A stretch of DNA of 64,000 bases, taken from NCBI RefSeq assembly GCF_000744095.1, contig NZ_JQLI01000008.1:1612001-1676000 (forward strand), written 5' to 3'. The notes beneath the pieces were generated by a model. It saw only the letters and a list, made by a program, of their open reading frames with translations, ran no database searches and was not told the origin of the DNA. This DNA comes from Cupriavidus necator A5-1 (lineage in GTDB: Bacteria; Pseudomonadota; Gammaproteobacteria; Burkholderiales; Burkholderiaceae). Of the stretch, positions 1-64,000 are shown piece after piece (positions within the stretch are counted from its first letter, which is position 1; every line of letters begins with the position of its first letter). Made by a program: the position numbers and the translations under genes.

Positions 1-1
1 T

Positions 2-1318
2 ATGCCGGACACTGCCGATCCGATCACCAATCAAATTCTTCGCGAGGATGCCGTGAATAATTCGCAGAAAGTTCAACCAGCCGGTTGGCTGGAAAATCGT
101 TGGCTTTACTTGATATTAGCTGTTTTGCTGATGTGTATGGTCTCTGGTGTCCAGTATTCCTGGACTCTGTATGCAAATCCACTGAAAGACAAGTTGGGGA
201 TTTCGCTTGCTGCCGTGCAAACCGCATTTACGCTGTCGCAAGTCATTCAAGCAGTTTCGCAACCAGGTGGCGGCTTCTTCGTCGATAAATTCGGTCCTAA
301 GGGCACACTGATGGTCGGCGGTGCAATGGTTTTGGTTGGTTGGGCATTCATGGGGCAAGCTGAAACTGCGCCAGCCCTGTACGCACTGTACACATTGGCT
401 GGTGGCGGCGTTGGCGTCGTCTATGGTATCGCGATGAATACAGCTAACCGTTGGTTCCCGGACAAGCGCGGTCTGGCATCGGGATTTACAGCTGCTGGCT
501 ACGGTCTGGGTGTTCTGCCTTTCCTGCCACTGATTAGCGGCATGTTGAAGACACGCGGCGTTGGTCCTGCATTTGAATACACCGGCTTGATCGAAGGTCT
601 GATGATTATCGCAATCGCACTGGTCATCAAGTTCCCAGGCCAACAAAAGGGTGTCAAAGAGGCTAAAGTTGTTACTGAAAAAGACTTCACTTCGGCTCAA
701 ATGCTGAAGACGCCGCAATTCTGGATACTGTGGGCGGCATTCTTCTCGGCAAACTTCGGCGGTCTGCTGCTGGTTGCTAATAGTGCTCCATACGGTAAGA
801 GCCTCGGTATCGCTGCTGGCGCTATGGCGATTGCAGTTTCGATCCAAAATCTGTTCAACGGTATTTGCCGTCCATTCTGGGGCGCGGTTTCGGACAAGAT
901 TGGTCGCTACAAGACAATGTCTATCCTATTTGGCATCAATTCGATCATCCTGTTCTCGTTCCCAACAGTCGCAGCAGTTTCGACAGCCGCCTTTATCGTT
1001 GCACTGGCATTGGCATTCTTTACTTGGGGTGGTTGCTACGCTCTGTTCCCACCGACAAACAGCGACGTTTTTGGTACGGCTTATTCGGCTGAAAACTATG
1101 GCTTCTTCTGGGCAGCTAAAGCAATTGCAGCGATCTTCGGTGGCGGTCTTGGCGCAGCGATTGCTACCAGGTTCGGCTGGAATACGGCGTTTATGATCAC
1201 AGGTGCTACATCTTTCATCGCATTCGCTCTGGCAACATTTGTCATCCCCAAGATGGGCAAGCCAGTAAAAAAGGACAGCAGAGTAGCTCCAGTTGAACAA
1301 GCCAATGTAATCCGTTGA
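2..1318 (+). CDS. oxlT: OxlT-like MFS oxalate/formate antiporter
   Basis: This 438-residue, 12-helix major facilitator carrier resembles the OxlT group, which exchanges oxalate for formate (or related carboxylates) across the inner membrane. Visible signs are a first helix after about 30 residues, the loop motif DKFGPKG after helix 2, a GGGVGVVYG helix, and a second-half loop SDKIGRYKT typical of MFS repeats. The ATG lies at the window edge, so an upstream start cannot be excluded. The next gene, 16 bp downstream, is a class III CoA-transferase, matching the transporter plus formyl-CoA transferase pairing of oxalate users; oxalyl-CoA decarboxylase is not in the window. Base use is odd: hand counts of two 60-base lines gave 43% and 58% GC, against 73% in a line of the next gene, which suggests separate origin. 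The substrate is inferred. Confidence 0.8.
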   Translation: MPDTADPITNQILREDAVNNSQKVQPAGWLENRWLYLILAVLLMCMVSGVQYSWTLYANPLKDKLGISLAAVQTAFTLSQVIQAVSQPGGGFFVDKFGPKGTLMVGGAMVLVGWAFMGQAETAPALYALYTLAGGGVGVVYGIAMNTANRWFPDKRGLASGFTAAGYGLGVLPFLPLISGMLKTRGVGPAFEYTGLIEGLMIIAIALVIKFPGQQKGVKEAKVVTEKDFTSAQMLKTPQFWILWAAFFSANFGGLLLVANSAPYGKSLGIAAGAMAIAVSIQNLFNGICRPFWGAVSDKIGRYKTMSILFGINSIILFSFPTVAAVSTAAFIVALALAFFTWGGCYALFPPTNSDVFGTAYSAENYGFFWAAKAIAAIFGGGLGAAIATRFGWNTAFMITGATSFIAFALATFVIPKMGKPVKKDSRVAPVEQANVIR

Positions 1319-1334
1319 TAAAGGTAGCCGAATC

Positions 1335-2534
1335 ATGTCTTCCACTCATCGCAAGAACGCCGCTGGCCCCTTTGCCGGCCTGTTGGTGATCGACCTTACG
1401 CACGTGTTGAACGGCCCGTTCGGCACGACGATCCTGTGCGACCTGGGCGCGCGCGTGATTAAGGTGGAGCCGCCGGGGCACGGCGACGACACGCGCACCT
1501 ACGGCCCGTACGTTGGCGAGCCGTATGTCGGCGACCAGTCGCTCTATTTCAGCTTCGTGAATCGCGGCAAGGAAAGCATCGTGCTCAACCTCAAAGACGA
1601 CGCAGACCGCGAGATCTTTCTGAAAATGGTCCGTAAGGCCGATGTGCTTACCGAGAATTTCCGTCCTGGCACGATGGCGCGGCTCGGTTTTTCGTACGAG
1701 GCGCTGGCCAAAATCAATCCGCGACTCGTCTACGCGTCGTCGTCGGGCTTCGGACAGACCGGGCCGCTGTCGACGCTTCCGGCGTACGACACCATCGTTC
1801 AGGCGATGAGCGGCATCATGGACGAAACGGGCTTTCCCGGCGGCCCGCCGACGCGGGTCGGCACATCGCTCTCGGATCTATGCGGCGGGGTCTTCATGTT
1901 TTGCGGCATTGCGAGTGCACTATACGCGCGCGAGCGAACCGGCAAGGGCGCGCACGTCGACATTGCGATGTTCGACGCGACGCTTTCCTTCCTCGAGCAT
2001 GGCTTTATGTCGTACGTTGCGACCGGCCAAGCGCCCGCGCGGATTGGCAATCGGCACCCGTACATGGCTCCGTTCGACGTTTTCGCCGCGGCAGACAAGC
2101 CGTTCGTCATCTGCTGCGGAAACGACCACCTGTTCGAACTGCTGTGCACGGCGATCGGCCGGCCGGAGCTTGCAACCGACCCGCGCTTCGTGACCAACAC
2201 CAGTCGCGTCGCGCACGAGCCCGAATTGAAGGCGGAACTCGAGTCGGTGCTCAAACGCGAAACCGCTGCACATTGGCTTCAGGTGATCCACGCGGCCGGC
2301 GTACCGGTGGCGCCGCTGCTGAACATTGCCGAGGCGGCACAGCTACCGCAGACCGAAGCGCGCAACATGTTCATCGAGGCGGGAGGGGTGCGGATGCCTG
2401 GCAATCCGGTGAAGATCAGCGGTTATCCCGACCCGAAGGTTCGCGCGGGGGCGCCGGCGCTTGACGAGCACGGACCCGCGCTGCGCCACGAGTTCGGCGT
2501 GCAATCCGCGCTGCGGACGGAGACCGTGCGATGA
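1335..2534 (+). CDS. Class III CoA-transferase (CaiB/BaiF; formyl-CoA:oxalate transferase-like)
   Basis: This 399-residue protein belongs to the CaiB/BaiF family, whose members move CoA between carboxylic acids through an aspartyl-CoA intermediate. The N-terminal Rossmann-type segment (LVIDLTHVLNGPFGTTILCDLGA) and the VIKVEPPGHGDDTR stretch are family hallmarks. Asp181 in the LSDLCGG segment fits the catalytic aspartate. It is a little shorter than formyl-CoA transferase (about 428 residues), so succinyl- or other CoA donors are possible. The OxlT-like carrier just upstream makes oxalate or formate the most natural substrate. Translation probably starts at the ATG at 1335, 16 bp after the transporter stop, so the two may be cotranscribed although their base compositions differ sharply. 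Confidence 0.85.
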   Translation: MSSTHRKNAAGPFAGLLVIDLTHVLNGPFGTTILCDLGARVIKVEPPGHGDDTRTYGPYVGEPYVGDQSLYFSFVNRGKESIVLNLKDDADREIFLKMVRKADVLTENFRPGTMARLGFSYEALAKINPRLVYASSSGFGQTGPLSTLPAYDTIVQAMSGIMDETGFPGGPPTRVGTSLSDLCGGVFMFCGIASALYARERTGKGAHVDIAMFDATLSFLEHGFMSYVATGQAPARIGNRHPYMAPFDVFAAADKPFVICCGNDHLFELLCTAIGRPELATDPRFVTNTSRVAHEPELKAELESVLKRETAAHWLQVIHAAGVPVAPLLNIAEAAQLPQTEARNMFIEAGGVRMPGNPVKISGYPDPKVRAGAPALDEHGPALRHEFGVQSALRTETVR

Positions 2535-2585
2535 GTGCGCCGACCGAACTTTCGCTGCTGGTCTTGGTGATGGCTAATGCGGCTG

Positions 2586-2826
2586 GGGCGAACCTGCCCC
2601 GAGCTCGAAGCGCAATTCCTGTTTGAGCGAGATGAATGGTAAGCGGCGATCATTCTCAACAGGAAAGAGCCGCCCGAGCCGCCGCCGTCTGGTTGCCAGG
2701 CTCGGCGGCTTCCTCGCTCGCAAGGGCGATGGCGAACCAGGGGTCAAGACAATCTGGCAAGGCCTGCGACGCGTAATGGACTTCCTCGCCGGCATCAAGT
2801 ACGGCAGGGAAACTGGTCACGAGTGA
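2586..2826 (+). pseudogene. Decayed C-terminal tail of an IS4-family transposase
   Basis: Two reading frames together spell the C-terminus of an IS4-type DDE transposase. From 2586 the first frame reads GRTCPELEAQFLFERDEW and hits TAA at 2628-2630. After about 60 bases of degraded sequence, another frame from about 2690 reads VARLGGFLARKGDGEPGVKT followed by IWQGLRRVMDF and ends at TGA 2824-2826. I recognise these strings from IS4-family transposases. No terminal inverted repeats or N-terminal half are visible, so only an old fragment remains between the CoA-transferase and the DUF1275 gene. Confidence 0.75.
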
Positions 2827-2836
2827 CTTGCGTGTA

Positions 2837-3583
2837 ATGCAATGGCTTCAGGGACTTCGGCGGCATCTGTGTCGCAGCCAGACTCCATCATCTAATGCGA
2901 TGAATAATCTTGAATCGGCGCAAATGCATCCTAACGTGGCGATCTTGCTTACTTTGAATGGCGGCTTTCTTGACGCATTTACCTATCTTGGCCACGGTAA
3001 GGTACTCGCTAACTCGATGACTGGCAACATCGTGATGCTGGCCGCCAATTTTGGCGGCGGCGACATTCAACAGGCGCTGAGGCACATCTACCCACTCATC
3101 GGCTTCGTATGCGGCATTCTTGCTGCGCGTCTGCTGCAATTGATTGCCTGGCGTTACCCGCACCAACCTGCAATCATCTCACTGGTGTTCGAAATCGCGT
3201 TTCTGGCGTTCGCAGCGCTGAAAGGGCTGCCGGAATTCTGGCTGTTAGCAGGCGTTGCGTTCGTCGCGACGCAGCAATCGACGTTTTTTACGCATTCAGG
3301 AAATCAGACATATTCGTCGGTGATGACCACCAGCAATCTGCGGCGTTGCCTCCAACTGTTTTTTGAGTCGACCATACCGCAGTTCAAGGCAGCAGGTTTG
3401 CGCGATGCCGCGGTGCTTGGCGCCATCAGTCTCAGTTTCGTGCTCGGTGCGTTGGCAGGCGGACTGATTACTCACCGCTTGCACGATGCGGCACTCTGGC
3501 TGCCGGCAGCACTTCTGCTCGCGGCGTTGGTCGAGATATACAGGCATGCCCGGGGCCGTGTGTGCGACTCCATAGCAGGTTGA
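2837..3583 (+). CDS. DUF1275 (YoaK-type) membrane protein
   Basis: This is a roughly 230-250 residue membrane protein of the DUF1275 family. The diagnostic N-terminal block NGGFLDAFTYLGHGKVLANS followed by MTGNIVML is intact, and about six hydrophobic segments follow. The biochemical role of the family is unknown. The start is uncertain: a TTG at 2828, an ATG at 2837 and an ATG at 2900 are all in frame, and none has a strong ribosome-binding site; the family core begins after residue 2900. One 60-base line inside the gene counts 45% GC, much lower than neighbours, which fits foreign origin. It lies directly behind a transposase remnant. Confidence 0.75.
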   Translation: MQWLQGLRRHLCRSQTPSSNAMNNLESAQMHPNVAILLTLNGGFLDAFTYLGHGKVLANSMTGNIVMLAANFGGGDIQQALRHIYPLIGFVCGILAARLLQLIAWRYPHQPAIISLVFEIAFLAFAALKGLPEFWLLAGVAFVATQQSTFFTHSGNQTYSSVMTTSNLRRCLQLFFESTIPQFKAAGLRDAAVLGAISLSFVLGALAGGLITHRLHDAALWLPAALLLAALVEIYRHARGRVCDSIAG

Positions 3584-4049
3584 GGACGTGCCGCGTTGAT
3601 ATGCCTGTGAATGAGCGCTGTTTGCCCTCAGCCGTCTGTGGATGACGCGGCATCGACTGCATCCGGGTACCAAGGGCTAGTTGCGCCCAGATTCGAGCCC
3701 AAGGCCGGAAACACGGCAGATAACCCTCGAACTCAAGCTTACATTCGATAAAGCAAAGCGCACGCGCATTCGACGAGATATCTGCGCCAATCCAGACTGA
3801 CATTCGGGTCCCACCTCCGTGCTGCACGAGGATAGAGCGTACCGTCTCACTGATCACGAGCGCCATCGCCTCACATGCAATCGGGTTTTCATTGTAGGGA
3901 AAAACTGACAGAACGTCAGGACGGAATCCATTGTGCTTCCCCGTCAGCGAGCCGATATTGAAGTCACGCAGATCTCCGTTTGCACCGAGCAGTGCACCGA
4001 GGGATGGGAATGCCGTTCGCCGGAAAACAGAGGACCGTCGAATGACCAA
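3468..4049 (-). CDS. Unrecognised open frame, possibly a broken gene
   Basis: A 193-codon minus-strand frame fills the otherwise empty stretch before pflB. Its middle ([20 protein letters not shown] and [20 protein letters not shown]) reads like folded protein rather than random translation, and the helix-like first part faintly recalls an ATPase-type alpha/beta fold. I do not recognise a family. It overlaps the last 116 bases of the DUF1275 gene and its first codon touches the upstream pflB start, so it may be a remnant rather than a working gene. It covers the 3584-4078 gap, where I see no other gene. Confidence 0.25.
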
Positions 4050-4078
4050 TGATCAACGTAGCAGAGGAATACACCGAA

Positions 4079-6340
4079 ATGAGCATACTCGCGACTTTCC
4101 ATGAGCTGAACGACACGGACCCCTGGCGTGAATTTGCGCCAGGCTCGTGGATGAAACGCATCGACGTCAGGGATTTCATCGTTGCCAACGTCAGGCCGTA
4201 CGAGGGCGACGGCGCTTTCCTGTCCGGTCCGACCGAGCGAACGAAAGCCGTTTGGGCCGTATTGCGGCCGTACTTTCGCGAGGAGGCCCATAAGGGCGTG
4301 CTCGATGTGGACCCCGCAACGCCGTCAACGATGACATCGCACGCACCGGGCTATATCGACCAACCCAACGAAGTGATTGTCGGCCTGCAGACCGACAAAC
4401 CGTTCAGGCGCGCCATCATGCCGTGGGGCGGACTTCGCATGGTCGAGAACGGCCTGCACTCTGTCGGGATGAAGGTCGAGCCGAAGGTCGCCGAGATCTT
4501 CACCCAATATCGCAAGACGCACAACGACGGCGTGTTCGACGTGTACACGCCAGAGATCCTTGCCTGCCGGAAGGCCCACATCATCACGGGCTTGCCGGAT
4601 GCGTACGGACGCGGCCGGATCATCGGCGACTATCGGCGCGTGGCGCTGTACGGCGTCGCCCGCCTGCTCGACGAGAAGGCGGCGGAGCGCGCGCAGATCG
4701 ACGACGAGTGGCCGACCGATGACGTCATCCGCCTGCGCGAAGAACTCGCGGAGCAGACCCGCGCGCTGCACGACCTCGTCAAGATGGGACAGGCATACGG
4801 CTTCGATCTCACGCGACCCGCGCAAACGGCGGCAGAGGCCGTGCAATGGATCTACTTCGGCTATCTCGGCGCAGTCAAGGAGGCCAACGGCGCGGCGATG
4901 TCGATCGGCCGGATTTCGACGTTCCTCGATATCTACATCGAGCGCGACCTCGCGGACGGGACGCTCGACGAAGCCGGCGCACAGGAGTTGATCGACCAGC
5001 TCGTCCAGAAGCTGCGCATCGTTCGCTTCCTGCGCACGCCGGAGTACGACAACCTGTTCTCGGGAGACCCTTATTGGGCGACCGAATCGATCGGCGGCAT
5101 GGACCTGAACGGCCGCACCTTGGTAACCCGCACCAGCTTCCGCATGCTGCAAACGCTGCGCAACCTGGGGCCCGCCCCCGAGCCCAACCTGACCGTGCTG
5201 TGGTCGAAGCAGCTGCCGCAGCCGTTCAAGCGCTTCTGCCTGGCGATCTCGCGTGATACATCGGCCGTGCAATACGAGAACGACGACCTGATGCGTCCCA
5301 TCCACGGCGATGACTACGGGATCGCCTGCTGCGTATCGGCTATGCGCATCGGCAAGCAGATGCAGTTCTTCGGCGCGCGTGCCAACCTCGCGAAGTGTCT
5401 GCTCTACGCGATCAATGGTGGCCGCGACGAGATCAGCGGCGAGCAGGTGGCGCCCCCGGCGCCTGCCGTCACCGGCGATGTGCTGGTCTATGACGACGTG
5501 ATGGCCAAGTTCGACGCGATGATGGAATGGCTCGCGCGCACCTATGTGCATGCGATGAACTGCATTCACTACATGCACGACAAGTACTTCTACGAACGGC
5601 TGGAGATGGCGCTGCACGACCGGGACGTCCTGCGCACGATGGGCTTCGGCATCGCCGGGCTCTCGGTGGTCGCCGACAGCCTGTCCGCAATCAAGCACGC
5701 GAAGGTCACTGCGATCCGCGGCGCCAACGGGATCGTCGAGGACTATCGGATCGAGGGGACGTTCCCGACGTACGGCAACAACGACGATCGCGTCGATTCG
5801 ATCGCCGTTGAACTGGTCGAGCGCTTCATGACGAAGCTGCGCAAGCATCCGTGCTATCGCGGGGCGGTGCATACGCAGTCGGTGCTGACCATCACGTCGA
5901 ACGTGGTGTATGGCAAGGCCACCGGCAACACACCAGACGGACGCCTTGCCGGCGCGCCGTTCGCACCGGGCGCGAACCCGATGCACGGCCGCGATCATAT
6001 CGGCTGGCTCGCATCGTGCCTCTCGGTAGCGAAGCTGCCGTACGTGAATGCGCTGGACGGCATCAGCTATACGGTGTCCGTCGTGCCGACCGTGACGCGT
6101 CTTGCCGAAGAGGAAGGACTCGATCGCGCGATCCAGGTGTTCGATGCGTATTTCGGCGAGGGCGGCTATCACATGAACCTGAACGTCGTGAACAAGGAAA
6201 CGCTGCTTGACGCGATGGACCATCCGGACAAGTACCCGCAGCTGACCATTCGCGTTTCCGGCTATGCGGTGAACTTCATTCGTCTCACGCGGGAGCAGCA
6301 GCTCGATGTCATCCACCGCACCTTCCACGGAGCTCTGTGA
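4079..6340 (+). CDS. pflB: Pyruvate formate-lyase (glycyl radical enzyme)
   Basis: The 753-residue product is a glycyl radical enzyme that splits pyruvate with CoA into acetyl-CoA and formate without oxygen. The paired catalytic cysteines fall at residues 417-418 (IACCVS), followed by the [12 protein letters not shown] block of true PflB enzymes. The radical site is RVSGYAV with Gly728 near the C-terminus. Positions match the E. coli enzyme (Cys418/419, Gly734), which supports the ATG at 4079 preceded by AGAGGA at 4063-4068; an in-frame ATG at 4049 is less likely. The activase gene overlaps its stop. Pta and AckA downstream could turn the acetyl-CoA into acetate and ATP. It is unusual in a genome that otherwise looks aerobic. 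Confidence 0.95.
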
Positions 6341-7188
6341 TGCAACGTCACGACGCTACGCCGGATACTGGCGGTCTGGATCTGTCGGGCAGCCGCCACG
6401 AGTTCGGCGCCATCCGTTCGCCTGACGCTCCGGAAACGGAAGGGTTCACGGACGAGATCGGCACGTTCGGCTACGTGCATTCGCTCGAAACCGGCTCGCT
6501 CGTCGACGGGCCGGGTGTTCGTGCCACGCTGTTCCTCGCCGGATGCATGCTCCGGTGCCAGTATTGCCATAACCCGGATACCTGGCACCTGAAGCGCGGC
6601 ACGCGCGTGACGGCTGACGCGGCGATCGTGCGTCTCTCCGACTTCGCGCCGGCGCTGCGCTCGATGAACGGCGGGCTGACGCTGTCCGGTGGCGAACCGC
6701 TCGTGCAGATTGGCTTTTCGAGTCGGATCTTTGCCGCCGCAAAGCAGCTGGGCCTGCATACCGCCCTGGATACGTCGGGCTTTCTCGGCGCGCGGGCGGA
6801 CGACGCCTATCTGAGCCAAGTCGACCTCGTGCTGCTCGATATCAAGTCTTTCGAGCCGGCGCTTTACCACCGTCTCACCGGTGTGGCTCTCGCGCCGACA
6901 TTGCGCTTCGCCGAGCGGCTTGCGGCGCTCGGCAAACCGGTCTGGGTCCGCTATGTGCTGGTGCCCGGCCTGACCGACGAGTCCGCCCATCTCCGCGCGC
7001 TCGCCCGGTTCCTGGCGCCGATGCGCAACGTCGAATGGGTCGAAGTGCTGCCGTTCCACCAGATGGGCGCGTTCAAATGGCGCAGGCTCGGGCTCGACTA
7101 CCCGCTCGATGGCAAAGCCGCGTGTACGGCCGCGCAGACCGAGCAGGCCCTTGCGCTGTTGCGCAGCGAGGGCTGCCGCGCGAGATAG
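6337..7188 (+). CDS. pflA: Pyruvate formate-lyase activating enzyme (radical SAM)
   Basis: This radical SAM enzyme uses a [4Fe-4S] cluster and S-adenosylmethionine to install the glycyl radical on PflB. The cluster motif CMLRCQYC (CxxxCxxC) is at residues 70-77, followed by HNPDTW, and the GGE motif occurs as LSGGEPL. Compared with the E. coli enzyme it has about 40 extra N-terminal residues, which appear disordered. A GTG at 6337 and an ATG at 6340 are possible starts; the ATG shares one base with the pflB stop, indicating translational coupling. Nothing is missing from the catalytic core. Confidence 0.95.
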
Positions 7189-7246
7189 GCGAATCGTCCG
7201 ATGACATGCCCTTATAGGGTGGCTCGAAAAACAAAAGAGGAGAATT

Positions 7247-8527
7247 GTGATGGCAATGTCCCAGACAGGCGATGCACTCCGCACCGTCGCAGGTCCCGCA
7301 ACGCACGCGGCTCAGTGGCCTTTTCTCATGGCCTGGTTTCTCGCGCTGGTCTTCTACTTCATCCAGTACGCGATCCGATCGGCGCCAAGCGTGATGGTCC
7401 CCGAGATTGGCGCGGCATTCGGGCTCACCACGCTTGGCGTCAGCTCGCTGGTGGGACTTTATTTCTACACGTACGCCGGCTTTGCCATCATCGCAGGCGC
7501 GACGCTCGACCGCTATGGCGCAAAGCTGCCCCTCGCCGCCGGCACTTTCGTAGTAGCGGCCGGCAGCGTCCTGTTCGGGCTCGGCGCGGCATCATCGGCC
7601 GAAGTCGGGCGGCTGCTGCAAGGGGCGGGATCGGCATTCGCGTTCACGGGTGCCGTGTATCTTGCAACGCGGGGTTTCTCGCAGCGCTGGCTGGCCACCG
7701 CGGTCGGCTTCACACAATGCTTCGGGATGCTCGGGGGCTTCGCCGGACAGTTCGGCGTCGGCCCGCTCGTGCACGGGGTCGTCTCCTGGCAGGCATTCTG
7801 GATCTATGCCGCCGTGCCCACTGCGCTCGTCGCCGTTCTCCTGCTCGTCGTGACGCCGGGCCGCGGCGAACCCGCCAGCGGGTCCGTGTGGTCGATGTTC
7901 GCGCCGTACAAGGTCGTGTTGACGAACCCGCAGTCCTTTCTGTGCGGTCTCGTGGGTGGATTGCTGTTCATGCCGACCACAATCGGCGACATGATCTGGG
8001 GCGTCAACTTCCTGCGCCAGGGCCTTGGCGTGCCGGCCGCAGAAGCGGTGGCCCGCTCGTCGATGGTCCCGCTCGGCTGGGTCATCGGCGCACCGCTGCT
8101 CGGCTATCTCGCCGATCGGATTGGGCGTCGCAAGCCCGTACTGGTCGGCGGCATCGTGCTCATGCTGCTATCGATCGCGGCGATCGTCTATCTGCCCGCG
8201 CTCTTGCCGCCTTATGTTGGTGGCCTCCTGTTCGGCATCGGCTCCGGCGCGGCGATGATCCCTTACACGATGATTAAGGAAGTCAACCCGGAGAACGTGA
8301 AGGGAAGCGCCGCCGGCGCAATGAACTTCCTGGTGTTCGTTCTCAGCGCGTTCCTCGCACCTTTGTTCGGCCTCGCACTGATGCGTCTGTCCGGTGGCAT
8401 GCCGCTGACGCTGCAGACGTACCAGCATGCGGATCTGATCTGGGTTGGCGCGATCGTGCTGTCTCTCGTGCTCACCCTGTTCCTGCGCGAGACGGGTGCC
8501 GCGGCGCGCACGGCGACACATGCGTAA
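7247..8527 (+). CDS. MFS transporter in the pfl-pta-ack block
   Basis: This is a 425-residue major facilitator carrier with about 12 hydrophobic segments. The loop DRYGAK after helix 2 and LADRIGRRKP in the second half are the paired MFS loop motifs. An AGAGGAG ribosome-binding site at 7235-7241 precedes GTG 7247/ATG 7250. It lies 58 bp after pflA and upstream of pta, so it is probably part of the same transcription unit. Context suggests export or uptake of a fermentation acid such as formate, acetate or pyruvate, but the sequence does not fix the substrate. Confidence 0.8.
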   Translation: MMAMSQTGDALRTVAGPATHAAQWPFLMAWFLALVFYFIQYAIRSAPSVMVPEIGAAFGLTTLGVSSLVGLYFYTYAGFAIIAGATLDRYGAKLPLAAGTFVVAAGSVLFGLGAASSAEVGRLLQGAGSAFAFTGAVYLATRGFSQRWLATAVGFTQCFGMLGGFAGQFGVGPLVHGVVSWQAFWIYAAVPTALVAVLLLVVTPGRGEPASGSVWSMFAPYKVVLTNPQSFLCGLVGGLLFMPTTIGDMIWGVNFLRQGLGVPAAEAVARSSMVPLGWVIGAPLLGYLADRIGRRKPVLVGGIVLMLLSIAAIVYLPALLPPYVGGLLFGIGSGAAMIPYTMIKEVNPENVKGSAAGAMNFLVFVLSAFLAPLFGLALMRLSGGMPLTLQTYQHADLIWVGAIVLSLVLTLFLRETGAAARTATHA

Positions 8528-8612
8528 GGCAACCGGCTCATATTGGCCGGGATGCCGGTTTCCCGGGCTTCGAGCCGGATGAGAAGCGCGCGAAATCCCT
8601 TGAAGCGAATTG

Positions 8613-9569
8613 ATGAAGGAGCACCTTGTGGAACGCAAACGCGAAAAATACGAACGCCTGGTCTCGATGGCCGCGGCGCTGCCTCCCACGCGGACTGCTG
8701 TCGCGCACCCCTGCGATCGAAGCTCGCTCGGCGCCGTTGTCGAGGCGGCACAACTCGGGCTGATCGCGCCGACGCTGGTCGGCCCTGCGGCGAAGATCAC
8801 CGCCGTCGCCGCCGAGCAAGGGTTCGACGTGTCAGGCATGCCCATCGTCGACGTGCCGCATAGCCATGCGGCCGCCGACGCGGCCGTCGCCCTCGTGCGC
8901 GAGGGAAAAGCGCAGGCACTGATGAAGGGCTCGCTGCATACCGACGAGCTGATGTCCAGCGTCGTCGCGCGCGAGACGGGTCTGCGCACGGCGCGCCGCA
9001 TCAGCCACTGCTTCGTGATGGACGTGCCTGGACACGACGAGCCACTCATCATTACCGACGCCGCAGTGAACATCGCACCGACACTGGAAGACAAGATGCA
9101 CATCGTGCAGAACGCGATCGACCTGGCTCATGCGCTGCACTTTCCCGAAGTGCGGGTCGCGATCCTGTCCGCGATGGAAACGGTCAATGTGAAAGTGGCG
9201 TCTACGGTTGAAGCAGCGGCGCTTTGCAAGATGTCCGATCGCCGCCAGATCGAGGGCGGCATTCTCGACGGCCCGCTCGCGCTCGATAACGCCATCAGCC
9301 CGGAAGCCGCGGCGATCAAGAACATTGCCTCGCCCGTCGCCGGACGCGCGAACGTGCTCGTCGTGCCGGACCTCGAGTCCGGCAACATGCTTGCGAAGAG
9401 CCTGACGTTCCTCGCCGGCGCGGACGCGGCGGGGATCGTGCTCGGCGCACGCGTTCCGATCATTCTGACCAGTCGGGCGGATTCGGTGGTCGTCCGGCTC
9501 GCGTCCTGCGCGGTCGCCGCGCTGGTTGCGCTCGCGCGGCGCGATCCGTCGCGAGCGATCGTCAACTGA
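8613..9569 (+). CDS. pta: Phosphate acetyl/butyryltransferase
   Basis: The 318-residue protein belongs to the phosphotransacetylase/phosphotransbutyrylase family, which interconverts acyl-CoA and acyl phosphate. Its size equals the short Pta/Ptb form without the N-terminal DRTGG domain. Recognisable pieces are ALMKGSLHTDELM, RISHCFVMDVPGH, ITDAAVNIAPTLEDK, and the C-terminal PDLESGNMLAKSLTFL. Acetate kinase starts 10 bp after the stop, giving the Pta-AckA route from the PflB product acetyl-CoA to acetate plus ATP. The start could be ATG 8613 or GTG 8628, which has AAGGAG at 8615-8620 in front of it. The first 12 codons and about 45 bases upstream recur, diverged, in front of fabI. Confidence 0.9.
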   Translation: MKEHLVERKREKYERLVSMAAALPPTRTAVAHPCDRSSLGAVVEAAQLGLIAPTLVGPAAKITAVAAEQGFDVSGMPIVDVPHSHAAADAAVALVREGKAQALMKGSLHTDELMSSVVARETGLRTARRISHCFVMDVPGHDEPLIITDAAVNIAPTLEDKMHIVQNAIDLAHALHFPEVRVAILSAMETVNVKVASTVEAAALCKMSDRRQIEGGILDGPLALDNAISPEAAAIKNIASPVAGRANVLVVPDLESGNMLAKSLTFLAGADAAGIVLGARVPIILTSRADSVVVRLASCAVAALVALARRDPSRAIVN

Positions 9570-9579
9570 GGGGCATTCC

Positions 9580-10758
9580 ATGGACGTCATTCTGGTGATC
9601 AATGCGGGCTCGTCAAGCGTCAAGTTCTCGGTCTTCGGCGTGAGCGGCGCTGAGCCCAGCCGCATCTGCACGGGCAATTTCGAGGAGATCGACACCAAAC
9701 CACACCTCCGGATCCGACATGCGAGCGGCGAAGCGCTGGCCGAAGAGCGCTGGTCTGCAGGTGAACCGCTCGGTCATGAGGGCGCGATCGCTTTTCTGTT
9801 CGAATGGCTCCATAGCCATGCGGCTGGCTACCGGGCGATCGGCGCCGGTCATCGGTTCGTGCACGGCGGCAGCCGATACGCGACGGCCGTGCGCGTCGAC
9901 GACGAGGTGATTGCCAACCTCGAAGCGCTCGTGCCGCTCGCGCCGCTGCACCAGCCGCACCACCTCAGCGCGCTGAGGGCGATCGCTGAGCGGCATCCGG
10001 CCTTGCCACAGGTCGCTTGCTTCGATACCGCATTTCACCACGGCCAGCCCGCAATCGCGACGCAGTTCGCGCTACCCCGCGACATCACGCAGCAAGGCGT
10101 GCGGCGCTATGGCTTTCACGGCCTGTCGTACGAGTACATCGCATCCGGCCTGTCCCGTTACGACGAGCGCGCTGCGCACGGCAAGACGGTCGTGCTGCAC
10201 CTCGGTAACGGCGCGAGCATGGCCGCCCTGGACCAGGGCAGGAGCATCGCGAGCACCATGGGCTTTACTGCACTCGAAGGCCTGCCGATGGGCACGCGCA
10301 CGGGCAGCCTCGACCCCGGAGTCCTCCTGTGGCTGATGGACGAACACAAGATGGACGCCCGCGCGATCGAGAACCTGCTCTACCGCCGCTCGGGGTTGCT
10401 GGGTGTGTCCGGCATATCGAGCGACATGCGCACGCTGCTCGAAAGTGACGATCCTGCGGCGGCCAACGCGGTCGATCTGTTTTGCTATCGGATCTCGCGC
10501 GAGCTTGGCTCGCTGGCGGCCGCCCTCGGCGGGCTCGACGCGATCGTGTTTACCGGGGGGATCGGCGAGCATGCGCCGCCCGTGCGCGAACGGGTGTGCC
10601 GCGCTGCGGCATGGCTCGGCGTCTCGCTCGACGTCGCTGCGAACGGGCGTCACGGACCGAGGATCAGCACGGCGGGCAGCACGGTTGCGGCATGGGTAAT
10701 CCCGACCAACGAGGAGCTCATGATTGCACAGCACACGCTTGAACGACTGGAGGTGTAA
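9580..10758 (+). CDS. ackA: Acetate kinase
   Basis: This 392-residue acetokinase transfers the acetyl phosphate group to ADP. The N-terminal phosphate-binding segment VINAGSSSVKFSVF, the HRFVHGG block, GFHGLSYEYI, HLGNGASMAAL and the C-terminal FTGGIGEHAP are all intact. The start is the ATG at 9580, since the reading frame upstream of it runs through the end of pta. With Pta it completes an ATP-yielding acetate pathway. Its last codons supply a GGAGG at 10749-10753 that serves the following DUF3141 gene. A second, diverged copy of its final ten codons survives just before fabI. Confidence 0.95.
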   Translation: MDVILVINAGSSSVKFSVFGVSGAEPSRICTGNFEEIDTKPHLRIRHASGEALAEERWSAGEPLGHEGAIAFLFEWLHSHAAGYRAIGAGHRFVHGGSRYATAVRVDDEVIANLEALVPLAPLHQPHHLSALRAIAERHPALPQVACFDTAFHHGQPAIATQFALPRDITQQGVRRYGFHGLSYEYIASGLSRYDERAAHGKTVVLHLGNGASMAALDQGRSIASTMGFTALEGLPMGTRTGSLDPGVLLWLMDEHKMDARAIENLLYRRSGLLGVSGISSDMRTLLESDDPAAANAVDLFCYRISRELGSLAAALGGLDAIVFTGGIGEHAPPVRERVCRAAAWLGVSLDVAANGRHGPRISTAGSTVAAWVIPTNEELMIAQHTLERLEV

Positions 10759-10762
10759 AGAC

Positions 10763-12964
10763 ATGTCCACTGTGACCAATACCGTTTCTCCCATTGCCGT
10801 GCCGGCCCAATGCATCATCGAATATGCGACTGACGCATGGCAAAGGGGCGCACTGTTTCTGGATGCGCTGCGCCAGCGAGGAAACATCTATCTCGATCAC
10901 GCGAGTGCCGGCAAGCCGCCCGTCCTTGCGTTCAAGTATGAAGTCGTCGCGGATGGTCGCGAACTGCCACATCCGGTCAACTATGCACTGGCCCGCATCA
11001 TTCCGCCCGATGGTGTTGTCACGCCGGACCCGACGAAACGCCCATTCGTCGTCATCGATCCGCGCGCAGGACATGGCCCAGGTATCGGTGGCTTCAAGAT
11101 GGACAGCGAAATCGGGATCGCGCTGCGCCAGGGGCATCCATGTTATTTCGTGTTCTTCCTCCCGTACCCGCAGCCGGGCCAGACGATCGAATCCGTCGCA
11201 CGAGCCGAAGCCGCGTTTCTGGAACGGGTAGCCCAATTGCATCCGGACGCCGAAGCCAGGCCGTTCGTGATTGGGAATTGTCAGGGAGGATGGGCGCTCC
11301 TGATTCTGGCTGCAGCAAAGCCCGAGCGCGTCGGGCCGATTCTGCTCGCGGGATCGCCCGTCTCGTACTGGGCTGGCGTCGAAGGCAAGAACCCGATGCG
11401 TTACACAGGTGGCATGCTCGGGGGAACATGGCTCGCATCGCTCGCCGGCGATCTCGGGAACGGCATGTTCGACGGCGCCTATCTGGTCAATAACTTCGAA
11501 CAGATGAATCCGGCGAACACCTACTGGAAGAAGCTCTACAACGTCTACGCGAATATCGATACCGAAGCGGAGCGCTTCCTCGAGTTCGAGCGCTGGTGGG
11601 GTGGCCATTTCCTGATGAACAAGGAGGAAATGGAATGGATCACGCAAAACCTTTTCGTCGGCAATCGTTTGTCCGCAGGCGAGGTGGTGTCGGCCGACGG
11701 CAACGTTCGTATCGATTTGCGTAACATCCGTTCGCCCATCATCGTGTTCGCCTCCTGGGGCGACAACATTACACCGCCGCAACAAGCACTGAACTGGATT
11801 CCTGACCTGTACGACAGCGTCGAGGAGATCCGAATCCACGAACAGACGATCGTCTATTGCCTGAACGAAAAGGTCGGTCATTTGGGAATATTCGTCTCAG
11901 CGGGCGTCGCGAAGAAGGAGCATACGGAATTCATCAGCGCGCTCGATCTGATCGATACTCTGCCGCCCGGTTTATATGAAGCGGTGATTGAGGATACGCG
12001 GTCTGGCCTGCCGGGATTGGAGTTTGTCAAGGGGCGCTACCTGATCCGCTTCGAAGCGCGCGAAATCGACGACATACTTGCACTCGATGACGGGCGCGAC
12101 GATGAGCGCGCATTTGAGGTTGTCAAGCGGACCGCCGAGATCAACCAGTGCCTCTATGACACCTTTATATCCCCATTCGTGAAAGCTGCATCGAATCCGT
12201 GGACGGCTGCGTGCACCAGGCTGATGAACCCTGCACGCGTCGAGCGCTGGACGCTGTCAGACCTGAATCCGGCGATGTGGGGGGTCAAGATGATGGCGGA
12301 TGCAGTGCGTGCGCACCGCCAGGCTGTTTCGCCCACGAACCCACTGCTTGAAAGCGAGCATGGCGTATCGGACGCGATCGCGCATGGGCTCGATACCTAT
12401 GGGGCATGCCGGGACAGCACGGTCGAGATGGTGTTCAAGGCAGTCTACGACTCACCATGGCTCGCGGCACTGGTCGGCCTCAAGCGGGAGTCCGTGCAAC
12501 AACGCCTGCACGAGGCCGATAGCTGGCTTAACGAAGAAGTCAGGCGCCTTAAGCGCCGCGAGCTTGAAACGTCGTTCGAGCATGGCACTTTCCTTGACGG
12601 TGCGATGCGGGTACTGGTCTATTGCGGCCGCGAACTCCATGTCGTCGACGAACGACCGTTCAATGCGATGCGCGACTTGCTGCGCGAATCCGGGCTCGAC
12701 CGCACCATCCGTCTTGCTGACCTGAAGCAGGCCGCCAGGCGTCAGACGTTCCTCGTGCTGTGGGACGAAGAGCGCGCGGTGGCTGGCCTTACACAACTGC
12801 TGCCGACAACGTCGGAGCGCCGCCGGGCACTCGACGCCGCGCGGGCACTCGCGGCTACGCGTGGCGACATCGCGCCGGCGCAACAGGTCCGCCTCGACCG
12901 CGTTGCCGCCAGGCTCGGCCTCGCGCCGCGAGAGAAGCCCCTGAAATCGACTGAACCGACTTGA
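10763..12964 (+). CDS. DUF3141 alpha/beta-hydrolase protein (PhaC-like)
   Basis: A 733-residue protein of the DUF3141 family, often labelled poly(3-hydroxyalkanoate) synthetase-like. The N-terminal half is an alpha/beta-hydrolase domain with a lipase-like box GNCQGG that puts Cys173 at the nucleophile position, as in PHA synthases, instead of Ser. The C-terminal half is helical and charged. The ATG at 10763 is preceded by GGAGG inside the end of ackA. Its stop overlaps by one base the ATG of the 23-codon pta/ackA fossil. The actual substrate is unknown; position between acetate kinase and FabI hints at acyl-CoA or fatty-acid metabolism. Confidence 0.85.
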   Translation: MSTVTNTVSPIAVPAQCIIEYATDAWQRGALFLDALRQRGNIYLDHASAGKPPVLAFKYEVVADGRELPHPVNYALARIIPPDGVVTPDPTKRPFVVIDPRAGHGPGIGGFKMDSEIGIALRQGHPCYFVFFLPYPQPGQTIESVARAEAAFLERVAQLHPDAEARPFVIGNCQGGWALLILAAAKPERVGPILLAGSPVSYWAGVEGKNPMRYTGGMLGGTWLASLAGDLGNGMFDGAYLVNNFEQMNPANTYWKKLYNVYANIDTEAERFLEFERWWGGHFLMNKEEMEWITQNLFVGNRLSAGEVVSADGNVRIDLRNIRSPIIVFASWGDNITPPQQALNWIPDLYDSVEEIRIHEQTIVYCLNEKVGHLGIFVSAGVAKKEHTEFISALDLIDTLPPGLYEAVIEDTRSGLPGLEFVKGRYLIRFEAREIDDILALDDGRDDERAFEVVKRTAEINQCLYDTFISPFVKAASNPWTAACTRLMNPARVERWTLSDLNPAMWGVKMMADAVRAHRQAVSPTNPLLESEHGVSDAIAHGLDTYGACRDSTVEMVFKAVYDSPWLAALVGLKRESVQQRLHEADSWLNEEVRRLKRRELETSFEHGTFLDGAMRVLVYCGRELHVVDERPFNAMRDLLRESGLDRTIRLADLKQAARRQTFLVLWDEERAVAGLTQLLPTTSERRRALDAARALAATRGDIAPAQQVRLDRVAARLGLAPREKPLKSTEPT

Positions 12965-13035
12965 TGAAGGAGCGCGCTATGGAATGCAAACGCGGGAAGT
13001 ACGAATTGCACACGCTTGAGCAACTGGAGGCCTGA
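12964..13035 (+). pseudogene. Fused pta-start/ackA-end fossil mini-ORF
   Basis: A 23-codon frame begins MKERAMECKRGKYE, a diverged copy of the pta N-terminus MKEHLVERKREKYE at 8613, and ends HTLEQLEA, a diverged copy of the ackA C-terminus HTLERLEV at about 10734-10755. The join keeps the frame. The similarity continues upstream: about 42 of 56 bases match between 8569-8624 and the stretch ending near 12975. Its final GGAGG at 13026-13030 serves as ribosome-binding site for fabI five bases downstream. It reads as the remains of a second pta-ackA pair deleted from this position. Confidence 0.7.
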
Positions 13036-13815
13036 ATGCCAGACGTATCCAATCAGCCGCTTGCCGGCCGGAAAGCATTGATTCTTGGAATCGCAAACGA
13101 GCATTCGATCGCCTACGGTTGCGCACGCGCATTTCGCGAAATGGGTGCCGAACTGGCGCTTACGTACGCGAACGAGAAGGCGAAAGCCTACGTCGAGCCG
13201 CTGAGTCGGGAGCTTGGAGCGACTCTGCTAATGCCGCTTGATGTGTCGAAGCCGGGTGAACTGGAAGCGCTCTTCGAGGTCGTGCGAACAACATGGGGGC
13301 GGATGGACATTGGCGTGCATTCAATCGCATTCGCGCCAAAGCAAGACCTGCAGGGCGGCCTGATCAACAGCTCACCTGAAGGCTTTGCGAATGCCATGGA
13401 CATATCATGTCATTCATTCATCCGCATGGCACGGCTCGCTGCGCCCCTGATGGACGAGGGCGGATCGCTGTTCGCCATGAGTTACCTTGGCGCTACGCGT
13501 GTCGTGCCGAACTATGACTTGATGGGGCCGGTCAAGGCGGCGCTTGAAGCATCTTGCCGCTACCTTGCAAGCGAACTCGGTCCGCAACGCATACGTGTTC
13601 ATCCGATCTCACCGGGGCCGCTGAAGACACGCGCTGCATCCGGACTCAAGGACTTCGATTTGCTGCTCAACGAGGCGCGCGAGCGCGCGCCGATGGGCGA
13701 ACTCGCCGACATCATGGATGTCGGTTACGCGTGCGCCGCACTGGCGTCACCGTTCGCGCGGCACATCACGGGCAACACTATCTTTGTTGACGGCGGCGTC
13801 AGCATCATGGGTTGA
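13036..13815 (+). CDS. fabI: Enoyl-ACP reductase FabI (NADH)
   Basis: This 259-residue short-chain dehydrogenase catalyses the last step of fatty acid elongation, reducing enoyl-ACP. The nucleotide-binding segment LILGIANEHSIAYGCA is the FabI form of the Rossmann motif. The catalytic YxxxxxxK spacing appears as YDLMGPVK, and the substrate loop region SPGPLKTRAASGL is present. The ATG follows the pta/ackA fossil directly. In this cluster it is probably an additional copy beside a housekeeping fabI elsewhere, which would make altered inhibitor sensitivity or a role with acyl-CoAs possible, though nothing in the motif set departs from the family. Confidence 0.92.
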   Translation: MPDVSNQPLAGRKALILGIANEHSIAYGCARAFREMGAELALTYANEKAKAYVEPLSRELGATLLMPLDVSKPGELEALFEVVRTTWGRMDIGVHSIAFAPKQDLQGGLINSSPEGFANAMDISCHSFIRMARLAAPLMDEGGSLFAMSYLGATRVVPNYDLMGPVKAALEASCRYLASELGPQRIRVHPISPGPLKTRAASGLKDFDLLLNEARERAPMGELADIMDVGYACAALASPFARHITGNTIFVDGGVSIMG

Positions 13816-13862
13816 CCGCGGCGGTTCGAAAGCCGGGTCCCCGGGCCCGACTCCTACTTGTG

Positions 13863-14003
13863 ATGGATACTGGCATGGAACTTTGGATCAGCAGTCTTCC
13901 GCCCGGAAATAGCGATGACGGCCAGCGTGCGTTAGCAAATAGCCTTGCTGTGCTTCAGGTGAGGCGGCAGCCTTCAAGCCTGATACGGAGACAGATGTGC
14001 TAA
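13863..14003 (+). CDS. Small unrecognised ORF
   Basis: A 46-codon frame beginning MDTGMELWISSLPPGNSDDG follows fabI by about 50 bp. No family is recognised and no strong ribosome-binding site is visible. It overlaps the following small frame by seven bases, an arrangement that hints at translational coupling or at a single gene broken by a frameshift. Confidence 0.25.
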   Translation: MDTGMELWISSLPPGNSDDGQRALANSLAVLQVRRQPSSLIRRQMC

Positions 14004-14197
14004 GCGCGCACGAGCTTGCTACGTTGATGCTCGTTAAGGCCGGCAATCTTGCTCATGTCCTGGACCGAGTCGAACTGGACGTTTTGCATAAGCAGCAGCT
14101 GATAATCGTCGAACGCGGACGGAACGGATGCATAGATGCCAGTTTAACTTCGCGCGGCGACGCGATTCTTCACGCGATCTCGCAAGATCATGGTTGA
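13997..14197 (+). CDS. Small winged-helix-like hypothetical protein
   Basis: A 66-codon frame from GTG 13997 reads like real protein: LSAHELATLMLVKAGNLAHV is amphipathic, followed by ELDVLHKQQLIIVE and a closing LTSRGDAILHAI that resembles the last strand-helix of small winged-helix proteins. I cannot name a family. With the preceding small frame it occupies the 13816-14306 gap, in which I see nothing else. It may be the tail of a broken gene. Confidence 0.35.
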   Translation: MLSAHELATLMLVKAGNLAHVLDRVELDVLHKQQLIIVERGRNGCIDASLTSRGDAILHAISQDHG

Positions 14198-14306
14198 GTT
14201 GTGTCGCTTGCCTGGAAAGGGCAGGTGGTTGATTGCCTGAAGATTTACACTCTCCATGGGTCACAGCCGGCAAGGAGATCCATTCGTCACTCGGAAGATG
14301 TCCAGC

Positions 14307-15479
14307 TCACGCCTCCTCGGTGGCACGTACCACCACCAGTTTGCGATGAGCAAGCAGGAGCAGTGGGGTCGTAGCCATCGATAGCGCGACTACCACCGTG
14401 ACGACGGATAGCTGGCCGGCATCAAGCAAGCGCGCAGCCTGTGCGGCCGCCATCACGACAAAGGCGAACTCTCCTCCCTGTGAAAGCAGGATTGCAAAGT
14501 ATGCACGCTGTTCTCGCGGCAGATTGATCCGGTTAGCCAGGAACCTGAGTGCCGCGAGCTTGCCTGCGACAAGGGAAAAAACCAGGACCGCAACCAGCAA
14601 TGGCTTGTCCGCCAGGACGCTAAAATCAATCGACATGCCGACTGCGATGAAAAACAGGCCGAGCAGGATGCCCTTGAAGGGGGCCATGTCGGATTCGATC
14701 TCGTGACGGAATTCGGACCCTGCCAAAAGCATCCCGGCCACGAACGCACCGAGTGACATCGACAGGTGGACAAGGTGCATGAGCAAGGCAATACCTATGA
14801 CCCAGAGCAGCGCGAAAACGGTAAATATCTCGCGCGTTCCGCTCCTCTGAATGATGCGCAGCGCGTGTTGTAAAACAAAGCGCCCGCCGATCACAACGGC
14901 CGCGATCATGGCCAGCGCTTTCAGCGCCACTATCCAGCCAGCCGGGGCGCTCGCTTCCGCTGGCATCGGGGCGAGCAGCGGCATCAGTGCAATCATCGGA
15001 ATTGCGGCGATATCCTGAAACAGCAGGATACCGAAACTGGCCTGGCCGACCGGTGTATCCATCAGGCGATTCTGCTCGAGGATCGCAATCACCATCGCGG
15101 TGGATGACAGCGAGAGGGCGAATCCGGCGGCAACGCCGACGCGCCATGGCGCGCCGAAGATCGTGAAAATCGCCGCCAGCAGCACCGCACATAGCGCTAC
15201 CTGGATCCCGCCATAGCCAAAAATGGAGCGGCGCATCGCCCACAGTTTTTCGATGTCCATTTCGATGCCGATGATGAACATCATCAGGACAATGCCCAGT
15301 TCGGACACGTCCAGGATCGAATCGACATCGGTGACCAGCCGCAGCCCCCACGGACCGATCACCACGCCAGCCATCAGGTAGCCCAGGACGGAACCGAAGC
15401 CAAGGCGTACCGACAGCGGCACCGCGATCATTGCCGCGGCGAGGAATACAACCGAGTCAATCAGCAGTTGCTCCATCAT
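14307..15479 (-). CDS. CPA2 monovalent cation:proton antiporter (Kef-type membrane domain)
   Basis: The 390-residue product is a cation:proton antiporter of the CPA2 group, with about 12 hydrophobic segments and the features GYLMAGVVIGPWGL near the N-terminus, LSSTAMVIAILEQ in the middle and LSQGGEFAFVV near the end. It ends shortly after the membrane domain (VVVRATEEA), so the cytosolic TrkA-N/RCK nucleotide-binding domain of KefB/KefC is absent. It could exchange K+ or Na+ for H+. It stands alone between fabI and the taurine-type ABC genes, with no visible partner. Confidence 0.85.
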   Translation of the reverse strand: MMEQLLIDSVVFLAAAMIAVPLSVRLGFGSVLGYLMAGVVIGPWGLRLVTDVDSILDVSELGIVLMMFIIGIEMDIEKLWAMRRSIFGYGGIQVALCAVLLAAIFTIFGAPWRVGVAAGFALSLSSTAMVIAILEQNRLMDTPVGQASFGILLFQDIAAIPMIALMPLLAPMPAEASAPAGWIVALKALAMIAAVVIGGRFVLQHALRIIQRSGTREIFTVFALLWVIGIALLMHLVHLSMSLGAFVAGMLLAGSEFRHEIESDMAPFKGILLGLFFIAVGMSIDFSVLADKPLLVAVLVFSLVAGKLAALRFLANRINLPREQRAYFAILLSQGGEFAFVVMAAAQAARLLDAGQLSVVTVVVALSMATTPLLLLAHRKLVVVRATEEA

Positions 15480-15635
15480 TCCCCTCCCGATTGCGGGGAC
15501 GGGCTATGGATTCGTGTCAGTCAACCGTCCACCGTTGACAGTCAAGCACACCGCAGCGAATCTGGAAAGGAATTCCGCCAGGCCGGAATCCGCAAGCGCC
15601 GACCCCGGTGCGTCGGATCCCGGGCCTCGCGCACC

Positions 15636-16511
15636 TCACATCCTTCCTTTCCAGGGCACCAGCCACGTCGCCATTTTGCGCATCAGCATATCGAACACGT
15701 AGGCGATCAGGCCGATCAGCACGATGCCCATGATCACCACGTCGGTACGTAGGAAGTTAGACGCATTGAGCACCATCTGGCCCAGTCCGGCGGTTGCCGC
15801 CACCATTTCAGCGGCGACCAGGGTGGTCCAGCCGAAGCCGATGGAAATGCGCATCCCGGTAAGGATATCGGGCAGTGCGGCGGGTATCACCACATGGCGG
15901 ACCACCTGCCATGGCGAGGCACCCATCGAGTAAGCGGCGTTGATCTGCTCGATGGTGACCGAGCGCACGCCCGCCTGGGCCGACATGGCCAGCGGTGCGA
16001 AGCAGGCCAGGAAAATCAGCAGCACCTTCGAGGTCTCATCGATGCCGAACCAGATCACGATCAGCGGCAGGTATGCCAGTGGGGGCAGGGGGCGGTAGAA
16101 CTCGATCGGCGGGTCGAAGATGCCGCGCGCGATCCGCGATACGCCCATCATCACGCCGATCGGCACCGCCGTGACCACCGCCAGCCCGAACGCGCCGAAC
16201 ACGCGCAGCATGCTGGCCGTGAAGTGCTCGGTCAGCGGTTGCCCGCCTTGCAGGTTGCCCTGCCAGGCGTCGATGAAGGCGGTGACGATGGACTCCGGCG
16301 TCGGCAGGAACAGCGGCGGCAGCCAGCGCAGATGGCTGGCAAGCCACCACAGCGCAAGCAGCAGGACCACGGTGACGGTGGAGATGCGTGAGCTGGATCC
16401 CTCTCCTGGCAGGCGGTAGCCCGAAACGGTCTTCATGTGCTGGCCCGCGCCGGCTGCGGTATTGGCCGGGGCGCGTGGCGTGGGTTCGATGCGTTGGACG
16501 GAAGCGGGCAT
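15636..16511 (-). CDS. Taurine/sulfonate-type ABC transporter permease (TauC-like)
   Basis: This inner-membrane permease belongs to the nitrate/sulfonate/taurine importer class. Several hydrophobic segments surround the binding-protein-dependent transport signature, seen here as AAYSMGASPWQVVRHVVIPAALPDI, which docks the ATPase. I prefer the ATG at 16511 because the coding strand shows GAGGAA just before it; another ATG at 16535 would overlap the ATPase gene by 14 bases. It is the last gene of the minus-strand operon SBP-ATPase-permease. The substrate is probably an alkanesulfonate or related small anion. Confidence 0.85.
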   Translation of the reverse strand: MPASVQRIEPTPRAPANTAAGAGQHMKTVSGYRLPGEGSSSRISTVTVVLLLALWWLASHLRWLPPLFLPTPESIVTAFIDAWQGNLQGGQPLTEHFTASMLRVFGAFGLAVVTAVPIGVMMGVSRIARGIFDPPIEFYRPLPPLAYLPLIVIWFGIDETSKVLLIFLACFAPLAMSAQAGVRSVTIEQINAAYSMGASPWQVVRHVVIPAALPDILTGMRISIGFGWTTLVAAEMVAATAGLGQMVLNASNFLRTDVVIMGIVLIGLIAYVFDMLMRKMATWLVPWKGRM

Positions 16512-16521
16512 CTCGTATTCC

Positions 16522-17298
16522 TCAGGCGGTGGCATGGATCAGATCGACGATCTCTTCGCGATAGCGGATGAACTCGGGGTCGGACTTGACCGCGCGCGCA
16601 TCCCCGGACTCGATGTAGCGCCGCGCGAACGGCAGCTCATAGGTATGGGCGATGCGGCCGGGTGAGGGCGTCATGACAATCAGCCGCGTGCCCAGGAACA
16701 GCGCTTCTTCCACGCTGTGCGTGATAAAGAAGACGATCTTCTGTTCCTTGGCCCAGAGCTTCAGGATCAGCCCCTGGATCGATTCGCGCGTGAGTGCGTC
16801 GAGCGCGCCAAGCGGCTCGTCCATCAGCATCACCGCAGGATCGCTGGCGAGCGCGCGGGCAATCCCGACGCGCTGCTGCATGCCGCCTGAGAGCTGGTAG
16901 ACCGGCTTGTCGGCTACCGCCTGCAGTCCGACCGCGGCGAGCTTCTCGTGCGCGACGCGTAGCCGCTCGGCACGCGCCACGCCGCGCAGGCGCAATCCCA
17001 GCGCAACATTGTCCGCCACGCTGAGCCACGGCATCAGGGCGTGCTTCTGGAACACTACGCCGCGTTCGGCACCGGGTCCGTGTACAGCCTTGCCGCACAG
17101 ACGGATTTCGCCTTCGGAGGGTTCCATGAAGCCTGCGATGCACGACAGCAAGGTGGTCTTGCCACAGCCGGAGGCACCCAGCGCGACGACGAAATCGCCG
17201 CGCTCCATGGTGAGATTGACTTGCGACAGGGCCAGCGTTTTGGCGCCGCCTGACGTGCCGTAGTTGACACTGAGATCGTCGATTTCGAGTTTGTACAT
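16522..17298 (-). CDS. Taurine/sulfonate-type ABC transporter ATPase (TauB-like)
   Basis: The 258-residue ATPase energises the neighbouring permease. Walker A is GASGCGKTT, the signature is [15 protein letters not shown], Walker B is [12 protein letters not shown], and the H-loop histidine lies in [10 protein letters not shown]. The ATG at 17298 gives the normal family N-terminus [11 protein letters not shown]; the longer frame upstream is not family-like. It lies 88 bases after the binding-protein gene and ends about 10 bases before the permease start, consistent with one operon. Confidence 0.92.
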
Positions 17299-17386
17299 GA
17301 GGGGCTTCCACAACAGGACTTTCGGGGCTGCCGTGCCGGGATTGGCTTCCCGCACGGCGACCAGCTTCAGCGACACGGTCGCGGCG

Positions 17387-18385
17387 TCAGCGCAGCGCGC
17401 GCTTCGCCCACTCCGCGTTGACCCCCGGCCCATAGTCCGGCAGGACGGCCTGGATGGTGCCCTGCTCCTTGAGGAATTGCGCCGCGGACTGCAGCGCACG
17501 CGCCGCACCGCCGCCCAGCCAGCGTTCCGAGACCTGCTCCTGCAACGTGGGGAAGGCGTACAGCGCCATGCTCGCGGGCACCGACTCAGCCTTGGCGCCG
17601 GACATCTTGGCCACGGCCTTTACCATGGGCGAGTCCGCGGTCCAGGCAGCCTTGTTCTTGCGATAGTTTTCATCGGCGGCGGCCAGCACGCGCACCAGCT
17701 TGACCATGAACTCGGGGTTCTCACGCGCGAACTTCTTGTTGGCGATCATGCCGTCGAAGGTGGCCTTGCCCGTGTCGGCGGCGATTTGCCCCGAGGTCGT
17801 CAGCACGGTGCCTGACTGCTTGAGCTTGGCCAGCACCGGGTCCCAGATAAAGGTGGCGTCGATGTCGCCGCGCTCCCATGCGGCCGCGACCTCAGGCGGC
17901 CGCATATTGACGATGCGGACGTCCTTGGGATTGATCTTGGCGCGTTCCAGTGCGACCAGCGTGTGGTAGTGCGTCGTCGATACAAATGGCACACCCACGC
18001 GCTTGCCCTTCAGGTCGGCGACGCTGGCGATCTTGCTGCCGTTTCGCGCGACCATCGCCTCGGCCGCGTTGATGTCGTCCAGGATCCAGAACAGTTCGAC
18101 ATCCAGCCCTTGCGAAAGAGCCGAAGCGATCGGCGAAGTGCCTGCCTCGCCAATGGCGATCTGGCCCGAGGCCATGGCGCGGATCACATCCCCGCCGCCG
18201 CCGAACTGGCGGAACGAAACCGTGTAACCGGTCTGCTTTTCCAGTTCCTTCATGTCCTGGGCGTAGCGCCAGGGCACTACCATGTCCTGGTAAGCAATCA
18301 CTACATTCTTGCTTTGCGCGTGCGCGGCCGGCGCCAGCGCTGCCACCAGGGCGACATAGGTCGCGATTTGCTTGATCCACCGCAT
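17387..18385 (-). CDS. Taurine/sulfonate-type ABC substrate-binding protein (TauA-like)
   Basis: This 332-residue periplasmic binding protein starts with a Sec signal peptide ([20 protein letters not shown], cleavage after AHAQ region). The mature part has TauA-type features: [35 protein letters not shown] and [18 protein letters not shown]. The longer frame upstream of ATG 18385 is untypical and was discarded. It opens the importer operon. A histidine kinase/response regulator pair is transcribed away from it across a 415-base gap, so shared control is possible. Confidence 0.88.
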
Positions 18386-18800
18386 GGTTGTGCTCCTCGA
18401 GAGGGAAAAGGTGTTGGGTGTCCCGGCTTTATAGGTGAGGGCTGTCACTGGCCAATAGGTCCAGTTGCCGGGATTCGCTGGGACCAGAGTCCGCCGCGCG
18501 GGCGCGTGCCGCGGTGCGCCGGGCGGAGCGGTGGCGGGCGGGGCCGTCAATCATGGAAATCCTGTAGCGGCCCGGATGGCGGGGTCTTTTCGACGACGTG
18601 CAGGAAGGCAGGCACGGCTGCGGGTCGGCGCGAGCAACAGGCCCGCCATCCGCGCTTCCATTCAGGAAAACGACAAGAGCATTGCCAGCGCCCACTGGCT
18701 ATAGTCTGCGGGGAACGCAGGCGCGCCATGCCACTTGATGATCACAACGCATGAATCCATGCCTGCCCGCGATGAATGGCGAGCACTGACAGGAGGAGAC
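18386..18800. other. Divergent intergenic region without a gene
   Basis: The gap separates the taurine-type importer (minus) from the histidine kinase gene (plus). Short open frames here look like antisense noise. A strong AGGAGGAG at 18791-18798 serves the kinase start. A TATAGT occurs near 18698, but no convincing -35 element is spaced to it. Confidence 0.5.
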
Positions 18801-19910
18801 ATGGATGTCGACCTGCAGCGGGCCATACTGAACAACATCCCGGACCAGGCCTGGCTGAAGGACGTCGGCTCGCGCTACATTCTTGTCAACGACGCATTCA
18901 TGGCCGCATGCGGGCGGACCGAGGCCGAGATCCTGGGCCGCACGCCGGACCAGGTCTGGTCAGAGGAATGGGGACAGGTCTACCTGCGCACCGACAAGGC
19001 CGTGGTGGCCAGCGGTATCCGCCGGCGCTACGAGGAAAGCCGCCATGCCAGGGACGGGAGCCTGCGCTGGTTCGATACGATCAAGATGCCGGTTCGCGGC
19101 CGCGATGGCGAGGTCGTCGGTACGGTGGGCATTTCGCGGGATATCACTGACCGGAAGCGCTCCGAGCAGGCGCTGCTTGCCGAAGTGGAGAAGGGCGAGC
19201 GAACCAGGCAGGAGCTGCTGGCGTCGCGCGCGCAGCTGCGCGAGCTCTCCGCCTACCTGCAGTCGGTGCGCGAGGCCGAGCGCACCCGCATTTCACGCGA
19301 ACTGCACGATGAACTGGGCCAGTCGCTGACGGCGTTGCGCCTCGGGCTCAGTTTCATCGAGGCGCAGCAAGGCTCCGATGCCGACGAAGCGTGCCGCAAG
19401 CATGTGCAGATGCTCAAGGAGATCGCGGATTCGACGGTGGAGGCGGTGCAGCGCATCGCGGCGGACCTGCGGCCGCCGCTGCTGGATGAGCTGGGCCTGA
19501 ACGCGGCGATCGAGTGGCTGGCCGAATCGCTTTCAGAGCGCGAGCGTGGCGGCATTACCTGTGAGCTGGCGCTGCACCCCGTTGGCGAGATCAGCGCCGA
19601 GGTCAGCACCGCGGTGTTTCGCATCGCACAGGAAGCGCTGACCAATGCCTGCCGGCATGGCCGCGCCGATCGCGTGCTGGTTGAACTCAGCGACACCGGC
19701 GGCGTCCTGCGGCTGGTGGTCTCGGACAACGGGCGCGGCATCGATGCGTCGAAGACCGGGCACCGGCGCAGCCTGGGCCTGGTGGGCATGCGCGAGCGCG
19801 CGCTGATGCTGGGCGGCAAGCTCGCGGTGACCAGCGAGAAGGGCGGAGGCACGCGGGTCGAAGCGCAGATACCCAATACCGGCTGTTCCGGCAAGGGAGG
19901 AACCAGATGA
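18801..19910 (+). CDS. PAS-domain histidine kinase (NarX/DegS type, HisKA_3)
   Basis: This 369-residue cytoplasmic sensor has an N-terminal PAS domain (about residues 8-125, ILNNIPDQAWLKDVGSRYIL through VGISRDIT), a short coiled segment, and a HisKA_3 domain with the phospho-acceptor in RISRELHDELGQSL. The ATP-binding domain shows EALTNACRHG (N box), DNGRGID (G1) and GLVGMRERAL (G2). No membrane segment is visible, so it senses an internal signal. ATG 18801 sits behind AGGAGGAG; the longer frame from 18735 is unlikely. It overlaps the response regulator by four bases. Confidence 0.9.
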   Translation: MDVDLQRAILNNIPDQAWLKDVGSRYILVNDAFMAACGRTEAEILGRTPDQVWSEEWGQVYLRTDKAVVASGIRRRYEESRHARDGSLRWFDTIKMPVRGRDGEVVGTVGISRDITDRKRSEQALLAEVEKGERTRQELLASRAQLRELSAYLQSVREAERTRISRELHDELGQSLTALRLGLSFIEAQQGSDADEACRKHVQMLKEIADSTVEAVQRIAADLRPPLLDELGLNAAIEWLAESLSERERGGITCELALHPVGEISAEVSTAVFRIAQEALTNACRHGRADRVLVELSDTGGVLRLVVSDNGRGIDASKTGHRRSLGLVGMRERALMLGGKLAVTSEKGGGTRVEAQIPNTGCSGKGGTR

Positions 19911-20557
19911 TCCGCATCACGCTTGCCGACGACCACACCATCATCCGCGATGGGCTGAAGAAGATCATTTCCACCGTGCCGGACATGCAGGTGGTTGGCG
20001 AGGCAGCCGACGGCCACGAGCTGCTGTCGCTGCTGCGCCTGGACGTGCCTGACGTGCTGTTGCTGGATATGTCGATGCCGGGAAGGAGCGGCATCCTGCT
20101 GATCCAGCAGATCCGGGCCAGCCATCCCGCGCTGCCCATCCTGGTCCTGAGCATGTACCGCGAGTCGCAGTACGCCGTCCAGGCCATCCGCGCGGGCGCG
20201 GCCGGCTACCTGACCAAGAATGTCGAGTCGGACCAGCTGCTCGGCGCCATCCGCAAGGTGGCGCGGGGGGGCACCGTGGTCTCGCCCACGATCGCCGACC
20301 GGCTCGTCATGCAGGCCCGGCAGCCGGAGGCCGTGCTGCCACATGCACGGCTGACGGCGCGCGAGCTACAGGTGTTCCAGATGCTGGCCGAGGGGCAGGG
20401 CATCAATGAGATCGCGGTCGCGCTGTCACTCAGCGCCAAGACGGTGAGCACCCATAAGGCCAATATCCTGGGCAAGATGGATATCTCCTCGACAGCAGGG
20501 CTGGTGCATTACGCCATCCGTCACGGGCTGCTCGCCGAAGCTGGGGACGCTGCCTAG
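19907..20557 (+). CDS. NarL/FixJ-family response regulator
   Basis: The 216-residue regulator has an N-terminal receiver domain with the acidic pair in LADDHTIIRDG, the phospho-acceptor Asp in VLLLDMSMPG and the conserved Lys in GYLTKN. The C-terminal LuxR-type helix-turn-helix covers LTARELQVFQMLAEGQGINE through LGKMDI. Its ATG overlaps the kinase stop (ATGA), so the two are translated together. Candidate targets are the divergent ABC operon or the downstream amidohydrolase group; the sequence does not decide. Confidence 0.92.
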   Translation: MIRITLADDHTIIRDGLKKIISTVPDMQVVGEAADGHELLSLLRLDVPDVLLLDMSMPGRSGILLIQQIRASHPALPILVLSMYRESQYAVQAIRAGAAGYLTKNVESDQLLGAIRKVARGGTVVSPTIADRLVMQARQPEAVLPHARLTARELQVFQMLAEGQGINEIAVALSLSAKTVSTHKANILGKMDISSTAGLVHYAIRHGLLAEAGDAA

Positions 20558-20769
20558 TTTGTGCGGTGCGTCTAAGCGAATCCTTAGGTCCAATTCAGCC
20601 GATCCTGATGTAGGGCTGCCGCCCCGGCACCTACGCTTCAGATCACGAAGCCCCCGTTTCCGCCGCGCATGACCCCGCGGCAGGCCGTCCCCCAAAGCCG
20701 CTTCATTTGGGGGACAGCAGCGACACCGCATGGCTTCGTCCCGAAAAAAGAGACCTGAGGAGACAAGCC

Positions 20770-22038
20770 ATGCAACTGGATCTGCTGATCCGGGACGCCT
20801 GCGTCCGCGACGACGCACCCCTGACCGATATCGCCGTCCGCGACGGCCGCATTGCCGCGATGGAACCCGGCATCGACGCGCCGGCGCACGCAGTGATCGA
20901 GGCCGGCGGGCGCGCGGCCATCCCGGGGCTGGTCGAGCCCCACCTCCACCTGGACAAGGCCCTGCTGCACCGCCGGCTGCCGGCGCGCTTCGGCACGCTG
21001 GACGAGGCCATCCGCGTCACCGGCATCCTGAAGAGCAAGCAGCAGCGCCAGGACGTGCTGGACCGCTCCCGGCAGGTGCTGGACATGGCGGTCAGGCACG
21101 GCACCGTGGCCATCCGCGCCCACCCCGATGTCGACCTGATCCAGGGGCTGATCGGGGTGGAGACGCTGCTCGCGCTGAAGGCGGAGTACCAGGACCTGCT
21201 CGACTTGCAGATCGTGGCCTTCCCGCAAGAGGGCATCCTGAAGTCCCAGGGCACCCGCGAGCTGATGATGGCGGCCATGGACATGGGCGCCGACGTGGTG
21301 GGCGGCTGCCCGTACAACGAGCTGACCTGGGCCGACACCATGCGGCATATCGACATGGTCTTCGAGCTGGCGCAACGGTATGACGCGCCGGTCGACATGC
21401 ATGCCGACTTCGCCGACGACACCGGCGACCAGCGCTTTGCCGCGGTGTCGTACATCGCGCAAAAGACCATTGAGGCCGGCTACCAGGGACGCGTCTCGCT
21501 GGGCCATGTCACCAGCCTGGGCGCGCTCGACGCGGATCAGCTGCAGCCGCTGATCGGGCAGATACGCGAGGCCGGCATCAGCATCGTCACGCTGCCGGCC
21601 ACCGATCTCTATCTGGGCGGGCGCAAGGACGTGCAGAACCAGCGCCGCGGGCTCGCGCCGGTGAAGGCCCTGCACAGCGGCGGGGTCAACGTGGCGTATT
21701 CCTCGAACAACATCCGCAATGCGTTCACGCCGTTCGGCAAGGCAGACATGCTGCAGATCGGCAACATGCTCGCGCACGTGGCCCAGTTCGGCGTGCCGGA
21801 GCACCAGCTGGCGGTGCTCGACATGGGCACGCACAACGCGGCGCGCGCCATCGGGCTGCACGAGACCTATGGACTGGCAGTCGGCCGGCAGGCTGACCTG
21901 GTGATCCTCGACACCTTCAAGGTGGCCGATGCGCTGATCGATATCCCCCCGCGCCTGTGGGTGGTGAAGCGCGGAAAGATCACCGTAGTCACCCAGCATC
22001 GCTGTGAAATCCACCGGCACGGGTGCTGCGCGCACTGA
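20770..22038 (+). CDS. Cytosine deaminase-like amidohydrolase
   Basis: This 422-residue metal-dependent hydrolase belongs to the cytosine deaminase/AtzC branch of the amidohydrolase superfamily. The metal-binding HxH is in VEPHLHLDKALL, a second group is VDMHADFADD, and SLGHVTSLGAL supplies a later His; the C-terminal beta-sandwich returns with GRQADLVILDT. The reaction would be hydrolytic removal of an amine or ring opening of a cyclic amide. The start at ATG 20770 gives the family N-terminus MQLDLLIRDA. Next come DUF1097 and a gamma-glutamyltransferase-like amidase, so the group may break down an N-containing ring or amide. Confidence 0.85.
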   Translation: MQLDLLIRDACVRDDAPLTDIAVRDGRIAAMEPGIDAPAHAVIEAGGRAAIPGLVEPHLHLDKALLHRRLPARFGTLDEAIRVTGILKSKQQRQDVLDRSRQVLDMAVRHGTVAIRAHPDVDLIQGLIGVETLLALKAEYQDLLDLQIVAFPQEGILKSQGTRELMMAAMDMGADVVGGCPYNELTWADTMRHIDMVFELAQRYDAPVDMHADFADDTGDQRFAAVSYIAQKTIEAGYQGRVSLGHVTSLGALDADQLQPLIGQIREAGISIVTLPATDLYLGGRKDVQNQRRGLAPVKALHSGGVNVAYSSNNIRNAFTPFGKADMLQIGNMLAHVAQFGVPEHQLAVLDMGTHNAARAIGLHETYGLAVGRQADLVILDTFKVADALIDIPPRLWVVKRGKITVVTQHRCEIHRHGCCAH

Positions 22039-22067
22039 CGCCACGCCAGTCCAACAAGGAGACGATC

Positions 22068-22607
22068 ATGAGAAAACTGCCTGCCGAAGTCGTGGCTTCA
22101 CTGCTGGCCATCACCACGGTTCCCATTGCCGCGCACGCCTCGCACCTGCCGCCATGGGCCATTTTCATCAGTTGGGCCGCGACCTTTGCCATGGGCGGGC
22201 CGACGCCGAAGAACCTGAAGAAGATATGGCCGACCCTGCCCGTGGGCTCGCTTTTTGCCTTCGTGATCGTGCTCTGCTTCAGGCAGGCGGCCGAGCAGTT
22301 CTCGGGGCCCGCCCTGATCGTGGCGGAGATGGTGATCCTGTTCACGCTCAATGCCTCGATGATGTTCCTCGCGCGGGTGTTCGCCACGCTGCGCTTTATC
22401 CCCGGGATGTTTTTCGGCTTTGCCTCGTACTTTGCCACGCTGTTCGGCGGCTTTGGTCCCGTACCGGGCGATCCGGTCGTCGCGCTCGGCGCAGTCGTCG
22501 CCATGAACGCGCTGGGACCGGCATATGCGTGGATCAAGCAGCGCTATGCCGCCCCGGAAGCCGCTACCCGTCAGCCGTGGCAGGTGGAAGAGCGAGGCCT
22601 GAGCTGA
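22068..22607 (+). CDS. DUF1097 membrane protein
   Basis: A 179-residue, five-segment hydrophobic protein matching the DUF1097 family in length and layout (paired glycine-rich helices such as FGFASYFATLFGGFGP). AAGGAGA at 22056-22062 precedes ATG 22068. It lies 29 bases after the amidohydrolase and is probably cotranscribed, so a transport or channel role for the same pathway is plausible. The function of the family is not known. Confidence 0.7.
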   Translation: MRKLPAEVVASLLAITTVPIAAHASHLPPWAIFISWAATFAMGGPTPKNLKKIWPTLPVGSLFAFVIVLCFRQAAEQFSGPALIVAEMVILFTLNASMMFLARVFATLRFIPGMFFGFASYFATLFGGFGPVPGDPVVALGAVVAMNALGPAYAWIKQRYAAPEAATRQPWQVEERGLS

Positions 22608-22733
22608 CGTGTCCTGCCGGGCTTTCGCGCCAGCGGCGACACGGCCTCGGCACCACCATTGATTCGATATCACGGCAGCTGGCGCAGGGCGCCAATGCGC
22701 TGCCCGGCTGCCACGTTTCCGGGGGAAGAGGGT

Positions 22734-24440
22734 ATGGAATATCTGAGTGAAGTGGATCGCTGCGGCGCCGGCACATCGCGCCGGGCATTCCTGGCCGGCT
22801 CGGCCGCGCTGGCGGGCAGCACGGTGTTGCCTGCCGTCGCACACGAGGCGCCGCCAGCGGCGCGCGCGGGGGCATATTCGTCCGCGGGCATGGTCACGAG
22901 CCCGCATGAACTCGCCAGCCAGGCGGGGCTGGAAGTGCTGAAGGCCGGGGGCAACGCCATCGAGGCGGCGATTGCCATCGGCGCGGTACTGTGCGTGACG
23001 TATCCCCACTTTACCGGGCTGGGGGGCGATGCCTTCCTGGTGGTCAGCGATCGCGACGGCAGCGTGCGCACGTTTTCCGGCATCGGCCAGGCCGCGTCGC
23101 AGACCCCGGGCTATGCGGGCACCATACCGCTGCGGGGCCCCGGCGCGGCGCTCACTGCCGCAGCCACCGTTGCCATCTGGGACCAAGCCTTTGCCTTCAG
23201 CCGCAGTCACTGGGGCGGTACCCAGGCCTGGTCCGGCTTGCTGGCGCGGGCAACGGAGTACGCCGCCAACGGATTTCCCGTCACCCCTTCACAGTGCTTC
23301 TGGCAGGAGTTCCGCTCGGCGGACCTGGCCGGCTGGAACGGCTTCGGCCGGGTGTTCATGCCCGACGGACGCATGCCGAAGCCCGGCGAAATGTTCCGCC
23401 AGCCCGAGCTGGCCCGCACCCTGGACCGGGTCGCGACGCAGGGCGGGCGGGAGTTCTATGAGGGCGACGTGGCGGGGCGGCTCGCCGCCGGGTTGGCGAA
23501 GGCCGGCTCCCCGCTGCGCAGCGAAGACCTGGCGCGTTGCCAGGCGCGGGAAGAAGTGCCGCTGCGCGTCGCCTACCGCGGTGGCGAGCTGCTTGGCCTG
23601 CGTCCGCCCACGCAAGGCGTGACCACGCTGGAGATCATGGGGATCCTGGACCGCTTCGATCTGGCGGGCATCCCGGAAGGCAGCGCGGACTACTATCACC
23701 TGCTGGTCGAGGCGGTCAAGCTGGCGTTCCTGGATCGGAACCGCTACGTCGCCGATCCCGATTTTGTCGACGTGCCGCTGGAGCGTCTGCTGTCCAGGCA
23801 GCATCTCGATGCCCACGCGCGGCGTATCCGCATGGACCGGGCCATGCCGTGGCCGCATGTATTCAAGCCCGGCGACACAGTGTATATCGGCGCCGCCGAC
23901 AAGGACGGTCGCTGCGTGAGCATGCTCCAGACTGTCTATTTCGACTGGGGGAGCGGCCTCGTCGTCGGCGACACCGGCGTGCTCTGGCACAACCGCGGCG
24001 CCTCGTTCAGCCTCGACCCCGCGAGCCCCAACGTATTGCGGGCCGGCAAGCGCCCATTCCATACCCTCAACCCAGGCATCTACCTGAAGAACGGGCGCCC
24101 CAAACTGCTGTACGGCACGCAAGGTGCCGACGGCCAGCCGCAGACGCTGGCCGCGGTGCTCACCCGGATGATCGACTACGGCATGGATCCGTTGACGGCG
24201 CTGGGCCGGCCGCGCTTCCTGCTGGGCAAGACCTTCTCGGACAGCCGCGACAGCCTCAAGCTGGAACAGGATGCCGGCGTGCCGGTGTTCAGCGAACTGG
24301 CAGCGCGCGGACATCAGTTGAGTCCGATTCCTGCACAGAGCCAGCTTGCCGGCCATCCGGGCGCGATCCGGATCGATCCGGAGGGGCATCTCACCGGCGC
24401 GCACGACCCGCGCAGCGACGGGCGGGCGCTGGGACTGTAG
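22734..24440 (+). CDS. Gamma-glutamyltransferase-family hydrolase (Tat-exported)
   Basis: This 568-residue Ntn-hydrolase precursor belongs to the gamma-glutamyltranspeptidase superfamily, whose members self-cleave and use the new N-terminal Thr as nucleophile. The N-terminus has a twin-arginine signal (SRRAFLAG followed by a hydrophobic stretch and AHEA). GGNAIEAAIAI and FTGLGGDAF are family blocks. The likely processing site is the Thr in GDTVYIGAADKDG. The usual TTH motif is replaced by TVY, and the region resembles YwrD/HpxW-type amidohydrolases rather than classical glutathione-degrading enzymes. A periplasmic amidase working with the upstream amidohydrolase is plausible. ATG 22734 is behind GGGGGAAGAGG. 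Confidence 0.82.
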   Translation: MEYLSEVDRCGAGTSRRAFLAGSAALAGSTVLPAVAHEAPPAARAGAYSSAGMVTSPHELASQAGLEVLKAGGNAIEAAIAIGAVLCVTYPHFTGLGGDAFLVVSDRDGSVRTFSGIGQAASQTPGYAGTIPLRGPGAALTAAATVAIWDQAFAFSRSHWGGTQAWSGLLARATEYAANGFPVTPSQCFWQEFRSADLAGWNGFGRVFMPDGRMPKPGEMFRQPELARTLDRVATQGGREFYEGDVAGRLAAGLAKAGSPLRSEDLARCQAREEVPLRVAYRGGELLGLRPPTQGVTTLEIMGILDRFDLAGIPEGSADYYHLLVEAVKLAFLDRNRYVADPDFVDVPLERLLSRQHLDAHARRIRMDRAMPWPHVFKPGDTVYIGAADKDGRCVSMLQTVYFDWGSGLVVGDTGVLWHNRGASFSLDPASPNVLRAGKRPFHTLNPGIYLKNGRPKLLYGTQGADGQPQTLAAVLTRMIDYGMDPLTALGRPRFLLGKTFSDSRDSLKLEQDAGVPVFSELAARGHQLSPIPAQSQLAGHPGAIRIDPEGHLTGAHDPRSDGRALGL

Positions 24441-24494
24441 GGCGTTGCGCCCGCGCCTCGGAGGGCAAGCGCGATGGCTTCAGCGGGAGGACAC

Positions 24495-25333
24495 TCAGTC
24501 GATCAGCTTGCCCTCGGCATCGAAGAACGGATGCGCCGGCCCATGGTCCCCAATCGCGGCCGCATGCGTCACCAGCCCATGCTGCGGATGCCACCAGTGC
24601 AGCAGGTAGCCAGGCGGTTCCATGCGGAAACGCGACGGCGCTTGCGGATCGAGATCGAGCGCCACCTGATGCGCTGGCGCGGGCGCCGTCATGGCGATGG
24701 TGCCGCCGAAGCGCCGCGTGATATGCCGGTGCAGGTGGCCGCAGAGCACGCGCTCGACCTGCGCATGCTGCCGCACCACAGCCTCGAGCGCCGCCGCGTT
24801 TTCCAGGCCTTGCTCGTCCATATGCCCGATGCCCGTATAGAAGGGCGGATGGTGCAGCAGCAACAGCGTTGGCGTCGCCGGGGCCGCGGCGAGTGTCGCC
24901 TGCAGCCACGGCAGCGCCGCGGCATCGACGCGTCCGCCCGGCTTGCCGGGCACCGTGCAGTCGAAGCCCACGATGCGCAGCGGTCCTGCGTCGACGGCGT
25001 AGTGGACTGGCGCCTCGCCATCGCCATTGGCGAACAGGTAGTCATGGTCGGTAAAGACCGCACGCAGCGCGCTGCGGCTGTCGTGGTTGCCGGGCAACAG
25101 CCGGTAGGGCATCGGCAGCCGTTGCAGGATGCTGCGCAGGAAGCGGTATTCGGCTTCGGCGCCGAAGTCGACGAGGTCGCCGGTGATGACGACGATATCC
25201 GCGCATTGCGGCGCGGCCAGCAGCGTGTCGATCCAGCGGTGCAGCGCGCCAGCGGTATCGACCATGCGGTACGACAGCTTGCCACCGGCCTTGATGTGCA
25301 GGTCCGTGACGTGCGCGACGAGATAGGGTGCGG

Positions 25334-25337
<4 letters not shown>
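24495..25337 (-). CDS. Calcineurin-like metallophosphoesterase (CpdA-type)
   Basis: The 280-residue cytosolic protein has the binuclear metallophosphoesterase motifs in order: DLH (VTDLHIK), GDLVD (VITGDLVDFG), GNHD (LLPGNHDSRS), and later LLHHPPF and CGHLHRH. It resembles cyclic-AMP or glycerophosphodiester phosphodiesterases of the CpdA group. It is the last gene of a minus-strand operon with an ABC importer, overlapping the ATPase gene by four bases. That arrangement suggests it hydrolyses the imported compound, probably a phosphodiester; this is inference. Confidence 0.85.
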
Positions 25338-26384
<1,047 letters not shown>

Positions 26385-26392
<8 letters not shown>

Positions 26393-27269
26393 GGCGGGTC
26401 TCGGTGGAGGTGGCGGCCGGCGCAGTGGGGAGGGGCGCGGCGACAGCAGACGGCGCGTCGGCGCGGGCGTGTCGACGGGCGCGCGCGCCCATGGCGGTCA
26501 GCGCCTGCATCAGCACCAGCAGCGGAATGATCATGACGAAGAAGACGATGGTGTAGGCCGAGCCGATCTCCAGGCGCATCGACGCATAGCTGTCGGCCAG
26601 CCCGACCGGCAGCGTCTGCGTGGTCGGTGTGTGCAGCATCCAGGTCAGGTTGAACTCGCCGACCGACAGCGTGACCACCATCAGCGCGCCGGCCAGGATG
26701 CCCTGGCGGCAGTTGGGCAGGATCACGGTGAAGAAGCGCTGCATGCGGCCGGCGCCGAGGCTTGCAGCGGCTTCCTCGAGCGTGCGGATATCGATGGCCG
26801 ACAGGATCGCCAGCACGGCGCGCACCATGAAGGGCAGCGTGAACAGTACGTGGCCGATCAGGATGAAGACCCAGCTCGTGCGCAGCGCCTGCCACTGGCC
26901 GTAGAGCAGGATCAGGCCGAGCGCGGTAGCCAGGCCGGGGATGGCCACAGGCAGCATCAGCAGTTCCTCGATCAGGCGCGTCACGCGGTTGCGGCGCAGC
27001 GCCATGTAGTAGGCGGCGGGCACGCCGAGCACCAGCGTGCAGGCGAGGCACGCCAGAGCGATGCCCAGCGAGAGGAAGATGGTGTTGCGATAGAGCGACC
27101 AGACTTCCTCGATCCAGCGCGTGGTCAGTCCGCTGGCCAGGCCGACGAAGATATTGTTGGTGAAACCGGCGAGCACGGACAGCACGACCGGCACGATCAT
27201 GAACAGGCAGACGGCCAGCGTGAGCGCGAGCTGCAGCCAGTAGCGAAAGCGAGGGCGAACGGGAAACAT
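26385..27269 (-). CDS. ABC importer permease, second subunit
   Basis: A 294-residue inner-membrane permease with about six hydrophobic segments and the ATPase-docking loop EEAAASLGAGRMQRFFTVILP. The coding strand carries TAGGAGA before ATG 27269, which supports this start over an upstream frame. With the preceding permease it forms the heterodimeric channel of a PotB/PotC- or PhnU/PhnV-like importer. Confidence 0.88.
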
Positions 27270-27279
27270 CGTCGGTCTC

Positions 27280-28098
27280 CTACGCGGTGGCGGCGACGGC
27301 ATCGCCGGAGAACCAGCGCGCGACGGCCAGCAGCGCCCACGTCACCGAGCCCAGCAGGATCGAGAGCGCGGCGGCCATGCCGAAGTTGGCGTAGTTGGTG
27401 AATTCGTTGTAGATCGTCAGCGGCAGCACATCAAGCTGCGTCGCCAGCGTGAACGCGGTGCCGAAGGCACCCATGCTGGTCGCAAAGCAGATCGCGCCGC
27501 TGGACAGCAGCGCCGGCATCAGCGCGGGCAGCATCACGTCGCGCACCACGCGCCACGGGCTCGCACCGAGCGAGCGGGCGGCTTCCTCGAGCGAGGTGTC
27601 GAGCTTCTCGACCGCGGCCATCACCGTCAGGATCACGCGCGGAATCGAGAAGTACAGGTAGCCCACAAAAAGACCGGCCAAGCCGTAGGCAAAGGTCCAG
27701 CGCTCGCCCGCGAGCCAGTCGCCGAGCATCGCGGACAGGCCGTTGCGACCGCCGAGCATGATGACCATGAAGCCGATCACCACGCCCGGGAACGCGAGCG
27801 GGAACGTCAGCACCGCGACCAGTGCGGACTTGCCCGGCACGGCGTTGCGCTGCAGGAAGGTGCCGGCGATCCCGGCGATGACGAGCGTCGCCAGCGTGAC
27901 GGCGCCGGACAGCAGCACCGTGACCATCAGACTGTGCAGGTAGCGCGGGCTCGTCAGCACGGTCCAGTACACGCCGGCGCCCTGCGGACCGTCGACGCTG
28001 ACCGCGAGGAGCCGCGCCATCGGCAGGCAGAAAAACGCGAGGAAGACGACCAGCGCGGGCAGCGCGAAGCCGAACAGGAGAAGATTTCGCTTTGTCAT
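27280..28098 (-). CDS. ABC importer permease, first subunit
   Basis: A 272-residue permease with six hydrophobic segments and the docking loop EEAARSLGASPWRVVRDVMLP. The ATG at 28098 gives MTKRNLLLFGFALP, a normal N-in first helix. It is separated from the binding-protein gene by about 80 bases that contain a perfect hairpin (28123-28142), and its stop lies about 10 bases before the next permease start. Confidence 0.88.
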   Translation of the reverse strand: MTKRNLLLFGFALPALVVFLAFFCLPMARLLAVSVDGPQGAGVYWTVLTSPRYLHSLMVTVLLSGAVTLATLVIAGIAGTFLQRNAVPGKSALVAVLTFPLAFPGVVIGFMVIMLGGRNGLSAMLGDWLAGERWTFAYGLAGLFVGYLYFSIPRVILTVMAAVEKLDTSLEEAARSLGASPWRVVRDVMLPALMPALLSSGAICFATSMGAFGTAFTLATQLDVLPLTIYNEFTNYANFGMAAALSILLGSVTWALLAVARWFSGDAVAATA

Positions 28099-28122
28099 GG
28101 CAGGGACCGTGCGGTGGCGTGC

Positions 28123-28142
28123 GTCCCCGCATCGGCGGGGAC
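28123..28142. repeat. Intercistronic perfect hairpin in the ABC operon
   Basis: GTCCCCGC, an ATCG loop and GCGGGGAC form an 8-bp perfect stem between the binding-protein and permease genes. No U-run follows, so it is more likely an RNA-stabilising or attenuating element that keeps binding-protein mRNA higher than permease mRNA, or a mobile REP-like unit. Confidence 0.6.
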
Positions 28143-28177
28143 ACAAGGGGACCGGCGGGCTGGCGCCGGCGGCGGCT

Positions 28178-29200
28178 TCAGCGGACTTCCTTCAGGTATT
28201 GCTCGCTGAAGGCCTTCTGGACCTCGGCCATGCGCGAGAAGTCGACGGGTTTGGCGCGCGCATACTCGGCAGCCGGCAGGAAGCGCGCCTGCACCTCCTT
28301 CGAGATGCCGGCGCTGCGCACCGGCCGCAGGTAGGCATTGGCCCACAGCGCCTGGCCGGCGTCGGACAGCACGAAGTCGAGCACCTTGCGGCCCTCGGCC
28401 TCGTGCGGTGCCTTGTTGACCAGGCTCATTACGTAGGGCACCACGACCGTGCCTTCCTTCGGGATCACGAAGGCCACGTTGGCGTGGTCCTTGTAGCGGG
28501 CGCGGTACGCGTTGAAGTCGTAGTCGAGCAGGATGGGGATTTCGCCGGACAGCACGCGTGCGTACGCGGTCTGCTTCGGCACGATCGGCTGGTTCTTCTG
28601 CAGGTCCTTGAAGTACTTGAAGGCCGGGCCGAAGTTATCCAGCGAGCCGCCCAGCGCCTGGTTGATGGCGACGGCGCCGACGTAGCCGACGAACGCGCTG
28701 GCGGGATCCAGGTAGCCGATCAGGCCCTTGTACTCAGGCTTCTGCAGGTCGGCCCAGGACTGTGGCATGGGTTTGCCGCGCAGCGCGTCCACATTGACCA
28801 TGAAGCCGAGCGTGCCGGAGTGGATCGCAAACCAGTTGCCCTGCGGGTCCTTCAGGCCGTCGGGGATCTCGTTCCAGTGCGCCGGCTTGTACGCGGCGGT
28901 CACGCCGTCCTTCTTTGCCTGGATGCCGAAGGTCACGCCGTAGTAGACCACGTCTGCCACGGGGCTCGCCTTCTCCGCCACGAGTTGCGCGAGCGACTGG
29001 CCTGAGTTCTTGTTGTCCAGCGGCACGGTGACGCCGGTCTTGTCCTTGATGGCGCGGATCTGCGTGGCCCAGTCGGCCCACTCGGGCGGGCAGTTGTAGC
29101 AGATCGCGGTCTGCGCGAAGGCGCCGTGGCTGAACGCGGCCGCGGCGAGCATCAGGGTGAGCCGGCGCAGCGGACGGCGCCAGGACGAAAACGGTTGCAT
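28178..29200 (-). CDS. ABC importer periplasmic binding protein
   Basis: The 340-residue product has a signal peptide (about 30 residues; RRLTLMLAAAAFSHGAFAQ) followed by a spermidine/iron-type binding fold. Useful pieces are PVADVVYYGVTFGIQAKKDG, PQSWADLQKPEYKGLIGYLD and LDYDFNAYRARY. It heads the structural part of the operon, 63 bases after the LacI gene. The mature N-terminus has an unusual CYNCPPEW pair of cysteines. The ligand is unknown; the phosphoesterase at the operon end favours an organophosphate. Confidence 0.87.
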   Translation of the reverse strand: MQPFSSWRRPLRRLTLMLAAAAFSHGAFAQTAICYNCPPEWADWATQIRAIKDKTGVTVPLDNKNSGQSLAQLVAEKASPVADVVYYGVTFGIQAKKDGVTAAYKPAHWNEIPDGLKDPQGNWFAIHSGTLGFMVNVDALRGKPMPQSWADLQKPEYKGLIGYLDPASAFVGYVGAVAINQALGGSLDNFGPAFKYFKDLQKNQPIVPKQTAYARVLSGEIPILLDYDFNAYRARYKDHANVAFVIPKEGTVVVPYVMSLVNKAPHEAEGRKVLDFVLSDAGQALWANAYLRPVRSAGISKEVQARFLPAAEYARAKPVDFSRMAEVQKAFSEQYLKEVR

Positions 29201-29263
29201 GAGAGGCTCCTTGGTTGGCAACGGTCGGTGGAAAGACATCAGGCCACAATGAACGGAACATGC

Positions 29264-30337
29264 TCAGGTGGATACGGTCGGCGGCGCGGCGATGCTTCCG
29301 CTCACGCGCAGTGCGTGCGGCAGCAGGGTCACGCGCGCGGCGGCTGGCGTTTCGCCGGTTGGCGCATGCAGCCACGCCAGCAAGTGGCCGACGGCGCGCG
29401 CGCCGATGTCGGTATTGGGTTGCACCACGGTGGCCAGCGGGGGCTCCATCACGCTGCCGAGCGCGATGCCGTCGTAGCCGAGCACGGAGACATCGTCCGG
29501 CACGCGCAGGCCCAGCCGCCGCAGGTCCGAGATCACGCCGATGGCGAGCAGGTCGTTGGTGCAGAAGAAGGCCGTGGGGGCATCGTCTTCATCGATCAGT
29601 GCGCGGATCTGTGCAGCGTTGCTGGCGGTATGCGAGGGCAGGGACAGCACGGGCAACGGCGCCAGGCCGTGCGCGTGCATCGCGTCCTGGTAGCCGGCAT
29701 AGCGCTGGCGCGCGCGGTCCGAGGCAATGAACGCGCCGGACACCACGACGATGCGCCGGTGCCCGGCGGCGATCAGCGCCTCCACCCCGTCGCAGGCGCT
29801 GCCGCGGTTGTCCACGGAGACGGAATGCCTGCGGCTGCGCCCGCCCGCCTGGTTGTACGCCAGCACGTAGGGCACGCCCTCGGCGTCGAGCTGGTCCAGC
29901 ACCGCACTGTGCGCGGCGTCCGCCACCGTCAGCACCATGCCGTCCACGCGATGGCGCAGCAGGTACTCGATCCGCTCGCGCTCGCGCATCGGGTCGTAGC
30001 CGCTGGTGACCAGCATCAGCGAGTAGCCCGCGGCCAGCGCGGCCTCCTCGATGCCACGCCAGCATTCGGCGAACACGGCGTTGTCCATCGTCGGCAGCAT
30101 CACGCCGATCATCCGCGTCTGCTGGGCGCGCAGCTTGCTGCCGAGCAGGTTCGGGCGGAACTCCATCCTGCGCGCGGCGTCATGCACGCGCTGTGCGGTG
30201 CTGTCGCGCACCATGGCGGGATGGCTGAAGACGCGGGACGCCGTTGCCAGCGAAACACGCGCGGCGTCCGCGACGTCTGCCAGCGTCGGACCGCTGCCGG
30301 ATCTCGCCTTGCCATCGGGGCTATGCCTCCCAGTCAT
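29264..30337 (-). CDS. LacI-family transcriptional regulator
   Basis: This 357-residue repressor has an N-terminal LacI helix-turn-helix (TLADVADAARVSLATASRVF) and hinge followed by a periplasmic-binding-protein-like ligand domain (IGVMLPTMDNAVFAECWRGI onward). I chose ATG 30337, because the longer frame upstream is not family-like. It lies directly upstream of and in the same direction as the ABC operon. A perfect LacI-type palindrome lies 40 bases upstream of its start, so autoregulation together with control of the operon is likely. Confidence 0.9.
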   Translation of the reverse strand: MTGRHSPDGKARSGSGPTLADVADAARVSLATASRVFSHPAMVRDSTAQRVHDAARRMEFRPNLLGSKLRAQQTRMIGVMLPTMDNAVFAECWRGIEEAALAAGYSLMLVTSGYDPMRERERIEYLLRHRVDGMVLTVADAAHSAVLDQLDAEGVPYVLAYNQAGGRSRRHSVSVDNRGSACDGVEALIAAGHRRIVVVSGAFIASDRARQRYAGYQDAMHAHGLAPLPVLSLPSHTASNAAQIRALIDEDDAPTAFFCTNDLLAIGVISDLRRLGLRVPDDVSVLGYDGIALGSVMEPPLATVVQPNTDIGARAVGHLLAWLHAPTGETPAAARVTLLPHALRVSGSIAAPPTVST

Positions 30338-30376
30338 TTCCGCTGCGCTTCGCTGTGCCCGGTCAAGGCTGGCCAG

Positions 30377-30394
30377 AATGAAAACGTTTTCATT
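30377..30394. promoter_or_regulatory. LacI-type operator (18-bp perfect palindrome)
   Basis: AATGAAAACGTTTTCATT is a perfect 18-base palindrome with the central CG typical of LacI/PurR-family operators. It is 40 bases upstream of the lacI-type gene start and is the best binding-site candidate for that protein. Confidence 0.75.
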
Positions 30395-30520
30395 TCGAAT
30401 GGAAAAAAGCGGGCGTCCAAAACATTCCACCGGTGCGCGGCGTCAGGCCGTCGCTTGGATGAGAGGAATATTTACGCCCTGTATCGCCGCGTATTGTTTC
30501 CGCGCGTGATGACAGGCGCA

Positions 30521-30542
30521 TGACAGCGCACCAGCGCTGTCA
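30521..30542. repeat. Inverted repeat upstream of the LacI gene
   Basis: TGACAGCGC, ACCA, GCGCTGTCA form a 9-bp perfect stem with a 4-base loop. No T-run follows on either strand. It may be a second regulator site or an RNA hairpin; nothing else occupies 30400-30610. Confidence 0.45.
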
Positions 30543-30619
30543 CTGATCAACGCCAGGCGGGCGGGTATGACAGTGGGGCGTAGGGCCCGAACAGCATGGA
30601 TGCTGCCGATGAAAAAGAA

Positions 30620-30644
30620 GAGGCCAAGGCAATGCCTTGGCCTC
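30620..30644 (-). terminator. Rho-independent terminator of the DxYTDGA-repeat gene
   Basis: On the minus strand GAGGCCAAGGC, loop ATT and GCCTTGGCCTC make an 11-bp perfect stem followed by TTCTTTTTC. It lies about 40 bases after the stop of the small secreted protein gene, in the correct direction. Confidence 0.88.
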
Positions 30645-30682
30645 GATGCTGCGCGATCGCGCTTGATCAACCTGGTCTGCCA

Positions 30683-30943
30683 TCAAGCGCCATCGGTAAA
30701 CGTGTCACGCTTATCGATAGTTCTTGCGCCGTCGGAGAAGGCGTCACGCCTGTCCGAGATTCTGGCACCGTCCGTGTAGACATCGAACTTGCTTGTCTTT
30801 GCCCCATCACTGTATGGATCTGGCGTCCGCACCCCCATGGCGCCATCTGTGTAAACGTCGCGCGGACTGGTGGTCCCAGCCCATGCTGCCCCGGCGCACA
30901 ACGCGACCGTCGTCGCCCCCAGTACTAACAGTGTCTTGCTCAT
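30683..30943 (-). CDS. Small secreted protein with five DxYTDGA repeats
   Basis: The 86-residue product starts with a clear signal peptide (MSKTLLVLGATTVALCAGAA, cleavage probably after AWA at residue 23). The mature 63 residues are almost entirely five copies of a D-x-[YF]-[TS]-D-G-A motif: residues 29-35, 42-48, 54-60, 67-73 and 80-86, spaced 12-13 residues, the last forming the C-terminus. AGGGAGGTG precedes the ATG and a strong terminator follows the stop, so it is a self-contained gene. I do not know its function. The acidic DGA repeats could bind a metal or coat a surface; this is a guess. Confidence 0.75.
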   Translation of the reverse strand: MSKTLLVLGATTVALCAGAAWAGTTSPRDVYTDGAMGVRTPDPYSDGAKTSKFDVYTDGARISDRRDAFSDGARTIDKRDTFTDGA

Positions 30944-31295
30944 TTCCCACCTCCCTTCAGGTGGTAGTCGCCCCCGGCTGAAACAAAATTTGTCGTTCAA
31001 ATATAGATCGGTGGAAACCCTCGTCACTTCTGGTACATCGACAGTTTTGTCATGTGCGGCATCTGCGTAATGACTTTGCGGAATATCGGTTGCGCGAACG
31101 TCCGACCTGAAGAGTAGAAGTGTCGATACAAAGACAAGAGCCGGGCGAACCGGCGTGACGTGTGGGGTATCGATTACCAGGCACGGGATGCGAAGGCTTC
31201 CTCTTGCAACCGCCGGTGCACGGAGCCGACCGCCTCGAGCTGGCGGTCGGGGAGCAGCCGGCGCTGTTCAAGGTATCGAGCGTGCTGATGGGCCG
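30944..31295. other. Intergenic region between two small genes
   Basis: I see no supported gene here. On the minus strand a TATATT near 30998-31003 could be the -10 of the repeat-protein gene, with a weak GTGACG 16 bases before it. Confidence 0.4.
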
Positions 31296-31481
31296 TTAGA
31301 TCGAGGGCACGTGCAGTTGGCCATCGGGGCCTAGCACACGGCCGTCCGGCGTGGCGGGCAAATGGGTGACCTCCCACGCCAGAATTTGTTGCGGCGTGCG
31401 GTAGATCCCACCATGGATGGCGGACATAGCGGTGGCGTCGAGGGTGCGGCTGGGCAGGTCGCGGATGATCAGGGTGCTCAT
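31296..31481 (-). CDS. Double-glycine-leader peptide (bacteriocin-like precursor)
   Basis: This 61-residue product has the features of a double-glycine leader peptide. Gly24-Gly25 end the leader, with Leu14 (-12), Met19 (-7) and Ile22 (-4) at the classic hydrophobic positions (TLDATAMSAIHGG). The N-terminus MSTLIIRDLP resembles other betaproteobacterial GG-leader small proteins. Removing the leader leaves a 36-residue core without cysteine, containing PDGRVLGPDGQ as a short internal repeat. TTGGAGA precedes the start. Such peptides are normally cut and exported by peptidase-containing ABC transporters; none is in the window. Whether it is a bacteriocin, signal or something else is open. Confidence 0.65.
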   Translation of the reverse strand: MSTLIIRDLPSRTLDATAMSAIHGGIYRTPQQILAWEVTHLPATPDGRVLGPDGQLHVPSI

Positions 31482-31822
31482 GGTGGTTCTCCAACGGTTA
31501 GAGAGCGGGGGCGCTCGTACCGGAAAAAAGCAACGATCGTGCCTGTCGGGCGCAGGCGCAGCATTCTGCATGGAGTGAGGGCGGGCGTGATGCCAGCGGG
31601 GCCGCGGACGGTATGGAGTGTTGGGCTGCGCCGTACACCCGATCCACAAGGGATGGCGCCGGACCGACACCGGCGCCTGGCTTCGACCCATTCGCCGTTG
31701 GCGAAACCTGCTTTCGGAAAACCCGGTTTGCCTGGTCGCGCGATCGCTGGCATTGTTGGCAGCATGCCAGGCCCGTGATGCCTGGCCGCCACTAGCCTAA
31801 TCGGTTCCGGAGACCAGCGACC
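31482..31822. other. Intergenic region without a recognised gene
   Basis: The open frames here are not protein-like and no structured element stands out. It must contain the promoter of the GG-leader gene (minus) and of the CoA ester lyase gene (plus). Confidence 0.4.
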
Positions 31823-32716
31823 ATGCACGACAACCTGCCACAGCGCCTGCGCTCCCTTCTATTCGTTCCCGCGGACAGCGACCGCAAGCTGGCGGCATCG
31901 CTAAAGTCGGGGGCGGACGGGCTGGTGTTCGACCTCGAGGACGCCGTGCCGGAGCATGGCAAGGAAGACGCGCGGCGCAAGCTGGTGTCGTTCCTCGAGC
32001 AGAACCGCGCGTCGATGGAGCCGGCCTTGCTGGTGCGCGTCAACGGGCTGGCGTCAGGCCATATCCTGCGCGACCTCGCCGCCGTGATCCCGCACCGGCC
32101 AAACGCGATCGTGCTGCCGAAGTGCCGGAGCGTCGACGATGTGCACCGGCTCTGCGATTTCCTCGCAGCCTTCGAATGCGCGCTGTTGCCCGACAACTGG
32201 GAGGTCGCCATCATCGCCATGGCGACGGAATCCTCGGAAGGCGTGTTCGGCCTGTCGTCCTATCGCAATGCGCCAATGCGCCTGCGGGCGCTGATGTGGG
32301 GCGTGGACGATCTTGCCGCCGAGCTGGGCGCCTTCTCCTCGCATATCGGCAAGGAACTCACGGCACCGTTTTCCGTGGCGCGCACGATGTGCCTGCTGGC
32401 GGCCGCGCAGGCCGGCATCGATGCCATTGATGCAGTCAGTACCAGCCTGACAGACCCCGCGCAGATCGGGCAGGAAGCCGCGCAGGCGAAGCGCGACGGC
32501 TTTACGGCCAAGGCCGCCGCGCATCCTTCGCATATCGATGCCATCAATCAGGCTTTCATGCCGCAGGAGGAAGAGGTGCGTTGGGCCCGGCATGTCGTCG
32601 ACGCGTTCTCCAGGGTTGGCGCTTCGGGCGTGGCAAGGCTCGGCAATGCCATGATCGACCGGCCCCATTTGCGGCTGGCACACCGGATCCTGTGCCACGT
32701 GGACGGGGAGGACTGA
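31823..32716 (+). CDS. HpcH/HpaI-family CoA ester lyase (CitE-like)
   Basis: This 297-residue TIM-barrel protein resembles citrate lyase beta subunit and malyl-CoA lyases. The motifs RSLLFVPADSDRKL, ADGLVFDLEDAVPE (metal-binding Glu/Asp) and RVNGL are typical, and the end AAAHPSHIDAINQAF is the family C-terminal lid. It would cleave or form a beta-hydroxyacyl-CoA. It converges with the maleylacetate reductase gene, and its place in the gamma-resorcylate pathway is not obvious. It may belong to a different small unit. Confidence 0.87.
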   Translation: MHDNLPQRLRSLLFVPADSDRKLAASLKSGADGLVFDLEDAVPEHGKEDARRKLVSFLEQNRASMEPALLVRVNGLASGHILRDLAAVIPHRPNAIVLPKCRSVDDVHRLCDFLAAFECALLPDNWEVAIIAMATESSEGVFGLSSYRNAPMRLRALMWGVDDLAAELGAFSSHIGKELTAPFSVARTMCLLAAAQAGIDAIDAVSTSLTDPAQIGQEAAQAKRDGFTAKAAAHPSHIDAINQAFMPQEEEVRWARHVVDAFSRVGASGVARLGNAMIDRPHLRLAHRILCHVDGED

Positions 32717-33832
32717 TTCGGTTGGATCAGCCCCCCCCGGATCGTCCCAATCTGCTCCATTAGCCCGTTCGGCCGCTTCCGGCGGCTCGCCCCGGTAGGC
32801 CCGCTGCAGCAGCCCGAGTAGCGCCTCACGCTCCAGCGGCGCCGGATTCCAGTAAGGATTGGTGAGCGCGATATCCGCGGCTACCGGAATGTCCGACTCC
32901 CGGAAGCCGATGTCGCGAAGCGCGGTTGGCGCGCCATTGTTCCGCGCGAGTTCAAAGAGCGCGCGCGGACCGTCTTCCGCATCGAACGCTCGCCCGAGGA
33001 CCTGCATCGCCCGGGGCGTGCTCTTGCGGTTGTAGGCGAGCGCATGCGGCAGCACGATGGTGTGGGTCTCGGCATGGGGCAGGTTGAAGGTGCCGCCGAG
33101 GGTGTGGCACAGCTTGTGGTGCAAGGCCATGCCGACGTGGCCGAGGGTCGTGCCGCACAGCCAGGCTCCGTACAGGGCATCCGAGCGCGCCTGCATGTCG
33201 GCCGCATCCGAGCGGATGGCGGGAATGGCCCGCGCCAGCGCCCGGATGCCGAGTTCGGCGAACGTCTCCATGATGGGATTGCCGTCCCTGGCGTATAGCG
33301 CCTCGGCCGCGTGGGCGATCGCGTTAATTCCGCTGGTTACCGAAATGCCGACCGGAAGGCCCCGGGTCAGCTCCGGATCGTAGATGACCGTGCGCGGCAG
33401 CACGCGCGGATCTGAGCCCGTGCGTTTGCGTCCTTCGTCGGTGATGCCGTAGATCGGCGTCATTTCCGAGCCGGCGTAGGTGGTCGGCACAGCCACGACC
33501 GGCAGCCCGGTGTCGAGCGCGATGGCTTTGGCCAGGCCGATCGTGGAGCCGCCGCCGGTGGCGACCAGGCAGTCCGCGCCGGTGTCCTTTGCGGCTTTGC
33601 TCGCCTGTGCAGCGATGCCCGCCGGCACGTGCATCTGGGCCTGGTCGAAGATGCCTGCGGCAGTATCGCCGAGCAGGTCTGCCGCGTCGTGCGCGAGATC
33701 GATCTGGTTTGGTGTCGACAGGAACAGTGCCCGCCGGCAACCCAGGCGGTCGATCTCGGCGGGAAGTTGGGCAAATGCGCCGGCGCCGAACACGACGCGT
33801 GCCGGGTTGGCCTGGTAGACGAAGGGATTCAT
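32054..33832 (-). CDS. graC: Maleylacetate reductase with a missing stop (run-on frame)
   Basis: The first 360 or so residues are a maleylacetate reductase, the iron-alcohol-dehydrogenase-type enzyme that reduces maleylacetate to 3-oxoadipate. Signs are VVFGAGAFAQLP, ATGGGSTIGLAKAIAL, PTTYAGSEMTPIYG, HKLCHTLGG and LPHAETHTIVLPHA. The family ends near residue 355-365, but this frame has no stop there and runs another 220 codons antisense through the CoA ester lyase gene (663 bases of overlap). At the expected end lies a C8 tract (32731-32738); adding one base would bring TGA into frame at 32729-32727, giving a normal 368-residue protein. A sequencing slip, true frameshift or phase switch could explain it. 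The start overlaps the dioxygenase gene by four bases. Confidence 0.8.
   Translation of the reverse strand: MNPFVYQANPARVVFGAGAFAQLPAEIDRLGCRRALFLSTPNQIDLAHDAADLLGDTAAGIFDQAQMHVPAGIAAQASKAAKDTGADCLVATGGGSTIGLAKAIALDTGLPVVAVPTTYAGSEMTPIYGITDEGRKRTGSDPRVLPRTVIYDPELTRGLPVGISVTSGINAIAHAAEALYARDGNPIMETFAELGIRALARAIPAIRSDAADMQARSDALYGAWLCGTTLGHVGMALHHKLCHTLGGTFNLPHAETHTIVLPHALAYNRKSTPRAMQVLGRAFDAEDGPRALFELARNNGAPTALRDIGFRESDIPVAADIALTNPYWNPAPLEREALLGLLQRAYRGEPPEAAERANGADWDDPGGADPTESVLPVHVAQDPVCQPQMGPVDHGIAEPCHARSANPGERVDDMPGPTHLFLLRHESLIDGIDMRRMRGGLGRKAVALRLRGFLPDLRGVCQAGTDCINGIDAGLRGRQQAHRARHGKRCREFLADMRGEGAQLGGKIVHAPHQRPQAHWRIAIGRQAEHAFRGFRRHGDDGDLPVVGQQRAFEGCEEIAEPVHIVDAPALRQHDRVWPVRDHGGEVAQDMA
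32731..32738. repeat. C8 homopolymer at the maleylacetate reductase C-terminus
   Basis: Eight cytosines (G8 on the coding strand) sit about 100 codons after the last conserved block. A tract of nine would end the frame at once (GGC TGA), 11 bases clear of the convergent lyase gene. This marks the likely site of the frame error. Confidence 0.7.
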
Positions 33833-34740
33833 GCGGATTCCTTCCTTTCCTCCTGCACCGCTGCTGGTGGCGCTGTTGCTGCGGGCTTCGGGTTCAGCAC
33901 GAAATCGTGGTGCAGCGTGTAATAGGGCTGCTCCATCCGGATGCCGTCCGGTGCGATGCCGGGCGGGTGCGCGGTCCAGTCGGCGATCAGCGTCGAGCGC
34001 ACGCCGAACACCGCATCGGAGTCGAGATAGTCATCTTCATTGCGGAAGATGTGTGTGATCAGCCGTTCGTATCCTCCCGCCTCGATCTTGAAATGAAGGT
34101 GGGCGGGGCGCCACGGATGCCGCCCGAGGGCATCGAGCATCCTGCCGACCGGCCCGTCATGCGGAATGGGGTAGGGCACCGCCAGGATCGAGCGGAAGTG
34201 GAACTTGCCTTCAGCATCGGTCCGCAGCCGCGCCCGTGCCTGATGATCCGTCGCGTCGGGACGCTGGACATCGTAAAGGCCTTCGTCATCGGACTGCCAG
34301 ACGGCCAACTCCGCGCCGGCCACGGGTTTGCCGTCAAGCCCATGCACGCTGCCGGACACGAAGCACGGAATGCCGTGCGCGCCGTTTGCAATATCGTCGC
34401 CATTGTCGACCAGGGGCGAGTCCTCGACATAGAACGGGCCAAACACGGTGGCCTCTGTGCACCCTTGCGGTTTGCGGTTGTTCAGGGCCGTGACCAGCGT
34501 GGACAGTCCGAGGGTATCGGACAACAGGATGAATTCCTGCCGCTTGTCGTCGCACATCTGCCCGGTTTCCGTCAGGAAGCGGATGCCCTCGAACCATTCG
34601 TCTTCGGTCAGCCTGACTTCGCGTGCGAACTCGTGGAGGTGGCGAACCAGGCTTTCCATGATGGTCACCAACCTCGCGTTGCCAGTGCGGTTGGCCTCGA
34701 TCACCGCTTGCGTGATGCTGAATTCGTCGATGTCTCTCAT
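33829..34740 (-). CDS. graB: Hydroxyquinol 1,2-dioxygenase (intradiol)
   Basis: The 303-residue intradiol dioxygenase opens hydroxyquinol between its adjacent hydroxyls to give maleylacetate. The helical N-terminal linker domain is followed by the beta-sandwich with FGPFYVEDSPLVDNG, LAVWQSDDEGLYD (first Tyr ligand), ILAVPYPIPHDGPVG (second Tyr) and HPWRPAHLHFKI (the two His ligands), so the Fe(III) site is complete. The pairing with maleylacetate reductase, overlapping by four bases, favours hydroxyquinol over catechol. The long N-terminus also fits that subgroup. Confidence 0.9.
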   Translation of the reverse strand: MRDIDEFSITQAVIEANRTGNARLVTIMESLVRHLHEFAREVRLTEDEWFEGIRFLTETGQMCDDKRQEFILLSDTLGLSTLVTALNNRKPQGCTEATVFGPFYVEDSPLVDNGDDIANGAHGIPCFVSGSVHGLDGKPVAGAELAVWQSDDEGLYDVQRPDATDHQARARLRTDAEGKFHFRSILAVPYPIPHDGPVGRMLDALGRHPWRPAHLHFKIEAGGYERLITHIFRNEDDYLDSDAVFGVRSTLIADWTAHPPGIAPDGIRMEQPYYTLHHDFVLNPKPAATAPPAAVQEERKESA

Positions 34741-34800
34741 GTTCCGTGCATGGCCTGGGTTGGTGTCAGGCTGGCATCCGCCGGGGCGGATGCCAGGTGA

Positions 34801-35775
34801 CTACAGCTTGAACAGCTTGATCGCATTGGTGCGGCCGATCTTCTCGCGATCCGCCTCGCTGATGCTGGCACTATCGAACCATTTGGCCGCATGATCGATG
34901 TTCTCGAACGGCCAGTCCGTCGAGAACAGGATCCGGTCCGCGCCGATTTCCAGCATAGCGTCGATCAGCGTCTGGTTATGGAAGTTGCCGGACGTGGTCA
35001 GGTGGAAGTTCTGCTGGAAGTAGTGCCGGAAGGTCTTTTTGGCCGGATAGGTCTTGGGTGCCTTGACCCAGGCATTGCGGTTATCGATCCGCCACAGGCT
35101 GTAGGGCAGGCCTTCGCCAAGGTGACCCAGCACGATCTGGAGGGCGGGATGGCGATCGAACAGCCCCGACGCCATCAGCCGCAGCGCATGTACCGCCGTC
35201 TCCTGCCCGAATGCCCACGTCGGGCCCAGCAGCCACGGATGACCATCGTAGATCTGCGCCCATGATGCGATGGGATTGCGCGGGTGCAGGTAGAACGGCA
35301 CATCGAGCTGTTCAACCGCCGCCCAGAACGATGCGTATTGCGGCGCATCGTAGTACACGACATTCTCGGGTGTATCGATCTGGGAAAAGCCATTGACCAG
35401 CGCGCCGCGCATGCCGAGCTCATTGACGCAGCGGGTCAGCTCGGCGGTGGCGAAATCCGGATCCTGCAGCGGCAACGCGGCCAGCGCCTGGAAGCGGTCC
35501 GGGCGCCGCGAGACCTGCTCCGCCAGGAAGTCGTTGGCGCGCACCGCAAGTTCGCAGGCCTGCTTGCGATCCGGGATCGCCTGCACCGCGGGCGCGTTCA
35601 GCGAGAGCAGCATCATCTCCATGCCGTTCTCGTCCATTTGCCGAAGCCGGTCATCCTGGATATCGAGTAGGCGGTGGCTCAGCTCTTTCCAGTAGTCGCC
35701 GGGCACAAAGCCCGCGGAGTCGTTCAGCGTCTCGGGAATCGCAAAATGCTCTTCCAGTCCGATCTTTCCTTGCAT
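34801..35775 (-). CDS. graF: Gamma-resorcylate (2,6-dihydroxybenzoate) decarboxylase
   Basis: This 324-residue amidohydrolase-fold enzyme removes the carboxyl group of 2,6-dihydroxybenzoate to form resorcinol. The N-terminus MQGKIGLEEHFAIPET matches characterised gamma-resorcylate decarboxylases closely, placing the metal ligands at Glu8 and His10. Further blocks are FYLHPRNP (His ligand), GHPWLLGPTWAF, LGHLGEGLPY and ILFSTDWPFEN (Asp ligand). The ATG at 35775 gives the usual length; the longer frame upstream was rejected. It is the most specific marker that the cluster serves gamma-resorcylate. Confidence 0.93.
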   Translation of the reverse strand: MQGKIGLEEHFAIPETLNDSAGFVPGDYWKELSHRLLDIQDDRLRQMDENGMEMMLLSLNAPAVQAIPDRKQACELAVRANDFLAEQVSRRPDRFQALAALPLQDPDFATAELTRCVNELGMRGALVNGFSQIDTPENVVYYDAPQYASFWAAVEQLDVPFYLHPRNPIASWAQIYDGHPWLLGPTWAFGQETAVHALRLMASGLFDRHPALQIVLGHLGEGLPYSLWRIDNRNAWVKAPKTYPAKKTFRHYFQQNFHLTTSGNFHNQTLIDAMLEIGADRILFSTDWPFENIDHAAKWFDSASISEADREKIGRTNAIKLFKL

Positions 35776-35830
35776 GATGGTCCTTGTTTTCTGTCTGTGT
35801 GAAACGCGCGTATGGGCGGATAGGGCGCGC

Positions 35831-37099
35831 TCAATACTGTCCCTTGGGTTCCAGCCCAAGCAGATGTTGTCCGGCCATGGACGACACCGCATCCCAGTTC
35901 AGGCTGATGTGCTTAGCGATGGCATTACCGTCCCGCCACAGCCGCTGGATGGGCTGTGACAGCGCGAGGCCGTTGCCGCCGATGTTGTCGAAGATCGCAT
36001 TGATGGCGTCGCGGGAAAGCCGCGCCGCAAAGGCATGGTCCAGGCGGTTGCGGATCCGGGTATCGACATCGATCGCCTTGCCCGCCATGGCGTGCGTCTC
36101 GACCTCGGCGATGTCGCGGTAGATCAGCAGGCGCGCGGCATCGACCATCGCGGAAGCTTCCGCCACCCTGGACTGCACCGGGAAGAACTCGGCCAGGCGG
36201 CTGCCGCCGCCGGCGACGGCGCCCCGCGTGACGCGCGAGCCCGCCATCGCCAGGAACTCGTCGAGCGCTCCCTGTGCGGCGCCGAGAATGGGCGAGACCA
36301 GGCACACCGGCAATGCCGACAGGAAGGGGATGCGATAGATCGGGTTGGTGTTCAGCGCCGCACCGGGCGGGAGGTTGGACGACGCCTGCGCAAAGGTGAG
36401 CTTGCGATACGCGGGCACGAACGTCGGCGTCTTGATGTCGATGGCCTTGGAGCCGGTTCCCGCCTGGCCGGCGGTGAACCAGTCGTCATGCACGGACCAT
36501 TGCTCGCGCGGAACGAGAAGGAAGCCCGCGTGCGGCGTCGGCGTCTCGCCATCCGGCGCAAACTGCACGCCGATCATCGCCCATTGGGAGTTGTCGATAT
36601 TGGATGCCCAATGCCACCGGCCGGAGACGACGTAGCCGCCCTCTACGGCTTCGGCCTTGATGGTGGGGGCGTACGAACCGCAGACGATGGCGTCGGGATT
36701 CAGCTCCCACACATCGCGCTGTGCCTGGGCGGGGAAGGTCCCGATGAGCCACTGATGAACACTGCCCAATGAGCATCCCCATGCCGACGACGGACAACCC
36801 CGGCCGAGCTCGCTGATGATGTCGACAAAGGCCGAGAAGCCGAACTCATAGCCGCCGAACTGCGCCGGTTGCATCAGTCGGAAGAAGCCTGCATCGCGAA
36901 ACAGCGCCGTCGCCTCTTCGGACACGCGGCGGGACTCTTCCGTCTGCTGCGCATGGGGCTTCAGGAAGCCCTCTGAGATCTCCCTGGCGCATGCCACCAG
37001 CGTCGATAGTTCAGGCGCACCCGCAACTGGCGAGTGCCTGCCCGGGGCGCGCACAGGGTCCGCCCCAGTGGTCGGGATGGGTGTGGAGGAATGATTCAT
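35831..37099 (-). CDS. graA: Flavin-dependent resorcinol hydroxylase, oxygenase component
   Basis: The 422-residue protein has the acyl-CoA-dehydrogenase-like fold of two-component flavin monooxygenases (HpaB C2/HsaA group) that hydroxylate phenols with reduced flavin from a partner. Visible blocks are FRLMQPAQFGGYEFGFSAFV, SSAWGCSLGSVHQW, VVSGRWHWASNIDNSQW and a helical C-terminal bundle ending HAFAARLSRDAINAIFDNIGGNG. It opens the operon graA-graF-graB-graC. The partner reductase lies across the marR gene. Hydroxylation of resorcinol to hydroxyquinol follows from the neighbours; an acyl-CoA dehydrogenase role is unlikely because the substrate helix and Glu base are not evident. Confidence 0.85.
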   Translation of the reverse strand: MNHSSTPIPTTGADPVRAPGRHSPVAGAPELSTLVACAREISEGFLKPHAQQTEESRRVSEEATALFRDAGFFRLMQPAQFGGYEFGFSAFVDIISELGRGCPSSAWGCSLGSVHQWLIGTFPAQAQRDVWELNPDAIVCGSYAPTIKAEAVEGGYVVSGRWHWASNIDNSQWAMIGVQFAPDGETPTPHAGFLLVPREQWSVHDDWFTAGQAGTGSKAIDIKTPTFVPAYRKLTFAQASSNLPPGAALNTNPIYRIPFLSALPVCLVSPILGAAQGALDEFLAMAGSRVTRGAVAGGGSRLAEFFPVQSRVAEASAMVDAARLLIYRDIAEVETHAMAGKAIDVDTRIRNRLDHAFAARLSRDAINAIFDNIGGNGLALSQPIQRLWRDGNAIAKHISLNWDAVSSMAGQHLLGLEPKGQY

Positions 37100-37153
37100 C
37101 GCTGACTCTCTTCAGAACACGGCGTCGATGCCTGACCGGAATTTACGTCTTGA

Positions 37154-37171
37154 TATTTGCAAATGCAAATA
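37154..37171. promoter_or_regulatory. Candidate MarR operator upstream of graA
   Basis: TATTTGC, AAAT, GCAAATA is an inverted repeat with 7-base arms, 55 bases upstream of the graA start. The 15-base core TTGCAAATGCAAATA recurs at 37340-37354. Confidence 0.65.
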
Positions 37172-37336
37172 AAAATAGGTAGGGGATTACCCCGGCCAGG
37201 ATGCGTGTGGTCAGCTGCGATGGCGCATCAGGCGCGCCACGCGCGACCTACAGAGACAAGGCGCGTCAGCGCCCCTGGGAAAACCCCGATGAGAATTTCT
37301 TACTGATTGCGGAAGCGAGTATCTATACTGCCAAAC

Positions 37337-37354
37337 AACTTGCAAATGCAAATA
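37337..37354. promoter_or_regulatory. Second copy of the candidate MarR operator
   Basis: AACTTGCAAATGCAAATA shares 15 bases with the site at 37154, 183 bases away. It lies five bases beyond the marR stop, so both sites are in the graA promoter region. Confidence 0.6.
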
Positions 37355-37358
37355 ACCG

Positions 37359-37949
37359 CTACTCGCTGAGAGGCGACAAATTGCCGTACATGCGCACAAG
37401 CATCTGCTTGAGCACTTTGACCTCGTCGGCGCTGAATCCGGCCGTTACCACCCGCTCGAACAGCACGCCGAGCGGAATGGTCTGCGAGGCGAGCTGGGCG
37501 CCCGGGGGAAGGAGATGGATCTTGACGGAGCGGGCATCGGCGTCATCGCGCCGGCGGGCCACGAGTCCCTTGTCTTCGAGGGAGGTGATCAGTCGCGACA
37601 GGGTGGAGACATCGATGCTGGTGTGCTCGGCGAGCTCGAAGATGGCCTGCTGGTCCTTGTGCGACAGCGATGCCAGCACCCGGTAGCCGGGCAAGGTGAT
37701 GTCGAACTGGCGCAAGTACTTGGTGAACGCGACCCCGATGCCAACGCCGGCACGGTTCAGCAGATAGGGCACCGACTGTTCGAGGTCGAAGCCCTCCGGG
37801 ACGACGGGGGCGGCCGGCGCGCCACGCGTGGAGGTGCTGGTTTTTCCGGCAGCGGGCCGGGGGGATTTTTTGGTCGGCTTCATGCTGGCGTCGGTGGCTG
37901 CGGCAGCAGCGTCGCGTAGTCGGTGCGAAGTGAATCTTAGCATGCGCAT
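37359..37949 (-). CDS. MarR-family regulator of the gamma-resorcylate cluster
   Basis: This up to 196-residue protein has a MarR winged-helix domain after a basic, alanine-rich N-terminal tail. Recognisable pieces are VLASLSHKDQQAIFELAEHT, STLSRLITSLEDKGLVARRR (recognition helix) and a wing with DDADARSVKIHL. The start may be ATG 37949 or ATG 37883 (MKPTKKS). It lies between the operons it probably controls: graAFBC on the same strand and the reductase/transporter pair divergent. Two identical half-palindrome elements downstream of its stop are its likely targets. A phenolic pathway intermediate would be the expected inducer. Confidence 0.88.
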   Translation of the reverse strand: MRMLRFTSHRLRDAAAAATDASMKPTKKSPRPAAGKTSTSTRGAPAAPVVPEGFDLEQSVPYLLNRAGVGIGVAFTKYLRQFDITLPGYRVLASLSHKDQQAIFELAEHTSIDVSTLSRLITSLEDKGLVARRRDDADARSVKIHLLPPGAQLASQTIPLGVLFERVVTAGFSADEVKVLKQMLVRMYGNLSPLSE

Positions 37950-38005
37950 GCATGCAGTCCTGCGCGCCGTGGACGCGTCGGATGCAACTACTGGAGGAGA
38001 CTGTC

Positions 38006-38554
38006 ATGAGTTGGGAAAAGGCATGGGTGGCCTCGCCGGGCGATTTGACCGGCCGCAAGCTCGAGGCGCTGGATTTCGATCCGCGGGACTTGCGCAACGC
38101 GCTCGGGCGATTCGCGACGGGCGTATGCCTGGTCACGACGCAAGGGGTGGATGGCAAGCGCGAGGGCCTTACCGCAAATTCGTTCAGCTCGGTCTCGCTT
38201 GAGCCGCCCATCGTGTTGTGGAGCCTGCGTCGCGGGGCGGGCAGCCTCGCCACGTTCATTGCCGCGGAGCATTTCTGCATCAACGTGCTGCATGCGGAGC
38301 AGATCGATATCTCCAGGCACTTCTGCCGGCCGCAGATGGACAAGTTCGAGGAGGTGGCAGAAGCCTTCGAGAGCGGAATTGGCGGGCTGCCCAGGCTCAA
38401 GGGCGCGCTCGCCACGTTTGAGTGTGAGCGCGTCTCGCATCAGGTAGTCGGCGACCACGTAGTGTTCTACGGCCTGGTGCGTCGCTACACCTATTCCGAT
38501 GCCAACCCCCTTGCTTTTCATGCCGGCAACTATGCCTGCCTGCAGTCGGCCTGA
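38006..38554 (+). CDS. graD: Flavin reductase component of the two-component hydroxylase
   Basis: The 182-residue product is a flavin reductase of the HpaC/ActVB type, which supplies FADH2 or FMNH2 to the oxygenase GraA. Characteristic blocks are LRNALGRFATGVCLVTT, GLTANSFSSVSLEPPIVLWS, FCINVLHAEQ and a closing YADANP-like segment, here YSDANPLAFHAG. GGAGGAG at 37993-37999 sets ATG 38006. It is divergent from marR and 33 bases ahead of the transporter gene. Confidence 0.88.
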   Translation: MSWEKAWVASPGDLTGRKLEALDFDPRDLRNALGRFATGVCLVTTQGVDGKREGLTANSFSSVSLEPPIVLWSLRRGAGSLATFIAAEHFCINVLHAEQIDISRHFCRPQMDKFEEVAEAFESGIGGLPRLKGALATFECERVSHQVVGDHVVFYGLVRRYTYSDANPLAFHAGNYACLQSA

Positions 38555-38587
38555 CGGCGACACCACCCCTTTCGATCGGATATAACC

Positions 38588-39847
38588 ATGGATCGTACAA
38601 GTACCTCATTGACGGAGGCGAAGGTGGCTCCGCGCGTGGTTCCCGCAGAAGTGGCCGCCTGGTGTGCGCTGGTAGCGCTGCTGGACGGATTCGATACGCA
38701 GGCCATCGCCTACGTTGCTCCCGTGCTGGCCGAGGTGTGGCGCGTGCCGGCGTCGTCCTTCGGCATGGTGTTCGCCGCGGGTTTGCTAGGTCTGACCGTT
38801 GGCACGTTGTTTGTCGGCCCGTATGCGGACAGGGTCGGGCGAAGGCCCGTGATCATCGCCTCGACGCTTATCTTCGGCGCCTTCGCGCTCGCGACGGCGT
38901 ATGCCAGCTCCGTTCCGCAACTGCTCGTGCTGCGTTTCCTGACCGGCATCGGGCTGGGCGGCGCCATGCCGAACCTGATCGCGCTGACGTCGGAAGTGTC
39001 GTCGCCGGGGTACCGGGCGCGGATGGTCACCATCATGTTCTCCGGCTACCCGCTCGGCGCCGTGGCGGGCGGCTTCGCCAGCGCTGCGCTGATCGGAAAA
39101 TTTGGTTGGCAGGTCGTGTTCTTCCTTGGGGGCGGTTTGCCACTGCTGGTGGGGCTGGGACTGCTGCTTCGCTTGCCTGAGTCTCCGAGTTTTGGCACAC
39201 CCTCTGTCAGTCATGCCGCCCACGCGCATGCGCCGGCCGAAACGGCGCGCAGCGTGGTGGAGTTGTTCGGCACGGAATTCCGTCGGACCACCTTGCTGGT
39301 GTGGCTGGCGTACTTCTGCACGCTGCTGGTCGTGTTCACCATGACGGCGTGGATGCCAACGCTGCTAAAGCAGAAGGGCATGAGCGTGTCCCTGGCCATC
39401 GTCACCACTGCACTGCTGAATCTTGGCGGCGTGTTCGGCGGTGCGCTGCTGAGCGTTTCCACCCGGCGCTTCCACGCCTTGTCGCTGATCGCGCTCTCGT
39501 ATGCAGCGGCCGTGGGCGGGATCGTGGTGGTGGCGAGCGGCGACAGTACGCAATTGCTGATGGTTGCCACGTTCCTGACGGGCGCCGGACTGGTCGGTTC
39601 CCAGTTGCTGATGAATGGCGTGGTTACGGAACTCTATCCGACGCGTATCCGCGTGACTGCCGTGGGTTGGGCGCTGGGGATAGGGCGTGTCGGGACAGTC
39701 GTCGGGCCGTTGATCGGGGGCTTCTTCCTGGCTCAAGGATGGGGCTACCTGGCAATGGTTGCCTGGATGGCCGTGCCCGCGGCCGTGGCGGCGATCGCAG
39801 TGCTGTCACTGCGTCGGCTGAAGCCGAGGGCGACGGCAGCACACTGA
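38588..39847 (+). CDS. MFS aromatic acid transporter (AAHS-type)
   Basis: This 419-residue carrier has 12 hydrophobic segments and the aromatic acid:H+ symporter signature near the N-terminus, ALLDGFDTQAIAYVAPVL. The loop motif DRVGRRPVIIAS and LPESPSFG at the mid-loop are family features. It follows the reductase gene, so it probably imports gamma-resorcylate, as the transporter of the known gra cluster does. The substrate is inferred from context. Confidence 0.85.
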   Translation: MDRTSTSLTEAKVAPRVVPAEVAAWCALVALLDGFDTQAIAYVAPVLAEVWRVPASSFGMVFAAGLLGLTVGTLFVGPYADRVGRRPVIIASTLIFGAFALATAYASSVPQLLVLRFLTGIGLGGAMPNLIALTSEVSSPGYRARMVTIMFSGYPLGAVAGGFASAALIGKFGWQVVFFLGGGLPLLVGLGLLLRLPESPSFGTPSVSHAAHAHAPAETARSVVELFGTEFRRTTLLVWLAYFCTLLVVFTMTAWMPTLLKQKGMSVSLAIVTTALLNLGGVFGGALLSVSTRRFHALSLIALSYAAAVGGIVVVASGDSTQLLMVATFLTGAGLVGSQLLMNGVVTELYPTRIRVTAVGWALGIGRVGTVVGPLIGGFFLAQGWGYLAMVAWMAVPAAVAAIAVLSLRRLKPRATAAH

Positions 39848-39858
39848 CGTCTCCGAAG

Positions 39859-39882
39859 CCTATCGCCGCGATTCGTTGCCAG
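39859..39882. repeat. 24-bp direct repeat, copy 1
   Basis: A 24-base stretch beginning CCTATCGCCGCG is identical to 40993-41016, where it encodes YRRDSLPA of the uracil-DNA-glycosylase gene. Here it lies outside any gene just after the transporter stop, so it looks like a displaced piece of that gene. Confidence 0.75.
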
Positions 39883-39917
39883 TTAACCCACTTCTTCCAT
39901 TCGACCGCCAGGCCGCT

Positions 39918-40557
39918 CTACCTGAGCGCCCTGGCGATTTCACTGATATAGGGATCGGCCACGCCTCGTTCGTTCAGGGCATCATCCAGCGCGCGAATGT
40001 AGTCGGCATTGGAGCCAAACACCCCTGCAGCGTTGGCAGCCAGCCTGAGCACCGTCGGCACGGTCGAATCGGCCTCGTATAGCGCTTGCTCGGCATTCAC
40101 CACGAAGACAATGGCCGTCACGACCTCACCGGTGCCAAGCACGAGGGGACCCCAGGTCGGGCGGTAGACCCCGCTTGCCATTTCTCGCGCCCAAAGCAGG
40201 CGGAGTTCGGTCAGGGCCTGGTCTTCATGAAGCTGGTAGGCGATCCCTTGCGTCGTGCCACCTGCCTCAAGGCCGAGAATGCGGCCCGGCTGCTCAGGCT
40301 GCCCCGGGCCGAGATGGTGCGAATGGAAAAAACGCCGGTGCCAGCCTTCCAGCGTTGCGGTTTGCTGCGCGGCGAACTCCATCAGCGGGTTCCAGATCAG
40401 GGAACCGTAGGCAAACACCCACATGGCACGGACGGGACGCCAGCAGCGTGTTGAGAGAACGCTGGAGCTGTTCATCGGTCCACTCCAGTTCCGCCGGCAT
40501 CGACAGGATGCTGCGGATACTGCCATCGACAAGTTGATCTCGGGTCAGTTTGCTCAT
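39918..40557 (-). pseudogene. chaC: Frameshifted chaC (gamma-glutamylcyclotransferase)
   Basis: ChaC-type proteins cleave glutathione. The N-terminal part (MSKLTRDQLVDGSIRSILSM to LNTLLASRP) lies in one frame from ATG 40557, and the rest (VRAMWVFAYGSLIWNPL, GWHRRFF, GIAYQLHE, ADYIRALDDAL) in another from about 40440. The two frames join at about 40425-40440, near GGCACGGACGGG on the plus strand. All catalytic-domain motifs are preserved, so the break is recent or a sequencing error. Placed as a pseudogene because no single frame gives the complete protein. Confidence 0.75.
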
Positions 40558-40803
40558 CGTGCTCGATTGGTGGTTCGGAGGCGGGGGCATCCTAGTCTGG
40601 TACGACAATATGGTGTCGGGTACCGTCGACATGGCCTCTAAGAGATCGGGGTATTTGTGAGGTCAGTTTCCATATACGTAATGATATTGACATAAATTAT
40701 CGGGTCTCCTAGGATGGGCCTGGCTGCAAAGATAGCGCCAGCCTGGCATCTGCCGGCGCGGCGCGAGCGGCAGATCGACGAGGCATTCCCACAGGAACCC
40801 ATC

Positions 40804-40887
40804 ATGAATTTCACCAACATCGAGTTGACCCTCAATGAGGGCGTGGCGACGATTACGCTGAACCGGCCGGACAAGCTGAACAGCTAA
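40804..40887 (+). pseudogene. Truncated enoyl-CoA hydratase (crotonase) start
   Basis: The 27-codon frame MNFTNIELTLNEGVATITLN followed by RPDKLNS is a textbook crotonase N-terminus. It stops at TAA 40885 in unrelated sequence. CACAGGAA precedes the ATG, so the original start signals survive. The rest of the gene has been lost by deletion or insertion at this point. Confidence 0.8.
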
Positions 40888-40913
40888 GAATTGAGTCGTC
40901 AATTTCTTCTTTT

Positions 40914-41603
40914 GTGACGTTGCCGGCGCTGTCGATCAAGGGACCCGGGCACGTTGCAGCCGGAGCAAAGCGCCTACAATTGGCCTCCGATCCCTATCGC
41001 CGCGATTCGTTGCCAGCCATCTCCGTTTCCCCGTTCGGCAGCCTGCTCGGCGACATCGCCGACTGCCGCGCGTGCACCTTGCCACATGAGCCGCGCCCAG
41101 TCGTGCGCGCCACTGTCGGCGCACGCCTGCTGATCGTTGGCCAGGCGCCCGGGCGGCGCGTACACGAAACGGGGATTCCATGGAACGACCCCTCCGGCGA
41201 TCAATTGCGCACCTGGCTACAACTGACGCCTGAGCAGTTCTACGACGCCAGTCGGGTGGCGATCGTGCCGATGGGGTTCTGTTATCCGGGCAAGGGCAGC
41301 CACGGCGACCTGCCACCGCGGCGCGAATGCGCGCCCCTGTGGCATGCGCGGCTGCTTGAATTCATGCCCGATATCCGCCTGACGCTGCTGGTCGGCCGCC
41401 ACGCGCAGGCGTATTACCTGAAAGGCAGGAGCAAGCCGACGCTCGCGGACACCGTTGCGGCATATGCCGACTATCTGCCGCAGTGGATGCCGCTGCCGCA
41501 CCCGAGTCCGCGCAACCGCTTCTGGCTGCGCCAGAACCCATGGTTCGAAGCGGACGTGGTACCAGTGCTGCGGCAGCAGGTGGCGATGACGCTGGCGGAT
41601 TGA
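40914..41603 (+). CDS. Uracil-DNA glycosylase-superfamily protein
   Basis: The 229-residue product is a member of the uracil-DNA glycosylase superfamily. DIADCRACTLPHEP carries a cysteine pair, VGQAPGRRVHETGIPWND is the substrate-water motif and PLPHPSPRNRF the DNA-binding motif. Only the first cysteine pair of the four iron-sulfur ligands of type 4/5 enzymes is obvious. The start is GTG 40914, directly behind a crotonase stub; the first 30 residues are not family-like and the real start may be lost or lie downstream. It contains copy 2 of a 24-bp repeat. Confidence 0.78.
   Translation: MTLPALSIKGPGHVAAGAKRLQLASDPYRRDSLPAISVSPFGSLLGDIADCRACTLPHEPRPVVRATVGARLLIVGQAPGRRVHETGIPWNDPSGDQLRTWLQLTPEQFYDASRVAIVPMGFCYPGKGSHGDLPPRRECAPLWHARLLEFMPDIRLTLLVGRHAQAYYLKGRSKPTLADTVAAYADYLPQWMPLPHPSPRNRFWLRQNPWFEADVVPVLRQQVAMTLAD
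40993..41016. repeat. 24-bp direct repeat, copy 2
   Basis: Identical to 39859-39882. This copy is inside the glycosylase-family gene and probably the original, since it is read in frame. Confidence 0.75.
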
Positions 41604-41967
41604 CCCGGGCAGCGCCATCAGCATCCATCAAGTCCCGGACGATCCCACCAGCGGCGCTCCGTACATTGCCCGCCACGACCGCCGCCGGGTACACCGGGTT
41701 CAGCATCGTGATCCTGTGCCACCAGCCGAAGTGCTGACCCATGCCGCGGCCAAGGTGGTGAGCAGGCGTGCTCCGAGTTTGGCAAGGAGATCAGCCAGAG
41801 CTTTATCGGCGTGCTGTGTTGAGGGCCTGGGCGGCGCAGGGCTGCTGCTGACGGACCGGATCCGGATTGTTCAATCCACTAAACAGTAAATCGAGTCAAC
41901 GTCGATTGTTGCCGGCCTGACCCGCTCCTACACTCGAATCCTCAACAGTCCACACGAGGAGCACGAG
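41604..41967. other. Intergenic region upstream of mmsA
   Basis: I see no supported gene. The region ends with the mmsA promoter area, which has an inverted repeat at 41889-41907; CACGAGGAG lies just before the mmsA ATG. Confidence 0.4.
41889..41907. promoter_or_regulatory. LysR-type inverted repeat upstream of mmsA
   Basis: AATCGA, GTCAACG, TCGATT is a perfect 6-base inverted repeat with 7-base spacer and contains a T-N11-A core, the usual LysR-regulator box. It lies about 60 bases upstream of mmsA. The LysR gene at 47276 is the natural candidate binder. Confidence 0.5.
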
Positions 41968-43488
41968 ATGAGCGCAGCGCACAGCTATGACGATGAACGC
42001 GATGTCACCCACTACATCGGCGGGCAACGAACCACGGGCGAAGCCACGCGCCGCCAGGAAGTCTTCAACCCGGCCACGGGCGCGGTAGCGCGCCACGTGG
42101 TCCTCGGCACCCGCGGTGATGTCGAGTCCGCCGTCGCCGCCGCGGCCCGGGCGTTCCCCGCCTGGGCGCAAACGCCGCCGATCCGTCGCGCACGGATCAT
42201 GCAACGCTTCCTGCAACTGATGAATGCGCGCCGCGATGAGCTGGCCGCGATCATTACGGCCGAGCACGGCAAGGTCTTCTCGGATGCGCAGGGCGAGGTG
42301 GCGCGAGGCATCGATGTGATCGAGTTTGCCTGCGGCATCCCGCAGTTGCTGAAGGGCGACTACACGGACCAGGTCAGCACCGGCATCGACAACTGGACGC
42401 TGCGCCAGCCGCTGGGCGTGGCCATTGGCATTACGCCGTTCAATTTCCCGTGCATGGTGCCGTGCTGGATGTTCCCGGTCGCGATTGCCGCGGGCAACAC
42501 CTTTGTGCTGAAGCCCAGCGAACGCGATCCGAGTGCAAGCCTGATGATGGCCGAGCTGCTCGCCGAAGCCGGGCTGCCCGCCAGCGTCTTCAATGTCGTG
42601 CAAGGCGACAAGGACGTGGTCGAGGCACTGATCGACCATCCGGAGGTGAAGGCGGTCAGCTTTGTCGGCTCCACGCCGATTGCGCAATCGATCAGCGAGC
42701 GCGCCAGCCGTGCGGGCAAGCGGGTGCAGGCGCTTGGCGGTGCCAAGAACCACTTGGTGGTGATGCCTGATGCCGATATCGACAAGGCGGTGGATGCGCT
42801 GATCGGTGCTGCCTACGGCTCCGCGGGCGAGCGTTGCATGGCGGTGTCGGTTGCGGTGCTGGTGGGCGATACCGCCGAGCGGCTGATTCCCGTGCTGACG
42901 GAGCGCGCCCGCAACCTGAAGATCGGCAACGGCGTGCGCCCGGAGGTGGAGATGGGCCCCGTGGTCACCCGTGCGGCGCTGGAGCGTATCGAAGGCTATA
43001 TCGGGCTCGGCGTGGAAGAGGGCGCATCGTTGCTGCTGGACGGCCGTGGCTTGCGTGTCGACGGGCACGAGGCGGGCTTTTTCACCGGGGCGACGCTGTT
43101 CGATCACGTCAAGCCCAATATGCGGATCTACCAGGAAGAGATCTTCGGTCCGGTGCTTGGTTGTGTCCGCGTCAAGGACTTTGCCGAGGCCGTGGCGCTG
43201 ATCAACGCGCACGAGTATGCCAACGGCGTGTCCTGCTACACGAGCGACGGCGGCATTGCCCGCGCCTTCTCGCGGCAGATCGAAGTCGGCATGGTCGGCA
43301 TCAACGTGCCCATCCCCGTTCCCATGGCCTGGCATGGCTTTGGTGGCTGGAAGCGCAGCCTGTTCGGCGACATGCATGTCTACGGGGAAGAAGGCGTGCG
43401 CTTCTATACCCGCCAGAAGTCGGTCATGCAGCGCTGGCCGGACAGCATTGCCAAGGGCGCGGAGTTCGCGATGCCCACTGCCAAGTAA
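41968..43488 (+). CDS. mmsA: CoA-acylating methylmalonate/malonate-semialdehyde dehydrogenase
   Basis: The 506-residue aldehyde dehydrogenase oxidises malonate semialdehyde or methylmalonate semialdehyde with CoA and NAD+ to acetyl-CoA or propionyl-CoA and CO2. The catalytic Cys290 is in [10 protein letters not shown], the NAD-binding segment is [11 protein letters not shown], and the [20 protein letters not shown] stretch is specific to the MmsA/IolA group. It precedes a symporter, cytochrome b561 and nitronate monooxygenase in the same direction. Valine breakdown is the usual role, but no other valine genes are near; handling malonate semialdehyde from 3-nitropropionate fits the neighbours better. 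Confidence 0.92.
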
Positions 43489-43682
43489 GGGAGGCGATGC
43501 GTGCCAGCGGCATCACCGGCAGTGATGGATAGCATCACCAGATATCGTTGTACATGAGGTCTGGCGCGACATAACTTAGTGGGGACCCCCGCCCTCCGCG
43601 GGGGCAACCCCCGGGGCCATGCGAACCGATGGCCCGCCCCGAAGCACTCGACCGACATAGGCGAGGCTCATAAGGAGGAGAC

Positions 43683-43997
43683 ATGCCTGACACGATTGCT
43701 TATTCCAGCATTCGCACCCACGCAATCTTTGCAGAGCTGGTCACGCGCCGGAAGCGGCTGGTGGTCCTGCTGTCGCTGCTGACGATTGTTCCCTACTACC
43801 TCTTCGTCATGGTGGCCGCCGTGAGCCCGGAGACGCTGGCCAGGCCGATTTCCGCGCAGAGCAGCATCACCGTAGGCTGGCCGGTCGGCATCGTGATGAT
43901 CGTCGGCGGCTGGCTCCTGACCGGCCTGTATGTGCGGCGCGCCAACGGTGAGTTCGATCGCCTCAACAAGCAACTGCTGGAGGAGACGACGAAATGA
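43683..43997 (+). CDS. DUF485 small membrane protein
   Basis: This 104-residue protein has two hydrophobic segments (LVVLLSLLTIVPYYLFVMVA and IVMIVGGWLLTGLYV) and matches DUF485, which is typically encoded just before ActP-type symporters, as here. AAGGAGGAG precedes ATG 43683 and the gene overlaps the symporter by four bases. It probably helps assembly or activity of the symporter; its precise role is not known. Confidence 0.88.
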   Translation: MPDTIAYSSIRTHAIFAELVTRRKRLVVLLSLLTIVPYYLFVMVAAVSPETLARPISAQSSITVGWPVGIVMIVGGWLLTGLYVRRANGEFDRLNKQLLEETTK

Positions 43998-45667
43998 GGT
44001 CCAATGCGAAGTCAGCCGTGGCCGCCGCCTCGTTGCTATGGGCGGCCGCTGCCGAGGCGGCGCCAGGCGCGCTGCAAGCGGTGCAGAAGCAGCCGACCAA
44101 CAGCGTCGCCATTGTGATGTTCCTGGTATTCGTGGTCGCGACACTGGGCATCACCTATTGGGCGGCCGCGAAGACCAAATCCCTTAACGACTTCTACAAC
44201 TGCGGTGGCGGCATTACGGGATTCCAGAATGGCCTTGCCCTGGCCGGCGACTATATGTCGGCGGCCGCGCTGCTCGGTGTCACGAGCACGATCTTTGCCA
44301 AAGGCTACGACGGCTTTATCTACTCGATCAGCTTCTTTATCGCGTGGCCGTTGCTGCTGTTCCTGTTCGCGGAGAAGATCCGCAATCTCGGCAAGGTGAC
44401 CATCGCCGATATTGCCTCCTATCGGCTGGACCAGGTGAAGATCCGGACCTTCATGTCCTTCGGCTCGCTGACCATCGTCTGTTTCTACCTGGTCGTGCAG
44501 ATGGTCGGTGCCGGGCAACTGATCCAGCTCCTGTTCGGTCTCGAGTACAACTACGCCGTGATCGGCGTAGGGCTGCTGATGATGATCTATGTCACGTTCG
44601 GCGGCATGGTGGCGACCACGTGGGTACAGATCATCAAGGCGATCCTGCTGCTGGCGGGCGGCACGTTGCTCGCCGTCCTGGCGCTCTGGAAGTTCAATTT
44701 CTCGTTCGAGTCATTGCTGGCCGAGGCCGTGGCGAGCCACAAGGATGGCGTGAAGATCCTTGCGCCGGGCACGCTGGTATCGGACCCGCTCTCCATGCTG
44801 TCGCTGTCGGTGGGCCTGGTGTTCGGTACGGCGGGGCTGCCCCATATCCTGATGCGGTTCTTTACGGTGCCGGATGCACAGGAGGCCAGGAAGTCGGTGT
44901 TTGTCGCAACCGGGTTCATCGGGTTCTTCTACCTGGTGGTGGCGGTGCTTGGCCTTTCGGCAATCGTGATCGTCGGACGGGATCCCGCGTTCTATGAAGG
45001 TGGAATCCTGGGAGGAAAGCTGATCGGCGGCAGCAACATGCCGGTCATGCACCTGGCCAAGGCACTCGGTGGCGACCTGCTGCTGGGCTTCCTCTCGGCG
45101 GTAGCCTTCGCGACCATCTTCGCGGTGGTTGCCGGCCTCACGATGGCGGGCACGTCGGCGGTTTCGCACGACCTGTACGCCAAGGTGATCAAGAAGAACC
45201 GGGCCAGCCCGGCGGCTGAGATGCGTGTCTCGCGCGTGGCCTCGGTATCGATCGGCATGGTCGCGGTTGCCCTCGGCATCCTGTTCAAGGACCAGAACAT
45301 CGCGTTCCTGGTGGCGTTGGCCTTCGGGGTCGCGGCATCGGTCAATTTCCCGATCCTGGTGCTGTCGATCTATTGGAAAGGCCTGACGACACGCGGCGCG
45401 CTGATGGGCGGCATCGCAGGACTGGTCTGCGCGGTCGGGCTCGTGGTGCTCTCGCCCGCGGTCTGGGTCAAGATCCTGGGCTTCCGGCACGCAGTCTTTC
45501 CGTACGACTATCCGGCGCTGGTATCGATGAACGTGGCACTGCTGGTCACCTGGCTGGGATCGGTCACTGACCGCAGCGCGCGGGCCGACCGGGAACGCAG
45601 CGCCTATGAAGACCAGTTTGTCCGCGCGCACACCGGCATTGGCGCGTCCGGTGCGGTGAGTCACTAA
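43994..45667 (+). CDS. ActP-type cation:carboxylate symporter (SSS family)
   Basis: The 557-residue sodium:solute symporter has about 13-14 hydrophobic segments and an N-terminal signal-like helix ending AAEAAPGA, as in acetate permease ActP. The GGGITGFQNGLALAGDYMSA block and GLPHILMRFFTV are ActP hallmarks. It is coupled to DUF485. Substrates of this group are short monocarboxylates; next to MmsA and nitronate monooxygenases it may bring in 3-nitropropionate or another C3 acid, which is inference. Confidence 0.88.
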   Translation: MRSNAKSAVAAASLLWAAAAEAAPGALQAVQKQPTNSVAIVMFLVFVVATLGITYWAAAKTKSLNDFYNCGGGITGFQNGLALAGDYMSAAALLGVTSTIFAKGYDGFIYSISFFIAWPLLLFLFAEKIRNLGKVTIADIASYRLDQVKIRTFMSFGSLTIVCFYLVVQMVGAGQLIQLLFGLEYNYAVIGVGLLMMIYVTFGGMVATTWVQIIKAILLLAGGTLLAVLALWKFNFSFESLLAEAVASHKDGVKILAPGTLVSDPLSMLSLSVGLVFGTAGLPHILMRFFTVPDAQEARKSVFVATGFIGFFYLVVAVLGLSAIVIVGRDPAFYEGGILGGKLIGGSNMPVMHLAKALGGDLLLGFLSAVAFATIFAVVAGLTMAGTSAVSHDLYAKVIKKNRASPAAEMRVSRVASVSIGMVAVALGILFKDQNIAFLVALAFGVAASVNFPILVLSIYWKGLTTRGALMGGIAGLVCAVGLVVLSPAVWVKILGFRHAVFPYDYPALVSMNVALLVTWLGSVTDRSARADRERSAYEDQFVRAHTGIGASGAVSH

Positions 45668-45680
45668 TCGGGAGCAGGAA

Positions 45681-46235
45681 ATGCAGATGAAGGATACCGG
45701 GCTGCGGTTCTCGCCCATTACGATCGTATTGCACTGGCTGATCGCGGCGACGGTGGCGTTCATGGTCTGGCTCGGCTTGTCGGCAGGCCAGCTGGAGGCC
45801 GGAGCGGGCAAGGCCGAGCTGATCGGGCTGCACAGCACGCTGGGGACACTGCTGTTCGTGGTCGCCAGCTACCGGCTGTGGGCGCGGCTCACTTCCTGGC
45901 ATCCGCTTCCGGTCGGCTCGCCCAATCCCATCGAGGTGATGATAAGCCGCTCGGTTGCCGTGGCGCTTGCGCTCGCGCCGGTGCTGTTGCCGCTGGATGG
46001 CTGGCTGGCGATGTCAGCCGCTGGCGATGTGGTGCGGCTGCCCGGCGGGATTGCGCTGCCCGCGCTGATGGCGCCGAATGCCGACGTCGAGTATGTGGCG
46101 AAGCTGCTCCACAAGATCGGTGCCTATGCGTTCCTGGCAGGGCTGGCGCTGCATATCTTCGGTGCCATGAAGAATCACTTCGTTCTCAGGAACGACACGC
46201 TGAAACGTATGCTTGGCAAGCAAGTGGAGCTCTGA
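45681..46235 (+). CDS. Cytochrome b561 (YodB/CybB type)
   Basis: A 184-residue, four-helix membrane cytochrome. Heme-ligand histidines appear in the first helix (ITIVLHWLIAAT), the second (LIGLHSTLGTLL) and the last (LLHKIGAYAFLAGLALHIFG). It transfers electrons from ubiquinol to an unknown acceptor. Its 13-base spacing from the symporter and direct junction to the nitronate monooxygenase gene indicate one operon, in which its role is unclear; disposal of superoxide or reduced by-products is conceivable. Confidence 0.87.
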   Translation: MQMKDTGLRFSPITIVLHWLIAATVAFMVWLGLSAGQLEAGAGKAELIGLHSTLGTLLFVVASYRLWARLTSWHPLPVGSPNPIEVMISRSVAVALALAPVLLPLDGWLAMSAAGDVVRLPGGIALPALMAPNADVEYVAKLLHKIGAYAFLAGLALHIFGAMKNHFVLRNDTLKRMLGKQVEL

Positions 46236-46237
46236 CG

Positions 46238-47221
46238 ATGAAGCATGACAATGTACCGACCCGCGGCATGAGCCTCGCAGCCGCGCTGTGCGATATCGAG
46301 TACCCGGTGTTCCAGGCCGGCATGGCGGGAATATCCGGGCCTGCGTTGGCCGCTGCCGTATCGAATGCTGGCGGCCTGGGGCATCTGGGCGGGCTCCGCC
46401 TTCCGCCCTTGGCGCTACGCAAGTGGATACGGGAGACCAGGGCGCTGACGGACAAACCGTTTGGCGTGAATATCGTCCCGTCCTTCGGCGGCCCGGAGGT
46501 ATTCGAAGCGCAGTTCCGCGTCATCCTGGAAGAAAAGCCGCGTGTCGTCTCGCTCTTCTATGGCGATTTTGCGGAGATGATTCCCCGCGCGAAGGCGGCC
46601 GGCATCACGGTGATCGTGCAGGTCGGGTCGGTGGCGCTCGCCAGGCAGGCAATCGCCTGGGGCGCGGACATCGTGGTGGCCCAGGGGGCGGAAGGCGGCG
46701 GGCACCTCAACCAGGGAACCATTGGCGTGTCGTCGCTGGTGCCCGCCTTTGTCGAGATCGCCGAGGGGCGCCCGGTACTGGCCGCGGGCGGGATTACCAA
46801 CCGTGCCGATGTCAGGGCCATGCTGGAGGTGGGGGCTGCGGGCGTATGGGCCGGGACTGCCTTCGTCGCGGCGACCGAGTCGCTCGCCCATGACCTCTAC
46901 AAGCAGAAGATCGTCGAGGCCACCATCGACGATACCGAGTACCGCACCGGCTACTCGTTCGGGTGGCCGTTCGGCACGCCGCACCGGGTGATTCCGAACC
47001 GGAAGAAATGGAACCTGGTCAAGTACGTCGGCGGCGGCGCCCGGGTGATCGACAAGCCAGAGATGGCGGAGAAGTTGTCGCTGTATGCAGGGCAGGGCGT
47101 CGGGAAGATCCATAGCGTCGCTCCCGCCCGGGAGCGTGTCGCGGAGCTGGTCGCGGGATTCTCTTCGTGGCAGGTCGGGGACACTGCAAGTACGCTCCAG
47201 GCACTACCCGTGGCTGCCTGA
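46238..47221 (+). CDS. Nitronate monooxygenase (operon-linked copy)
   Basis: The 327-residue FMN-dependent TIM-barrel enzyme of the nitronate monooxygenase/2-nitropropane dioxygenase family turns alkyl nitronates into carbonyls and nitrite. YPVFQAGMAGISGPALAAAV is the N-terminal FMN region, VVAQGAEGGGHLNQ holds the catalytic-type histidine, and VLAAGGITNRADVRAMLEVG the phosphate site. It starts two bases after the cytochrome b561 stop. The GAEGGGH variant differs from the class I EAGGH sequence, so substrate range may differ from the second copy at 48929. Confidence 0.88.
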   Translation: MKHDNVPTRGMSLAAALCDIEYPVFQAGMAGISGPALAAAVSNAGGLGHLGGLRLPPLALRKWIRETRALTDKPFGVNIVPSFGGPEVFEAQFRVILEEKPRVVSLFYGDFAEMIPRAKAAGITVIVQVGSVALARQAIAWGADIVVAQGAEGGGHLNQGTIGVSSLVPAFVEIAEGRPVLAAGGITNRADVRAMLEVGAAGVWAGTAFVAATESLAHDLYKQKIVEATIDDTEYRTGYSFGWPFGTPHRVIPNRKKWNLVKYVGGGARVIDKPEMAEKLSLYAGQGVGKIHSVAPARERVAELVAGFSSWQVGDTASTLQALPVAA

Positions 47222-47275
47222 GCTGGCGGCACTATCAACGGCTGACCCTGGCGATCGTCAGGGTCAGTGGCAAGA

Positions 47276-48157
47276 CTACCGCGGGCTAGCCGTCTGCTCA
47301 TGCGCGACGCTCACCATGGCGCGCAGCGCCGACGTTTCGAAGCCGTCCTTGCGGCGAATGAACACCGTGGCGACGTTGGCGAACGCATCGGGCAGGCGGT
47401 GGCACGCAATCAGGTCGCGCGATTCATGGTGCTCGACCACCGCCTTCGGCAGGATCGTGATCCCCATGCCCGCGGCGGTGCAGGACAAGATGCCGTCCAG
47501 GGTGCCAAGTTCAAGGATCTGTCCCGGAATCAGCCCGGTCTGATAAAGCCATTGCTCCAGCGTGGAACGATAGAAGCAGCCAGATCGAAACACGAGCACG
47601 GTCTGCTGCGTCATCTCCGTGGTGAGTTCGGCGAGGGTCCGGTACTTGTTGCTGCTGACCAGGACCAGTTCCTCGTTGAGGATCGCTTCCTGATGGAGCG
47701 CGGGATTCTGATGGAATCCGCCGACAAAGGCGCCGTCCAGGCGATGCGTCTCGACCGCCTTGATCAGTTCCGCCGTGGTGCCTGTGGTCAGCGACAGTTG
47801 CACGCGAGGATATTTCTTACGGTAGGTGGCCAGCACCCTGGGAAGCCGGACGGCGGCGGTGGTCTCCATCGATCCGAGCCGCAAGGTGCCGGTCGGTATG
47901 GTGTCGTCAAGCAATGCGTTGCGGCTTTCCTCCGTCAGCTGGAGGATCCGCTGGGCATAGCCAAGGAAGGTCTGTCCTGCGGAAGTGAGGGTGATACCGC
48001 TCTTGTGCCGGATAAAGAGCGGCTGCTGCAGTTCGGTCTCCAGCTCTTTCACCCGCATGGTGATGTTCGACTGCACGCAGTGCACGACTTCCGCGGCCGC
48101 GGTAAAGCTGCCGCATTCCGCGGCGGCACAGAACATCTTCAGTTGGCGCAACTCCAT
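47276..48157 (-). CDS. LysR-family regulator (3-nitropropionate-type locus)
   Basis: This 293-residue regulator has an N-terminal winged helix (MELRQLKMFCAAAECGSFTA, with the recognition region VVHCVQSNITMRVKELE) and a LysR effector domain. It faces the MmsA-NMO operon convergently and is divergent from the MOSC gene with a 42-base gap. The T-N11-A type repeat upstream of mmsA is a possible target. Confidence 0.9.
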   Translation of the reverse strand: MELRQLKMFCAAAECGSFTAAAEVVHCVQSNITMRVKELETELQQPLFIRHKSGITLTSAGQTFLGYAQRILQLTEESRNALLDDTIPTGTLRLGSMETTAAVRLPRVLATYRKKYPRVQLSLTTGTTAELIKAVETHRLDGAFVGGFHQNPALHQEAILNEELVLVSSNKYRTLAELTTEMTQQTVLVFRSGCFYRSTLEQWLYQTGLIPGQILELGTLDGILSCTAAGMGITILPKAVVEHHESRDLIACHRLPDAFANVATVFIRRKDGFETSALRAMVSVAHEQTASPR

Positions 48158-48199
48158 GTTTCAATCCTTTGATCAGTGTGATCTAGACCGGAGATTCGG

Positions 48200-48892
48200 A
48201 TGGTTAAACCTATGGCAGATGTCGTCGTCGATGCCCTCTTTGCGGGCGGCATCGGCATTCTCGGGGAGGAGGGCCATCGCAGCGGCATCTTCAAACGGCG
48301 GGTAGAAGGCGACGTGCACGTCTTTGCAGAGGGCATCGTCGGTGACGAACAAGCCGATCGGCGCGTCCATGGCGGGCCGGAAAAAGCGATGCATCATTTT
48401 GCAGCGGAGAACTATGCAAGCCTGGCTTCATTTTTTCCGCAGATTGCGGATGCACTGGTGCCGGGCAGCCTGGGCGAGAATATTTCGACGTCCGGGCTTA
48501 CCGAACGCAATGTGCATATCGGCGATATTTTCCGGGTTGGCGGCGTGACGCTGCAAGTGTCGCAGCCGCGCGCCCCTTGCTGGAAGATCAATCATCGCTT
48601 CGCGACCGAAGGCGTATCACTTGTGGTTGCCCGGGAACGGATGACCGGCTGGTATTACCGCGTGATCGAAGCCGGAACGATCCGGGCAGGCGATCCGCTG
48701 GAGCTTGTCAGGAGAACGTCAGAGCGGTTTTCCATCGACGAGTTCTGGAACGTGCAGTCGGCGCATTCGCCGCGGATCGAGGACATGCTGGAACTGGCTG
48801 CGGTTGACGGGCTCGCGCACGACTGGAAGGTGCGCCTGACGGAGCGGGTGCGCTGGATTCGCGAGCGTCGCCAGGCTCAGTCAGGCGGGTGA
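48200..48892 (+). CDS. MOSC-domain protein (YiiM-like)
   Basis: A 230-residue protein with a MOSC domain, found in molybdenum-cofactor sulfurases and YiiM-type proteins that reduce N-hydroxylated compounds. DRRVHGGPEKAMHHFAAENY, LGENISTSGLTE and SQPRAPCWKINHRF (with the conserved Cys) are YiiM features, and the C-terminal helical domain of YiiM follows. Between two nitronate monooxygenase genes it may act on nitro or hydroxylamine by-products; this is a guess from context. Confidence 0.85.
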   Translation: MVKPMADVVVDALFAGGIGILGEEGHRSGIFKRRVEGDVHVFAEGIVGDEQADRRVHGGPEKAMHHFAAENYASLASFFPQIADALVPGSLGENISTSGLTERNVHIGDIFRVGGVTLQVSQPRAPCWKINHRFATEGVSLVVARERMTGWYYRVIEAGTIRAGDPLELVRRTSERFSIDEFWNVQSAHSPRIEDMLELAAVDGLAHDWKVRLTERVRWIRERRQAQSGG

Positions 48893-48928
48893 TTCAGGGG
48901 GACAGGCCCACACGCATCACTTCTCACG

Positions 48929-50047
48929 TCAGGCCAGTTCTTTCCCCAGCGCCGCCATCCGCTCAAGCGCCTCCTTCGTTTCCGCCTTCAGCTGCGCAAC
49001 CAGTTCACCGGCCGGAATGGACCGGGCCAACGGCGCCGCCTGGCCCGCCCACTGCGCCGCGTATTCGGCGCTGCCCTGTGCCTTGGCGGCGGCGTGAAGC
49101 GCCTTGCCGGCGTCGTAGGCGATCGGATAGTCGGGAATCGCGGGTGCGCCGGCGGCAATGCCGAGTTCCGTGAACCGGTTCATGAAGCCCCTGGCCGCAC
49201 GGCCGGAGATCGCGCGGGTGAGTGTGGTCGGACGCGGGCTGGGGGCGGTCAGCGCCGCGCGATAGGCCGCGTCGGCGGAGGACTCGGGGCAGGCGACGAA
49301 TGCCGTGCCGAGCTGCGCGGCTTCCGCACCGAGCGCCAGCACCGCGGCAATACCGGCGCCGTCCATGATCCCGCCCGAGGCAATCACGGGAAGCTGCGTG
49401 TTTCGCACGAGGACGCGCACCAGTGCCAGCGTCCCGAGGCCCTCGTCATATCCGCTCGTGTCAAAGACGCCGCGGTGCCCGCCCGCTTCGATCCCCTGCG
49501 CGACGATGGCGTTGACGCCCGCGGCCTCGGCCTGGCGGGCCTCTTGCAGCGACGTGGCGCTGGCCAGCAGGACGATGCCGGCGGCGCGCAGCGCGTCGAT
49601 CTTCTCCTGGGCAGGGAGGCCGAAATGGAAGCTCACCACTGCCGGCTTTTCTTCCAGCAGCATGCGGAACATCGCATCGTCAGCCACAAAGCTCTTGTAG
49701 ATTTCCCGCAGGCTCGTGGGTGCCGTGCCGCCATGCTCGGCGAAGTGCGAGGCGAGGTAGTCCAGCCACGCTTTCTCGCGCGCGACATCGGCGTTCGCCG
49801 GGGCATGGCAGAACAGGTTGATGTTGAACGGCTTGCCGGTCAGGGCGCGCGTCTCGCGAATCGCCTTGCGTGCGGCTTCCGCGTCCATCGCGCCGACGCC
49901 GAGTGAGCCCAGGCCGCCCGCCTCGGAGACGGCGGCCGCCATGGCCGGTGTGCTGACGCCGGCCATCGGAGCCTGGATGATGGGCGTGGAAATGCCCAGG
50001 AGCGAGCGCAGGTCGCGGGGCTTGTTCGGTGGCGTTGCGGTGTTCAT
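48929..50047 (-). CDS. Class I nitronate monooxygenase
   Basis: This 372-residue enzyme fits class I nitronate monooxygenases, several of which oxidise propionate 3-nitronate to malonate semialdehyde. FMN-binding [20 protein letters not shown], the catalytic motif [32 protein letters not shown] and the late [13 protein letters not shown] are present in order. ATG 50047 gives the family start; the longer frame upstream was discarded. A LysR gene precedes it on the same strand. With MmsA nearby it suggests growth on or detoxification of 3-nitropropionate. Confidence 0.9.
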
Positions 50048-50167
50048 GGCAGTGCTTCCTGTTTGAACGGATTGAAGTACCAACGTTTTTCCTGGCGCTG
50101 TGAAACGGCGGCGGTGATTACGCCATCTCACAGCCTCTGCGTTCCTGCCTGCTGCATGGTCGGCCAA

Positions 50168-51085
50168 CTAGTCATGGCGCAACTCCCGCAGGAACGCTTC
50201 ATACGCCGACGTCGTGAACCCGGAGCGCCTGACCAGGAAGGTGTGGACAGGCCGCACGGGCACGGTCTGGAGTTCGGTCACATCCCGGTGCAGGGCCAGC
50301 AGCGAGCGCGGCAGGATCGCCACGGCCGATCCCGCGGACACGTAGGCCAGGATGGCGTGATAGGAGGGCATCTCCACGACCGAAAGCTGGCGACGGATAT
50401 CGTCGCCGGCTTGCTGCAGCCAGTCCTCGGCACATTGCCGGTAGGTGCAGCCGCGCGCGAAGGCCGCGAGGAACCGCAGGTTCACATCCTGCGGCCGGCG
50501 CACCTTCGGGTGGCTGGCGGGCAGCACCAGGACCAGTTCCTCGGTCTGCAGGAAGATGCCGTCGAGTCCCTCGCCGAGTTCGGCGATATCGAGGTTGCGC
50601 GGCGCCGCCGTGCCCGGGTGGGCCACGACCGCGCAATCGAGCGCGTGACTGAGCACGCCGTCGACCAGGGCCTGCGTCGTGCCCGTTGAAACTTTCAGCT
50701 CGACGTCCGGCCAGGCCGCATGGAAGCGCCCGAGCGGCTTGGGCAGCAGCGTGGCCGCGGAGCTCTCCATCGACCCGACGCGCAGGACGCCGGTCGGGGC
50801 ATTGGCGCGCATCGACTGCCGTGCCTCTTCCGCCAGGGCCAGCAGTTGCTCCGCATAGCCGAGGAGCCGGTGCCCCTCCGGCGTCAGGGTCATCTTCTTG
50901 CTGTCGCGTTCGAACAGGGTGACGCCAAGGCTCTCTTCGAGCTGCTTCACGCGGGTCGTGACGTTCGACTGCACGCGTTCAAGCGCCCGGGCCGCCCGGG
51001 TGATGCTCTGTTCGCGTGCAACGGTCCGGAAGATCTCAAGTTCAGCTAGATCCACGCTATTGACGACACCGGGTGTCGTTCTCAT
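50168..51085 (-). CDS. LysR-family regulator upstream of the nitronate monooxygenase
   Basis: The 305-residue protein has a LysR winged helix (LAELEIFRTVAREQSITRAA, RVQSNVTTRVKQLEESLGV) and an effector domain (VLRVGSMESSAATLLPKPLG). It resembles the LysR protein at 47276 in the recognition region. The ATG at 51085 gives the normal N-terminus. It is upstream of and codirectional with the class I nitronate monooxygenase, which it probably controls. Confidence 0.9.
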   Translation of the reverse strand: MRTTPGVVNSVDLAELEIFRTVAREQSITRAARALERVQSNVTTRVKQLEESLGVTLFERDSKKMTLTPEGHRLLGYAEQLLALAEEARQSMRANAPTGVLRVGSMESSAATLLPKPLGRFHAAWPDVELKVSTGTTQALVDGVLSHALDCAVVAHPGTAAPRNLDIAELGEGLDGIFLQTEELVLVLPASHPKVRRPQDVNLRFLAAFARGCTYRQCAEDWLQQAGDDIRRQLSVVEMPSYHAILAYVSAGSAVAILPRSLLALHRDVTELQTVPVRPVHTFLVRRSGFTTSAYEAFLRELRHD

Positions 51086-51186
51086 TATGGGAATTAAGTT
51101 AAGACAAGTATTGTTTTTTGAGAACGAAAAGTCAAGGCTCCGCGGCGCCGCGCGCGGGAGCGCTGGCCTCCGGCCGGCAGCGCCCG

Positions 51187-52125
51187 TCAGGCGCTGACCG
51201 AAAAACCGTCCTTCATTGTCTGCTTGAGGTAGTCGACAAAGCTGCGCACGGCACGCGGCACGAACGGGCTGTAGGGCCGGATCGCAAAGATAAAGTCGCC
51301 AAACGCGCCGGCGGCCCGCCATCCTGGCAAGACCCGGACCAGCTTGCCGCTCGCCAGGTCGGCCTGCGCAGTGAAGTCGGGGACCAGGGCGATGCCCAGG
51401 CCGTTCAGCGCGGCATCCCGCAACGCCTCGCTGTTGTTCGCCGCGAAGCAGCCGTGAATGCCCACGCTCTGCCGGCTGGCGGCGCCACGGGTGGGCACGA
51501 AGCTCCAGCTCGGCTGCTCACCGCGGCGGAAGTAGTGCAGGCAATTGTGGTCCGCCAGGTCGGCGGGTGACTGGGGATTGCCGGACCTCCGCAAGTAAGC
51601 GCGCGAGGCCACCAGCACGGCCTGCGTGCGGCACAGGGTCCAGGCAATATGCGTATCCGGCGCGGTCGATGAGTGCCGCACGGCGAGATCGAAGCCTTCC
51701 CGGGCCAGCGAAGCAAAGCTGTCGGAGAGTTCGATCTCGATCCGCACCTGAGGGTGGGCGTCGAGGAAAGCCGGCAGGCGCGGCACCAGCTGTTGCCGGC
51801 CCAGCGCCACCGGAGCCGTTACGCGCACCAGGCCGCGCGGGTGGCCGATGGCATCGGTCACATCGCTGAAGCCTTGCTCGATGGTTTCAAATGAGCCCCG
51901 CGTGGCGTCGACCAGCTTCTGGCCGGCCTCCGTCAGGCGCACGCTGCGGGTGGTGCGCTGCACCAGCGCAACGCCGGCGGCACGCTCGAGCTCCGAGATG
52001 CGCAGGCTCATGGCCCCCTTGCTGATGCCGAGCTGGACCGCGGCCGCGGTGAAACTGCCAGCCTCGCTCAGCTTGATCAGGCTGTGCAGCTGGGGCCAGA
52101 GGGTGTCGAGTTTTTCGTAGCGCAT
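51187..52125 (-). CDS. LysR-family regulator next to the RND efflux operon
   Basis: A 312-residue LysR protein of the CrgA/AaeR-like subgroup: the winged helix contains SLIKLSEAGSFTAAAVQLGI and the effector domain starts GLVRVTAPVALGRQQL. It follows the outer-membrane channel gene on the same strand, 58 bases away. It may regulate the efflux operon, but the operon promoter is 6 kb upstream, so this is uncertain. Confidence 0.88.
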   Translation of the reverse strand: MRYEKLDTLWPQLHSLIKLSEAGSFTAAAVQLGISKGAMSLRISELERAAGVALVQRTTRSVRLTEAGQKLVDATRGSFETIEQGFSDVTDAIGHPRGLVRVTAPVALGRQQLVPRLPAFLDAHPQVRIEIELSDSFASLAREGFDLAVRHSSTAPDTHIAWTLCRTQAVLVASRAYLRRSGNPQSPADLADHNCLHYFRRGEQPSWSFVPTRGAASRQSVGIHGCFAANNSEALRDAALNGLGIALVPDFTAQADLASGKLVRVLPGWRAAGAFGDFIFAIRPYSPFVPRAVRSFVDYLKQTMKDGFSVSA

Positions 52126-52183
52126 CGTTCATTGTTCAGTCAGGTGAACGATGGCGTCAAGCAACACCCTTAGTCTTGCCGGC

Positions 52184-53665
52184 CTACTGCTTCGCCACCG
52201 CCTCCGGCGGCATTCCCCAGCCGCCACCAAGGCTGCGCACCAGCGACACGGTCGCTGCCGCGCGCAGCCCGGCGACCTGGTTGGCCTCGCGTTGGGCCTG
52301 CAGCACCGTGCGGTCGGCGTCGATCACGGTCAGGTAGTCGACGGCGCCTGCGTCATAGCGGCTGCGCGAGATGCGTTGCGCACGTTTCGCGCCGGCCAGT
52401 GCGCTGTCGAGCGCAGTCCCTTGCTGGCTCAGCCAGCGCACGTCGGCCAGGCTGTCCTCGACCTCGCGGAAGGCCACCAGCACGCTCTGGCGGTAGCGCG
52501 CGATGCTTTCCTCGTGCGCGGCGCGCGCGCCGGCCAGGTTGGCGCGGTTGCGGCCGCCGTCAAAGAGGGTCTGGGCGATGGTGGAACCGACCAGCGGTCC
52601 GAGCAACCAGGCGCGCGACGACCACTTGAACAGGTTCGACAGATCCGCCGACTCGAAGCCGAACAACCCGGTCAGCGTGATGCGCGGGAAGAACGCGGCC
52701 TTGGCCACGCCGATGGTGGCATTGGCCGCGGCCATCTGGCGCTCGGCCGCGGCGATGTCGGGACGGCGTTCGAGCAGTTCCGACGGCAGGCCCGCCGGAA
52801 TCGCCACGGGTTCGGTATCGAGCGGGTGCGCCGCCAGCGTGAACTGCGCGGGCGCCACGCCCGTCAGCACGGCCAGCGCATGTTCCTGGTTGGCGCGGCG
52901 GCGCTCGATGCCAGCCAAGTCGGCGCGTGCGTTGCCGAGTTCGGCTTCGGCGCGGGCCGGATCGAGGTCGGTGGTCTCGCCGGCGTCGTAGCGCTTCTTC
53001 AGCAGCGACAGCGCATCCTCGCGCAGCCGGATGGTCGCCTTGAGCAGTTCGCGCTCGCTGTCGAGCGTGCGCAGCGCGAAGTACGCCTGCGCGGTGTCGG
53101 CCTGCAGCGCCAGTTGCACGGAGCGATACAGGTCCTCGGCAGCTTCGCCTTCGGCGCGTGCTGCGTTGACGCTGCTCGCCACGCGGCCGAACAGGTCAAG
53201 CTCATATGAGGCAAACGCACGCGCCTTGAGCACGGTTTGGGCGCGCACGGGCGTGCCATCGGGCAGGCCGCGCGATGCCGCCGACGGCTGCGAACGCGTC
53301 GGATCGAGGCCGAGGCTCAGCTGCGGATACAGGTCCGCTTCCGTCGCGCCGGTGAAGGCCCGCGCCTGCTTCAGCCGCGCCGCGGCGGCAGCCAGGTCCT
53401 GGTTGTAGGTGCCGGCAGCTTCGATCAGGCGGTCGAGATCGGCATCGCCGAAGACCTTCCACCATTCCCCGCGCTGCTGGCCTTCGGCCGGCGTGGCGGT
53501 CTTCCATTGCGCGCCTTCCGTGACGGCCGCCTCGGCTTCCTTGAACGCCGGTGCGGTCGCCGTCTCGGGCACCTTGTAGGTCGGTGCCAGCGAGCAGCCG
53601 GCCAGCACCAGCGCGGCGGCCAGGGTTGCAAGCTTCGGTAGGTATTGCTTGATCACGTTGTCCAT
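52184..53665 (-). CDS. RND efflux outer-membrane lipoprotein channel (OprM/NodT type)
   Basis: This 493-residue outer-membrane factor carries a lipoprotein signal with the lipobox LAGC (Cys24) followed by SLAPTYKVP. Two outer-membrane efflux protein repeats with coiled-coil-rich segments follow (for example AAAAARLKQARAF and ALDSALAGAKRAQRI). ATG 53665 has AAGGGTG before it. It completes the tripartite pump with the permease gene, whose stop is 11 bases upstream. Confidence 0.92.
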   Translation of the reverse strand: MDNVIKQYLPKLATLAAALVLAGCSLAPTYKVPETATAPAFKEAEAAVTEGAQWKTATPAEGQQRGEWWKVFGDADLDRLIEAAGTYNQDLAAAAARLKQARAFTGATEADLYPQLSLGLDPTRSQPSAASRGLPDGTPVRAQTVLKARAFASYELDLFGRVASSVNAARAEGEAAEDLYRSVQLALQADTAQAYFALRTLDSERELLKATIRLREDALSLLKKRYDAGETTDLDPARAEAELGNARADLAGIERRRANQEHALAVLTGVAPAQFTLAAHPLDTEPVAIPAGLPSELLERRPDIAAAERQMAAANATIGVAKAAFFPRITLTGLFGFESADLSNLFKWSSRAWLLGPLVGSTIAQTLFDGGRNRANLAGARAAHEESIARYRQSVLVAFREVEDSLADVRWLSQQGTALDSALAGAKRAQRISRSRYDAGAVDYLTVIDADRTVLQAQREANQVAGLRAAATVSLVRSLGGGWGMPPEAVAKQ

Positions 53666-53676
53666 GTCGATCACCC

Positions 53677-56600
53677 TTACTCCGCAGACGCCACGACTTG
53701 CGCGGCCGACGCTTCCGGCGCGGGCGCCGGGCGGCGCTGGCCGCGCGTGGCCAGCAGCCGGAGCGCGACGTAGAACACCGGTGTCAGGAACAGCCCGAAG
53801 AAGGTCACGCCGAGCATGCCGGCGAACACGGCCACGCCCATTGCATGGCGCATCTCCGAACCGGCACCGCTCGAGACCACCAGCGGCACCACGCCCATGA
53901 TGAAGGCGAACGAGGTCATCAGGATCGGGCGCAGGCGCAGCCGGCTGGCCTCGATCGCGGCCTGCACGATGGTGCGGCCGTGGTGCTCCAGTTCACGGGC
54001 GAACTCGACGATCAGGATCGCGTTCTTCGCCGACAACCCGACCAGCACGATGAAACCGATCTGCGTGAAGATGTTGTTGTCGCCACGCGTGAGCCACACG
54101 CCGGTGATGGCTGCCAGCAGGCTCATCGGCACGATCAGGATCACCGCCAGCGGCAGCGTCAGGCTCTCGTATTGCGCAGCGAGCACCAGGAACACCAGCA
54201 GCACGCACAGCGGGAAGATCCACACGCCCGCGTTGCCGGCCAGGATGTCCTGGTAGGTCAGCTCGGTCCATTCGAAGCCGATGCCCTTGGGCAGCGTCTC
54301 GGCGGCGATCCGCTCGGCGGCCGCCTGCGCCTGGCCCGACGAGAAGCCGGGCGCGGGACCGCCGTTGATATCGGCCGCCGTGAAGGCGTTGTAGCGGATC
54401 ACGCTGTCCGGGCCAAAGCTCTGCTTCACCTTCACCAGCGACGACAGCGGCACCATGTCGCCGTTCGCGCTGCGGGTCTTCAGCTGCAGGATGTCCTCAG
54501 CGTGCTGGCGGAACTGGGCGTCCGCCTGCACCCGGACCTGGTAGGTCCGGCCGAACTTGTTGAAGTCGTTGACGTAGGCCGAGCCAAGGTAGGTCTGCAG
54601 CGTGTCGAACACATCGGTCACGGGCACACCCAGCTGCTTGGCCTTGGTCCGGTCGAGCTGCACGTCGAGCTGCGGCACGTTGATCTGGTAGTTGCTGAAG
54701 ACACCGGCCAGCTCGGGCGTGGCACGCGCCTTGGCCAGGTATGCCTTGGTCGCATCGAACAGCGCGTCATAGCCGAGCGCGGCGCGATCCTCGATGATCA
54801 TCTTGAAGCCGCCGATGGTGCCGAGCCCCTGCACGGGCGGCGGCGGGAACACGCCGATATACGCATCCTGGATCGACGCAAACTGCTTGTTCAGGCTGGC
54901 CGCGATCGCCTTGCCGGACAGCTCCTTGCTCTTGCGCTGCTCGAACGGCTTGAGCGAGACGAACAGGATGCCGGCGTTCGGGCTGTTGGTGAAGCCGTTG
55001 ATCGACAGGCCCGGGAAAGCCACCGCCGATTGCACGCCCGGATGCTTGAGTGCGGTCTCCGACATGCGGCGGATCACGTCCTCGGTGCGGTCCAGCGTGG
55101 CGCCATCCGGCAGCCGGGCAAAGCTCACCAGGTACTGCTTGTCCTGCGCCGGCACGAAGCCCTTGGGCACGAGCTGGAACACGCCCCAGGTCAGCGCCAG
55201 CATCACCGCGTAGACGCCGAACACCGAACCCTTGCGGCGGATCACCCCCTTCACGCCACGGCCATAGCCTTCGGCGCTGCGGCCGAAGAAGTGGTTGAAG
55301 CGCTTGAAGAAGCCGCCAAACACGCGGTCCATCCAGCGCGACAGCCAGTCCTTGGGCGCGTCGTGGCCGCGCAGCAGCAGTGCCGCCAGCGCCGGCGACA
55401 GCGTCAGCGAGTTGAACGCCGAGATGATGGTCGAGATCGAGATCGTCAGCGCGAACTGCTTGTAGAACTGGCCGGTCAGGCCGGTCATGAAGGCCAGCGG
55501 CACGAACACGGCGATCAGCGTCAGCGCGATGGCGATGATGGGGCCGCTTACCTCGTGCATGGCCTTATAGGTCGCTTCCTTAGGCGTCAGTCCTTCCTCG
55601 ATATTGCGCTCGACGTTCTCCACCACCACGATGGCATCGTCCACCACGATCCCGATGGCCAGCACCAGCCCGAACAGCGACAGCGCGTTGATCGAGAAGC
55701 CGAACGCATGCATCAGCCCGAAGGTGCCGACGATCGACACCGGCACCGCCAGCAGCGGGATGATCGACGTGCGCCAAGTCTGCAGGAACAGGATCACCAC
55801 CAGCACCACCAGCGCGATGGCCTCGAACAGCGTATGCACCACCGCATCGATGCTGTGCTGGACGAATCGGGTGGGGTCGTAAGCGATGCGGTAGTCGAGG
55901 CCCTCCGGGAAGTTCTGCTTCAGCTCCTCCATCGTTTTGCGCACGTCTGCCGAGATCTGCAGCGCGTTCGAGCCCGGTGACTGGAAGATCGGCAGGCCCA
56001 CCGCGGACTGGTTGTCGAGCAGAGAGCGCAGCGCGTACTCCGACGCACCGAGCTCGATGCGCGCGATGTCCTTGAGGTAGGTCACCGCACCGTCCGCCGA
56101 GGTCTTGACGATGATGTCGCCGAACTCCTCCACGGTCTGCAGGCGGCCCTGCGCGTTCACCGACAGCTGCAGGTCGGTGCCGGGCAGCGACGGCGATTGC
56201 CCGATCACGCCGGCCGCCACCTGCACGTTCTGCTCACGGATGGCCTTGACCACGTCTGAAGCGGCCAGGTGCCGTTCGGCGAGCTTCTCGGGGTTCAGCC
56301 ACACCCGCATCGAGTAGTCGCCCGAGCCGAACAGCTTGACCAGGCCCACACCCTGGATCCGCGCCAGGCGGTCCTTGACGTTGATCACCGCGTAGTTGCG
56401 CAGGTACGTCATGTCATAGCGGTTGTTCGGCGAGACCAGGTGGACCACCATGGTCAGGTCCGGCGAGCTCTTGACCGTGGTGATGCCCAGGCGGCGCACG
56501 TCTTCAGGCAGGCGCGGCTCGGCCTGCGCGACGCGGTTCTGCACCAGCTGCTGGGCCTTGTCCGGATCGGTGCCGAGCTTGAAGGTCACCGTCAGCGTCA

Positions 56601-56868
56601 GGTTACCGTCGCTGTTGGCCTGCGACGACATGTAGAGCATGTCCTCGACGCCGTTGATCTGCTCTTCCAGCGGCGTGGCGACGGTTTCGGCGATCACCTT
56701 GGGGTTGGCGCCGGGGAACTGCGCGCGCACCACCACCGAGGGCGGGACCACTTCCGGGTACTCCGAGATCGGCAATTTGAACACCGAGATGGCGCCGATC
56801 AGGAAGATCAGCACTGACAGCACGCCCGCAAAGATGGGGCGGTCGATAAAGAATTTCGAGAGGTTCAT
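53677..56868 (-). CDS. RND efflux permease (MexF/OqxB-like)
   Basis: The 1063-residue inner-membrane proton/drug antiporter has the 12-helix RND plan. The N-terminus MNLSKFFIDRPIFAGVLSVL, the porter segment YMSSQANSDGNLTLTVTFKL and the proton-relay helix ALSLFGLVLAIGIVVDDAIV (Asp-Asp pair) are plain; the second-half GLSAKNAILIVEFA is also typical. Similarity in my memory is to MexF/OqxB rather than AcrB. ATG 56868 is chosen over a longer frame. Substrates could include aromatic acids, quinolones or chloramphenicol-type compounds. Confidence 0.93.
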   Translation of the reverse strand: MNLSKFFIDRPIFAGVLSVLIFLIGAISVFKLPISEYPEVVPPSVVVRAQFPGANPKVIAETVATPLEEQINGVEDMLYMSSQANSDGNLTLTVTFKLGTDPDKAQQLVQNRVAQAEPRLPEDVRRLGITTVKSSPDLTMVVHLVSPNNRYDMTYLRNYAVINVKDRLARIQGVGLVKLFGSGDYSMRVWLNPEKLAERHLAASDVVKAIREQNVQVAAGVIGQSPSLPGTDLQLSVNAQGRLQTVEEFGDIIVKTSADGAVTYLKDIARIELGASEYALRSLLDNQSAVGLPIFQSPGSNALQISADVRKTMEELKQNFPEGLDYRIAYDPTRFVQHSIDAVVHTLFEAIALVVLVVILFLQTWRTSIIPLLAVPVSIVGTFGLMHAFGFSINALSLFGLVLAIGIVVDDAIVVVENVERNIEEGLTPKEATYKAMHEVSGPIIAIALTLIAVFVPLAFMTGLTGQFYKQFALTISISTIISAFNSLTLSPALAALLLRGHDAPKDWLSRWMDRVFGGFFKRFNHFFGRSAEGYGRGVKGVIRRKGSVFGVYAVMLALTWGVFQLVPKGFVPAQDKQYLVSFARLPDGATLDRTEDVIRRMSETALKHPGVQSAVAFPGLSINGFTNSPNAGILFVSLKPFEQRKSKELSGKAIAASLNKQFASIQDAYIGVFPPPPVQGLGTIGGFKMIIEDRAALGYDALFDATKAYLAKARATPELAGVFSNYQINVPQLDVQLDRTKAKQLGVPVTDVFDTLQTYLGSAYVNDFNKFGRTYQVRVQADAQFRQHAEDILQLKTRSANGDMVPLSSLVKVKQSFGPDSVIRYNAFTAADINGGPAPGFSSGQAQAAAERIAAETLPKGIGFEWTELTYQDILAGNAGVWIFPLCVLLVFLVLAAQYESLTLPLAVILIVPMSLLAAITGVWLTRGDNNIFTQIGFIVLVGLSAKNAILIVEFARELEHHGRTIVQAAIEASRLRLRPILMTSFAFIMGVVPLVVSSGAGSEMRHAMGVAVFAGMLGVTFFGLFLTPVFYVALRLLATRGQRRPAPAPEASAAQVVASAE

Positions 56869-57011
56869 CTTGGTCTCGGGAAAGCGGTCCCCCTGGTGCC
56901 CGCCATGGCGGGCCATCAACTGCTTGGGGAACGATAAAAACTACGGACGCTCGGTCTGCGAGCTCAGGCGATTGCCAGGGGCGACGGCATTGAATGTTCA
57001 TCAGGCCGGTC

Positions 57012-57120
57012 CCCTCTCCCCTCAGGGGAGAGGGCTAGGGAGAGGGGTGGTTTAAGCACCGGCACTTCGCCGAAGCTCCTGCCCTCTCCCGCAGCCCCTC
57101 TCCCGCAAGCGGGAGAGGGG
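57012..57120. repeat. REP-like pair of GC-rich hairpins
   Basis: Two perfect hairpins sit between the permease and adaptor genes: CCCTCTCCCCT/AGGGGAGAGGG (57012-57034, one-base loop) and CCCCTCTCCCGC/GCGGGAGAGGGG (57095-57120, AA loop). The arms share the CCCTCTCCC core, and further unpaired copies occur at 57040 and 57082, as in REP/BIME clusters. Confidence 0.75.
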
Positions 57121-57149
57121 AGCAAACCATCGGCTCGCATGACTGATAC

Positions 57150-58391
57150 TCAGCTCACCCGCTTCGCGTCGGCATCGCCTTTCTCGCTCGCAGCCTGCCT
57201 GCGATCCGGCGAAACCCCGCGCGGTTCCAGCTCGCGGCGATAGGCCATCGCCACGCTCTTCGGCACCACCGTATCGCCCGGCCGTACGCGCTGCAGGCCG
57301 TTGACGACGATGGTCTCGCCCGGCGCCAGGCCCTTGCGGATCACGCGCAGGCCATCATGCGTCGGCCCCAGCTCCACTTCGCGGTACGCGAGCTTGTTGG
57401 CCTTGTCGGCGACCAGCACGAACTTCTTGCCCTGGTCGGTACCGATTGCGCGATCGTTGACCAGCACGGCCGGGTGGGGCGCGCCGCCACCGAGCCTGAC
57501 CTTGCCATACAGCCCCGGCAGCAGGCGGCCGTCTTCGTTGTCGAAGACCGCGCGCACGCGGATCGTGCCGCTGCGCGGATCGAGGCGGTTGTCGACCGAC
57601 TGGATCTTGCCTTTGTGCGGATGGCCGTCCTCGTCGGCCAGGCCCAGGTACACCGGCAGGCCGTCCTTGCCGCCGGCGGCGCCCGGCGCGGTGTAGCGCA
57701 GGTAGCTCTGCTCGTCGACTTCGAAGGCCGCATACACCGGCGACACCGACATCAGCGTGGTCAGCGGTGGCGCGGCGGCACCCGCGGCCACCAGGTTGCC
57801 CACGGTGATCTCCGCACGCGATACCTTGCCCGTGACCGGCGCGACGATACGCGTGTAGCCCAGGTTCAGCCGTGCCGCTTCCAGCGCGGCCTGCGCGCCG
57901 CGCACGTCGGCCGAGGTCTCGCTGGCGGCGTTGATGCGTTCGTCGAATTCACGGCGCGAGATTGCGTTGTCGTCGAGCAGCCTCTGCGCGCGCGCCTTCT
58001 CGGTCTGTGCGTGCGAGGCCCGCACCTGTGCCGCCGCGAGCGCGGCTTCGGCGCGCGCCACTTCCGCGGCATATGGGCGCGGATCGATGGTGAACAGGGG
58101 ATCGCCTTTCTTCACGATCGCGCCGTCGCGGAAATGCACCGCTTCGATCGTGCCGGATACGCGCGGCCTGATTTCCACGCGCTCCACCGCTTCGAGCCGG
58201 CCGGAGAATTCATCCCATTCCGTGATGGTCTGGCCAACCGTGGTTGCCACTTCCACAGCGGGAGCGGGCGGCGGCGTGCTGGCCTGGGCTTGCGCGCCCT
58301 GGCCGGGGCGCAGCAGCGTGGTGGCGACGCCCACGCCGGAAATTGCCACGATGGCAACGGCGATCAGCGCACGTCGGGGTTTGGGATTCAT
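57150..58391 (-). CDS. RND efflux periplasmic adaptor (MexE-like)
   Basis: A 413-residue membrane-fusion protein with an N-terminal anchor (RRALIAVAIVAISGVGVATT), a biotinyl-lipoyl-like domain (VEIRPRVSGTIEAVHFRDGA), an alpha-hairpin and beta-barrel regions (IVAPVTGKVSRAEITVGNLV). ATG 58391 has GGAG nine bases upstream. It is the first gene of the operon adaptor-permease-channel, preceded by a strong promoter at 58484-58511. Confidence 0.92.
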   Translation of the reverse strand: MNPKPRRALIAVAIVAISGVGVATTLLRPGQGAQAQASTPPPAPAVEVATTVGQTITEWDEFSGRLEAVERVEIRPRVSGTIEAVHFRDGAIVKKGDPLFTIDPRPYAAEVARAEAALAAAQVRASHAQTEKARAQRLLDDNAISRREFDERINAASETSADVRGAQAALEAARLNLGYTRIVAPVTGKVSRAEITVGNLVAAGAAAPPLTTLMSVSPVYAAFEVDEQSYLRYTAPGAAGGKDGLPVYLGLADEDGHPHKGKIQSVDNRLDPRSGTIRVRAVFDNEDGRLLPGLYGKVRLGGGAPHPAVLVNDRAIGTDQGKKFVLVADKANKLAYREVELGPTHDGLRVIRKGLAPGETIVVNGLQRVRPGDTVVPKSVAMAYRRELEPRGVSPDRRQAASEKGDADAKRVS

Positions 58392-58483
58392 CCTGCTGTA
58401 CTCCATGTTGCGTTTGGCTTCGTCGGCGAGCGGTCCCGGCATCGGCTGGGAAAGAGCCGGCGGTGTGTCATCCGTCGTTACAG

Positions 58484-58511
58484 AATATACGTATGAAAAT
58501 CATAGTGTCAA
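58484..58511 (-). promoter_or_regulatory. Near-consensus sigma70 promoter of the efflux operon
   Basis: On the minus strand TTGACA (58511-58506), a 16-base spacer and TATATT (58489-58484) point to the adaptor gene, leaving a leader of roughly 85 bases. ATGAAAATCAT (58493-58503), a 4-base inverted repeat, lies in the spacer and is a candidate repressor site. Confidence 0.7.
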
Positions 58512-58867
58512 GGTAAGCTTTTGGAGGGAACCTACAAGAACGCGGAAAAGATGGGGCTACGATCCACTTTTATCGCGATCGACGTTGGCGATCCAGATGC
58601 TATGAATTTGATAGCAAATGGGCTGTGCTAGCCGGTATTTGGCGCGAATTGGCCGCTTGCAGGGCTCCAAAGGCAGGGAGCGGCACCCTGGAGGCGCCGC
58701 GCGCCGCACTTGTTCCCCCATGTATCAATTCCTGTGTGCCCCGGCGGGTTTATCGGCCTGGCGCCGCTTCCTATAGTTCGACCCAAGGCAGACGGCGGGA
58801 CTGAGCGCCGCGAGCCAGTGAACCGAACCCCCGCAACCGAAACGCATTGCGCCAACCAGGAGTCATC
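58512..58867. other. Intergenic region between efflux operon and ridA
   Basis: No supported gene; the minus-strand frame over 58628-59248 is an antisense shadow of ridA. A TATAGT at 58771-58776 may be part of the ridA promoter, without a clear -35. Confidence 0.4.
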
Positions 58868-59329
58868 ATGTCCGTCGAATCGAAACTGGCTGCACGTGGG
58901 CTGAAGCTGCCGCCGCCGCCGCAACCGCTGGGCAGCTATACGGCCGTCAGCCGTGCCGGCGACTTGCTGTTTATCTCGGGGCAGTTGCCGCTGCAGGATG
59001 GCAAGGTGGCCTGGCAAGGGCAGGTCGGCAAGGACCTGACGGTCGAGCAGGGCAAGCAGGCGGCGCAGTTGGCGGCGCTCAATGTCCTCGCGCAGATCGA
59101 TGCCCATCTGGGCGGATTTGACCGCCTGGACCACATCGTGCGGGTCGAGGGTTATATCAGCAGTGCGCCGGGCAATGTCGACCAGCCCGCGGTGCTGGAC
59201 GGGGCCTCGGACCTGTTTGCCGACTTGCTCGGCGACAAGGCCGGGCATGCGCGCGCCGCGTACGCTCCGGCGCAGCAGCCAGGCAATGCGGCGGTGATCC
59301 TGGTGGTGATCGCACAGGTCAGGGACTGA
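58868..59329 (+). CDS. RidA-family enamine/imine deaminase
   Basis: A 153-residue protein of the RidA/YjgF family, which hydrolyses reactive enamines and imines. SRAGDLLFISGQLPLQDGK, LNVLAQIDAHLGGFDRLDHI and RVEGYISSAP are family segments. It belongs to the longer subgroup (about 150 residues), whose substrates are less known. Its C-terminus lacks an obvious arginine of the canonical active site seen in PVEIEAIA-type sequences. ATG 58868 is preceded by CCAGGAG. Confidence 0.87.
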   Translation: MSVESKLAARGLKLPPPPQPLGSYTAVSRAGDLLFISGQLPLQDGKVAWQGQVGKDLTVEQGKQAAQLAALNVLAQIDAHLGGFDRLDHIVRVEGYISSAPGNVDQPAVLDGASDLFADLLGDKAGHARAAYAPAQQPGNAAVILVVIAQVRD

Positions 59330-59363
59330 GCACGGTCCTGCGGCACATCAGCGCGACCCGCGC

Positions 59364-60275
59364 CTAGTCGGCGAATTTCTCTATCAGGAAATCGACAAAG
59401 GCGCGCACGCGCCGCGAAACGTGGCGCGCGTGCGGATAGAGCAGGACAAAGGGACGGGTATTGCCGCCGAACTGCTGCAGCACTTCCACCAGCGAGCCTT
59501 CACGCAGGTCCTGTTCCACGACGAAGCGGTAGGTCTGGAACAGGCCGGCGCCAGCCCGTGCCAGCGTGGCGCCGCCGAGCGCGTCTTCCGACGTGCCATA
59601 GGAGCCCGTCGTCGCGATCTCGATTTCTTCGCCCTCCAGCCGGAAGGTCCACGGCAGCCGGCGGCCGCTGCTGGGGCGCTCGAACTGGATGCACTCGTGC
59701 GCATGCAGTTCTTCCAGCGTCTGCGGCGTGCCGTGCCGCCGCAGGTAGGCCGGCGATGCCACCACCACCATCTCCGCGTCTTCCAGCTTGCGGGCGATCA
59801 GCGTCGAATCGTCCGGTGCGCGGCCGCGCACCGACAGGTCGTAGGTGTCATCGGCGAAGTCGACGTTGCGGTTGCTGATATGCACGTCGATCTCGACCTC
59901 GGGATAGCGTTCGCGGAACGCGGGCAGCACCGGCAGCACGCGGTAGTGCGCATAAGGCGTCGGCAGGCTGATGCGCAGCCGCCCGGCGGGCGTGGCGTGC
60001 TGGCCGCTGATCTGCCGTTCGGCGTCGACCAGCTGCGCCAGCGCGGTGCGGCTTTGCTCGTAATAGGACCTGCCTTCATCGGTCAGCCGGATCTGCCGCG
60101 TGGTGCGCACGAACAAGCGCACGCCCAGCCGTTCTTCCAGCCGCGAGACGCTGCGGCTGACGGCGGCCGGCGTCACGCCGGCCGCAACCGCCGCCGCGGT
60201 GAAACTGCTGAGTTCCGCCGCCAGGCAGAACAGTTCGATGCTGCCCAGTTGCAGATCGTCGAATTGGCGCTTCAT
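59364..60275 (-). CDS. LysR-family regulator
   Basis: This 303-residue LysR protein has a winged helix (LGSIELFCLAAELSSFTAAA, VTPAAVSRSVSRLEERLGV) and an effector domain starting GRLRISLPTPYAHY. ATG 60275 is chosen because the upstream extension is not family-like. It is divergent from wrbA with a 319-base gap, so it may control that quinone reductase or ridA. Confidence 0.9.
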   Translation of the reverse strand: MKRQFDDLQLGSIELFCLAAELSSFTAAAVAAGVTPAAVSRSVSRLEERLGVRLFVRTTRQIRLTDEGRSYYEQSRTALAQLVDAERQISGQHATPAGRLRISLPTPYAHYRVLPVLPAFRERYPEVEIDVHISNRNVDFADDTYDLSVRGRAPDDSTLIARKLEDAEMVVVASPAYLRRHGTPQTLEELHAHECIQFERPSSGRRLPWTFRLEGEEIEIATTGSYGTSEDALGGATLARAGAGLFQTYRFVVEQDLREGSLVEVLQQFGGNTRPFVLLYPHARHVSRRVRAFVDFLIEKFAD

Positions 60276-60594
60276 GGTCTGTGACACCGTGTCATGACGG
60301 TTGCCGGCTGGCTGCGGTCCATCGCGGACGGGCAAGGCCGGCACCTTGATTTGCTGACATTCTAGGACGTCTCTGGCTTTGCCGTGCGCGCCATCGGCGG
60401 GCCGCTCGCGCCGTGGCTTGTTACACGGTGTATGGCCACATGTTCCACCCGCATGGTTTTTCCGTACCGGCCCGACACCTACATTGCTTCCAAGCGCTGC
60501 TTCGGCGCGCGAACCGAAAGGCAACATGATCCAACTCATCAAACGTCTGCTCGTCAACGGCTTCGGCCAGGCGAGCGCTGCAAAGGAAATGGAA

Positions 60595-61209
60595 ATGAAA
60601 GCGAAAGTCCTGGTGCTGTACTACTCGACTTACGGCCACACCGAACACCTGGCCAACGCGATTGGCGAGGGTGCCCGCAGTGCCGGCGCGGAAGTCAGCG
60701 TCAAGCGCGTCCCCGAACTGATGCCGCCGGAAGTTGCCCGCGACGCCGGCGCCAAGCTCGAGCAGGCCGCACCGGTCGCGCGGCCGGAAGAACTGGCGGA
60801 CTACGACGCCATCATCATCGGCACGCCGACGCGCTTCGGACGGGTGTCGGCGCAGGTGGCCAACTTCCTCGACCAGACCGGTGAGCTGTGGGCGGGCGGC
60901 AAGCTGATTGGCAAGATCGGCGGCGCCTTCGTCTCCACCGCCAGCCAGCACGGCGGTGCGGAAACGACGCTGTTCTCGATCCTGACCAGCCTGATGCACC
61001 ACGGCATGATCACGGTGGGCCTGCCGTACTCGTTCAGCGGCCTGACGCGCCTGGACGAGGTCACCGGTGGCGCGCCGTATGGCGCCACCACGCTGGCCGG
61101 CGTGGATGGTTCGCGGCAGCCGAGCGAGAACGAACTGGCCGGCGCGCGCTTCCAGGGCCGGCATATAGCCGAAATCGCCACCACGCTGCTGCGCGGGCGC
61201 AACCAGTAA
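60595..61209 (+). CDS. wrbA: NAD(P)H:quinone oxidoreductase WrbA
   Basis: The 204-residue flavodoxin-like enzyme reduces quinones by two electrons and protects against redox cycling. [19 protein letters not shown] is the FMN phosphate loop, [20 protein letters not shown] and [15 protein letters not shown] are WrbA blocks. The ATG at 60595 gives the family start MKAKVLVL; an in-frame ATG at 60526 would add 23 residues. Neighbouring small genes suggest a stress group. Confidence 0.92.
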
Positions 61210-61262
61210 GGAAATAGGGGAGCGGCCTGGCGCCGCTCCATCATCGCAAACGGAGAGCAACC

Positions 61263-61658
61263 ATGACGGCATCTACCGCGCAGGAACCGGTTGGCAATGC
61301 GCACCAGCAGGTTCTGCAACAACTCCAGGTGTATCTCGATGCGATCTACGACGGCGACGCTGCCGCGCTCAGGTCCACCTTCCATCCGGACGCGCAACTG
61401 TTTGCCGAGGTCCGCGGCGAGTTCGTGCACAAGCCGGTGGACGCCTACCTGCAAGGTGTGGCGTCGCGCAGGAGCCCGGCTTCGCAGAACGAGCCCTACG
61501 GCATGTCGGTGCTGTCGGTCGAAGTAATCGGCAGGGTGGCGTCAGCCAACGTGCTAGTGCGGGTGGGCGACTTCAACTACTACAATTTCCTGTCGCTGCT
61601 GAACACCGGCGGACAGTGGGTCATCGTCAACAAGCTGTATACGCACGTGGAGCGTTGA
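61263..61658 (+). CDS. NTF2-fold (lumazine-binding-like) protein
   Basis: A 131-residue protein fitting the putative lumazine-binding NTF2-like group: QQLQVYLDAIYDGDAAALRS, FHPDAQLF and a closing GGQWVIVNKLYTHV strand. AACGGAGAG precedes ATG 61263. It follows wrbA by 53 bases and may be cotranscribed. No catalytic residue can be assigned. Confidence 0.75.
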   Translation: MTASTAQEPVGNAHQQVLQQLQVYLDAIYDGDAAALRSTFHPDAQLFAEVRGEFVHKPVDAYLQGVASRRSPASQNEPYGMSVLSVEVIGRVASANVLVRVGDFNYYNFLSLLNTGGQWVIVNKLYTHVER

Positions 61659-61684
61659 GTGCCTCCACGGCAGACCCTCCCTGG

Positions 61685-62035
61685 CTACGTGCAATTGTCC
61701 CGATACGCCTGCTGCAATTGCTTGCGCGTCTTGTCGCGTTCGATCTTGGGAATGGTGCGGCCCTGCGCGGTCTGCGTGCCCGGGCCGGAAGAGTGGTAGG
61801 AACGCTTCTTGGATGTGGCGTTGTACTGCTCCCTCAGCTCCTCGCACTTCGCGCGCGCGGCCTCTTCAGGATCCTGGGTGGCTGCCGACGGGGCTCGATA
61901 GGGATTGGTCCCGCCCTGAACGGCATCCGATATGGCGCTCGCGGCACCCTCGGTCGCTGCGCGCTGCGCCAGCGCCGTTGAGGCACAGCCCAGTGCCAGC
62001 AGGCCGGTTACCAGGCATCTCATGGATATCGGCAT
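61685..62035 (-). CDS. Small exported hypothetical protein
   Basis: This 116-residue product has a signal peptide (MPISMRCLVTGLLALGCAST, cleavage near ALAQ) followed by a polar mature part with an E/K-rich helix (EEAARAKCEELREQYNAT) and a second (IERDKTRKQLQQAYRDNC). The two cysteines in the mature part could form a disulfide. GGGAGAG lies before the ATG. I do not recognise a named family. Confidence 0.7.
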   Translation of the reverse strand: MPISMRCLVTGLLALGCASTALAQRAATEGAASAISDAVQGGTNPYRAPSAATQDPEEAARAKCEELREQYNATSKKRSYHSSGPGTQTAQGRTIPKIERDKTRKQLQQAYRDNCT

Positions 62036-62324
62036 CGTTCTCTCCCCGGGACGGATAACGGGCGTGCCCGCCAGAAAACCATCATATGTGCCTATCGCGG
62101 GAATGTCAGAAACTAATGGATCCTAGCGGCACCGCGAATCCGGCGGCCGCATGGCAACATGAGAACGGTGCTGCGATGCAGCATTGGAGGGGTTTCACGG
62201 CGTCCTCGGTCCGGCGTTGCCCGCGCAGGCCAATGCATTTTTTCTTTGAGCCGGCGCACATTTTTCAAAGCGCGACCTCCTATAGTCGATGCATACCCCT
62301 TGCCCCCAAGGGCAGAACTCGAAC

Positions 62325-64000
62325 CATGCAGCCCCAGAACCTGACCCCCGCAGCGCAGCGCGAAGTCAACAAGGCACCCGGATGGTTGCGCTGGCTCCCG
62401 GGACTGCTGGTCTTAAAGAACTATCAGCCGGCCTGGCTGCCGAAAGACCTCGCCGCCGGGCTGGTGCTCACGACCATGCTGGTGCCGGTCGGCATCGCCT
62501 ACGCCGAAGCCTCCGGCGTGCCCGGTGTCTACGGGCTCTACGCCACCATGATCCCGCTGCTGGTGTATGCCATGCTTGGCCCGAGCCGGATCCTCGTGCT
62601 GGGGCCGGATTCGGCGCTGGCGGCGCCGATCCTGGCGGTGGTGTTGCAGGTCTCCGGCGGCGATCCGGCGCGCGCCGTCATGGTGGCCAGCATGATGGCG
62701 ATCGTCTCGGGCGTGGTCTGCATCGTGGCGGGGCTGATGCGCCTGGGCTTTATTACCGAGCTGCTGTCCAAGCCGATCCGCTATGGCTATATGAACGGGA
62801 TCGCGCTCACCGTGCTGGTCAGCCAGCTGCCGAAGCTGTTCGCCATCTCGCTTGAAGACGCCGGTCCGCTGCGGGACATGATCAACCTGGGCAGCGCGAT
62901 CCTGGCCGGGGAAACCAACTGGTACAGCTTCGCGGTCGGCGCCGGCAGCCTGGTGCTGATCCTGTTCCTGAAGCGCTTCGAGCGCGTGCCCGGCATCCTG
63001 ATTGCCGTGGTCGTCGCGACGCTGGCCGTCAGCGTGTTCGGCCTCGACCAGAACGGGGTGAAAGTGCTGGGCAAGACGCCGCAAGGCCTGCCGGGCTTTG
63101 TCTTGCCCTGGGTGAGCGGCGCGGACCTGGTTGCGATCCTGCTGGGTGGCATTGCCGTCGCGCTGATCTCGTTCGCCGATACCAGCGTGCTGTCGCGCAC
63201 CTTTGCCGCCCGCACCAACACCCGCGTCGACCCGAACCAGGAAATGGTCGGCCTGGGCGCCGCCAACCTGGCCGCGGGATTCTTCCAGGGCTTTCCGATC
63301 AGCAGCAGCGCGTCCCGTACGCCGGTGGCCGAAGCCGCGGGCGCGAAGACCCAGCTCACCGGTGTGGTGGGCGCACTGGCCGTGGCGGCGCTGCTGATGT
63401 TCGCGCCCAACCTGCTGCAGTACCTGCCAAACAGCGCGCTGGCCGCGGTGGTGATCGCGGCGGCGATCGGGCTGTTCGAGTTCGCGGACCTGAAGCGCAT
63501 CTACCGCATCCAGCAGTGGGAGTTCTGGCTGTCGATGGTCTGCTTCGCCGCGGTCGCCGTGTTCGGTGCGATCCCGGGGATCATCCTGGCCGTGGTCCTT
63601 GCGGTGATCGAATTCCTGTGGGACGGCTGGCGGCCGCACTATGCCGTGCTCGGCCGTGTCGAGGGACTGCGGGGATACCACGACACCAAGCGCTACCCGC
63701 ATGCGCAGCGCATCGACGGGCTGCTGCTGTTCCGCTGGGATGCGCCGCTGTTCTTTGCCAATGCCGAGTTGTTCCAGGAGCGCCTGTTGGAAGCGATCGA
63801 CGATTCGCCGACACCTGTACGCAGGGTGGTGGTGGCGGCCGAACCGGTGACCAGTGTCGACGTCACCTCGGCCGACATGCTGCGCGAACTGAGCCACATC
63901 CTGCGCGAGCGCGGCATTGCGCTGCATTTCGCCGAGATGAAGGATCCGGTGCGTGACAAGCTCAAGCGCTTCGAGCTGATGGAAGCGATTGGCGACAAGA
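62325..64000 (+). CDS. SulP-family anion transporter, cut by the window edge
   Basis: From ATG 62325 an uninterrupted frame of at least 558 codons reads a SulP permease, which moves sulfate, bicarbonate or dicarboxylates. The N-terminus has KDLAAGLVLTTMLVPVGIAY (the family signature), the membrane part includes NGIALTVLVSQLPKLF and GFFQGFPISSSASRTPV, and a STAS domain follows from about residue 460 (RIDGLLLFRWDAPLFFANAE). The window ends inside the STAS domain, so the stop is not seen. Confidence 0.92.

What the first reader, a model, noticed from the sequence alone, without database searches (positions are those of the whole stretch)
31296..31481. Candidate double-glycine-leader peptide without a nearby exporter
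The leader has the ideal hydrophobic spacing before GG and a 36-residue core with a PDG repeat. No peptidase-containing ABC transporter or immunity gene is in the window, so it may rely on a distant exporter or be an orphan signal.
Basis: partly seen in the sequence, partly recalled or inferred. Interest (0 to 1): 0.6.

Follow-up and report, generated by a model that had tools for sequence, protein, structure and literature searches.

The report
Exported peptide served by distant exporter
The small gene is real: it encodes a peptide with a removable export tag, and its tag and DNA switch match those of a scattered family of such peptides that a single peptide-cutting exporter, about two million bases away, probably secretes.

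Summary
On the minus strand, 31296-31481 encodes a 61-aa protein with a double-glycine leader and a 36-aa core. A leader profile built without this peptide or its orthologs finds it at E = 8.5e-12 in six frames of the window; the next hit has E = 1. dN/dS against four 83-85% identical orthologs is 0.10-0.12. The window has no C39 exporter, but the genome does: a HetC-like cNMP-C39-ABC transporter, with HlyD, PPIase, FHA, PP2C and sigma-54 activator genes beside it, 1.97 Mb away. In 299 Burkholderiaceae genomes, leader and exporter co-occur in 104; 3 have the leader alone, 0 the exporter alone, 192 neither. All ten full-length copies found have a -24/-12 sigma-54 box, and the gene carries a TGTTGG-N7-CCAACA-like palindrome shared with other leader genes. 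Between distinct genomic contexts only promoter and gene are conserved. So this is one member of a dispersed, apparently sigma-54-driven set of secreted peptides with one trans-acting exporter. Export, cleavage and activator binding are untested. What the core does outside is unknown; a matrix, surface or signalling role looks likelier than a bacteriocin.

The parts
31296..31481 (-). gene of the 61-aa double-glycine precursor (stop codon included)
   Evidence: Translation; leave-out leader profile E = 8.5e-12; orthologs; dN/dS 0.10-0.12 against four of them
31407..31481 (-). 25-residue leader MSTLIIRDLPSRTLDATAMSAIHGG
   Evidence: Leader alignment A1: L9, D15, G24, G25 invariant in 17 leaders, which precede several unrelated cores
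31299..31406 (-). 36-residue core, predicted to be released after GG (3976.5 Da if unmodified)
   Evidence: 22-23 of 36 core residues shared with copies in two other genera; cleavage itself not tested
31489..31492 (-). GGAG ribosome-binding site, 7 nt between it and the ATG
   Evidence: Sequence
31529..31544 (-). sigma-54 type -24/-12 box AGGCACG-ATCG-TTGCT, starting 63 nt upstream of the ATG
   Evidence: Score 19 of 20; 0.22% of random 200-nt stretches of the window reach this; a box scoring 17-19 in all ten full-length copies found, own included
31619..31637 (-). palindrome TGTACG-GCGCAGC-CCAACA (10 of 12 of TGTTGG-N7-CCAACA), proposed activator site
   Evidence: Only site with 10 or more matches in the 64-kb window; motif derived, held-out test
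31140..31154 (-). weak terminator-like hairpin downstream; the gene may be monocistronic
   Evidence: Consensus scan, 1 found against a mean of 0.6 in shuffles, so weak

Best explanation
The gene encodes a secreted peptide precursor that belongs to a dispersed regulon. A sigma-54 activator (P0006), whose gene overlaps the exporter gene by 4 nt, probably binds TGTTGG-N7-CCAACA sites and drives sigma-54 transcription of the leader genes, including this one 1.97 Mb from the exporter. The leader docks on the C39 domain of the HetC-like exporter P0005, is cut after Gly-Gly, and the 36-aa core leaves through P0005, the HlyD protein and the outer-membrane factor. Outside, the core most likely works with the other peptides of the regulon in the cell surface, matrix or cell-cell signalling, rather than as a classical bacteriocin. 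Shown by computation: gene reality, selection, leader family, exporter, co-occurrence, promoter elements. Inferred: binding by P0006, cleavage, export. Only argued: the extracellular role.
For: Leader: leave-out profile E = 8.5e-12; the same leader before unrelated cores. Exporter: Pfam cNMP, C39, ABC_membrane and ABC_tran in P0005; HlyD, rotamase and sigma-54 activator beside it; FHA, PP2C and outer-membrane efflux genes nearby; the DCG, H and DP stretches of C39 align with solved peptidase-containing exporters (that these hold the catalytic residues is recalled). Co-occurrence: in the genus, 50 of 50 genomes with a close exporter have leaders (best E 1.7e-9 or lower) and 0 of 10 others (best E 0.32 or worse); in the family, 104 both, 3 leader only, 0 exporter only, 192 neither. 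All ten genomes with the full-length window peptide have the exporter. Regulation: sigma-54 box of score 17-19 in all ten; palindrome with 10 or more of 12 matches in 43 of 51 upstream regions against 0.54% of shuffles; held out, 15 of 23 against 0-3 of 23 with eleven other spacers. Stand-alone unit: conservation with the G019, G025 and G033 copies ends near -194 and +191. Core slightly acidic (-1.1) and Cys-free.
Against: Cleavage, export, expression and P0006 binding are untested. Three other C39 matches above the cut-off exist: two in short frames (302 and 267 aa), one in a 736-aa frame with a low C39 score of 25.6 bits, which was not excluded as an exporter. Co-occurrence counts are not corrected for phylogeny. 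dN/dS is higher against the more distant copies: 0.57 (G021) and 0.33 (G056). The held-out palindrome result leans on related genes: 8 of 8 window-type copies but 7 of 15 others, and the palindrome is not among the top words when the 23 held-out regions are analysed alone. Genome-wide the palindrome with up to one mismatch is not enriched in number (16 sites against 12 for the reversed control). Exact palindromes per genome (48 of 60) are not independent support: in the own genome the one exact site lies inside the outer-membrane factor gene, and similar sites near the exporter recur in most relatives. No sigma-54 box scoring 16 or more was found at C8:3616800-3617700, the presumed start of the exporter operon.
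Confidence: 0.75

Rival explanations
1. A class II microcin-like bacteriocin, exported by the distant PCAT, with an immunity gene elsewhere or inherent immunity.
For: GG leader with C39 exporter and HlyD is the usual design of class II microcins (recalled); several leader peptides per genome.
Against: No neighbouring gene was found shared between distinct contexts of the gene in the eight genus genomes compared (nucleotide comparison plus 11 window genes, so a diverged small immunity gene is not fully excluded, and the G226 and G344 contexts were not compared); core constrained, conserved across genera and slightly acidic.
Confidence: 0.2
2. A peptide pheromone: the released core is sensed by a receptor and reports density or kin.
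For: Stand-alone short gene, constrained core, regulated promoter, protein kinase, FHA and PP2C genes at the exporter locus.
Against: No receptor gene was found travelling with it; only 8 of 60 genus genomes carry the full-length gene while the exporter is in 50 of 60.
Confidence: 0.3
3. A decaying relic: a leader gene stranded after its system lost function.
For: Three exporter-proximal leader genes of this genome are broken; G003 holds a leaderless remnant of this gene.
Against: Exporter reading frame open; leader, core, ribosome site and promoter intact; dN/dS 0.10-0.12 against four orthologs.
Confidence: 0.05
4. A chance open reading frame.
For: GC-rich DNA is full of spurious frames: one search lists 109 of 40 aa or more overlapping an 11-kb stretch.
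Against: Leave-out profile hit, dN/dS, full-length copies in three genera.
Confidence: 0.01

Closest known systems
EbfG1-4 with the peptidase transporter PteB, Synechococcus elongatus (PMC4997328 and PMC9981879, passages read)
   Same: Small GG proteins; efficient secretion needs the peptidase cysteine of an ABC transporter whose domain order is likened to HetC's; mature parts without homologs of known function
   Different: EbfG1-4 come from an operon and enable biofilm, EbfG1-3 forming amyloid; the window core has no evident relation to them (no direct comparison was run) and its role is untested; sigma-54 control is not mentioned in the passages read
HetC, Nostoc PCC 7120 (PMC10986499, passages read)
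   Same: N-terminal cNMP domain, C39, ABC transporter
   Different: HetC's cNMP domain is reported to bind ppGpp and its substrate is unidentified; P0005 has two cNMP matches and a clear candidate substrate family
Cyanobacterial bacteriocin gene clusters with long-type C39 transporter, SurA and HlyD (PMC3140520, passages read)
   Same: Long-type C39 transporter plus rotamase plus HlyD plus GG precursors
   Different: 121 of the 290 precursors there are assigned to NHLP or N11P, which the peptides here are not; their leader consensus differs; here sigma-54 boxes, FHA and PP2C genes
Class II microcins such as colicin V (recalled; only listings and abstract starts seen)
   Same: GG leader, C39 exporter, HlyD-type adaptor
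   Different: Adjacent immunity gene and adjacent exporter are missing here

Membership tests
double-glycine leader substrates of C39 exporters | Gly-Gly at the leader end with hydrophobic residues at -4, -7 and -12 (positions recalled) | tested here: met
   I at -4, M at -7, L at -12, GG; profile. The stricter consensus M(R/K)ELX3E(I/L)X2(I/V)XG(G/A) quoted in PMC3140520 is met only in part: no E at -8 or -13, M instead of I/L at -7
double-glycine leader substrates of C39 exporters | a C39 exporter in the same genome | tested here: met
double-glycine leader substrates of C39 exporters | cleavage after GG and export | not testable with these tools
   needs mass spectrometry
class II microcin / bacteriocin | immunity gene next to the peptide gene | tested here: not met
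   conserved block ends near -194 and +191; neighbours differ between contexts in the eight genus genomes compared
class II microcin / bacteriocin | antibacterial activity | not testable with these tools
   none
HetC/PteB-like (long-type) peptidase exporters, for P0005 | N-terminal extension with cNMP domain, then C39, ABC membrane and ATPase domains | tested here: met
   Pfam; 1036 aa
HetC/PteB-like (long-type) peptidase exporters, for P0005 | HlyD and rotamase genes adjacent (cyanobacterial groups I, II and VI, PMC3140520 passages) | tested here: met
sigma-54 (RpoN) regulon | GG-N10-GC -24/-12 element upstream | tested here: met
sigma-54 (RpoN) regulon | transcription depends on RpoN and an enhancer-binding protein | not testable with these tools
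   needs reporter or RNA-seq in deletion strains
NHLP / Nif11 precursor families | match to the curated family models | tested here: not met
   no Pfam or NCBIfam hit for the window peptide at E up to 10; eight related leader peptides gave only hits below cut-off, to other families

The most novel reading that the evidence does not exclude
A previously unreported, family-wide secretion regulon of Burkholderiaceae: one kinase/phosphatase/FHA-gated, sigma-54-coupled, HetC-like exporter serves a scattered, fast-turning-over repertoire of small peptides (some N/Q-rich and possibly self-assembling), each moved around the genome as a promoter-plus-peptide cassette; the window peptide is one conserved cassette that acts as a matrix component or signal.
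Probability: 0.4. Interest if true: 0.8.

Novelty: new variant of a known kind. Interest (0 to 1): 0.62.

Why it matters
A search that expects peptide, exporter and immunity gene side by side would miss this peptide. Here leader, promoter and co-occurrence together tie scattered genes to one exporter found in about a third of the Burkholderiaceae genomes sampled (104 of 299). The substrate of HetC is unidentified (PMC10986499, passages read); a proteobacterial HetC-like exporter with a readable substrate list and a candidate activator makes substrate choice, and the role of the cNMP domain, directly testable in soil bacteria.

Tried and rejected
Chance ORF: rejected. Pfam and NCBIfam for the peptide: no hit. 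Plasmid collection, tblastn: no match at E 0.01. Immunity gene or operon partner: none found shared between contexts. One thing did recur: relatives (about 45% identical) of the neighbouring repeat protein lie about 8 kb from the peptide in two of the seven other loci, G026 and G021; too far and too few to call a partner. Core-only matches L029 (G072) and L051 (a gammaproteobacterial MAG) are unrelated frames and were dropped; L027 (G003) is a leaderless remnant and was left out of dN/dS. Matches that do not cover the leader (G022:C22, G083, G091, G068, G052, G032) were not used. AlphaFold on three sequences: mean pLDDT 59.3, pTM 0.25, too poor to interpret, so no fold search was made. The exact-palindrome count by genome (48 of 60) looked like support but is not independent and is not used. 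Literature: ten searches (two searches returned no paper) listed no paper that by title or abstract start treats these Burkholderiaceae peptides or their exporter; Dirix 2004, the likeliest earlier listing, is not held and could not be checked. Passages of PMC3262810, PMC13174018 and PMC11722255 were read and are not about this system.

Full report
What is there. Minus strand 31296-31481 encodes 61 residues: a 25-residue leader ending in Gly-Gly and a 36-residue core. GGAG stands upstream with 7 nt between it and the ATG. The frame stays open upstream to another ATG at 31691, but orthologs, ribosome site and promoter place the start at 31481. A sigma-70 consensus scan of 31000-31850 found no site in front of the gene, and one weak terminator-like hairpin downstream.

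More than chance. A leader profile built from 12 leaders, leaving out the window peptide and its orthologs, scored this gene at E = 8.5e-12 among all six frames of the window; the next hit had E = 1. Full-length copies occur in 8 of 60 genus genomes, own included (G035 95% identical, G026 85, G025 84, G033 84, G019 83, G021 60, G056 57), plus a leaderless remnant in G003, and in two genomes of other genera, G226 and G344: ten copies in all. Against G026, G025, G033 and G019, synonymous differences are 0.47-0.52 per site and nonsynonymous 0.08-0.09, dN/dS 0.10-0.12, in leader and core alike; against G035 it is 0.17, and against the distant G021 and G056 0.57 and 0.33. The two PDG motifs are not conserved as such. 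Two of the three named contigs fetched with the protein are Cupriavidus; the third, a gammaproteobacterial MAG, is a chance match.

The exporter. The window has no C39 domain; the genome has five C39 matches, four above the family cut-off. The best lies in the gene at C8:3609106-3612216, 1.97 Mb from the window peptide: a 1036-residue protein with two cNMP-binding matches, C39, ABC membrane and ATPase domains. Beside it are a HlyD adaptor, a rotamase and a sigma-54 activator whose gene overlaps the exporter gene by 4 nt. Pfam also finds two FHA domains, an outer-membrane efflux protein, PP2C, DUF4399, a sulfatase-modifying-factor domain and a Mutator-family transposase in the neighbouring genes, and a protein kinase. 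The C39 stretch aligns with solved peptidase-containing exporters over the DCG, H and DP stretches.

Leader and exporter go together. In 60 genus genomes, 50 have a close exporter ortholog (82% identity or more over most or all of the N-terminal 470 residues) and all 50 have leaders with best E of 1.7e-9 or lower, while the 10 without have none better than 0.32. In 299 family genomes from 25 genera, 104 have both, 3 leader only, 0 exporter only, 192 neither (recounted; Fisher p about 5e-78, not corrected for phylogeny). Of the three exceptions, G357 keeps a 65% identical exporter fragment with two stop codons, and G260 and G290 only weaker or partial ABC matches. All ten genomes with the full-length window peptide have the exporter.

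A shared promoter. All ten copies have a -24/-12 sigma-54 box (scores 17-19 of 20; alignment of eight); the window copy scores 19, reached by 0.22% of random 200-nt stretches, while 8.5% reach 17. Among 105 leader genes scored, 49 score 17 or more; by inspection, not by a formal count, these are mostly the first gene of each tandem group, and followers score near background. In one search, 22 of 23 loci score 17 or more; the miss is the G003 remnant. Upstream of 51 non-redundant leader genes with such a box (from 97), the commonest spaced words mostly belong to one palindrome, TGTTGG-N7-CCAACA. It reaches 10 of 12 matches in 43 of 51, against 0.54% of shuffled sequences. Because the motif came from the same set, I re-derived it from 28 genes of the peptide types that sit by the exporter (chosen by type, not by measured distance) and tested the other 23: 15 of 23 with the 7-nt spacer, 0 to 3 of 23 with eleven other spacers. 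Those 15 are 8 of 8 window-type genes, which are related to each other, and 7 of 15 others. In the 64-kb window the only site with 10 or more matches is the one in front of this gene, 31619-31637.

Results against. The 23 held-out regions analysed alone do not put the palindrome on top. In the whole own genome the palindrome with up to one mismatch is found 16 times against 12 for the reversed control; 4 of the 16 lie by leader genes and one in the outer-membrane factor gene. The exact palindrome in 48 of 60 genus genomes is largely such a site near the exporter and proves nothing about the regulon. I found no sigma-54 box scoring 16 or more at C8:3616800-3617700, before the presumed exporter operon.

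A stand-alone cassette. The aligned block between the window gene and its G019, G025 and G033 orthologs runs only from about -194 to +191 around the ATG; of the seven other genus loci compared, only G035 shares the neighbours of the window gene. The G019, G025, G033 and G026 loci share neighbours in part with each other; G021 and G056 share nothing beyond the gene. The G226 and G344 contexts were not compared. No immunity gene was found, though a diverged small one is not fully excluded. The genome has other leader genes: a four-copy tandem array starting at C8:3566978, and one on another contig, C1.

Mechanism and role. I propose activation by P0006 and sigma-54, docking of the leader on P0005, cleavage after GG and release of the core. 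The core is slightly acidic, without Cys, constrained and without a linked immunity gene that I could find, which argues against a bacteriocin. The nearest worked-out parallel is EbfG1-4 with PteB in Synechococcus, where small GG proteins enable biofilm and some form amyloid (PMC4997328, PMC9981879, passages read). Exporter-proximal peptide types here are rich in N and Q (19 and 23% in two examples), which fits but does not prove a similar use. A pheromone remains possible.

Novelty. GG precursors, C39 exporters and HetC-like transporters are known. Dispersed leader genes with a common sigma-54 box and palindrome, coupled to an exporter operon that encodes a sigma-54 activator, across Burkholderiaceae, did not appear in ten literature searches (listings and abstract starts seen); Dirix 2004 was not available.

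Noticed in passing
L016, L010 (own genome C8:3606594-3625987): Three exporter-proximal leader genes of this genome are broken: one frameshifted after a degenerate leader, one cut short near a Mutator-family transposase gene, one frameshifted; the exporter frame, one proximal leader gene and the remote ones seen (window, four-copy array, C1) look intact. The remote peptides may be what keeps the exporter.
   Followed up: partly
L009 10978-12225 (own genome C8:3566978-3568225): Four near-identical leader peptides in tandem, 328-bp period, glycine-rich cores; a sigma-54 box of score 19 in front of the first copy, 16 in front of the others.
   Followed up: partly
window 30683-30943 (-): Small protein with a likely signal peptide and repeats of the DVYTDGA / DAFSDGA type; no Pfam hit; about 45% identical relatives about 8 kb from the ortholog genes of G026 and G021.
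   Followed up: no
window 32881-37099 (-): Iron-containing alcohol dehydrogenase, intradiol dioxygenase, amidohydrolase and acyl-CoA dehydrogenase genes in a row (Pfam), perhaps an aromatic (resorcylate-type, recalled) degradation cluster.
   Followed up: partly
G357:C292 (L173): Exporter remnant, 65% identical with two in-frame stops, on the same contig as a leader match at C292:101370.
   Followed up: partly
own genome C1:4345495, C1:2905695, C1:2172718: Three further C39 matches above cut-off; two in short frames (302 and 267 aa), the third in a 736-aa frame that reads as an ABC transporter (by eye).
   Followed up: no
upstream regions of leader genes: Distances from palindrome to sigma-54 box often fall near 92, 127 and 161 nt, about 34 nt apart, which would be roughly whole helical turns; other distances also occur.
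   Followed up: no
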